From Spirochaetaceae bacterium (GTDB lineage Bacteria; Spirochaetota; Spirochaetia; DSM-27196; SLAA01): a stretch of 38,300 nt of DNA. Below are positions 1-38,300 of this stretch, one piece after another. A model generated the notes under the pieces. That model saw only the letters and a list, made by a program, of their open reading frames with translations. It made no database searches and had not been told where the DNA came from. Position 1 is the stretch's first letter. Each line of letters opens with the position of its first letter. The stretch is taken from positions 1 through 38,300 of the forward strand of contig PWQX01000097.1 of the NCBI GenBank assembly GCA_003556605.1, written 5' to 3'. The position numbers and the translations under genes are program-made.

Positions 1-101
1 CCCGACCGGACGCATTGGAGTCATTCATGAACCGCCGTATACGGAACCGTACGTACGGTGGTGTGAGAGGACGGCGGGGGTAACCCCGCCTCCTACTCGA
101 T
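1..101 (+). mobile_element. Group II intron, 3' end (domains V and VI), partial
   Basis: The sequence folds as the catalytic end of a bacterial group II intron. Domain V spans about 31-62: a 9-bp lower stem (31-39 with 54-62) holding a CGC triad at 33-35 with the characteristic G-U wobble (34 with 59), a two-base CG bulge (52-53), and a 4-bp upper stem capped by GAAC. Domain VI spans about 65-98: GAG/CTC, AGGA/TCCT and GGCGGGG/CCCCGCC stems with a GTAA tetraloop, and an unpaired A95 in the position of the branch-point adenosine. The intron would end at about T101. The reverse transcriptase/maturase ORF and domains I-IV should lie upstream, outside the window. Confidence 0.85.
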
Positions 102-119
102 TTTCGCGTGTTTCGCGTG
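102..119. repeat. Tandem 9-bp direct repeat TTTCGCGTG
   Basis: Two head-to-tail copies of TTTCGCGTG (102-110 and 111-119) lie between the intron 3' end and the tRNA-Arg acceptor end. The second copy overlaps the last bases of the tRNA gene. It may be the 3' exon or target site of the intron, or simply a local duplication. Confidence 0.6.
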
Positions 120-189
120 CCCAAGAGGACTCGAACCTCCGACCTTTAGATCCGCAATCTAACGCTCTATCCAGCTGAGCTATGGGCAC
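116..189 (-). tRNA. tRNA-Arg (anticodon GCG)
   Basis: A full cloverleaf is visible on the minus strand. The 7-bp acceptor GTGCCCA/TGGGCAC has discriminator G at 116, and the T arm carries GGTTCGAGTCC. The anticodon stem TTAGA/TCTAA closes a 7-base loop TTGCGGA, which places GCG at positions 34-36. CCA is not encoded. It is the last gene of a three-tRNA operon. A GCG anticodon is less common than the usual bacterial ACG (inosine) for the CGU/CGC box. Confidence 0.93.
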
Positions 190-197
190 GTACCGTA

Positions 198-284
198 CGG
201 AGAGGGAGGGATTCGAACCCTCGGTACCCTCACGAGTACAACTCCTTAGCAGGGAGCCCGATTCGACCGCTCTCGCACCTCTCC
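198..284 (-). tRNA. tRNA-Ser (anticodon GCT)
   Basis: Minus-strand class II tRNA of 87 nt. The acceptor GGAGAGG/CCTCTCC is followed by discriminator G. The anticodon loop CTGCTAA gives GCT, reading AGC/AGU. A long variable arm typical of serine tRNAs precedes the T arm. CCA is not encoded. It is the middle gene of the Ser-Ser-Arg operon. Confidence 0.95.
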
Positions 285-305
285 ATGCTCGCTAAATCGT
301 ACCGA

Positions 306-390
306 CGGAGAGAGTGGGATTCGAACCCACGGAGCCTTTCGGCTCAACGGTTTTCAAGACCGCCTCCTTCGACCGCTCGGACATCTCTCC
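306..390 (-). tRNA. tRNA-Ser (anticodon TGA)
   Basis: Minus-strand class II tRNA of 85 nt. The acceptor GGAGAGA/TCTCTCC is followed by discriminator G. The anticodon loop CTTGAAA gives TGA, reading UCN codons. The long variable arm GAGCCGAAAGGCTC forms a clear hairpin. It is the first gene of the tRNA operon, about 15 nt after the predicted transcription start. Confidence 0.95.
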
Positions 391-412
391 GTGTATGCCA
401 AGTGAGGCCCCA

Positions 413-441
413 ACTATAGCGATTGTGGCGCCGCTTGTCAA
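413..441 (-). promoter_or_regulatory. sigma-70 promoter of the tRNA operon
   Basis: On the minus strand a perfect -35 TTGACA (441-436) is separated by 17 bp from a -10 TATAGT (418-413, 5 of 6 matches). The predicted start near 406 lies about 15 nt before tRNA-Ser(TGA). This is among the strongest promoters in the window, as expected for stable RNA genes. Confidence 0.85.
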
Positions 442-541
442 CGCCTCGGCCGCAGCGGCACAGCCGCGCACGGCTCATAGGCCCCGGTCACAGAGTCGGC
501 CCAACGCGTTGCGCGGCAACGCGGCGCCGCACAACAAGCGA

Positions 542-701
542 TTGACATGCGCTTTGCTTCTACGCTACAAGACAACAGGTGAGCGGCGGCCGAGGCGTTA
601 CCAAAGGCCTTGCGTGTGTAACCACCGGTGCCGGTCAGCTTTCCTCTTCTGCCAGCTGGTGTACACCCTCCGCCATAAGCCGTTGAGACTGGGGGCCCGC
701 T
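542..701 (+). promoter_or_regulatory. mgtE promoter and structured 5' leader
   Basis: TTGACA (542-547) is followed after 18 bp by TACAAG (566-571), a plausible sigma-70 promoter for mgtE. The resulting leader of about 120 nt can form hairpins: CGAGGC (591-596) with GCCTTG (607-612), and CAGCT (636-640) with AGCTG (654-658). mgtE leaders elsewhere often carry the Mg2+-sensing M-box, but I cannot match its conserved segments here. A GGGGG run before the ATG may serve as ribosome-binding site. The remainder of 391-701 shows no gene. Confidence 0.4.
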
Positions 702-2072
702 ATGACAACGACGCCAACGACATCACTCTTACCGCGTGAGATTCGACAGTACATCGAAGACCGTAACTGGCGCGCGCTCGCAATGTACCGAAAAGCCTGG
801 CCCGATTTCGAGATCGTGGCACCGGAGATCGTAGACGAGCTCTTAGAGCTCGACAAAAACGATCGCGTGCTGTTTTTTCGGGCACTGCCGATCGAGCTCG
901 CGGTGGAGGTCTTTTCGTTGCTGGACACCGACACCAGCGATCGGCTGCTGCTCGAGCTGACCGATTCCGAAACGCGCGAGCTGCTCAGCAACCTCGACCC
1001 GGACGATCGCACCGAGCTGCTCGGGGAGCTTCCGGGCCAGGTCACCCAGCGACTGTTGACACTGCTCAGCCCTGAGGATCTGCGCGAGGCTCGGCGACTT
1101 CTCGGATATCCCGAAGAGAGTGTCGGGCGCTTGATGAATCCGGATTATGTCGCGGTGAGAGCAGACTGGACCGTGGGCGCGGCGATCAACCATACTCGTG
1201 AATACGGGCGTGAGATAGATACCATCAGCATGGTCTACGTAACCGAGCGCTCAGGCCGCTTAGTCGACGCGCTCTCGTTGCAGAGTCTGGTACTTGCCGA
1301 CCCTGACGCGCCGCTTCGCAGCATCATGGACTATTCGTTCGTGAGTATCAGAGCGTACGAAGACCGAGAAGAAGCGGCACGCTTGATGAAGCGCTACGAC
1401 CGCGAGGTGCTTCCGGTGGTCGACTCGCGCGGTATTCTGCTTGGGCTCGTCACCTTCGACGATGCGCTCGAGATTACCGAGATCGAAACCACCGAAGACT
1501 TTCACCGCACCGCCGCAGTTACCCCGCTGAAGCGCAGCTACTGGGAGACATCGGTGTGGGGGTTGTTCCGCAGCCGCATCGGTTGGCTCACGATCCTGGT
1601 GTTCGTTAACTTGATCTCCTCCGGGGTGATTGCTTCTTACGAAGCAACGCTGGAAGCCGCGGTGGCCTTGGCGTTCTTCATACCACTGATTATAGACACC
1701 GGCGGTAACGCGGGCTCACAGTCGGCCACCATCATGATCCGGTCGATCAGCTTGGGCGATGTGAAGATGGACCAATGGTTTCGCGTGTTCATCAAGGAGA
1801 TGGCAATAGGCGTTGCGATAGGCGTCGCGCTCGGAGCGATGGGACTGCTCCTCGGCACTTTCAGGGGCGGTCACTTGATCGGCTTGGTGGTTCTCGCCAC
1901 GATGCTCACGATGCTCGTGATAACCAACCTGGTCGGGATGATTCTGCCGTTTCTCTTAACCCGCATGAAGCTGGACCCGGCGATCGCGAGCGGACCTTTG
2001 ATCACCTCTCTCGCCGACGCAGTGGGTCTGGTCATATACTTCGGCTACGCCACAATGATCCTCAGTCTATAA
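702..2072 (+). CDS. mgtE: Magnesium transporter MgtE
   Basis: This 456-residue protein has the MgtE architecture. An N-terminal superhelical domain (about 1-140) contains repeated LLxxLDPDDRTELLGELP-type helices. A pair of CBS domains (about 140-265) contains RLMNPDYVAV. The C-terminal membrane part (about 290-456) has the hallmark GGNAGSQSATIMIRSISLGDV segment of the pore region, then three more hydrophobic segments. The family consists of homodimeric Mg2+ channels gated by Mg2+ binding to the cytosolic N and CBS domains. Length matches the family norm of about 450. It is a lone gene, with tRNAs upstream on the other strand and the HDAC-family gene convergent 20 bp downstream. A structured leader precedes it. 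The family call is very secure; transported ion preference is inferred. Confidence 0.95.
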   Translation: MTTTPTTSLLPREIRQYIEDRNWRALAMYRKAWPDFEIVAPEIVDELLELDKNDRVLFFRALPIELAVEVFSLLDTDTSDRLLLELTDSETRELLSNLDPDDRTELLGELPGQVTQRLLTLLSPEDLREARRLLGYPEESVGRLMNPDYVAVRADWTVGAAINHTREYGREIDTISMVYVTERSGRLVDALSLQSLVLADPDAPLRSIMDYSFVSIRAYEDREEAARLMKRYDREVLPVVDSRGILLGLVTFDDALEITEIETTEDFHRTAAVTPLKRSYWETSVWGLFRSRIGWLTILVFVNLISSGVIASYEATLEAAVALAFFIPLIIDTGGNAGSQSATIMIRSISLGDVKMDQWFRVFIKEMAIGVAIGVALGAMGLLLGTFRGGHLIGLVVLATMLTMLVITNLVGMILPFLLTRMKLDPAIASGPLITSLADAVGLVIYFGYATMILSL

Positions 2073-2092
2073 GACGAGCCGCTGCGATTCGC

Positions 2093-3100
2093 CTACAACA
2101 GCCTCTCGCGCAGGGCGTAACGCAGGAACTGCAGAATCGGGCGCCATGCTTCGCGGCCGTAGCTGCCGGACTTCACCCACGCCTGCGGCATCGCGTGATC
2201 CTTCAGAAACCCGTACACCATACGGTCACGCCGGCCGAGCTGTTCCAGACTGAGCTTCAGCAGCGCGGTCGACGGCAGTTCGTCCTGCTCATACGGGTCT
2301 ACGCCGCCCAACACAATCGCGAGGTCGGCACTGCCGTAGCCTGTGAACTTCGCAAGCCCAGCCTGCAGCTTCTCGAGATACAGCGCCTCCTCACCTTCGG
2401 CGACCGGAATATCGAGATCGCTCGGCACGAATGACTCGTGCAGGCTGCCGTCCGGCAAACGCGGGTCACGGTCGAGCGGCCAGCCGTGCGCCATGTGGAT
2501 ACTCAAGGTCAAGATGCCGTCATCGCCGTGACACAACGGGGCGGTACCGTCACCCTTGTGGGCATCAAGATCAATGATCCAGGTGCGCCTAGCGCGGCCT
2601 TCTGCGGCGAGCCTGCGCGCGGCGATCACCACATCGTTGATCAGGCAGAACCCGTCAGCGGTTGCCCGCTTGGCGTGGTGAAACCCCCCGCCGAGAAAGT
2701 AACAGAAATCGCGCTCCAACGCGATTCGCGCCGCCTGGTAGGTTCCGGCGCAGGCGTTCAAGAGATCGAGAAACAGATTCGCCAAGGGAAGCTCGGCGCG
2801 TGCAGGGTCGTAGCGGTGAAACCGGCCGTCGCTGTCGATGAGCTCAAACGCCTTGATCAGCTCTTCGGTTACCTCCGACGAATACAACCGGTTTACGTAA
2901 TCGGGATCGTGTACGCGCAGCAAGTCTTCTTTGCTGATGCTGTGCTCGAGCCGATCAATGTACCACTGCTCGCGTTTCGCAGCCAGCACGTTGTCTTTCA
3001 TGAGCTCTTCCACTACTCGGTTGGGGGTGGAGGCGTAGGTTGGTACACCGATGCCGTAGCCTGACAGCTCATTCCGATGCTCAGGTAAGTGCAGTAGCAT
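2093..3100 (-). CDS. Histone deacetylase-family (arginase/deacetylase fold) hydrolase
   Basis: This protein of about 335 residues belongs to the HDAC/AcuC/acetylpolyamine amidohydrolase superfamily of Zn-dependent deacylases. Visible motifs in ORF numbering are: active-site GGGFHHA (H142-H143), the Zn ligand segment DLDAHKGDGT (D178, D180, H182), the later ligand Asp in LGGVDPYEQD (D269), and a possible catalytic Tyr in SGSYG (Y315). The second His of the usual DxDxHHGxGT is Lys here; that position is not a metal ligand. The ATG at 3100 has AAGGAG 8 nt upstream, so it is preferred to the in-frame GTG at 3103. It lies 45 bp after the LysM gene and may be cotranscribed with it. The substrate (protein acyl-lysine, acetylpolyamine or other) cannot be told from sequence. 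Confidence 0.88.
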   Translation of the reverse strand: MLLHLPEHRNELSGYGIGVPTYASTPNRVVEELMKDNVLAAKREQWYIDRLEHSISKEDLLRVHDPDYVNRLYSSEVTEELIKAFELIDSDGRFHRYDPARAELPLANLFLDLLNACAGTYQAARIALERDFCYFLGGGFHHAKRATADGFCLINDVVIAARRLAAEGRARRTWIIDLDAHKGDGTAPLCHGDDGILTLSIHMAHGWPLDRDPRLPDGSLHESFVPSDLDIPVAEGEEALYLEKLQAGLAKFTGYGSADLAIVLGGVDPYEQDELPSTALLKLSLEQLGRRDRMVYGFLKDHAMPQAWVKSGSYGREAWRPILQFLRYALRERLL

Positions 3101-3147
3101 CACACAGGCTCCTTGGTCGCAGAGTTGGAACGCAGAGGCACAATCGA

Positions 3148-3912
3148 TCAGCGTTTGCAGGGGATCCCGAAGCGTGCAATGTAGTCATGCACAATCGCGA
3201 GGTCCTGGCTGTCGATCTTCGCTTTGTAACGATCGAGGTAGCTCTCATCAAAGCGCAGCGCCGAATACAGCAGCCACCTCGATTTGTCACGCTTCATCCG
3301 GCCGAGCTTGCGCTGCCAGGCCCGGCTGGTGCGACGCCCTTCCAGCAGCAGCTCATCGCCGACGTGCTGGTAGGCCCGGTAGGCCTCCAAGTAGGCCTCA
3401 AATAGCCGGTCGAGCTCGGCGTCTTGAAACTCGCCGTCGGGCGCAAGCCGCGGGTAGATCGCAACCACATCGCGTTCGGCGATGAAGTCGGGATCAGGAA
3501 AGCGCTCTTTGTTTAGACTCCACAGATCCGGCCAGAGGTGCTCGTCGTCCCAGTAGCGTCGAGCGAGCGTGTAGAACGTGTCACCCCAGCGAACGTAATG
3601 CGTAAACTCCGCCTCCCGGGCGCCGGGATCACGCACCGCCGGCGGTTCAGGCTCGGGCTCCGCTTCCGGATCCGGAAGGAGCTGGGGCTCAGGTTCGGCA
3701 GGCTCAACCGGCCGCGGCTCCGGTGCAGCGGCCGGATCGCGATGCCACAGCTCCTTCGGGAGACCGGGTCCCTCTATTAAATACATAATCCCTATAAAAT
3801 CAAGAAGGGCGATCACGACTAACATCAAGATGACGTGACGGCGCCCGACGCGATAATTCTCGAGGTTACGAATAGCCTCGGCGCGCAATAACTCAGACTG
3901 TGATCCGCTCAT
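3148..3912 (-). CDS. Single-pass membrane protein with LysM domain
   Basis: This is a 254-residue protein. A cytoplasmic N-terminus of about 27 residues is followed by one hydrophobic helix (about 28-47, ILMLVVIALLDFIGIMYLI), then a Pro/Glu-rich linker (about 58-98, repeated PEPE). A LysM-like domain (about 106-155) contains HYVRWGDTFYTLARRYW and LWSLNKERFPDPDFI, the LysM pattern of opening motif plus Asn. A charged helical C-terminus follows. LysM domains bind peptidoglycan, so it probably tethers membrane to cell wall in the periplasm. It sits between parB and the HDAC-family gene on the same strand. The biological role is unknown. Confidence 0.82.
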   Translation of the reverse strand: MSGSQSELLRAEAIRNLENYRVGRRHVILMLVVIALLDFIGIMYLIEGPGLPKELWHRDPAAAPEPRPVEPAEPEPQLLPDPEAEPEPEPPAVRDPGAREAEFTHYVRWGDTFYTLARRYWDDEHLWPDLWSLNKERFPDPDFIAERDVVAIYPRLAPDGEFQDAELDRLFEAYLEAYRAYQHVGDELLLEGRRTSRAWQRKLGRMKRDKSRWLLYSALRFDESYLDRYKAKIDSQDLAIVHDYIARFGIPCKR

Positions 3913-3999
3913 GCTTGGTACCTATTCCTCTATGATAGTATAATCGCCGCAAGCTAGCAATCGAGGGCCTGATGGAGTATAGCGCTTGCATGAGGGAAC

Positions 4000-4024
4000 A
4001 AAAACCCGGCTACCGGCACCCGAG
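4000..4024 (-). terminator. Weak candidate terminator after parB
   Basis: On the minus strand CTCGG-N10-CCGGG (also a nested CCGG-TAG-CCGG hairpin) is followed by TTTTT, about 100 nt after the parB stop. The stem is short, so this is tentative. The 208-bp gap between parB and the LysM gene also contains an AT-rich TATACT on the minus strand that could start the LysM transcript. Confidence 0.35.
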
Positions 4025-4120
4025 TTCTATCTGTGTAATTCGGTAGAGCTCACACCCGCGCTGCTCGGGCTGCTGCTGCGGCGCACGGCTGCAGGCGAGA
4101 TAATCGCCGCGCAGACCGTG

Positions 4121-5110
4121 TTACAGCAACAAGTCCAACACACGCTCGAGATCGTCGGTAGAGAGGTAGTTGATCTCAATCGCGCCGCGGTGGTTGCTTC
4201 CTTTGACACTGACCTTGGTGCCGAACCTCTCGATCAAACGCTGCTCAATCTCCTGTAGCTCAACCGGCTTCGCATCGCGCTGACCGGAGGCGCCCGAGCC
4301 GCGCGCGCGGCCAGGCGCACCCTCGGTTCCGGGGTCAGCCTCAGCACCCTCGCCGGCGGCAGCACCGGCGCCTCTCCCATCGCCGAAGGCATCCAAGCTG
4401 CCGCCGGCGGCAAGCGTTTCAACCTGGCGAACCGAGAGTCCTTCATCGACAACTCGGCGATATAGCGACACTTGATCGCCCCCGTCCTTGACGGCGAGCA
4501 AAGCACGAGCGTGGCCCGCGCTCAAGCTACCCGCACGCACCGCCGCCTGCACCTCCTCGGGCAGCTTCAACAGCCGAATGCTATTGGCAACCGACGAACG
4601 ATTCATACCCAAGCGCTTAGCAAGCTCTTCCTGCGTGAGCTCGGCTGATTCCTGCAGTGACCTTAACGCGGCTGCCTGATCAATGGGGTTGAGATCCTCG
4701 CGGTGTACATTTTCGATCAGGGCAATCTCGATCTTTTCCTGCTCGCTGAATCGGCGCAACAGCACCGGCACCTGCGCGAGCCCCGCGATCCGCGCCGCGC
4801 GGTAGCGGCGCTCACCGGCGACGATATGGTACGCACCGGCGGCGCTATGCTCGGCAAGAATCGGCTGCAGCACGCCTTGCGCCTCGATCGACGCGGCGAG
4901 CTCTTGCAGCGCCGCTTCGGCAAACTGCTTGCGGGGCTGATTGGGATTGGGGTGGAGTTGCTCGATCGGGACTTCCACGATACCACCGGGTTCGGCGCTA
5001 TCCTGGAGCTCGCGCTCGAGTTCATGAGCGCTGTGCGCATCGAGCACGTCCTTACCCTGCAGCAGCGCATCAATGCCCTTTCCGAGTCTTCTTTTCGCCA
5101 TTTTAGCCAC
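4121..5110 (-). CDS. parB: Chromosome-partitioning protein ParB (Spo0J)
   Basis: ParB is the parS-binding CTPase clamp of the chromosome segregation system. Seen are the N-terminal KRRLGKGIDALL box that stimulates ParA, the parB/RepB/Spo0J CTP-binding domain with GERRYRAARIAGL and LIENVHREDLNPIDQA, a helix-turn-helix (LTQEELAKRLGMNRSSVANSIRLLKLP), a Gly/Ala/Glu-rich flexible linker, and the C-terminal dimerisation domain ending in DLERVLDLLL. The track ORF starts too early. A GTG at 5110 has AGGAGG 9 nt upstream and overlaps the parA stop by 8 nt, giving about 329 residues. The ATG at 5101 is the alternative but is poorly spaced from that site. It is translationally coupled to parA. Its parS targets are at 11017 and 11613. 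Confidence 0.95.
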   Translation of the reverse strand: MAKMAKRRLGKGIDALLQGKDVLDAHSAHELERELQDSAEPGGIVEVPIEQLHPNPNQPRKQFAEAALQELAASIEAQGVLQPILAEHSAAGAYHIVAGERRYRAARIAGLAQVPVLLRRFSEQEKIEIALIENVHREDLNPIDQAAALRSLQESAELTQEELAKRLGMNRSSVANSIRLLKLPEEVQAAVRAGSLSAGHARALLAVKDGGDQVSLYRRVVDEGLSVRQVETLAAGGSLDAFGDGRGAGAAAGEGAEADPGTEGAPGRARGSGASGQRDAKPVELQEIEQRLIERFGTKVSVKGSNHRGAIEINYLSTDDLERVLDLLL

Positions 5111-5858
5111 GCGCCAATACCTCCTGCGAAAGCTGCTCGTAGGCCCGTGCGCCGCTGCATTCGCGGTCATAGAGCGGGATCGGCACCCCATGCGAGGGGG
5201 CCTCGGACAAGCGCACGTTACGCGGGATGATGGTACGAAAAACCGTTTCCCCGAAATACCCGAGCACCTGCTCCACCACCTCTTGCGCGAGGCGTGTGCG
5301 CCCGTCGTACATCGTGAACAGGATCCCTAACACCGCAAGCCGCTTATTGTGCGAGCGCTGTACGGCGGTGATGCTATCGAGCAGTTGTGTAAGCCCTTCC
5401 ATCGCAAAGTACTCGCACTGCAGTGGGACAATCACGTTGTCGGCCGCGACCAAGCCGTTGAGCGTCAGGATGCCTAGCGAAGGGGGACAGTCGATGTAGA
5501 TGTAGTCAAACTGCCCGCGCAGCGGGTCGAGCGCCTCGTGCAGGAAACGCTCACGGTTTTCTTCATTGACGAGCTCAACGTTGGCGCCCGAGAGATTAAC
5601 GCTTGACGGTACCAACATGAGCTGTTCAACCGGCGTCTTACAGATCACCGACTGCGGCTCGACCTTGCCGCTGATAATCTCATAGATACCTTCACCGTCG
5701 TTACTGCAGCCGACGCTGCTGGTGAGATTCCCCTGCGGGTCAAAATCTACCAGTAGTACGCGCTTGCCGGCTTGGGCGAGATACGCGCCAAGGTTCGCAG
5801 CAGTGGTTGTCTTACCGACACCGCCTTTCTGGTTCGCAAAAACGGTTATCATGCCCAT
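5103..5858 (-). CDS. parA: Chromosome-partitioning ATPase ParA (Soj)
   Basis: This 251-residue protein is a Walker-type ParA/Soj ATPase. It shows the deviant Walker A KGGVGKTTTAANL (residues 11-23, with the signature Lys), the switch segment LLVDFDPQGNLTSS, and Walker B YIYIDCPPSLGILT. The QCEYFAMEGLTQLL segment is typical of chromosomal Soj. It binds DNA nonspecifically as an ATP dimer, and ParB-parS complexes stimulate its ATPase, moving origins apart. The start MGMITVFANQ is ATG, with a second ATG two codons later. The gene precedes and overlaps parB. It begins 80 bp after the CmpB-type membrane gene on the same strand, so all may share a transcript. Confidence 0.96.
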   Translation of the reverse strand: MGMITVFANQKGGVGKTTTAANLGAYLAQAGKRVLLVDFDPQGNLTSSVGCSNDGEGIYEIISGKVEPQSVICKTPVEQLMLVPSSVNLSGANVELVNEENRERFLHEALDPLRGQFDYIYIDCPPSLGILTLNGLVAADNVIVPLQCEYFAMEGLTQLLDSITAVQRSHNKRLAVLGILFTMYDGRTRLAQEVVEQVLGYFGETVFRTIIPRNVRLSEAPSHGVPIPLYDRECSGARAYEQLSQEVLARG

Positions 5859-5938
5859 AGCGAGTGTGCCGCCCAGTATACACGATTCGCCGCGGCGTGA
5901 CTATCGTGCGAACGGTGCCCGATCACTGCCGGGCACGA

Positions 5939-7309
5939 CTACCGCCGCGCTGACGAGCCGGAGGCTGATTGACGACCCGAACGGGGTTGCGCTTGTGTTT
6001 GCGCTTGGGAATGGCTCGCATGACGGAGCAACCGGGATCGCTGTAACGCCGCGCTCGGCAAGCGCCGGGCACGTGCGCGTTCTCGCACCGCCACTGCGAG
6101 GCCCACAACCGCTACCAGCACGCCCTCCAGACTTCGTGGCGGGTGGTGTGAATGCGGCCAGGTGGAATACAGAATGATGTCCTGCTCCACCGACGAGAAC
6201 GGCCCCCAGCGCTCCCACTCGCCCGCAAAGTACCAGCGTGTGAACGCGGCCCAGCTTTCGCGGGCGCGGCGGTCTATCGCGGGTTCGGGCAAGCGCAACA
6301 GCGCTCCCCGGAATACCGCCATTGCATCCAACCCCAAGCGCTTGGCGACACGGTACGCAACCCGTGCGACGCGCTCGTTATGCGTAAACAGGCACGTGTC
6401 GCCGAACGGCACCTCGATCAAGCGCTGATAGCACTCAGTCCCCGTGATGGCTTCAAAGGCCGTGCGGACGTCGTTGAAATCGGCCCGCGCACGCTCTTCG
6501 CGGGTTTCCGCAGCGTGCGGCTGGCGAATGCGCTGCAGCGCATGCTCCACCAGCTGCTGCACTCCGCCGTGACCTGAAACCAGCGCGGTGAGGTGCTCGG
6601 GCAGGATGCTGGAAATTTTGGACGTTGGATGGAGGATGTAAGTGGTACGCGAGCGCACCGTTGAGCGTACCTGCTCGGCGAAGCGTTCGAGCTCAGCGCC
6701 GGCCTGGTCACCGAGCCGCTCGAGCTCGGTACCGGCCTGCTCGGCCCAGCGCTCAAGCCCGGCACGACTCTCCTCAGCCAGGGTCTGAAGCCGGCCGGCG
6801 AAGCGCCACAGCGCCGAGCTGGAGATCACGAGGTCGATCACCATATACAGCGTCAGACCGCCGGCCACAGTATAAGCAACACGCGGCGGTAACGCCGCGA
6901 TGAACTCTGCGAAAAACGGCCGTATGATCTGCGTCACCACGAACGCGAGGCCGAGCCAGTACACCGAAAAGCGCGGACAGATGTAGCCACCGAGGCTGAA
7001 GCGCTCGTCGGAGTAGTCCCAGAGCATAAGACCGAACAGCCGGTGCATCACCCACCCGGTGACCAGCTCGAGTAACGTAACGGCGAGGGTCATGATTACA
7101 AGCGCAAGCAGATACGGTATACCCGCAAGCGGCACATACAACAGATGAATGATCAGGCCGCCGAACCCGAACACCGGAATAAACGGGCCGAATAGAAACC
7201 CGGAGTTAACCAATCGCCCACGATTCACGGTACGATAGGTGGACTCGATGATCCATCCCAGAAACGCGTAGCCGCCAAAATACAACAGCAGTTCAACGAG
7301 AACATCCAC
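5939..7309 (-). CDS. CmpB-type (putative ABC-transporter type IV) membrane protein fused to a decayed HD-like domain
   Basis: This 456-residue protein has two parts. Residues 1-165 contain about five hydrophobic segments and motifs of the ABC_trans_CmpB family (GWIIESTYRTV, NSGFLFGPFIPVFGFG, ELVTGWVMHRLFGLMLWDYS). A charged, helical stretch (about 170-215) with ELERxxxQA-type repeats follows. Residues about 290-400 resemble an HD domain: THNERVARVAYRVAKRLGLDAMAVFRGALL, then SVEQDIILYSTWP and PPRSLEGVLVAVV. The metal-binding HD pair and the later His and Asp are replaced (RGALLRLPEP, ILYSTW, AVVGLAV), so hydrolase activity is unlikely. The C-terminal 50 residues are Arg/Ser/Ala/Gln-rich and low in complexity. 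The family assignments are from memory and the function is unknown. Confidence 0.75.
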   Translation of the reverse strand: MDVLVELLLYFGGYAFLGWIIESTYRTVNRGRLVNSGFLFGPFIPVFGFGGLIIHLLYVPLAGIPYLLALVIMTLAVTLLELVTGWVMHRLFGLMLWDYSDERFSLGGYICPRFSVYWLGLAFVVTQIIRPFFAEFIAALPPRVAYTVAGGLTLYMVIDLVISSSALWRFAGRLQTLAEESRAGLERWAEQAGTELERLGDQAGAELERFAEQVRSTVRSRTTYILHPTSKISSILPEHLTALVSGHGGVQQLVEHALQRIRQPHAAETREERARADFNDVRTAFEAITGTECYQRLIEVPFGDTCLFTHNERVARVAYRVAKRLGLDAMAVFRGALLRLPEPAIDRRARESWAAFTRWYFAGEWERWGPFSSVEQDIILYSTWPHSHHPPRSLEGVLVAVVGLAVAVRERARARRLPSAALQRSRLLRHASHSQAQTQAQPRSGRQSASGSSARR

Positions 7310-7363
7310 GACGCATCCGCCTTATCTCAACTTATGTCTGCACAGATATCGATCTCGCATATA

Positions 7364-7393
7364 TTGACGTCACGTTGGATATTTATCAATAAT
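7364..7393 (+). promoter_or_regulatory. Promoter of the amino-acid ABC transporter operon
   Basis: TTGACG (7364-7369, 5 of 6 matches) is separated by 18 bp from AATAAT (7388-7393, 5 of 6). It lies in an AT-richer intergenic stretch between divergent genes. The binding-protein gene follows with a strong Shine-Dalgarno GAAGGAG before the ATG at 7432. Confidence 0.65.
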
Positions 7394-7431
7394 GCGCCCA
7401 GCCCCAAGAGCTGAGAAGGAGAGTTCGCTTT

Positions 7432-8190
7432 ATGAAAAAGACGATAACCGTTTTGCTACTGTTCGCGTTCGTCATTGCCTCGCTGTTTGCAGGCGGTGCG
7501 GCCGAGCCCGAAGAGCGCCCGGATAGTATTGTTGTTGCTACCGACGCAACATGGCCCCCCATGGAGTTTCTCGATGAGAACCGCGAGATTGTGGGGTTTG
7601 ATATCGACCTCATGAACGCGATAGCAGCTGCGGCCGGGTTCGAGGTCGAGTTTCGCAACACCGCCTGGGACGGTATCTTCGCCGGCCTCGCCACCGGCGA
7701 GTACGACGCGGTGATCTCTTCGGTAACGATCACCGAAGAGCGAAAGCAGAACATGGATTTCTCAGAGCCCTACATTAACGCAGGTCAGGTGCTGGTCGTC
7801 AGAGTAGACACCAGCGATGTTGAGACGCTCGATGACCTGGTCGGTCAAACCGTCGGTGCGCAGATCGGCACCACCGGCGCTTTTGCAGTCGACGCGGCCG
7901 AGGGCGTTGAGACCGCTACGTACGACGAAATCGGTCTTGCGTTTGAGGATCTCGCCGCCGGACGACTCGCCGGTGTGGTGGCCGACACCCCGGTTGCGGC
8001 AAACTACGCGCTGCAGAACGAGGCCTATGCCGACTCACTGATGATTGTGGGCGAGCCGTTCACCGACGAGTACTACGGCATAGCGCTCCCTCAAGGACGC
8101 GATAAGCTGCTTGAGATGATCAATGATGGTCTTGCGCAGGTGCAAGAGGACGGAACGATTGAAGAGCTCACCGAAAAGTGGCTGAGGTAG
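7432..8190 (+). CDS. Amino-acid ABC transporter substrate-binding protein
   Basis: This 252-residue protein is a type II periplasmic binding protein of the polar amino acid family (SBP_bac_3). The N-terminal signal peptide MKKTITVLLLFAFVIASLFA is followed by GGAAEPEE, with no Cys. It therefore looks like a signal-peptidase-I substrate rather than a lipoprotein. Family landmarks are TDATWPPMEFLDENREIVGFDIDL near the mature N-terminus, GLATGEYDAVISSVTITEERK, MDFSEPYI, and the C-terminal [12 protein letters not shown]. It captures an amino acid in the periplasm for the permease and ATPase that follow. It overlaps the permease start by 13 bp, indicating translational coupling. The exact ligand (glutamine, arginine, cystine or other) is not predictable with confidence. 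Confidence 0.93.
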   Translation: MKKTITVLLLFAFVIASLFAGGAAEPEERPDSIVVATDATWPPMEFLDENREIVGFDIDLMNAIAAAAGFEVEFRNTAWDGIFAGLATGEYDAVISSVTITEERKQNMDFSEPYINAGQVLVVRVDTSDVETLDDLVGQTVGAQIGTTGAFAVDAAEGVETATYDEIGLAFEDLAAGRLAGVVADTPVAANYALQNEAYADSLMIVGEPFTDEYYGIALPQGRDKLLEMINDGLAQVQEDGTIEELTEKWLR

Positions 8191-9017
8191 ATCACAATCC
8201 GCACCCTGAGGTCGCCGCCCCCCGGGCGGCGCCCGCACACCGCATTACGGTAACAGTCAGCGACGGCGCACTGATTCCGGACCGCGGCGAGAAATCGCTG
8301 TTCTCCGCCTGGCGCATATCGTTCTTCGGCGCGATTGCGATGCTCGTCACGCTGCCGATTGTTTCTCCGACTCCCTATCGTGATATCCTCGTTTTCATCC
8401 CTGACGGGGTAGTTACTACCTTCCACGTCACGGTGGTCTCGATCCTGATATCACTCGCGATTGGACTGATCACCGGTCTAGGGCGGATCTCACGGATCAC
8501 TGTGATCAACCGCATCGCGACGATCTACGTGGAGGTGATTCGCGGAATTCCGCTGCTGGTGCAGCTGTTTTACATCTACTTTGCGCTCGGGCAGTTGGTG
8601 CAGGTACCACGTCTGACCGCTGCGATAATTGCGATGTCGGTCTGTTACGGCGCCTATATGGGCGAGATTTTCCGCGCCGGTTTGCAGTCGGTACCGAAAG
8701 GCCAGATGGAGGCCGCGCTGGCGCTCGGCCTCAGCCGAAGGCAGGCGTTACGGAAAGTGATTCTCCCACAAACCTTCCTGGTCATTTTGCCTCCGGTGGG
8801 TAACGAGTTCATTGCGCTTCTCAAGGACTCCTCGCTGGTGTCGATCATCGCGGTCTCGGATCTGCTGCGTCGTGGACGCGAATATGCGGCGGTGAGCTTC
8901 AACTACTTTGAGACCTACACCGTGGTCGCGTTGGTGTACTTGGTGATTACTCTGTTTCTCTCGAAGATTGTAGCGTTTATGGAAACATGGGTGGATAAAC
9001 GTGGCGTACAACCCTGA
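8178..9017 (+). CDS. Amino-acid ABC transporter permease (HisM/GlnP type)
   Basis: This 279-residue inner-membrane permease starts with GTG inside the end of the binding-protein gene. A polar N-terminal extension of about 45 residues precedes the first membrane helix. The BPD_transp_1 core is evident from [20 protein letters not shown] and from the EAA loop [21 protein letters not shown], which docks on the ATPase. [18 protein letters not shown] is typical of the polar amino acid class. Roughly five or six membrane helices are predicted by eye. A single permease gene implies a homodimeric channel. It overlaps the downstream ATPase gene by 17 bp, so the three genes form a tightly coupled operon. 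Confidence 0.93.
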
Positions 9018-9768
9018 AGCTCTCGGCTCTGAACCGCGCGTGCGCATCCGCAGTGCGGGCAAGTTCTTCGGCGCTCGAGCTCAGATCGTAGCGTTGCGAA
9101 AGGTTGATCTCGATATTCACGCCGGAGAGGTCGTGCTGATTATTGGTCCTTCGGGCAGCGGCAAGAGTACTCTCCTGCGCGCTATCAATCGCCTCGAGAC
9201 TTTAAGCGAAGGTGATATCTGGATAGATAACGACTGCATCACCGACCCCAAGGTCGATATCCGCAAGATCCGCGAAAACCTCGGGATGGTGTTCCAGGCC
9301 TTCAATCTGTTTCCGCACCTCACCGCACTGCATAACATCACGATGGCTCCGCGCACCGTCAAGCACGAGAGCAAACCCGAAGCCGAGGCGAACGCGCGGC
9401 GGCTGCTCGCCCGTGTCGGTCTCGGTGATAAAGCTGCAGCGCGGCCGGATGAGCTGTCGGGTGGGCAGCAGCAGCGGGTGGCGATTGCGCGGGCACTCGC
9501 GATGAACCCGAAGGTGATGCTGTTCGATGAGCCGACCTCGGCGCTCGACCCCGAGATGATAAAAGAGGTGCTCGACGTGATGCTGGATCTCGCCAAAGAA
9601 GGGATGACGATGGTTGTTGTATCGCACGAGATGGGCTTTGCTCGCGCCGCGGCGGATAAGGTGGTGTTTATGGACGAGGGCGAAATCGTAGAGACCGGAA
9701 CCCCCTCAGATGTCTTTGACCACCCCCGGGAAGCACGAACAAAGCGCTTTCTTGAGCACATTTTGTAG
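9001..9768 (+). CDS. Amino-acid ABC transporter ATP-binding protein (GlnQ/HisP type)
   Basis: This 255-residue ABC ATPase shows all core motifs: Walker [10 protein letters not shown] (about residues 49-57), Q-loop [14 protein letters not shown], signature LSGGQQQR, Walker [15 protein letters not shown], and switch His in [20 protein letters not shown]. The region after the signature matches polar amino acid importers. It powers uptake through the preceding permease and binding protein. The start is GTG at 9001, overlapping the permease end by 17 bp. It begins with an extra stretch of about 15 residues before the [10 protein letters not shown] strand, so a slightly later start is possible. Confidence 0.95.
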
Positions 9769-9796
9769 AATATCGCCGGCGCAGAGGCTCTTAGAA

Positions 9797-9824
9797 TTGA
9801 TTTTTTTGTTTGATGTATTATGAT
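9797..9824 (+). promoter_or_regulatory. Candidate promoter of adenosine deaminase
   Basis: TTGATT (9797-9802) and TATGAT (9819-9824) are spaced 16 bp apart in a T-rich stretch after the transporter operon. The T7 run (9801-9807) has no strong hairpin before it, so I do not call it a terminator. AAGGATAAT lies shortly before the add ATG. Confidence 0.5.
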
Positions 9825-9858
9825 TTAGCACTACTGTGGCGATAAGGATAATGCGACT

Positions 9859-10944
9859 ATGAAAAGCGAGCCGCGAACCACTGCAAATCGGGACAAACTG
9901 CTCGACAAAACCATCATGCGCGGGTTCCCGAAGGCCGAGCTACACCGGCATCTCGAAGGCACCTTCGCGCTGGAAACTCTGCACGCGATCTCTGTTAAAA
10001 ACGAGTTACCGCTCCCACAGGACTTTGAGGCATTCAAGCGCGAAGTGCAGTTCCCGAAAGACTCGGAGCCGGATTTCCTGAAGTTCCTCTCGAAGTTCAA
10101 GAACGACTGGTATCGCTCGATGGAGGATGTGGAGCGAATCACCTATGACTCGGTGAAAGAGTTCGCCGAGGACGGTCTATTTTATATTGAGGTGCGCTTT
10201 TCGCCCGAACACTTTGCGTACTACAACAACTTTGATCGCCGCGAAATCACGAAGCTGATCACCGCCGCCGGAAATGCAGCAGCTAAGGAGATCAACTGCG
10301 ATGTGCGCTACCTGATCACATTCAACCGCATGAAGCAGCACCAGCGTGAGATGACTGAGCTCTACCGCGAGTTACTTCGCATGGAGCTGCCGGAAATCGT
10401 AGGCGTTGACCTTGCGGGTGACGAAATCAACTACCCGCCCGAGTTATTTACCGAGTTCTTCGCCGAGGTGAATCGCGACGGGATCTATCGCTCGACGATT
10501 CACGCCGGCGAGGTCAGCGGCCCAGACCAGATCTGGCGCTCGCTCAAGAGCCTTGGAGCCGCACGCATTGGACACGGGACCTCCATCGTCGATGATCCCG
10601 AGCTGCAGCGGTTTGTAGCCGAGAAGAACATCGTGCTCGAGCAGTGCATCACCTCGAATTATCAAACCGGCTCGTGGGTCGATGAGCGCAACCACCCGCT
10701 CGGCCGCCTGTACCACGCCGGAGTGCCGGTTTCAATCAACTCCGACGACCCCTTCATTCAAGACAGCGACCTCACCGACGACTATATCAAGGCGGTTGAT
10801 TATTTCCATCTTTCGATTGACGACTTGATTAAGCTCAATGAGATCACGATCAACGGAGCATTTGTCTCAGACGAGGATCGGCGCCGACTCTTAGACGAGT
10901 TTCACGCACGGGTACAGCAGTTTCGAACCCGTCACGCGCTCTGA
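9859..10944 (+). CDS. add: Adenosine deaminase
   Basis: This 361-residue enzyme is a metal-dependent adenosine/AMP deaminase-family TIM barrel that converts adenosine to inosine in purine salvage. Visible catalytic segments are ELHRHLEG (Zn ligands H29 and H31), VGVDLAGDE, HAGEVSGP (Zn His and catalytic Glu), RIGHGTSI (His), EQCITSNYQTG, and SINSDDPFI (Zn-binding Asp pair). Length and order match adenosine deaminase rather than cytosine or guanine deaminase. Adenine deaminase of the same family cannot be fully excluded. It is monocistronic by appearance, with its own promoter and a convergent yigZ downstream. It can consume the adenosine released by AhcY, whose gene is 20 kb away. Confidence 0.92.
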   Translation: MKSEPRTTANRDKLLDKTIMRGFPKAELHRHLEGTFALETLHAISVKNELPLPQDFEAFKREVQFPKDSEPDFLKFLSKFKNDWYRSMEDVERITYDSVKEFAEDGLFYIEVRFSPEHFAYYNNFDRREITKLITAAGNAAAKEINCDVRYLITFNRMKQHQREMTELYRELLRMELPEIVGVDLAGDEINYPPELFTEFFAEVNRDGIYRSTIHAGEVSGPDQIWRSLKSLGAARIGHGTSIVDDPELQRFVAEKNIVLEQCITSNYQTGSWVDERNHPLGRLYHAGVPVSINSDDPFIQDSDLTDDYIKAVDYFHLSIDDLIKLNEITINGAFVSDEDRRRLLDEFHARVQQFRTRHAL

Positions 10945-10995
10945 GCTGTGAGAACATTTCCACACGTGCCGGAGCTTCACGCCGTCGTTCGTCTC

Positions 10996-11613
10996 TCAAT
11001 CTACCCGCAGCCGTAATGTTCCACGTGAAACATCACGCGCGCGGTCGCGCAGCTGCGCAAAATCCGCTTCGGCGACCACCAGCTGCAGCCGAACCGTCTC
11101 GCCATATTGGTGATCCACGATCTGTGCCCGATATTCTCCGATCAGCCGCTTCAGCGTATCGGCATACTCATAGCCGACTACGAACTCGGCGCTTACCTGC
11201 GCTACGAGCGATTCGGTAGGCAGCTCGGCGAGAACTGCTTGGGCCGCTTCGGTGTAAGCGCGAACAAGCCCGCCGGTACCGAGTTTGGTGCCCCCGAAGT
11301 AGCGCACCGTGGTCAGCACGACATCCGCTATTCCGTTTCCTTTCAGAACCTCGAGCGTCGGCCGCCCGGCGGTGCCTTTGGGTTCGCCGGCGTCGCTCAT
11401 ACCGTACTCTTCGGCCGCGTAACCGCCGACGCGGTAGGCATACACCACATGCGTTGCGTTCGGATGCGCGCCCTTAACTGAGTCGATCACAGCTTTCACC
11501 GCAGAGATGTCGCCCGCCGGCTCAGCGCGAGCGATGAACTGAGAGCCCTTGATGCCGAGGGTGATTTCTGCCGGGCCGAGAGGGACTCGGAGACTTGAGT
11601 CGCCGCTACGCAT
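10996..11613 (-). CDS. yigZ: YigZ/IMPACT family protein (UPF0029)
   Basis: This 205-residue protein has the N-terminal UPF0029 (Impact) domain: KGSQFIARAEP, HVVYAYRVGG, SDAGEPKGTAGRPTLEVL, and VRYFGGTKLGTGGLVRAYTEAA. A C-terminal DUF1949-like ferredoxin-fold domain follows. The cellular role of the family is poorly defined; it is related to eukaryotic IMPACT, a regulator of translation. The gene follows gyrA by 23 bp with no visible Shine-Dalgarno. The ATG at 11613 is the first in frame after a TGA. A parS palindrome abuts the start codon and another is embedded in the last codons (DVSRGT), so its DNA doubles as a centromere region. Confidence 0.9.
   Translation of the reverse strand: MRSGDSSLRVPLGPAEITLGIKGSQFIARAEPAGDISAVKAVIDSVKGAHPNATHVVYAYRVGGYAAEEYGMSDAGEPKGTAGRPTLEVLKGNGIADVVLTTVRYFGGTKLGTGGLVRAYTEAAQAVLAELPTESLVAQVSAEFVVGYEYADTLKRLIGEYRAQIVDHQYGETVRLQLVVAEADFAQLRDRARDVSRGTLRLRVD
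11017..11032. promoter_or_regulatory. parS: parS site (ParB binding), left copy
   Basis: TGTTCCACGTGAAACA matches the classic chromosomal parS consensus exactly. It lies inside the 3' coding end of yigZ, read there as DVSRGT codons. ParA and ParB are encoded about 6 kb away on the same side of the origin. Confidence 0.93.
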
Positions 11614-11628
11614 GTTTCACGTGAAACA
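11613..11628. promoter_or_regulatory. parS: parS site (ParB binding), right copy
   Basis: TGTTTCACGTGAAACA is a perfect 16-bp palindrome of the parS family. It lies in the gyrA-yigZ gap and shares its first base with the yigZ start codon. It sits 596 bp from the left copy and about 4.6 kb from dnaA. Confidence 0.93.
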
Positions 11629-11636
11629 TAGCAGAG

Positions 11637-14066
11637 CTATTTCTGATCGCGCCCAACGCCCACGAGATAATCCGGGCGTTCGATATTGACGACACGCACG
11701 CCCATCGCTGAGCGCGACTGCACCGACACATCATCAATTGAGGTGCGAATCGCGCTCCCCTGCGAGGTAACCGCGAGTAACTCGTCCTCCGCTTTGACCG
11801 AAAGCACACCGACAACCTCGCCGGTTCTTTCGTTGACGCTGTACGCATTCTGACCTCGCGTCCCTCGCCCGTGCGGGTTGAACGCATTAAACGGCGTGCG
11901 CTTGCCGTAGCCGTACTGCGTGACAAGCACCATGCGCTCCTCGTGGTTGACAACCACCGCGCCGGCGAGCTCGTCGCCCTCAGCGAGCCGGATACCGGCG
12001 ACGCCTCGGCTTGGACGTCCCATAGGCCGAACGCTGTCCTCGGAGAAGCGTAAGCCGCGGCCCTTGCGCGTGACGAGAAACAGCTCGTTGTTCCCATTGG
12101 TAAGCATCGCGGTAATAACCGCATCGCCTTCCTGCAAGCTGATCGCGGCAATCCCGCGCGTCTTCGCGCGCGAAAACTCCGAGCTACGGACTTTCTTCAC
12201 CACCCCGTGAGATGTTGCAAGTAACAGATACGTGTCGTCGCGGAACTCGGTCAGCGATACCGCCACTGCAACCTCCTCGTCGGCCGATACCTGCAACAAC
12301 CCGCGCACATGATGTCCACGTGCGACTCGCGATCCCTCGGGAATTTCGTGCACCTTGAGCCAGTACGCCTTCCCGGCGGTGGAAACGAACATAATGTAGT
12401 CGTGCGTGGAACCGATGAATACTTGCCGGACGAAGTCCTCGCTCCTCAGCGACGCTGAGCTGCTACCCTTTCCACCGCGCCCCTGCACACGGTAGGCCGA
12501 TAGGGGGATACGCTTGATATACCCGCTGTTGGTGATTACCACCACCATATCTTCCTTCTGAATGAGGTCCTCGATATCGATGCTCTCAATCTCATCAGGA
12601 ACGATCTCGGTGCGCCGCTCATCACCGTAGCGCTCGGCGATATCACGCGTTTCTTGTTTGATGATATCGAGCACCTTACGCTCGCTTTCGAGGATGCTCC
12701 TGAGTTCACGAATCAACGCCCGCACTTCCTTAAGCTCGTCGATAATCTTCTGAGTCTCGAGCGAAGTCAGCTTCTGCAGCCGCATATCGAGGATGGCTTG
12801 CGCTTGAGCGTCGCTGAACTCAAAACGGTTCTGCAGCGCCGCCTTTGCCTGCTCCACCGTTTTTGATTCGCGAATCATGCGAATGACCTCGTCGATGTTA
12901 TCGAGCGCGGTTTTCAGCCCGATAAGGATGTGCTCGCGCTCCTCCGCCTTCTTAAGATCGAAGCGAGTACGTCGCAGGATCACCTCTTTGCGGTGTCCAA
13001 TGAAACACTCGAGCATACGCCGTAGCGACAAACTCTCGGGGCGGCCGTCTACAAGCGCCAAGGCGTTCACGTTGAAGTTCACCTGCAACTGAGTGTGCGC
13101 AAACAGGTGATTGAGGATAATCTTTGGACTTACCCCTTTCTTCAACTCGATCACGATGCGCATGCCGCTACGATCGGACTCGTCACGAAGATCGCTGATA
13201 CCGTCGAGCCGACGCTCGCGCACCAAATCGGCGATGCGTGTGATCAGCGCCGCCTTGTTGACTTGGTAGGGAATCTCGCTCACCAGAATACGATCGCGCC
13301 CGCTCTTCGTGCTCTCAATCGTAAACCGCGCGCGCACGGCGATACGCCCGCGACCGGTAGTGAACGCTTCGCGTATGCCCTTACGGCCGTAAATGATGCC
13401 GCCGGTGGGAAAATCAGGACCCGTAACCAGGTTGCACAGCTCCTCGCTGCTGATCTCGGCATTATCAACCACGGCGCACACTGCCTCGGCAATTTCATCC
13501 AGGTTATGCGGCGGAATATTAGTTGCCATGCCAACTGCTATGCCGCTTGCACCGTTGGTAAGCAGATACGGAAACGCTGCCGGTAATACCACCGGCTCTT
13601 CCATGGTGTCGTCGTAGTTTGGCGCAAAATCAACGGTATCCTTTTTGATATCGCGCAGCATCTCCTCCGCGGCGGCGTGCAGCTTGGCCTCGGTATAACG
13701 CATCGCCGCCGGCGGGTCGCCGTCAACCGAGCCAAAGTTTCCCTGCCCGTTGACCATTGGGTAACGCATAGAGAACGGCTGCGCTAGGCGTACCAACGCG
13801 TCGTAAATAGACTGGTCTCCGTGAGGGTGAAACTTCCCCAGCACGTCTCCGACGATGCGGCCGCTCTTCTTGTACGCTTGGTTGGCGCGCAAGCCCATCT
13901 CATTCATCGAATGGAGAATGCGCCGATGTACCGGTTTCAGACCGTCGCGTGCATCCGGCAGCGCTCGGCTCACGATAACCGACATTGCATAGTTCAGGTA
14001 CGATTCTTTTATCTCGTCCTCAATCGCAACCGGCACCACACGTCCGTGAAACTCTTTGTCAGCCAC
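11637..14066 (-). CDS. gyrA: DNA gyrase subunit A
   Basis: This 809-residue gyrase A subunit introduces negative supercoils together with GyrB. Seen are the N-terminal winged-helix breakage-reunion domain ([18 protein letters not shown]), the catalytic Tyr in [10 protein letters not shown] (about Y124), NIPPHNL, and six-bladed C-terminal pinwheel repeats ([25 protein letters not shown] and similar). The GyrA box appears as QGRGGKG rather than QRRGGKG. In the quinolone-determining region the sequence is [10 protein letters not shown], so the position of E. coli Ser83 is Gln (residue 85) while Asp87 is kept (D89). gyrA lies 47 bp after gyrB and 23 bp before yigZ, which suggests one transcript. 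Confidence 0.97.
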
Positions 14067-14113
14067 AAGCTACTCCTGTTCCCTCGACGATCGAGCTTTC
14101 CCGAAACAGCACA

Positions 14114-16145
<2,032 letters not shown>

Positions 16146-16194
16146 CATAGCCCCTGGTCGGACCCGCCGAACATGGGGTAAACTTGCGGACACT

Positions 16195-17655
16195 ATGTCT
16201 TGGGATTACAGCGTATTCTGGCACGAAGCAATCAAACAACTGCACGATGAAGTCTCGGAACAAGAGTTCGATATGTGGTTTAATGGTATCGAATATGCCG
16301 AATCCGGCGACAACTGTATCATCGTGCGTGTGCCCTCGAGCTTCTACCGAGACCAGGTTAAGCAGCGCTACCTTACACGGATACAAAACAAGCTCCTTGA
16401 GCTTTCAGGAATAGCGCTTGCTCTGGAGTTCCGTGTTGGGCGGCCGAGCTGCGAGTATGTGGCTGCGGCAAATGGGGTAAAACCCCGGCAGGTTTCGTCG
16501 GAAAACCCTATTTCCTCGGTATCCGTGCCACCCGGCGGCAGCCCGGTTTCCGCCGGCCGGGCTTCGCGCTACGATGAAGGTGTCGCGTCCTTAGGTGTAA
16601 GCGCGCGCAAATCGCCGCATCAACAACTGAGACAAGAGTATACCTTCGAGAACTTCGTTGTTGGCAATAACAACTCGTTTGCGGCAAATGCCGCCATTGC
16701 AATCGCTAAGAATCCCGGAACCGGCTACAACCCGTGTCTTATTTACGGCGGGGTCGGTCTCGGTAAGACGCATCTCATCCAGGCTATCGGCAACTCCGTG
16801 CACCGCGAATTCGCAAACCTCAAGATTGTATACGTGACAATGGAAAGCTTCACCAACGACTTCATTCAGTCGATTCGTGAAAAGCGTATGCAGAACTTCA
16901 AGAACAAGTACCGGTATGCTGATGTGTTGTTGATCGACGACATTCATTTCCTGCAAAAGAAGCCGGAGACGCAAGAAGAGCTCTTTCACACCTTCAACGC
17001 GCTGTATGACGCCAACAAGCAGATGGTATTCACTTGTGATCGGCCGGTTTCGGAAATCCGTGACCTAACCGACCGCCTGCGTAGTCGATTCGAGCGTGGG
17101 TTAAATGTCGACCTGCAACCGCCCTCCTACGAAACCCGCTACGCAATCCTGCGTAAAAAAACCGAACGTGCCCAGATTGATATTCCCGAGGAAGTAATCG
17201 AGCTGATCTGTAACAACGTAACCACCAACGTGCGCGACCTCGAGGCCGCACTGACAAAACTCATGGCATACGCTGAGCTGGTGAACAAGAGAATCACTTT
17301 TGAGGTTGCTCAGCAACAACTCAAAGACATGTTCGTCAGCCCACAGCAATTCAACATCACCGTAGACGTGATCCAGCGCACGATAGCAGATTACTTCGGC
17401 CTTTCGATGCAAGAGTTGAAGGGCAAGAAGCGCACCAAAGTTATTGCCTTTCCGCGTCAGGTTGCAATGTACATCTGCCGCGAGTTGACCGAGCTTTCAA
17501 CTACCGAAGTTGGGCTTGAGTTTGGAGGGCGCGATCACACTACCGTTATGTACGCATGCCAACGCATCGAGAATCGCATGCGTACCGACCCAACGCTCGA
17601 GCCGACCATTCAATCGCTCATTCGAACCATAAGAGACCAAGGTACTAAGCAATGA
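16195..17655 (+). CDS. dnaA: Chromosomal replication initiator DnaA
   Basis: This is the replication initiator AAA+ ATPase. The track ORF is 519 residues, but domain I clearly begins at MSWDYSVFWHEAIKQL, so ATG 16195 (486 residues) is the likely start; no good Shine-Dalgarno is seen. Domains in order are: I (about 1-85, DnaB/partner contact), a variable Pro/Ser/Gly-rich domain II, and III with YTFENFVVGNNNSFA, Walker A GGVGLGKTH, Walker B VLLIDDIHFL and LRSRFERGL. Domain IV is the DNA-binding helix-turn-helix with the signature GGRDHTTVMYACQRI. It recognises TTATCCACA-like boxes, seen both after this gene and after jag. The strand switch to gyrB lies immediately upstream. Confidence 0.97.
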   Translation: MSWDYSVFWHEAIKQLHDEVSEQEFDMWFNGIEYAESGDNCIIVRVPSSFYRDQVKQRYLTRIQNKLLELSGIALALEFRVGRPSCEYVAAANGVKPRQVSSENPISSVSVPPGGSPVSAGRASRYDEGVASLGVSARKSPHQQLRQEYTFENFVVGNNNSFAANAAIAIAKNPGTGYNPCLIYGGVGLGKTHLIQAIGNSVHREFANLKIVYVTMESFTNDFIQSIREKRMQNFKNKYRYADVLLIDDIHFLQKKPETQEELFHTFNALYDANKQMVFTCDRPVSEIRDLTDRLRSRFERGLNVDLQPPSYETRYAILRKKTERAQIDIPEEVIELICNNVTTNVRDLEAALTKLMAYAELVNKRITFEVAQQQLKDMFVSPQQFNITVDVIQRTIADYFGLSMQELKGKKRTKVIAFPRQVAMYICRELTELSTTEVGLEFGGRDHTTVMYACQRIENRMRTDPTLEPTIQSLIRTIRDQGTKQ

Positions 17656-17694
17656 AAAAGCGGTGCAAAAGCTCTTTAGAACCGGCGAGGCGAT

Positions 17695-17778
17695 TGTGGA
17701 AAACCATGGGCCACTGTGTAATTGTGGAATTCCGACTCCACAAAGCAATAGAGTTATTCAGCCGTTAAGTTATACCCA
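17695..17778. promoter_or_regulatory. Cluster of degenerate DnaA boxes downstream of dnaA
   Basis: In the 229-bp dnaA-dnaN gap several 9-mers resemble TTATCCACA: TGTGGAAAA (17695-17703, reverse), TGTGGAATT (17723-17731, reverse), GACTCCACA (17734-17742) and TTATACCCA (17770-17778). An AT-rich ATATATATAATG tract follows at 17838-17850. The dnaA-dnaN gap is a common oriC location, but no box is a perfect match. Confidence 0.5.
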
Positions 17779-17819
17779 GGACGGTACTTAGGGCGTGTTT
17801 GCACATCCTAGCTTACCCT

Positions 17820-17848
17820 ATGACTAAAACGACTAGAATATATATAAT
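17820..17848 (+). promoter_or_regulatory. dnaN promoter
   Basis: A perfect -10 TATAAT (17843-17848) has ATGACT (17820-17825, 4 of 6 matches to TTGACA) 17 bp upstream. GGAGCAGGAG precedes the dnaN ATG at 17885. Confidence 0.65.
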
Positions 17849-17884
17849 GAGAATCATAAGAACAGGGTACGGAGCAGGAGCAGC

Positions 17885-18808
17885 ATGAAGTTCACAGTTG
17901 ACCGCGAAACCTTGATGAAAGAGATTGGAGTAGCATCGGAAATCATTTCCAGCAAGAATGCGCTTTCGGTACTTGCAAATGTATTACTATGGGCCGAGGA
18001 AGGTAACCTCGGTATACGTGCTACCGATCTCAAGGTCAGCTTTGAAACCCAGATACCGGTTGAAGTACAGACGCCCGGGAGAACTACCGTATACTGTGAC
18101 AAACTGCTCAGTATTTTACGCTCTCTTCCTGCCGGCGACGTTGAGCTTGAACACGCCCACGACCACATTACGATCACACCTAAAGAACGCGCGGCGGATT
18201 TCCGACTTCGCAGCATCCCGGCGGAAAAGTATCCCGAGATTCAGCTTACAAGTACCATATCGTATTGGGATCTCCCGCAAGCGGAATTCATCGAGATGAT
18301 TACCCAAACAGCATTTGCGGTTTCGGACGATGAAACGCGGTACTTTATGAATGGCGTGTTTTTTGAGCAGGTCGAGGGTGATCTCGTGATGGTTGCAACC
18401 GACGGGCGGCGGTTGTCGTACATTAAGAAAACCCCTGAGAGCGAGCCGCCTGATTTTGCGGGCGTTATTGTGCCGCCGAAGGTCCTTAATTTAGTCAAAA
18501 AACTCGCCTCGGGCGAAGGCACTGTTTCACTGGCTATTACCGAAAAACATCTATTTATCGAGTTCGAGAATCAAAAGCTGTCATCAGCCTTAATTGAAGG
18601 TCAGTTTCCGAACTACCGCCGGGTCATTCCTGAAAAGCAGGATCATGTGCTTACCGTTGACCGCGCACAGCTATCAGAGGCGCTCAAACGCGTTTCGCTG
18701 CTGGTGGATAAGTCACGTCGCGTTTATCTGATGCTTGCTGAAGATTCCGTCACCCTGAGTTGCGACGAATCCGATATCGGAACCGCAAGCGAGCAGTTGG
18801 TATGTTAA
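17885..18808 (+). CDS. dnaN: DNA polymerase III beta clamp DnaN, interrupted by an in-frame TAA
   Basis: The product is the sliding clamp that tethers DNA polymerase III and binds many partners through a C-terminal pocket. The first 307 codons read as a normal beta clamp: MKFTVDRETL start, ATDLKVSFET, SDDETRYFMNGVFF, VATDGRRLSYIKK, GQFPNYRRVIP, and LLVDKSRRVYLML. At codon 308 (18806-18808) there is a TAA, preceded by SEQLVC. The reading frame then continues, without any shift, for 58 conserved codons to a proper C-terminus. The truncated product would lack the last strands of domain III, including half of the partner-binding pocket, and dnaN is normally essential. Sequencing error, nonsense mutation, stop readthrough or a second dnaN copy elsewhere are all possible. 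Confidence 0.9.
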   Translation: MKFTVDRETLMKEIGVASEIISSKNALSVLANVLLWAEEGNLGIRATDLKVSFETQIPVEVQTPGRTTVYCDKLLSILRSLPAGDVELEHAHDHITITPKERAADFRLRSIPAEKYPEIQLTSTISYWDLPQAEFIEMITQTAFAVSDDETRYFMNGVFFEQVEGDLVMVATDGRRLSYIKKTPESEPPDFAGVIVPPKVLNLVKKLASGEGTVSLAITEKHLFIEFENQKLSSALIEGQFPNYRRVIPEKQDHVLTVDRAQLSEALKRVSLLVDKSRRVYLMLAEDSVTLSCDESDIGTASEQLVC

Positions 18809-18985
18809 TATCGCGGGCCGCAGATGCGGATAGCGTTAAACTACCTGTACTTGAGTGAGCCTTTGCGGGTGATAGAGAGCGAGAGCATTGTTCTCAAGTT
18901 TACTGAAGCGAACAAAGCATTGCTCCTCGTACCGACTCCGGAGCAGGATTACTTTCATATTGTAATGCCGATGCAGCTTGACTAA
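18809..18985 (+). pseudogene. dnaN: C-terminal remainder of DnaN, in frame after the internal TAA
   Basis: Starting directly after the TAA, the same frame encodes YRGPQMRIALNYLYLSE, then IVLKFTEANKALLLVP and the diagnostic clamp C-terminus DYFHIVMPMQLD before a second TAA (18983-18985). Together with the 307 upstream codons and the stop position this totals 366 positions, the usual length of bacterial DnaN. An internal ATG (PQMRIAL) has no Shine-Dalgarno. Conservation right up to the true terminus suggests recent origin of the TAA or continued expression of the tail. Confidence 0.85.
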
Positions 18986-19009
18986 GCCCCGGCGCTATTC
19001 CTACCGCTG

Positions 19010-20191
19010 ATGGGTATCGTTTCGATCAAGACGGTCGGTTTCCGCAATCTCGCCGACGCTGAGCTCTTTATCAACGCGCCTGAAGTGTTTCTTGTAGGCG
19101 AAAACGGCCAGGGTAAGACCAATGTGCTTGAGGCACTCTATCTGCTTTGTTATGGCTCTTCGTTTCGTACCCGCAAAGACGAGCAACTCCGGCGTGTCGA
19201 CTCAGATCTTATGAGCGTTGCCGGACACATCGAAACCCAGGCCGGATCTTGTACTACTGTGATTGTGCGTCTGGACCACGATCGTAAGAGCATAGAACGC
19301 GACCGTAAGCCCATTCGTGACCGCAAAGAGCTGCTGGAGGTTATGCCGTGCATCGTGTTCTGTCATGATGACATTAGTTTTGTAACCGGCGCGCCGGAGA
19401 TGCAGCGCACATTCTTCGATCAAACCCTGAGCATGTACCAGCCGAATTATATCGACCTCCTGCGCCGTTATCGGCGGATTCTCAAGATGCGCAACAGCGC
19501 GCTCAAGCTACAGCAACGCAGGCTCGTCGATGTTTACGACGAGCAAATCGTTGAGGCTGGAGTCGACCTTCAAACTCGACGCGCACGCTTGATTGAAGAG
19601 TTCAACGTCACGTTTTCACAGGTTTTTCGGATGGTATCAGGACTTCCGGAGGACCTCTCGGTGAATTATCTGCCGTCGTGGAAGCTCAGCACTAAACCAG
19701 GAGCTCATAGCACAAAGCAGCACATGCGGCGCGAAGCCACCGATGAGTATGCGCAACCGGCGGGAACGCCGCAAAGCGAGCGTGCTAACCGGGTTGAAAC
19801 TGCACGGATGCTCTTGAGCGAGCGGCGCGAGCGCGATTTCGCCTTCGGTACCAGTACCAGCGGTCCACACCGTGACCGATTCGAGTATCGATACGCCGGT
19901 AAAGACTTCACCGAGATCGCCTCAACCGGTCAGGTGCGCTTGATATCGCTTATTTTACGCACCGCTCAAGCCGAGTTCTTTGCCCTCAAGACCGGTCTCA
20001 AGCCCGTATTACTGCTTGATGACGTGTTGCTGGAGCTTGATCCTCAGCGGCGTAAACGATTTCTCTCACGCCTTCCGCACTACGAGCAGGCGATCTTTAC
20101 CTTTCTTCCCGATGAACCGTTTTCGCGCTACGCGAAATCTGATACCCTGATTTATAGAGTACATGCAGGCAGCTTCCGTATAGAGTCGTAG
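19010..20191 (+). CDS. recF: DNA repair/recombination protein RecF
   Basis: This 393-residue protein is a RecF SMC-like ATPase that helps load RecA at gaps. Motifs are the N-terminal IKTVGFRNLADAEL, Walker A GENGQGKTNVLEALYLL, the signature-region STGQVRLISLILRTAQ, and Walker B PVLLLDDVLLELD (DDVLSELD in most homologues). The arm region is longer than usual, with a hydrophilic stretch at about 230-270 rich in charged residues. It begins 24 bp after the true end of dnaN, in the classic dnaA-dnaN-recF order. It is probably cotranscribed with dnaN and the downstream DUF721 gene. Confidence 0.95.
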   Translation: MGIVSIKTVGFRNLADAELFINAPEVFLVGENGQGKTNVLEALYLLCYGSSFRTRKDEQLRRVDSDLMSVAGHIETQAGSCTTVIVRLDHDRKSIERDRKPIRDRKELLEVMPCIVFCHDDISFVTGAPEMQRTFFDQTLSMYQPNYIDLLRRYRRILKMRNSALKLQQRRLVDVYDEQIVEAGVDLQTRRARLIEEFNVTFSQVFRMVSGLPEDLSVNYLPSWKLSTKPGAHSTKQHMRREATDEYAQPAGTPQSERANRVETARMLLSERRERDFAFGTSTSGPHRDRFEYRYAGKDFTEIASTGQVRLISLILRTAQAEFFALKTGLKPVLLLDDVLLELDPQRRKRFLSRLPHYEQAIFTFLPDEPFSRYAKSDTLIYRVHAGSFRIES

Positions 20192-20211
20192 CATCGTCGC
20201 AGAGGACAGCA

Positions 20212-20751
20212 ATGGAGCATCAAAGCAAGAGTGTCCGCGATCTCCTGGCCCGTTTATTCAGTAGTGTTGACGATCGAGCCGGCCGGCAGTACGTTGAGCT
20301 GCATCATAAATGGCAATCGCTGGTAGGGTTTGATATAGCCGCTCACAGCGAACCGGTGGACGTGAAGCGCAGCGCGCTCGTGGTGCAGGTTGATCATCCC
20401 GGCTGGATGCAGATGCTGCAAATGCGTGAGAAAGCGCTGATCGTACGGCTTCAGCGGGAGTTTCCCGAGCTGAGTATTACGTCATTGCATATGAAACTGC
20501 AGACTGAAACGAGCGCGGCTACCGGATTCCCTACAGATAGTGCGCCTCCTACAGCTAAGCCGTCTCCGGCCCAAGACGATGAAGCCGTGCCCGTGACGCC
20601 TGCAGATGCTGCCGCCGGTATTGAAAGAATCAGCGATCCGGTCCTTCGTGAACGGCTTGAGCGACTCGGCAAGGTAATTGCCGAACGGAACGCGCTGTCT
20701 GAGGACAACGGGCAAGACAATTCGGGTGGTAGAGAGGACAATCAAGGCTAA
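20212..20751 (+). CDS. DUF721/DciA-like protein (probable replicative helicase loader)
   Basis: This 179-residue protein has an N-terminal DUF721 domain (about 5-100) with the conserved HHKWQSLVGFDIAAHSEPVDV and LVVQVDHPGWMQML. The Pro/Ala/Asp-rich C-terminal tail is likely disordered. DUF721 proteins are DciA, which loads the replicative helicase in bacteria lacking DnaC or DnaI. The position directly after recF near the origin fits this. The tail differs from better-studied DciA proteins, so loader activity is inferred. It begins 20 bp after recF. Confidence 0.82.
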   Translation: MEHQSKSVRDLLARLFSSVDDRAGRQYVELHHKWQSLVGFDIAAHSEPVDVKRSALVVQVDHPGWMQMLQMREKALIVRLQREFPELSITSLHMKLQTETSAATGFPTDSAPPTAKPSPAQDDEAVPVTPADAAAGIERISDPVLRERLERLGKVIAERNALSEDNGQDNSGGREDNQG

Positions 20752-20803
20752 GCTAAGCAGACGTCCACACCGGCGGGCGCTAATTAAAGCATCAGTTCAT
20801 GCG

Positions 20804-20833
20804 TTGACACCTTGGCGACGTGGCAGATATACT
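20804..20833 (+). promoter_or_regulatory. Strong promoter of rpmH-rnpA
   Basis: TTGACA (20804-20809, perfect) is separated by 18 bp from TATACT (20828-20833, 5 of 6). The rpmH ATG at 20879 follows after a leader of about 40 nt containing AGGAG. This gives the ribosomal-protein gene a transcript independent of dnaN-recF. Confidence 0.8.
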
Positions 20834-20878
20834 GTTGATTCCAACAGAGTAATATCAGCACATAGCAGGAGCAGATAG

Positions 20879-21034
20879 ATGAAACGCACCTACCAACCCA
20901 GTCGCGTCAAGCGAAACCGGAAGCTCGGTTTCCGTGCGCGCATGAAAACAGCCGCAGGACGCCAGGTGCTTAAACGGCGACGAGCCAGAGGCCGCAAAAA
21001 GCTAACTGTAGCGGATGAGAAGAAACCCTACTAA
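20879..21034 (+). CDS. rpmH: 50S ribosomal protein L34
   Basis: The 51-residue reading frame is too short for the ORF track. It begins [22 protein letters not shown] and continues with [21 protein letters not shown], the unmistakable L34 sequence, with a short extra tail ending KKPY. AGGAG lies about 10 nt upstream of the ATG, after a strong promoter. The last 20 bp overlap the start of rnpA in another frame. L34 is a component of the large ribosomal subunit. Confidence 0.97.
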
Positions 21035-21377
21035 GGACACGTCCAGTCAACGTTTTACCAAGCGTGAGCGCTTAAGAGAACGATCAGAGATAGATCGCGT
21101 GTTTACCCAAGGCCGAACAGTTAGTTGCCAAGGGATGAAATTGCGGTATATTAAGAATAGCCGGGATTACAACCGTATAGTAGTTGTACCCGAACGAAAG
21201 TATAAGAACGCCGTACGGCGTAACGCCGCCAAACGCGTCGCCCGCGAGCTGTTTCGCACTGCCAAGCCGAGCTTTTCCGGCGGGCACGACTGTGGGTTGA
21301 TCATGTTTGTCGGACCATACAGCTTTCACGATCGGCAGCGGCAGTTTTTGTATCTGTCCCGCAAAGCGGAGCTGTAA
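21015..21377 (+). CDS. rnpA: Ribonuclease P protein component
   Basis: This 120-residue basic protein is the protein subunit of RNase P, which matures tRNA 5' ends. It has the family core: [20 protein letters not shown] near the N-terminus and the RNR-type motif in [19 protein letters not shown]. It starts at ATG 21015 inside rpmH, overlapping it by 20 bp. Overlapping rpmH/rnpA starts are known in some bacteria and imply coupling. No yidD gene lies between rnpA and yidC, unlike many genomes. Confidence 0.94.
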
Positions 21378-21455
21378 GTGGTGTCCGCTTCCAACCCGCG
21401 TTGTCGTTTGCGCCCGGCGTTTACCACGACAATCTGAGCAGGAGACATATTAATC

Positions 21456-23240
21456 ATGGATAAAAACACGCTGCTTGCAGTGGTCCTCTCGGTCATCGTA
21501 ATTGCGATCGGGTTTTCCATTCAAAACGCACTGTATCCACCCGAGGAGATGGCGCAACCGTCTCCAACCACCGAAGAGGCCCCCACGCCCGAGGCGCCCG
21601 AACCACGTGAGCCGGCTGAGCCTCGGCCGGACGAAGAGCCGACCGAGCCGAGAATCGCCGCGGCGGCGCCTTCGTACGAGGTTGCGGCGGTAGAAGAAGA
21701 ACTTGAACCGGAGGAGTACGTCTACGAGAACGACATCTTGTCGGTCCGTTTCGACTCTCGCGGCGGAGACATCGTCTCGTTCCGGCTCTTTGACCACTGG
21801 GATAGTGATGAGCCCGTTGAGATGATCAAGCGCGGAGCTTCCGATGATCGTGCTTTTACCCTTGCATTCGGCGACGAAACCTCCGAGCCGATAGACGCGG
21901 TATTCCGGCGGCGTCAAGATACGGATGAGCACACCGTAGAGTTTTATCGCGATTTTCGCGTCCAAGACCGGAGCGCCACGGGCGAAAACGGCGAAGCCGT
22001 TGAACACGGGTTTCGTGTGCGCAAGATTTATCGATTTGCGCCCCGCGAGTACCTCTTTGAGATGGATATCGTGCTGGAAAATCATGGTTCCGGAGCTGTT
22101 CCAGTTAACGTCAACAACCGCGCCTACACCCTCGGGATCGGTCCCCAGATAGGGCCGAGCTGGCGAGAGCTGGACGGCCGTCACGAGTATCGCCGGTTTG
22201 ACCACTACGACGGAAACCGCGTAAACAGGGAAACCCTGCGCGCGGGCGAGCGTGAACGGCTTGATATCCGTCCCAACTGGATTGCAATCGCCGGCAAGTA
22301 CTTTGCCGTCATTGCCGTACCCGGCAACGTTGATTACGCGATCACAATCTCAAAAGACGATGTACCAGGGCTCGAAGAAGGCGCCCAGATGTACTTCAGC
22401 AGGCCGCCGATTCGCAGCCAGTTTCAGACCGACACCTTCCGCTTTTTTGTGGGGCCGCGTACCGGAGAGGCGCTCGCGAGCTATAACACTGCGCGTGACA
22501 ACGCCTTCGGCATTCGCAACCTCGACTTGGACGAGATGGTTGAAACTCGCTTCATGCTCGGCTGGCTCGAGGATATCCTCAAAGCGGCGCTCAATCTCAT
22601 ATATCGGGTGGTGCCGAACTTCGGTATCGCGATCATCATCCTCACGCTTGTGGTGAAGGCGCTGCTCATGCCGCTCACACGTAAGAGCCGTGACTCTATG
22701 GCGCGGATGCAGGAGCTCAGCCCCAAGATCCAAGAGCTACGTGAAAAACATAAAAATGAGCCGCAGAAGCTCAATGCCGAAACCGCTGCGCTGTACAAGA
22801 AAGAGGGCATTAACCCGCTCGGGGGCTGTCTCCCGATTCTGCTGCAGTTACCGTTCTTCATCGCGATGTTCGGGTTGTTCAATAACCACTTCGATCTGCG
22901 GGGTGCCACGTTTATTCCGGGTTGGATCACCGACCTCTCGGCCCCCGACTCAATCCTGAATTTCGGCGATTTCACGCTCCCGATGCTTGGCTGGAACGAC
23001 TTACGTCTGCTGCCGGTTATCTTCGTGCTCACTCAGATTGTCGCCAGCCGCTTCATGCAGAATCCGGCGGCGGGAAGCAATAGTCAAATGAAGATGATGA
23101 TGTATGTCCTGCCGGTTGTGTTCTTCTTCGTGCTGTATAACTTACCGTCCGGACTGCTGGTGTATCTGATCTTTTCGAATATTCTGATGGCGGCTGAAAA
23201 CATCATAGTGAAGAAGAAACGCGCGGTCGCGAGTGCGTAA
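21456..23240 (+). CDS. yidC: Membrane protein insertase YidC
   Basis: This 594-residue inner-membrane insertase has the Gram-negative layout. A first transmembrane helix (about 5-25) is followed by a Pro/Glu-rich linker (about 28-75) and the large periplasmic P1 domain (about 80-335). The conserved 60kDa_IMP core (about 350-590) contains LTLVVKALLMPLTRKS, then a charged cytoplasmic hairpin, GGCLPILLQLPFFIAMFGL, and MMMYVLPVVFFFVLYNLPSGLLVY. The functionally important positive charge in the first core helix is Lys here rather than the common Arg. It inserts membrane proteins with or without SecYEG. An AGGAG precedes the ATG. Confidence 0.96.
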   Translation: MDKNTLLAVVLSVIVIAIGFSIQNALYPPEEMAQPSPTTEEAPTPEAPEPREPAEPRPDEEPTEPRIAAAAPSYEVAAVEEELEPEEYVYENDILSVRFDSRGGDIVSFRLFDHWDSDEPVEMIKRGASDDRAFTLAFGDETSEPIDAVFRRRQDTDEHTVEFYRDFRVQDRSATGENGEAVEHGFRVRKIYRFAPREYLFEMDIVLENHGSGAVPVNVNNRAYTLGIGPQIGPSWRELDGRHEYRRFDHYDGNRVNRETLRAGERERLDIRPNWIAIAGKYFAVIAVPGNVDYAITISKDDVPGLEEGAQMYFSRPPIRSQFQTDTFRFFVGPRTGEALASYNTARDNAFGIRNLDLDEMVETRFMLGWLEDILKAALNLIYRVVPNFGIAIIILTLVVKALLMPLTRKSRDSMARMQELSPKIQELREKHKNEPQKLNAETAALYKKEGINPLGGCLPILLQLPFFIAMFGLFNNHFDLRGATFIPGWITDLSAPDSILNFGDFTLPMLGWNDLRLLPVIFVLTQIVASRFMQNPAAGSNSQMKMMMYVLPVVFFFVLYNLPSGLLVYLIFSNILMAAENIIVKKKRAVASA

Positions 23241-23254
23241 CGGAGACACCGCTA

Positions 23255-24145
23255 ATGACACATGAGTTTGAAGGTCGAACCGAGCAAGAAGCCATCGACA
23301 CTGCGGTGGTTGCGCTCGGTCTAGAGCAGGATCAGTTTGACATTGAATTGGTCGAGACGCATAAGTCGGGATTTCTGAATCTCAACAAACGCGTAACAAT
23401 TCGCGTACATATCCACGACACCGCGGAGGCGCTTGCTAAACCCGGCGAAGACAGCCGGCAAGCTGCGAAGCAGGCTCCCGAAATAAGCGCCGCTTACGCC
23501 GACACCGGTTTTGACCCCACACAAGTGGCTCGCCGGCATCAAAACGCTTCGCCTGAGAACGACTTCGAGCACGGGATGGTTGATTTTGTGCAGAATACGC
23601 TCGAGAAAATGGGTTATACCGGCGAGGTGGTGATTGCTTATCGCGAAACCGGGAAGCTTGGGCTGCGGATAGACTCTGAACACTCGGGCATGTTGATCGG
23701 CCGCAAAGGGCGTACGCTCGATGCACTGCAGCTTGTCGCTAATGTGGTAGCCGGGCGCCTCGACGGCGGTGACACTAAGATCATCCTCGATACCGAAGGG
23801 TATCGCTCGAGGCGCGAAGAAGGGCTGGTCCGGCTGGCGGAGAAGGTCGGCGACGAAGTCAAACGCAGCCGCCGGTCACAGCTATTGGCTCCGATGAACC
23901 CCTTTGAGCGGCGACTGATACACACCACGCTCAATAATGTCGAAGAAATTGAAACCGCAAGCGAAGGCGAGGGACTGTACAAGCAGGTGCGTGTTTCGTA
24001 TCGCGGCGGTGGCGGCGGACACGATGACGGTGGCGGGAGGCCTGGTAACGACACGGTTGGTAACAAGGCGGGCCGCTCGGATAACGGAAACCGGGGTGGT
24101 TCGCGTCGCGGGGCGCGCGGCCGGGGGCGGCGGCGTACGCGCTAA
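23255..24145 (+). CDS. jag: Jag (KhpB/EloR-like) RNA-binding protein
   Basis: This 296-residue protein has the Jag order. The Jag-N domain (about 1-55, EFEGRTEQEAIDTAVVALGL with SGFLNLNKR) is followed by a spacer, a KH domain (about 105-180, LIGRKGRTLDALQLVANVV), and an R3H domain (about 195-250, PMNPFERRLIHTTLNNVEEIETAS). A Gly/Arg/Asp-rich tail ends RGARGRGRRRTR. KhpB/EloR proteins bind RNA and affect cell elongation in Gram-positive bacteria. The RGG-like tail should add RNA affinity. It lies 14 bp after yidC, the usual partner gene. Confidence 0.93.
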   Translation: MTHEFEGRTEQEAIDTAVVALGLEQDQFDIELVETHKSGFLNLNKRVTIRVHIHDTAEALAKPGEDSRQAAKQAPEISAAYADTGFDPTQVARRHQNASPENDFEHGMVDFVQNTLEKMGYTGEVVIAYRETGKLGLRIDSEHSGMLIGRKGRTLDALQLVANVVAGRLDGGDTKIILDTEGYRSRREEGLVRLAEKVGDEVKRSRRSQLLAPMNPFERRLIHTTLNNVEEIETASEGEGLYKQVRVSYRGGGGGHDDGGGRPGNDTVGNKAGRSDNGNRGGSRRGARGRGRRRTR

Positions 24146-24183
24146 TTTCGCCCCCTTACAACGCGGCCCAGCTAAAGCGCTGT

Positions 24184-24255
24184 ACAGGTTACATATACAG
24201 CTGTCGTACTGATCGGAATTGAAAATAGCGGGATTTACTTATGTGAGTAACCTGT
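24184..24255. repeat. 9-bp inverted repeat ACAGGTTAC / GTAACCTGT
   Basis: ACAGGTTAC (24184-24192) and its exact reverse complement GTAACCTGT (24247-24255) flank 54 bp in the jag-gcvT gap. The right arm overlaps a DnaA-box-like TGTGGAAAA. It may be an origin-associated protein site or a long-range hairpin. Confidence 0.5.
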
Positions 24256-24495
24256 GGAAAACTTCAGAGTGTTCGCCAAGCTGCTGCACGATTTTGCGGC
24301 TCTACAATCGTTTCACAAAAGCATTAGGTGTACCGCTAATAAAAAATATCTATTTACTTTACTATCGTGGTACACAGTGCTAGGATTCGGCACGTAAACA
24401 TCTGTTAATCACCTATTCGGTTCACCGACTCAGCTACGCGACACCGTGCTGCTAATGGGGCATTCCAGCTGAGCTTGTGTATAAATTGTGGATAA
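24253..24495. other. oriC: Candidate oriC: DnaA boxes and AT-rich tract between jag and gcvT
   Basis: The 568-bp gap 24146-24713 contains TGTGGAAAA (24253-24261), TGTGTATAA (24476-24484) and the perfect reverse DnaA box TGTGGATAA (24487-24495). The last two are 11 bp apart, i.e. one helical turn. Between them lies an AT-rich tract (24336-24366, AATAAAAAATATCTATTTAC) that could be the unwinding element. It is the only perfect TTATCCACA match I found in intergenic DNA here. The dnaA-dnaN gap is the rival candidate. The rest of the gap shows no gene. Confidence 0.55.
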
Positions 24496-24700
24496 AACTG
24501 GGAGAACCCGCAACCTCCTTGTGAGTATTTGCCCGAGGAACTCCAACTCCTCAAACTGTCAAGACTATAACCCCATTTTTTTGAAATAGCACCGCATTAT
24601 CGCAGCGCGTGCCACAGTAGTAGCAGCTGTTTCGGGAAGGCATGTCCTTGAGATATGCTTCGACGGCAATTTTGGTTTGTGTGTCCTCCCAAACCTAGAG

Positions 24701-24716
24701 TATACTGCCAGGCATG
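24701..24716 (+). promoter_or_regulatory. gcvT -10 element directly at the start codon
   Basis: TATACT (24701-24706) ends 7 bp before the gcvT ATG (24714), with a weak TTGTGT (24677-24682) 18 bp upstream. Transcription would start at or just before the ATG, and there is no properly spaced Shine-Dalgarno. This suggests a leaderless or near-leaderless mRNA. Confidence 0.5.
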
Positions 24717-25820
24717 GAAACACACTTAAAGCACACCCCGTTAAGGGAATGGCACGTTCGGCACGGTGCTAGGATGGTACCGTTTGCCGGCTGGGAGATG
24801 CCTGTTCACTACGCGAGTGGGGCCTTGCAAGAGCACCGTTTGGTCCGCACCAGTGCCGGGATCTTCGACATCTCGCATATGGGCCAGCTTGAAGTCCGCG
24901 GCACCGACACCGTTGCATACCTCGAACAGATCATTTCCAGCACCATGGAGACACTGGGGGTAGGAAACTCGCGCTATGGGCTGATTTGCGACACCTCCGG
25001 TGCTGTGCTTGATGATCTGTTCGTGTATCGTCTGCCTGACAAATGGTGGATCGTGGTGAATGCTGCCAATACTGACTCCGACTATGCGTGGTTTACGCAG
25101 CATCTTAACAGTTATATGGTAGAGGTGAGCAATGTCTCGGACCAAACTGCAATGCTTGCGGTGCAGGGCCCGGCGGCGATTGAAATCATGGACGAGGTTT
25201 CCGGCGGCGCAGTTTCGCCGATCGCACGCTTTGCAGCGGCTGAATGCAGCATCGCCGGCGTGGTGTGTCTGGTTGGTCGTACCGGCTACACCGGCGAGGA
25301 CGGAGTTGAGCTGTTCTTGGACGCCGGCGATGCCCAAACGGTCTGGGACGCGATTCTCACCAGTGAAGTCGGCCGCCGGGCCGACCTCGCGCCGATTGGG
25401 CTGGCCGCACGCGACAGCCTCCGCTTTGAACCGGGTTTCGCGTTGTACGGCCACGAAATCAGCCGTGAAGTGACCCCGGTGGAAGCACGCCTCACCTGGG
25501 CTTGCGACCTCCAGCGCGACTTCATTGGTCGTGATGCCATCGCGGCGCGCAAGGAGGCCGGGCCGCAGCGAAAGCTCTGCACTTTCACCCTCACCGACCG
25601 CGGTGTGCCTCGCGAAGGATGCGAGATCTACGCCGCCGGTGCGAAGATCGGATCGGTAGTCACCGGGATGTTTGCCCCTACCGTTGAGGCATACGCGGGA
25701 AACGCGTTTGTCGACAGTGCATATGCCAAGGTGGGCACTGAGTTCGAGGTTGACATCCGCGGCAAGCGCAAAGCCGCTGTGGTCGTCAAGCGCCCGCTGT
25801 ACAAGCCGGCGTACAAATAG
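24714..25820 (+). CDS. gcvT: Glycine cleavage system T protein (aminomethyltransferase)
   Basis: This 368-residue enzyme transfers the methylene group from the aminomethyl-lipoyl H protein to tetrahydrofolate, releasing ammonia. Family motifs from the start are TPLREWHVRHGARMVPFAGWEMPVHY, GIFDISHMGQLEVRG, YGLICDTSGAVLDDLFVYRL, GRTGYTGEDGVELF, GLAARDSLRFEPGFALYGHE, and the C-terminal domain. Alignment to the family begins at METHLKHTPL, which supports the ATG at 24714. It is the first gene of the gcvT-H-PA-PB operon, preceded by the possible origin region. Confidence 0.96.
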   Translation: METHLKHTPLREWHVRHGARMVPFAGWEMPVHYASGALQEHRLVRTSAGIFDISHMGQLEVRGTDTVAYLEQIISSTMETLGVGNSRYGLICDTSGAVLDDLFVYRLPDKWWIVVNAANTDSDYAWFTQHLNSYMVEVSNVSDQTAMLAVQGPAAIEIMDEVSGGAVSPIARFAAAECSIAGVVCLVGRTGYTGEDGVELFLDAGDAQTVWDAILTSEVGRRADLAPIGLAARDSLRFEPGFALYGHEISREVTPVEARLTWACDLQRDFIGRDAIAARKEAGPQRKLCTFTLTDRGVPREGCEIYAAGAKIGSVVTGMFAPTVEAYAGNAFVDSAYAKVGTEFEVDIRGKRKAAVVVKRPLYKPAYK

Positions 25821-25852
25821 AATCGCAATCTAAACAGATACAGGAGATAGAG

Positions 25853-26242
25853 ATGACATTTGATAAGGATGTTAAGTACCTTGAATCACATGAATGGGCT
25901 CGCAAAGACGGCGATGTTGTAGTTTGCGGTATCTCCGATTACGCCCAAGACAGTCTCGGTGATGTAGTGTTTGTGGAGCTGCCGGAAGTCGGCCAAACTC
26001 TGAAAAAGGGTGACGCCTTTGGGGTGGTAGAGAGCGTCAAGGCGGCGAGCGATGTCTATATGCCCGTCAGCGGTGAGATTGTCGAGACCAACGGCGTATT
26101 GGAAGAGACGCCCGAGACGATCAATGAGGATCCGTTCGGCGACGGCTGGCTGATCAAGATCCAACCGAGCGACGTCTCGGAGTACGAGGGGTTGATGTCG
26201 GCCGAAGACTATAAAGCCTATACCGAGGGTTTGGAGGACTGA
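25853..26242 (+). CDS. gcvH: Glycine cleavage system H protein (lipoyl carrier)
   Basis: This 129-residue lipoyl carrier shuttles the aminomethyl group among P, T and L proteins. The lipoyl domain is complete: LESHEWARKDGDVVVCGISDYAQ, LGDVVFVELPEVGQTLKKGD, and the modification site ESVKAASDVY with Lys63. The conserved NEDPFGDGWLIKI follows, and the length is typical. AGGAGATAG precedes the ATG. It sits 32 bp after gcvT and 80 bp before gcvPA. Confidence 0.97.
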   Translation: MTFDKDVKYLESHEWARKDGDVVVCGISDYAQDSLGDVVFVELPEVGQTLKKGDAFGVVESVKAASDVYMPVSGEIVETNGVLEETPETINEDPFGDGWLIKIQPSDVSEYEGLMSAEDYKAYTEGLED

Positions 26243-26322
26243 GACCGCGCGGAGCGTTCGCCGCCATATGCGCCGCCTGCTCAGCGTTTCCGTCGGCGCA
26301 GCCAAGATTTCAAGGAGGAGCG

Positions 26323-27714
26323 ATGGGCTACGTAGCCAATACCAACGCAGATAAACGTGCAATGCTTGAGAGCATCGGCGTCAATTCGATTGCTGATCTG
26401 TTCACGGATGTTCCCGAAGAGCACCGGTTCCCGGAGTTGCCGTTGCCGCCGCCGCTTTCGGAGCTTGATGTTAGCCGCGAGATCGAGGCCCTGTCCGAGC
26501 GTAACATGCGCGTTTCCGGGATGTCGTTCTTGGGTGGCGGTGCGTGGAACCACTTTATTCCGCGCGCGGTGCCGTATCTTGCCTCTCGCAGTGAGTTCGC
26601 CACCGCCTACACGCCGTATCAGCCCGAGGCGAGTCAGGGAACGCTGCAGGCGCTGTTTGAGTACCAAAGCATGCTTTGCGAGCTGCTTGGAATGGAGGTG
26701 GTCAACGCCTCGCATTACGACGGTGCCACCTCGGTTGCCGAAGCTGCGCTGATGGCGGTGAACGCCGCGCGCGGAAAGCGTAAGAAGGTGCTCGTATCCG
26801 GCGGCCTGCATCCTCAGTACCGGTCGGTGATGCAAACCTACCTGCAGGCGATGCAGGTGAAGCTAATGGCGCTTTCGGCGGGCATCGCCTCTGCCGAGGC
26901 CTTCCACAGTGCCGGCGGCTCGCCCGACTATCCTTTCGGTCAAGCCGAGCTCAAACAGCTTGCAGCGGCAGCCGATGAAGAGACTGCCTGCGTTATCGTG
27001 CAGAACCCCGACTTCTTCGGAAGTATTCGGGACCTCGCGGGTCTCGCCGATGAGCTACACGCCAAAGGGGTGCTGCTGGTGGTCCACACCGACCCGATCT
27101 ATCTTGGACTATTTCGTCCTCCGGGTGCCGACGGCGCGGACATCGTTACCGGTGAAGGCCAGCCACTCGGCATTGACCTTTCGTTCGGGGGGCCGTATCT
27201 CGGCATATTCGGCTGTACCAAGAAGCTGGTGCGCCGCATGCCGGGACGCCTGACCGGCCAGACTACCGATACGGAGGGCACCCGCGGCTTCGTCTTGACG
27301 CTCAATACTCGCGAGCAGCACATCCGCCGTGAGAAGGCCACTAGTAACATCTGTACCAACCAAGGGCTGATGGCGCTGCGCGCCTCAATCTACCTTGCGC
27401 TAATGGGTCAGGCGGGCCTACGCGAAGTGGCTTCGCTGTGCTACCACAAGAGCCACTACGCCGCCGCCGAGATTGATAAGCTCACAGGTTTTGCGGTGCC
27501 CGACGACATACGCTTTTTTCGGGAGTTTGTCGTTCAGGTGCCTATACCGGCCGCCGAGATCGTAAAGGGCTTGTCGCAGCAGGGCATCGTGCCGGGCTTG
27601 GATCTCGGTCGTTACTTCAGCGGCCGCCGTAACGAGCTGCTGGTAGCGGTAACCGAGATGAACACCAAAGACGATATCGACGCGCTCGTCTCCGCGCTAG
27701 AGAATGTAGCCTAA
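26323..27714 (+). CDS. gcvPA: Glycine dehydrogenase (decarboxylating) subunit 1
   Basis: This 463-residue protein is the N-terminal half of the split P protein (alpha subunit of an alpha2-beta2 enzyme). Landmarks are YVANTNADKRAMLESIGVNSIADLF, SFLGGGAWNHFIPRAV, YTPYQPEASQGTLQALFEYQSMLCELLGM, NASHYDGATSVAEAALMA, and LGIFGCTKKLVRRMPGRL. The PLP lysine is in the partner subunit. AAGGAGG lies 7-10 nt before the ATG. The stop is 18 bp from gcvPB, whose Shine-Dalgarno overlaps this gene's end. The split form differs from the fused GcvP of proteobacteria. Confidence 0.96.
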   Translation: MGYVANTNADKRAMLESIGVNSIADLFTDVPEEHRFPELPLPPPLSELDVSREIEALSERNMRVSGMSFLGGGAWNHFIPRAVPYLASRSEFATAYTPYQPEASQGTLQALFEYQSMLCELLGMEVVNASHYDGATSVAEAALMAVNAARGKRKKVLVSGGLHPQYRSVMQTYLQAMQVKLMALSAGIASAEAFHSAGGSPDYPFGQAELKQLAAAADEETACVIVQNPDFFGSIRDLAGLADELHAKGVLLVVHTDPIYLGLFRPPGADGADIVTGEGQPLGIDLSFGGPYLGIFGCTKKLVRRMPGRLTGQTTDTEGTRGFVLTLNTREQHIRREKATSNICTNQGLMALRASIYLALMGQAGLREVASLCYHKSHYAAAEIDKLTGFAVPDDIRFFREFVVQVPIPAAEIVKGLSQQGIVPGLDLGRYFSGRRNELLVAVTEMNTKDDIDALVSALENVA

Positions 27715-27732
27715 CAAGGAGGTCACGTCGTC

Positions 27733-29178
27733 ATGATCAAACCTATTCCCGCACTTCTGTACGAGCAGTCTGAAAGCGGCCGCCGTGCGGCTGTAATGCC
27801 CGACTGCGACGTGCCCGAAAGCACCTTCCCCGAGGAGCTGCTGCGCGCCGATCTCAAATTGCCCGAGTTGAGCGAACCCGGTGTGGTGCGCTACTTCACA
27901 CAGCTCTCGCAGTTGAACTTTTCAATCGACACCAACTTCTACCCGCTCGGCTCCTGCACCATGAAATACAACCCCAAGGTCAACGAGGCGATGGCCTCGC
28001 TGCCGGGCTTCTTAGGACATCACCCCTTGCAGGAGGAGATGCTCTCACAGGGAAGTCTCGAGCTCATGTACCGCCTGCAGGAGCAGCTTGCGGCGGTTTC
28101 CGGATTTCACTCGGTGAGCCTGCAGCCGGCCGCCGGCGCGCAGGGCGAGTTCGCCGGAATCAGTATGATACGCGCCTACCACGAGTCACGCGGAGAGGCC
28201 CATCGCCGCAGAGTCCTGATCCCCGACAGCGCCCACGGCACCAACCCCGCAACCGTAACAATGGCCGGGTACGAACCGGTGGAACTGCCGTCCGACGCCA
28301 ACGGCAACGTTGATCTCCAGGCTCTCAAAGAGGCCTGTGACGACAATCTCGCGGCGCTCATGATCACCAACCCCAATACGCTCGGGTTGTTCGAGGAGCA
28401 TATCGAGGAAGTCACCGGAACGATTCATGAGTTCGGCGGTCTGGTGTACGGTGACGGAGCTAACATGAACGCCCTGCTCGGTACGCTGCGCCCGGGCGAT
28501 GTCGGTATCGATGTAATGCACTTCAACCTGCACAAGACTTTCTCCACTCCGCACGGCGGAGGCGGCCCCGGTTCCGGCCCCGTCGCCGCAGCCGAGATCT
28601 TAGCGCCGTTCTTGCCGGGACCGGTCGTAGAGCGCGAAGCGGAGGGCGGACCGTACAGTTTCGTCACACCGGCGCAGTCTATCGGTAGCATCAAACTCTT
28701 TTACGGCAACTTCGGCATGAACATCCGCGCGTTCACCTACATCCTGATGCACGGCGCCTCGGGTATGCGGGAGCTCGGCGAGAACGCCGTGCTCAACGCC
28801 AACTACCTCAAGAGCCGCATCGAGAAGCTGCTGCCGGTTAAGTACAAACGCAACTGCATGCACGAGTTCGTTGCCGGCGGCAAGATCGAGGGAGCTGAAG
28901 AGATCACCACCAGGGATATCGCCAAACGCCTGCTGGACTACGGCATGCACGCTCCCACGGTATACTTCCCGCTAATCGTCAAGGAGGCACTCATGATCGA
29001 GCCCACCGAGAGCGAAAACAAACGTACCCTCGACGCATTTGTCGAGGCGCTTGAGACGATCATTTCCGAGGCACGGGAGCACCCCGGTCTCCTGCACGGT
29101 GCGCCGCACGAGATGCCGCTCAAACGCCTCGACGAGGTCAAAGCAGTGAAAGACCTGGTGCTCTGCATGCACCCCTGA
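27733..29178 (+). CDS. gcvPB: Glycine dehydrogenase (decarboxylating) subunit 2
   Basis: This 481-residue subunit carries the pyridoxal phosphate site: MHFNLHKTFSTPHGGGGPGSGP, with the PLP lysine at K268. Other landmarks are FYPLGSCTMKYNPKVNE, SLQPAAGAQGEFAGISMIRAYH, and DSAHGTNPATVTMAGY. Together with GcvPA it decarboxylates glycine and loads the H protein. AAGGAGG precedes the ATG by about 10 nt. It ends the operon, which is followed by a strong terminator. No lipoamide dehydrogenase (L protein) gene is in the window. Confidence 0.97.
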   Translation: MIKPIPALLYEQSESGRRAAVMPDCDVPESTFPEELLRADLKLPELSEPGVVRYFTQLSQLNFSIDTNFYPLGSCTMKYNPKVNEAMASLPGFLGHHPLQEEMLSQGSLELMYRLQEQLAAVSGFHSVSLQPAAGAQGEFAGISMIRAYHESRGEAHRRRVLIPDSAHGTNPATVTMAGYEPVELPSDANGNVDLQALKEACDDNLAALMITNPNTLGLFEEHIEEVTGTIHEFGGLVYGDGANMNALLGTLRPGDVGIDVMHFNLHKTFSTPHGGGGPGSGPVAAAEILAPFLPGPVVEREAEGGPYSFVTPAQSIGSIKLFYGNFGMNIRAFTYILMHGASGMRELGENAVLNANYLKSRIEKLLPVKYKRNCMHEFVAGGKIEGAEEITTRDIAKRLLDYGMHAPTVYFPLIVKEALMIEPTESENKRTLDAFVEALETIISEAREHPGLLHGAPHEMPLKRLDEVKAVKDLVLCMHP

Positions 29179-29216
29179 TTCGCGACTGTGATAGCAGGCG
29201 AAATAGTTCCGAGTGC

Positions 29217-29241
29217 GGCGGGACCGGCCGGAAATCCCGCC
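29217..29241. repeat. Hairpin GGCGGGA / TCCCGCC after gcvPB
   Basis: A perfect 7-bp inverted repeat (29217-29223 and 29235-29241) with an 11-nt loop lies 39 bp after the gcvPB stop. It has no T run, so it may protect the mRNA 3' end upstream of the true terminator. Confidence 0.5.
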
Positions 29242-29259
29242 ACGCGTGCCCAAATCAAG

Positions 29260-29298
29260 CGCTCTGTGGTTGCGTTACTAAACCCAGAGCGTTTTTTT
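29260..29298 (+). terminator. Intrinsic terminator of the gcv operon
   Basis: CGCTCTG...CAGAGCG forms a perfect 7-bp stem extended by GGTT/AACC across a one-base bulge, followed by TTTTTTT (29292-29298). It lies about 80 bp after gcvPB and is the clearest rho-independent terminator in the window. Confidence 0.9.
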
Positions 29299-29978
29299 CA
29301 GCCGTTATTCATCACCAATTTGCACGATCGTTAACATGTCGGTGCCCGGTTCCAACCGGCTCTAACACCACATCGCGGTCGGCCCGCACCTGTCCGGCCC
29401 CCGTGCGGGCGAAGCCTTGCGCCGGCGTTTTGGCTCTCACCCCGTGGGCTATGCGCCAACCGGGGGGCGTCTGGGCTTTCGCGCACTCGCGCGTACCCCG
29501 GCACCAGCCCGCGCGCCCGCCGGGCGCGGCTGCGCAGCGCCGCGCGCGTTGGAGGCGGTCTGCGCCTGCCGGCAGGGAATGTCCTAGTGTAGCGGTTGTT
29601 GATTTGGTAGATCGTGGCCTGCACGATGGCCGCTCGCAGCGCGAGACTTGGTTGTTAGCAAAGGCGCATGTATACATAGTAACAACACGTCGGACTTCGG
29701 CAGCATGATGGTCGAGATAGCGAGCTGGAAGCAATTCGCATAAGTGATTATCGATTATATGGGTAATGCACTATAGAGTGCCCGGTTTCTAAGCCTTGAC
29801 TGAAAAACGGCGATGATGCTCGCGCTTCTGATCTATTGTAAGGACAGCACAGCTATCTGCCAGTTGCTGTGGTAGTTATGCTTCACCACAGCGTTCTTTC
29901 TCCGGGACTATCCTCCCTTGGGCCCCATCTACGCGGTCCCATTCCGGCACATCCCGGTCTGGAACCCGAGCGAATATC
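29299..29978. other. Non-coding or decayed stretch with a very GC-rich core
   Basis: No convincing gene is seen. 29340-29580 is very GC-rich with many short palindromes (CGCGCGCCCGCCGGGCGCG, GCGGCTGCGCAGCGCCGC). The track ORFs here are Arg/Ala/Pro-rich, lack a Shine-Dalgarno and resemble nothing known to me. 29590-29978 is of ordinary composition. It may be remnant mobile or repeated DNA. Confidence 0.45.
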
Positions 29979-30107
29979 TCAAATCCGCTTGGCAAATGCG
30001 CACATGGCGAATTGATCAACAGAGATGCCCTGCTGTGCAGCGAGGGTCTCTATGCGTTCTTTGAGTTCTTCGGGAGCTCGAATCCTGAGGGCCTTTCTGT
30101 GTGCCAT
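29979..30107 (-). CDS. Small antitoxin-like protein (ribbon-helix-helix type)
   Basis: This predicted 42-residue protein (MAHRKALRIRAPEELKERIE..., ending FAKRI) matches the pattern of short Arc/HicB-type antitoxins: an N-terminal beta strand (KALRIRAP), helix (EELKERIETLAAQQ) and second helix (SVDQFAMCAFA). The ATG at 30107 has GGAGGA 6 nt upstream; the longer track ORF lacks such support. It lies directly downstream of a decayed PIN-domain toxin gene on the same strand. This fold binds DNA and neutralises the toxin in intact pairs. Whether it is still expressed is unknown. Confidence 0.7.
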   Translation of the reverse strand: MAHRKALRIRAPEELKERIETLAAQQGISVDQFAMCAFAKRI

Positions 30108-30109
30108 GT

Positions 30110-30321
30110 TCATTCCTCCACATGCGCATGAACTCACCCGGTGTGACCACGTTGACCTCTTCATTCAAGAGATCGGTGTCGAGCAGGAAGTCACGTGCAG
30201 CGTGCGTGATCAGGTACTCACTCCCACTGGAAAGCGTCGGTTCCATGATCATGTTGGCGTTCTCATCTCGTGGGTTCGGTCGCCAAGCACAACGTACGCT
30301 CGTGTCGATGATGACAAGCAC
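30110..30321 (-). pseudogene. Decayed PIN-domain (VapC-like) toxin with internal deletion
   Basis: The frame opens with MLVIIDTSV, the first strand and catalytic Asp of PIN-domain RNases. After only about ten residues it jumps to a typical PIN C-terminus: NPRDENANMIMEP, SGSEYLITHAARDFL, VVTPGEFMRMW. An intact toxin of this family has about 130-150 residues; here some 70-80 middle residues, with further catalytic acids, are missing. The start would be GTG without a clear Shine-Dalgarno. The track extends the frame into the antitoxin gene. It is most likely an inactive remnant of a toxin-antitoxin pair. Confidence 0.68.
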
Positions 30322-30430
30322 GACAGTATGATAGCTTATTTGCCCGCAAATCCAACCGATCCCCCTGCTATGGGGTCACCACCGTCCACAGGCGTCACGA
30401 CAGCCAGATAACATGTATACTTGCGCGTAA

Positions 30431-30455
30431 GTTAACATCCCAAACCGGTGTTAAC
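30431..30455. repeat. Operator-like palindrome GTTAACA-N11-TGTTAAC
   Basis: A perfect 7-bp inverted repeat (30431-30437 and 30449-30455) with an 11-bp spacer lies about 225 bp upstream of the ahcY start. Arm spacing of 18 bp centre to centre fits a dimeric regulator. The rest of 30322-30681 shows only a candidate ahcY promoter (TTCACG 30612-30617, TACACT 30635-30640, 17-bp spacing). I cannot recognise an SAH or SAM riboswitch. Confidence 0.45.
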
Positions 30456-30681
30456 CTTGATGCAAAATCGTGAGGTACATGCCTGTGAAAAATCTCCGGG
30501 CGGACGGGGAGGGGGGTAAGGCAAGCTACTTTGGTTTGGGTTGGCAGGGTGAGCTTGGGCCGGCTGAGCTGGCTGGGTGCTACTACCTCGACGGGCTCGC
30601 TGTTTGCTTTCTTCACGAAGCCGGCGGAATGCGCTACACTACGGCCTCACACCAGATAATGCTAAGGAGCAGATAGCAGAC

Positions 30682-32268
30682 ATGGATCCAAAGAACAGTC
30701 GAACCGGACACTCAGGGGCCACCGGCCAAGAATCGGGCGCCCCCGAGAAGGTTACGAGTGCGAGCGGCGCGGCGCGACCGAGCGGCGCGCAGGGGCCGGG
30801 CGGTGCGGCGGCCGCGAATAGTGCGACCTCCGTGGAGTACCGTGTTCGTGACTTACGCCTCGCTGATTGGGGGCGCAAAGAGATTGAGATTGCCGAGAAA
30901 GAGATGCCGGGTCTCATCGCGGTCCGCGAGAAGTACGGGCCCCAGCAGCCGCTTGCGGGCCTGCGTATCGCCGGCAGTCTCCACATGACGATTCAGACTG
31001 CGGTCTTGATTGAGACGCTGGCGGCCCTCGGGGCCTATGTGCGGTGGGCAAGCTGCAACATTTTCTCTACGCAGGATCATGCTGCGGCCGCAGTGGTGGT
31101 GGGGCGTCCCGAGAGCGGTGGGACGCCGGAAAACCCCAGGGGTACTCCGGTGTTCGCCTGGAAAGGCGAGACGCTGGAGGAGTACTGGCAGTGTACCCTC
31201 GATGCACTGAGCTGGCCGGACGGCAGCGGGCCGCACCAGGTTGTAGACGATGGTGGCGACGCTACGCTGCTGATCCACAAGGGGTATGAGCTCGAACAGG
31301 GCGACGACTGGGTGGATCAGCCGGCGGACGCGGCCGAGGAGCGTGTCGTCAAAGCACTCCTGAAGCGCATAGCCGCCGAGCGACCCAGTTGGTGGCACCA
31401 GGTGGTGTCGGAATGGCAGGGTGTCAGCGAGGAGACCACCACCGGGGTGCATCGTCTCTACCAACGCGCCGACGCCGGAACGCTTCTCGTGCCGGCGATC
31501 AACGTGAACGACTCGGTTACCAAGAGCAAGTTCGACAATCTCTACGGCTGCCGCGAGAGCCTGGTGGACGGGATCAAGCGCGCCACCGATGTGATGATCG
31601 CCGGCAAGGTCGGGGTGGTCTGCGGGTACGGTGATGTCGGCAAGGGTTCGGCTCAGAGCTTGCGCGGGCTCGGCGCGCGCGTGATAATCACCGAGATCGA
31701 CCCTATCTGTGCGCTGCAGGCCTCGATGGAAGGCTACGAGGTCAAGACCGTTGAGGACACGCTCGGCTGGGCCGATATTTACGTAACGGCAACGGGCAAC
31801 CGCGACGTTATCACGGTGGAGCACATGGAGCGTATGAAAGACCAGGCGATTGTGTGCAACATCGGTCATTTCGATAACGAAATCCAGGTTGAGGCGCTGA
31901 ACGAGCGCAGCGATGTCGAGCGTATCGAGATCAAGCCGCAGGTCCACCAGTACCGCTTCGCCGACGGACACTCGGTCTTCATGCTCGCCGAGGGTCGCCT
32001 CGTTAATCTCGGCTGCGCTACCGGCCACCCGAGCTTCGTGATGTCGAACAGTTTTGCAAACCAAACGCTTGCGCAGATCGACCTCGCCGCGCAGCGCGGT
32101 GAATATGCCATCGGGGTGTATACGCTCTCGAAGGAGCTCGACGAGGAGGTTGCGCGGCTGCACCTGGAAAAGATCGGCGCCACGCTGACGAACCTCACGC
32201 CGGAACAAGCCGAGTATATCGGCGTTCCGAAGAAGGGGCCGTTCAAGGGCGAGTCGTACCGCTACTAG
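30682..32268 (+). CDS. ahcY: Adenosylhomocysteinase (SAH hydrolase)
   Basis: This enzyme of about 528 residues splits S-adenosylhomocysteine into homocysteine and adenosine, clearing the inhibitory product of methyltransferases. Motifs are [74 protein letters not shown], the NAD-binding [18 protein letters not shown], and the C-terminal KGESYRY. It carries the insert of about 40 residues found in many bacterial homologues. The track ORF starts too early; ATG 30682 has AGGAG about 12 nt upstream. An unusual N-terminal tail of about 50 residues rich in Ser, Gly and Ala precedes the conserved domain. It lies 24 bp before metK. Confidence 0.96.
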
Positions 32269-32292
32269 AGTCAACACCTATTAGGAGTTACT

Positions 32293-33456
32293 ATGGAAAA
32301 ACGAAGATACTTGTTTACCTCAGAGTCTGTCGGCGAAGGACATCCTGATAAGATCTGCGATCAGGTTTCAGACGCGGTGCTTGACGCTTGTTTGGCCGAC
32401 GACCCTGAGTCGCACGTTGCCTGTGAGACCTACACCACTACCGGTCTGGTATTGGTGGGCGGCGAGATCACCACCAGTACCTATGTAGACATTCAAGAGG
32501 TCGCGCGCGGGGTGGCGAAGCGGATCGGGTACACCGATCCGTCCTACGGGCTCGATTATGAGAGCATGAGCGTAATGAACGCGATTCATTCGCAGAGTCC
32601 CGATATCAACCAGGGTGTCTCGGGTAAAGGGCTGTATGAGGGCGAGCAGGGCGCCGGCGACCAAGGCATGATGTTCGGTTTTGCATGCGACGAGACACCG
32701 GAGCTGATGCCGGCGCCGATCATGTACGCGCATAAGCTGTTGTTGCGCGCGACCGAGTGCCGCAAGGGCGGCCTCATCACCTGGATGCGTCCCGACTCCA
32801 AGAGCCAAGTCACGGTCGAGTATCACGAGGGCAGACCGGCGCGAATCCATACCATCGTATTGAGTCATCAACACGACGACAATGTCGGCTATGACGAGCT
32901 GCGCGAGACCATTATTAGGAAGGTAATCAAGCCGGTGCTGGATCCTACGGGGCTTCTGGACGACGAAACCAAGTACTTCATCAACCCAACGGGGCGCTTT
33001 GTTATCGGCGGGCCCCATGGCGACTCGGGCCTCACCGGACGCAAAATCATCGTCGATACGTACGGCGGAATGGGCCGCCACGGCGGCGGCGCGTTTTCGG
33101 GAAAGGACCCAACCAAGGTAGACCGCTCCGGCGCCTACATGGCGCGCTACGTGGCTAAGAACATCGTCGCAGCCGGACTCGCGGTACGCTGCGAGGTAGA
33201 GCTCTCCTACGCCATCGGCGTTCCGTTCCCGATCTCGGTGACGGTTGACACCTTCTCCACGGCGACGGTGCCGGAAGCCGCAATCGAAGCGGCGGTGCAG
33301 AAGGTCTTCGATCTTACTCCCGCGGGCCTGATCCGCATGCTGGATCTCAAGAAGCCGATCTATCAGGAAACCGCCGCTTACGGCCACTTCGGCCGTGACC
33401 ACTTCAGCTGGGAGGCTACCGATAAGGCCGAAGAGCTGCAGCGCGAGATTTCGTAA
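32293..33456 (+). CDS. metK: S-adenosylmethionine synthetase
   Basis: This 387-residue enzyme makes SAM from methionine and ATP. Conserved segments are [34 protein letters not shown]-type [34 protein letters not shown], and the P-loop-like [19 protein letters not shown]. Length matches the family. TAGGAG precedes the ATG. With ahcY directly upstream it forms a SAM-cycle operon. Its stop overlaps the next start (TAATG), so the epimerase gene is translationally coupled. Confidence 0.97.
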
Positions 33457-34547
33457 TGCGAATCCTGGTAACCGGAACGGCCGGGTTCATTGGGTTCCAC
33501 CTTGCCGAGCGCCTTGCCGAACGCGGTGACGAGGTGGTGGGCATAGACAACCTGAACGAGTACTACGATATTCGGCTGAAGTACGCGCGGCTGACGGACA
33601 GTGGTGTGGCACCGGCGGCTGCCGAGATCCATAACGCCATCACCGCGTCCAACAAGTACCCGAATTATCGCTTCATTCGCATGGACATCCAACAGCGCGA
33701 TGCGCTTGACGAGCTGTGCCGAAGCGAGCGCTTTGACGCGGTTTGTCACCTTGCGGCGCAGGCCGGCGTGCGCTACAGCCTGACACATCCGCACACCTAC
33801 GCTGAGACTAACGTGCGCGGCTTTCTCAACATCCTCGAGGCCTGCCGCGCCTACGACATTCCCAACCTGAGCTACGCATCGAGCTCAAGCGTGTACGGCT
33901 TGAACGCCGGCATGCCGTTTTCGACCGCCGACAACGTCGACCACCCGGTGAGCCTTTATGCCGCCACGAAGAAGGCGAACGAGCTCATGGCGCATACTTA
34001 CAGCTACCTGTACGGGATACCCACCACGGGCCTTCGGTTTTTCACGGTTTACGGCCCGTGGGGCCGCCCGGATATGGCGCTGTTCTTATTCACGCGCGCG
34101 ATCCTCGCCGGGCGGCCCATCCAGGTCTTCAACCACGGCAACATGAAGCGCGATTTCACCTACATCGACGACATCGTTGAGGGCGTGGTGCGTGTAATCG
34201 ACAACCCCGAGGAGCCGGCAGACGGCCCGCCCGACCGCGACGCGCTGGAATCACTCGAAGACCTTGACCCGTCGTGGTCACCGGCGCCGTACCGCGTGTA
34301 CAACATCGGCTACGGTGCGCCGGTGAGCCTGCACGAGTTCATTGAGGTGCTCGAGGCCGAGCTCGGTATGCCGGCCGAGAAAGAGTACCTGCCGATGCAG
34401 CCGGGCGACGTGCCGGCAACCTGGGCCGACGTGTCGGCGCTTGAGCGCGACTTCGGCTACAAGCCCAGGATCGAGATTGCCGAAGGCATCCGCCGCTTCG
34501 TCCGCTGGTACCGAACCTTCGGCTTGCATATCTTCAGTCACGGTTAA
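33456..34547 (+). CDS. NAD-dependent epimerase, probable UDP-glucuronate 4-epimerase
   Basis: This 363-residue extended short-chain dehydrogenase/reductase has the N-terminal NAD motif TGTAGFIGFHLAERL, catalytic Ser/Thr in SYASSSSVYG, and YxxxK in SLYAATKKANELMAH. The segment DNLNEYYDIRLKYARL and the FFTVYGPWGRPDMALFLF motif are typical of UDP-glucuronate 4-epimerases (CapI/LpsL type), which supply UDP-galacturonate for surface polysaccharide. UDP-glucose 4-epimerase activity cannot be excluded. The ATG overlaps the metK stop by one base. A polysaccharide-type ABC exporter begins at the far end of the window. Confidence 0.9.
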   Translation: MRILVTGTAGFIGFHLAERLAERGDEVVGIDNLNEYYDIRLKYARLTDSGVAPAAAEIHNAITASNKYPNYRFIRMDIQQRDALDELCRSERFDAVCHLAAQAGVRYSLTHPHTYAETNVRGFLNILEACRAYDIPNLSYASSSSVYGLNAGMPFSTADNVDHPVSLYAATKKANELMAHTYSYLYGIPTTGLRFFTVYGPWGRPDMALFLFTRAILAGRPIQVFNHGNMKRDFTYIDDIVEGVVRVIDNPEEPADGPPDRDALESLEDLDPSWSPAPYRVYNIGYGAPVSLHEFIEVLEAELGMPAEKEYLPMQPGDVPATWADVSALERDFGYKPRIEIAEGIRRFVRWYRTFGLHIFSHG

Positions 34548-34872
34548 TAGCGAACTTGGGATCGTTAGCAGCGTAGCTCGCAGCCGCTTGCGTAATTCCG
34601 CGAAACCTGGCAGACTGTTCAGACCGTGAACGTTTCGCCGCGGTGAGAGCAACGCTCCCGCCAACCCGAACTCCCGGTTTCGCGGCGCGGAAACTATGTG
34701 ATCAGGGCAGCCTGTTTCGGCGGCGCCCGGAATCCTCTTTGAGTCTTTGCTAAGCGGAGCTGCAGGCGCCGAACGCGATTTCTGCTGCAGCTTCATGAGC
34801 CCCGGTGCGCCCGCGGCCGCTCACAACCGTATCCGCCGGCGCTGTTCCTCCCAACCCACTTCTTCGTCAACT
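34548..34872. other. Intergenic stretch before the winged-helix gene
   Basis: About 325 bp without a convincing gene. The downstream frame is open back to a TTG at 34747, with an ATG at 34795, but that part is low in complexity and lacks a Shine-Dalgarno. I see no clear terminator after the epimerase gene, and no ops or JUMPstart element. Confidence 0.4.
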
Positions 34873-35652
34873 ATGCAAAACCACGATAACCAAGCGGCCG
34901 CGGACGCGGCAGTTGTGCCCACCGCGGCAGATACCCCGGACGCTTTTGACGCCGTTTCCGCCGCGCAGCCCGCCGCAGTGGTTCACACCCCAGAGGAGCG
35001 AGATGCCACGATAAGCGAGTCTGACTACCAGGTGCTGGGCGAGATTAGCCGGCGCGAGCAGGTGCGTGAGCCCGAGTCCAAGAACGCGGGGCGCGAAGGC
35101 CGGCTCCGTGACCCCGGGCAGCGCGACTTAGCGCGGGCGGTGGGACTGTCGCTGGGGATGACCAATGCCATCCTAAAGCGCCTTGCGGCGCGGGGTTGGC
35201 TGCTCGTGAAGAAGGTGAACAACCGCAAGCTTGCCTACGCCGTGACGCCGGCCGGCGCAGAGGCGCTCACGCGGCGCAGTTATCGCTACGTTCGCCGCAC
35301 GGTAGGCTACGTGGTGCGCTACAAAGAGGCCGTTAGCGAGTTGATGGCGCGCCTAAGGTCCGACGGCTACAAGCGTGTTATCTTAGTAGGAGAGAGCGAC
35401 TTGAGCTTCATCGTTGAGCATGCCGCCGCCCGGAACAGCTTGGAGCTCGTTGAGCGGCATGCAGGCAAGAAACGCTTAGCCGCGGCCGAGGTGGATAAGC
35501 TCGAGCTCAAAGCGCGGGCGGAGGACTTTGTGCTGTTTTCGGAGAAGCTGGACGAAAAGCGCGTGGCGCGGGCCGACCATGCAGTTCCCGGCGGGGCCCA
35601 GTCGCGACCGGGGTATGCCTATCTGCACGCGGTGCTCGCCGAGGTGACCTAA
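34873..35652 (+). CDS. Winged helix-turn-helix protein of unknown role
   Basis: With the ATG at 34873 this protein has about 259 residues; starts at 34795 or 34747 would lengthen it and none has a good ribosome-binding site. The first 50 residues are Ala/Asp-rich and likely disordered. A MarR-like winged helix follows: YQVLGEISRREQ, DLARAVGLSLGMTNAILKRLAARGWLLVKKVNNRKLAYAVTPAGAEAL. Then comes a helix (RYVRRTVGYVVRYKEAV) and an alpha/beta part (DGYKRVILVGESDLSFIVEHAAARN). The second half could be a sensor or a nucleotide-binding-like domain. It lies near an epimerase and an exporter gene, so regulation of surface polysaccharide is possible but unproven. Confidence 0.72.
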   Translation: MQNHDNQAAADAAVVPTAADTPDAFDAVSAAQPAAVVHTPEERDATISESDYQVLGEISRREQVREPESKNAGREGRLRDPGQRDLARAVGLSLGMTNAILKRLAARGWLLVKKVNNRKLAYAVTPAGAEALTRRSYRYVRRTVGYVVRYKEAVSELMARLRSDGYKRVILVGESDLSFIVEHAAARNSLELVERHAGKKRLAAAEVDKLELKARAEDFVLFSEKLDEKRVARADHAVPGGAQSRPGYAYLHAVLAEVT

Positions 35653-35692
35653 TGCGAGGGGACCTAAGGCTAGGCAACGTGAGGTACCACCA

Positions 35693-36325
35693 GTGACACC
35701 ACGAGAGCTGGAACAGCTATTGTACGAGTTTGCGCGCCAACCGATGAGCGCGGCGCAGATCCACGGGTTTTTCACCGGGCTGCTCTCGGGGCCGGGCGAT
35801 CCCGAGCCGACCGCCTGGGTAGAGGAGCTGCTGCGCGCCGACACGGGACTGGAAGTTCCGCAAAAGGCATTCCGGAGCGAAGAGCAGCTCAAGCGGGTGC
35901 TTCGTGCAATCGTTGAAAGCTACGACTCGGTGGTGCAATCGGTTACCGGCGATGAGCTTACCCTGCCGTTTCGTACCGAGAGCCCAAGCGCCGACGACCG
36001 CTATCAGGCGGCGCGGTGGTGTGAGGCGTTCTGGCGCGGATTCGTGCTTGCAGACGGTGACAGCTTTGTCCGCGACGACGACGACGTACGGCAGGCGATG
36101 ATTATTCCGCTCATTATCCGCGACCCCAAGGACGCGCTGTCGGAGGTTGAGTTCGACGTAGAGCCGAGCGCGGCGGACCTCGCGGAGTTCGTCACGCAGC
36201 AGCTCGCGCAGCTGCCGAAGGTGATCCGCTTAGTCTCAAGCCGGGCGCAGGCGCGCTATATACAGGAGCTCGAGGCCCGCCGCCGACGCGAAGGCAATGG
36301 TGAAGAGTCTAATAGTGATGATTGA
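35693..36325 (+). CDS. UPF0149 (YgfB/YecA) family protein
   Basis: This 210-residue acidic protein starts with GTG, with GAGGT about 8 nt upstream. The N-terminal half shows the UPF0149 pattern SAAQIHGFFTGLLSGPGDP, followed by WVEELL and, later, WCEAFWRGFVLADGD. No SEC-C zinc motif is present at the C-terminus, which instead ends in a charged EARRRREGNGEESNSDD tail. The molecular function of the family is poorly defined. It lies 40 bp after the winged-helix gene. Its end overlaps the convergent outer-membrane gene by 17 bp. Confidence 0.78.
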   Translation: MTPRELEQLLYEFARQPMSAAQIHGFFTGLLSGPGDPEPTAWVEELLRADTGLEVPQKAFRSEEQLKRVLRAIVESYDSVVQSVTGDELTLPFRTESPSADDRYQAARWCEAFWRGFVLADGDSFVRDDDDVRQAMIIPLIIRDPKDALSEVEFDVEPSAADLAEFVTQQLAQLPKVIRLVSSRAQARYIQELEARRRREGNGEESNSDD

Positions 36326-37889
36326 GCCCGAAAAAGATGTCGGTGCGGCCGTCGCCGCGCAGTTGCCCGTCGCCGGCGACCTTTTCCAGGTCCCACCCGA
36401 GTGAACCGCGAATGTAGAACGCCCGAGTAGGCAGCGGAAAAGCAAACAGCTCAAAGCCGCCGCCGTAGCGCATATCCTTCCAGCCGCCTTCATAGGTACC
36501 GGCGCGGCCGGTGTCAAAGAATAGGCTGAAGACGATCTCGCCGATTGGGCGTAGGCGGATGACGCTGACTGCAGCGTCCACATTGGTGTAGAAACCGTAC
36601 TCACCTTTCAGCTGGTCGAACCCGTCCCACGTCTCGCGAATACCGCGCACCTCGTCGGCGAACTGAGCGTCGTCGGCTGCATCGGCGAAACCGGCCGCGC
36701 GACTCGAAAAGCCAAAGGCCGAGACCGTTTCGTGTGCTTCGAGCTCAGCGACTACGTCGATGGTGTCCCAGCCGAAGCGGCCCCCCAAATCGGCCCCGTC
36801 GTAGAAATTGTATTGATACGTGTTGGACAACGAGACCTCGCGACCACGGCGGAAGTTGCCGATCCAGTCTACGCGTCCGGCCGAGAGCGTATGTCGAAAA
36901 CGGGCATCCGGGCCGTATTTGTCGCGGTCAAGCGGCCGGGCAAGTAAGAAACCGTTAAAACGGTAGCGCTGGCGCACGCGCCAGTCCGGACGGTAGGTCA
37001 CATCGCCGAAGGCCGGCAGGGTCCAGGGGGTGCTCACCCGTGTGCCCAGCTGTACCGAGTTCTCAAGCAGGTAGGGGTCGGGATCGGCGGGGAGAAAATA
37101 CGTGTAGCGCTGGCGAGCGCCGAGCGTCCAGTCAAGGTCGAACAACCACGGGAAGGTCCACGCCCAATCGATGCCGGTGTCGATCTCAAGCTCGGTTTCC
37201 TCGTCTTCCAGATCGAACTCTACGTCAAGGCCGGCGAACCAGCGCCAGTCGTACCCGAAGCGCTGAAACGGGTAGGCGATATCGGCGCTGATTGCAACCT
37301 CGCCGTCGGAGAAGTCGGTAGGCCGGTCACTTTCACGGTCTAGGTCGACACTGAGGCGCTCCATGGTACCGAGAAAGTTGTAATCGCGGAGCCGCAGGCT
37401 GAGTAGCAAGCCGTCGTCGGTACTGTAGCGCAGGTAGGGGAGCGCGATGATATTCCAGCTGTCTTGGGTGCGGACGTGCACCGCCACCTCGTGATAACCG
37501 TCTTCCACCTCCTCCGTTTCGTACGTTACGCGAGCGTCGGCGAGGGTCCGTTCGTTGAGCAGGATCTGCTGTTGGTCGGTGAGAAACCCAATCAGCGCTG
37601 CCTCGGTCGCAAACTCGCGACCCACGCGCAGGTCCTCCACCACTGTCTCAAGTGCTATGCGCAGCGTAATGCCGCTGATGTCGTAGTCTATGCTGGTGAT
37701 GCGGTAGCGCTCGGCTGTGATCTCGGCGGCCGGCTCGCTGTGCTGTTGTTCTTCCTGGCTAAACGATAGCGGCGCTGCGGCGAGCATCAGAAGCGTGGCC
37801 ACACACGCCCATGTCACGATTGGACGCAGTAGATTCACCGGTTGAAAACTCCTGTCGGAAGCAATAGCTTTTTTTGTGTGCACGCTCAT
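36309..37889 (-). CDS. Omp85-like outer-membrane beta-barrel with one POTRA-like domain
   Basis: This 526-residue protein has an N-terminal signal (hydrophobic VTWACVATLLMLAAAPLSFS, likely cut before QEEQ). A POTRA-like domain (about 60-145) contains ITLRIALETVVEDLRVGREF, LLNERTLADARVTYE and EVAVHVRTQDSW. The remainder shows alternating aromatic/polar strands (RLSVDLDRES, DWRWFAGLDVEF, VSLSNTYQYNFYDG, AFYIRGSLGW) and a terminal aromatic (LNHHY), as in outer-membrane barrels of the BamA/TamA group. Only one POTRA is visible, so it is unlikely to be BamA itself. Role in transport or protein insertion is inferred. It is transcribed away from the exporter gene. Confidence 0.78.
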   Translation of the reverse strand: MSVHTKKAIASDRSFQPVNLLRPIVTWACVATLLMLAAAPLSFSQEEQQHSEPAAEITAERYRITSIDYDISGITLRIALETVVEDLRVGREFATEAALIGFLTDQQQILLNERTLADARVTYETEEVEDGYHEVAVHVRTQDSWNIIALPYLRYSTDDGLLLSLRLRDYNFLGTMERLSVDLDRESDRPTDFSDGEVAISADIAYPFQRFGYDWRWFAGLDVEFDLEDEETELEIDTGIDWAWTFPWLFDLDWTLGARQRYTYFLPADPDPYLLENSVQLGTRVSTPWTLPAFGDVTYRPDWRVRQRYRFNGFLLARPLDRDKYGPDARFRHTLSAGRVDWIGNFRRGREVSLSNTYQYNFYDGADLGGRFGWDTIDVVAELEAHETVSAFGFSSRAAGFADAADDAQFADEVRGIRETWDGFDQLKGEYGFYTNVDAAVSVIRLRPIGEIVFSLFFDTGRAGTYEGGWKDMRYGGGFELFAFPLPTRAFYIRGSLGWDLEKVAGDGQLRGDGRTDIFFGLNHHY

Positions 37890-37989
37890 CTATTCGACGA
37901 AGCTATCCGGCAAATACATTACGCGCGCAAAAACGTTTCTGCTAAGCATAATCGCATAAAACCCGTTGCGCAAGCGCGAAGGATAATCC

Positions 37990-38300
37990 ATGGCGTTTTC
38001 TGTTTCAAAACAAAGTAGTCTAGAAGAGAAGTACGGCAGCGCCGATCACGGCGTTGTGAGCGGACTGTACAAACTCTGGCGAATATTCCTCCCCCGTGAG
38101 TGCGTAACGCTGGTGTTGTTGCTCGGCATGATTGTTTCGCTCGCGGTGGCCTGTTTCATCATATTCGACAATCTGTACAAGCTTGCGGTCAAGTACGTGC
38201 AGTCGCGGTGGTCACAAATGCGCGGGCACGCGCTTTCAACACGCTTGCTGGAGAGATACCTGGCGCGCCCCTACGTCTTTTTCCTCAACGAAAACAGTTC
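37990..38300 (+). CDS. ABC exporter N-terminus (membrane domain), partial
   Basis: The ATG at 37990 has AGGA 6 nt upstream and opens a frame running off the window (at least 103 codons). It begins with a short polar segment, then YKLWRIFLPRE, a hydrophobic helix (VTLVLLLGMIVSLAVACFIIF), and DNLYKLAVKYVQSRWSQMRGHALSTRLLERYLARPYVFFLNENSS. The last part is typical of type IV ABC exporters of the PglK/MsbA kind, which flip lipid-linked glycans or lipids. The nucleotide-binding domain would lie beyond 38300. Compared with the usual layout, about 60-80 residues between the first helix and the RLLERYL segment seem absent. Confidence 0.75.
   Translation, partial: MAFSVSKQSSLEEKYGSADHGVVSGLYKLWRIFLPRECVTLVLLLGMIVSLAVACFIIFDNLYKLAVKYVQSRWSQMRGHALSTRLLERYLARPYVFFLNENS

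Follow-up and report, generated by a model that had tools for sequence, protein, structure and literature searches.

The locus raises the question of what a set of DnaA boxes does in the intergenic gap behind jag, at the far end of the gene cluster that begins with dnaA. The preliminary description of this DNA took the gap for a candidate oriC. The window, meaning the whole stretch of 38,300 nucleotides analysed, is a complete contig from a 3.88-Mb assembly of 296 contigs. The corresponding region was taken from about 50 relatives, mostly MAGs, and DnaA boxes were called from the consensus with up to two mismatches. The array behind jag is genuine, and relatives conserve DnaA boxes at this place, a short way from the origin. 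On balance we favour reading it as an oriC-proximal DnaA-binding array that is distinct from the site where the duplex first opens.

The genes gyrA and gyrB lie on the minus strand and are followed on the plus strand by dnaA, dnaN, recF, dciA, rpmH, rnpA, yidC and jag. Then come the gap, gcvT and the rest of the gcv genes. The gap spans positions 24146-24713 (568 bp), from the jag stop codon to the ATG of gcvT, and thus stands at the end of the cluster where it had been placed. The genes that frame the argument are:

16195..17655, plus strand: dnaA, with a conserved ATG start at 16195 in an open reading frame that opens at TTG 16096
23255..24145, plus strand: jag, last gene of the dnaA-dnaN-recF-dciA-rpmH-rnpA-yidC-jag cluster
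24714..25820, plus strand: gcvT, the gene next after the gap

Several DnaA boxes, outside any unwinding region, form a candidate DnaA-box cluster (DBC) in this intergenic gap. The elements located in it are:

24242..24261, minus strand: tandem DnaA-box pair 1, TTACTCACA (24242-24250) and TTTTCCACA (24253-24261) in 11-bp register, aligned in all five species of the genus
24476..24495, minus strand: tandem DnaA-box pair 2, TTATACACA (24476-24484) and TTATCCACA (24487-24495) in 11-bp register, kept in the congeners
24520..24528, minus strand: weak fifth box, TGTGAGTAT on the plus strand; the five-species alignment has TGTGGAAA(C/G) or TGTGGAGAG here in the congeners
about 24337..24365, no strand: A/T-rich tract between the pairs, with an (A)AAAACTCTATT-like core that recurs in the alignment of congeners
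24394..24426, no strand: 33-bp block GTAAACATCTGTTAATCACCTATTCGGTTCACC with no assigned function, conserved in the five species of the genus; each of their genomes has a single copy, at this place
24536..24563, no strand: conserved blocks AGGAACTCCAAC (24536-24547) and CTGTCAAG (24556-24563) in the alignment of congeners
24184-24192 and 24247-24255, no strand: 9-bp inverted repeat ACAGGTTAC/GTAACCTGT, conserved in none of four congeners

The perfect box reported earlier, TTATCCACA, is the sole exact DnaA-box match in the window, and its neighbour TTATACACA, 11 bp off, forms a phased pair with it. The third box, TTTTCCACA, and the A/T tract of about 30 bp were likewise recovered. A fourth box, TTACTCACA, had escaped notice; it lies 11 bp from the third and completes a second pair. 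The two pairs are 234 bp apart, both are helically phased and all boxes are on the minus strand. The exact tandem TTATNCACA-N2-TTATNCACA occurs a single time in the 3.88-Mb assembly, inside this gap. The motif TTATNCACANNTTATNCACA also has one copy in the assembly, with none for the reversed-pattern control.

The five-species alignment of the genus retains both pairs, the weak fifth box and three more conserved blocks. The 33-bp block was not found in the other families searched; might it be a binding site for some other protein? The inverted repeat exists as described, and was discarded as a part of the element because the four congeners lack it in the alignment. The gap has no RNA family match at gathering score, and consensus scans for terminators and promoters in it did no better than chance.

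Comparison of the gap among relatives bears out its conservation. At least one minus-strand 11-bp pair is present in 29 of 32 post-jag gaps, which represent eight families of the order. These 32 gaps hold 50 pairs on the minus strand and 0 on the plus strand, for a shuffle expectation of 0. The commonest layout has two pairs 150-265 bp apart, the distance reaching 439 in G014. Family f5 and part of f3 (G017) retain single boxes and miss the strict pair. That 9-mers cluster by chance in AT-rich DNA would fit the abundance of single degenerate boxes, of which TTATNCACA alone accounts for 50 across the assembly of the window. Such an accident is nevertheless a negligible prospect for the paired array: register, strand and place are all exact and conserved across the eight families, and 2000 dinucleotide shuffles of the gap produced no 11-bp pair at all.

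Exact tandem pairs were also searched in whole assemblies. The 51 genomes have 25 of them (none for the reversed pattern), of which 10 follow jag, 12 precede dnaA and 3 are at other sites. The latter lie at 75 kb in G009 (G009:C1:75191), at 46 kb from dnaA in G013 (G013:C1:3239947) and on a short contig of G027 (G027:C8:1606), where another pair follows about 80 bp further on. Their sequence makes these three sites candidates for additional DnaA-box clusters.

In most genomes of the order jag is followed by gcvT or gcvH, and pair 2 precedes gcvT by about 220 bp. The array could accordingly be thought to mediate a DnaA-responsive control of transcription, acting on the gcv operon that follows or on read-through from jag, and in B. 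subtilis the trmE-noc genes are apparently repressed by DnaA (PMC4447404). The neighbourhood of the array in other genomes makes this improbable. An S-adenosylhomocysteine (SAH)-hydrolase-like gene follows it in G050. In G049 and G060 the next gene is MraY/WecA-like and is read from the other strand toward jag, so that convergent genes enclose the array; these gene names were taken from the translations. Conversely, G052 has gcvH directly after jag and lacks the array. Since the array is kept in front of unrelated and even convergent genes, it is not simply an element of a gcv promoter; it is not tied to the gcv operon, and G049, G050 and G060 rule out gcv regulation as a general explanation.

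A separate feature of the same intergenic end is the motif TATACT at 24701-24706, 7 bp 5' of the gcvT ATG and kept in all five species of the genus of the window. Its closeness to the ATG suggests that the gcvT mRNA is leaderless or nearly so.

Whether the gap is itself the origin depends on where the duplex opens. The basal unwinding system (BUS) is built of a DnaA box followed by DnaA-trios, with a published spacer peak of 10-13 bp (PMC8287927). The dnaA-dnaN gap of most relatives follows that design, with a DnaA box, a 12-bp spacer and at least three DnaA-trios: it ends in a TTATCCACA-like box, the spacer, CTACTACTACTATTACTA and an AT stretch. A scan of 47 dnaA-dnaN gaps found the signature of box, 12-bp spacer, CTA repeats and AT stretch in 34, its box being on the plus strand in all but G051. 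The same scan gave no match beside the DnaA boxes of the 32 post-jag gaps. The weak matches of G051 (dnaA-dnaN, minus strand) and of G047 (gyrB-dnaA) look like chance hits. Two elements were located in the dnaA-dnaN gap of the window:

17695..17703, minus strand: DnaA box TTTTCCACA, in the end of the gap nearer to dnaA
17797..17862, plus strand: candidate BUS with a weak box GTTTGCACA (17797-17805), a 12-bp spacer, the trios CTA-TGA-CTA-AAA-CGA-CTA-GAA (17818-17838) and an AT-rich stretch to about 17862

This BUS departs from the published form in being degenerate in the genus of the window, where its box carries two mismatches and the trios are imperfect; it is near perfect in most sister families. 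The length of the dnaA-dnaN gap also varies, being 1.4-1.6 kb in the genus of G017 and G036 versus about 160-450 bp elsewhere.

The GC skew leans against the proposal of an origin behind jag. In the window the cumulative minimum falls at 17628, in the 3' end of dnaA. Among five relatives chosen for their longer contigs, four (G009, G007, G016 and G015) have the minimum 1.1-1.6 kb past the dnaA start. Across the post-jag gap the skew at four-fold sites of plus-strand genes continues without a step, although this is a weak test as the skew is small and gene-dependent here. In the fifth relative, G013, the cumulative minimum lies 29.5 kb after dnaA, probably hinting at a recent rearrangement near its origin.

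The BUS scan, the skew minima and the lack of a skew step behind jag together place the opening at dnaA-dnaN. It is thus most likely that the duplex opens at the BUS of that gap, about 6.5 kb to the left of the array. The degenerate state of the BUS leaves some doubt for the genus of the window, in which the opening site is possibly weaker or shifted. That the post-jag gap is oriC itself and the opening site, at least in this genus, would agree with that degeneracy, with the additional conserved blocks of the gap and with its combination of an AT-rich centre and the strongest DnaA boxes of the window. It appears unlikely all the same, given that the gap lacks the DnaA-trio element and the skew minimum, and that a fork starting there would meet transcription of the dnaA-jag operon head-on. 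What stands of the candidate oriC is the conserved DnaA-box locus near the origin; its designation as the site of opening is doubtful.

A second array bears on the role of the first. An array of the same build occurs upstream of dnaA in two families of the order and in deeper branches: it is present in f4, f8 and f12 and in the deeper f15, f17, f18, f19 and f21. It is missing in f1, f2, f3, f5, f6 and most of f7, most of these genomes keeping the post-jag array, and the window itself carries no box pair between gyrB and dnaA. Neither array exists in some deep lineages. A simple swap, in which a genome would carry the upstream or the post-jag array and never both, was rejected because f4 and f8 carry the two. 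The genome set amounts to a natural experiment: some families have arrays at both ends of the cluster (as in G015), others at one end (G009 and G016, behind jag), and others have none. In a FastTree phylogeny of GyrA, GyrB, DnaA and DnaN, several deep nodes of which are weak, the upstream array looks the older and the post-jag array the younger.

Two roles fit the post-jag array: holding or titration of DnaA near oriC, or service as the far arm of a bipartite oriC. In the second case the upstream array would have been duplicated to the other end of the dnaA-jag cluster and its first copy lost in several families, and DnaA bound behind jag would loop to the BUS. Bipartite origins that loop out dnaA are known from H. 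pylori and B. subtilis, with oriC1/incAB upstream of the gene and oriC2/incC, including the DUE, downstream (PMC8235120). They share with the locus studied here a DnaA-trio element between dnaA and dnaN and a second array of boxes. The boxes of H. pylori oriC1 are on the same strand and 2 bp apart, as in the window (PMC8235120; same orientation in PMC4285127). The upstream and post-jag arrays also have a common strand, 11-bp register and spacing between pairs (mostly 150-265 bp), and it is this shared build, together with the presence of the post-jag array in most genomes of the families that lack the upstream one, that keeps a dispersed bipartite origin as a tentative alternative.

Other properties of the locus speak against such an arm. 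In the known cases the clusters are parted by the single gene dnaA, while the second array of the window is not upstream of dnaA: it lies downstream past jag, about 6.5 kb from the dnaA-dnaN gap with seven genes in between. The upstream and post-jag arrays have no similarity beyond the boxes. Their local alignments barely beat shuffles, and the marginal gain is due to the boxes themselves, so that homology of the two arrays outside the boxes was rejected. The absence of both arrays from some deep lineages is a further difficulty. If the array were nonetheless a displaced second arm, the origin would work through a DNA loop that spans about 6.5 kb and seven genes. The distribution of arrays makes it testable whether a second cluster of DnaA boxes needs to lie beside dnaA or can work at a distance of several kilobases.

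Titration is favoured over the bipartite arm because about 6.5 kb exceeds the distance in known bipartite origins. The sequences establish that the boxes exist, that they are conserved, where they lie and that they do not depend on which gene follows; we infer that the array binds DnaA, and it probably helps to control replication. The protein would bind the two minus-strand tandem pairs cooperatively, since the 2-bp gap of the 11-bp register sets neighbouring DnaA molecules on one face of the helix; this box spacing has been described as the best one for a DnaA filament, and the boxes of H. pylori oriC1 follow it (PMC8235120). The DnaA-bound pairs would be separated by about 234 bp with an AT-rich centre, and the duplex would open at the dnaA-dnaN BUS about 6.5 kb away. 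The fork passes the array within seconds of initiation, and the doubled array would then take up DnaA close to the new origins and restrain re-initiation.

The closest known counterparts are found in B. subtilis, namely the DBCs of Okumura 2012 (reviewed in PMC5295017) and a parallel in position: in vitro, DnaA binds strongly to a region 'upstream of trmE; downstream of jag' that has 4 sites, with a Kd of 0.33 uM for ATP-DnaA (PMC4447404). This region, number 5 on the in vitro map of DnaA binding, resembles the spirochaete locus in being a cluster in the intergenic region right after jag, a few kb from oriC and with few boxes (4 sites there, 4-5 here). Deletion of six B. subtilis DnaA-box clusters leads to early initiation (PMC5295017). 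The surroundings differ: jag is upstream of dnaA in B. subtilis, whereas the rpmH-jag segment is downstream of dciA here. DnaA binding was measured in B. subtilis, while the spirochaete array is known from its sequence. A DnaA array after jag is now found in two distant phyla. The spirochaete one is missing from deeper branches of the class and therefore looks to have been acquired independently. The open-access literature, which covers the field incompletely, yielded no paper on the post-jag array, nor one in which a spirochaete origin of this type had been mapped.

Two further observations concern the window outside the gap. The gene dnaN, coding for the sliding clamp, has an in-frame TAA at 18806-18808, after residue 307. 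The frame runs on past it into the conserved carboxyl-terminal part, and the congeners have CGG or GAG at that codon. No second dnaN was found in the assembly of the window, and the TAA could be a sequence error or a genuine nonsense codon. At the contig end, positions 30-391 match a group II intron domain (RF00029) beside three tRNA genes.
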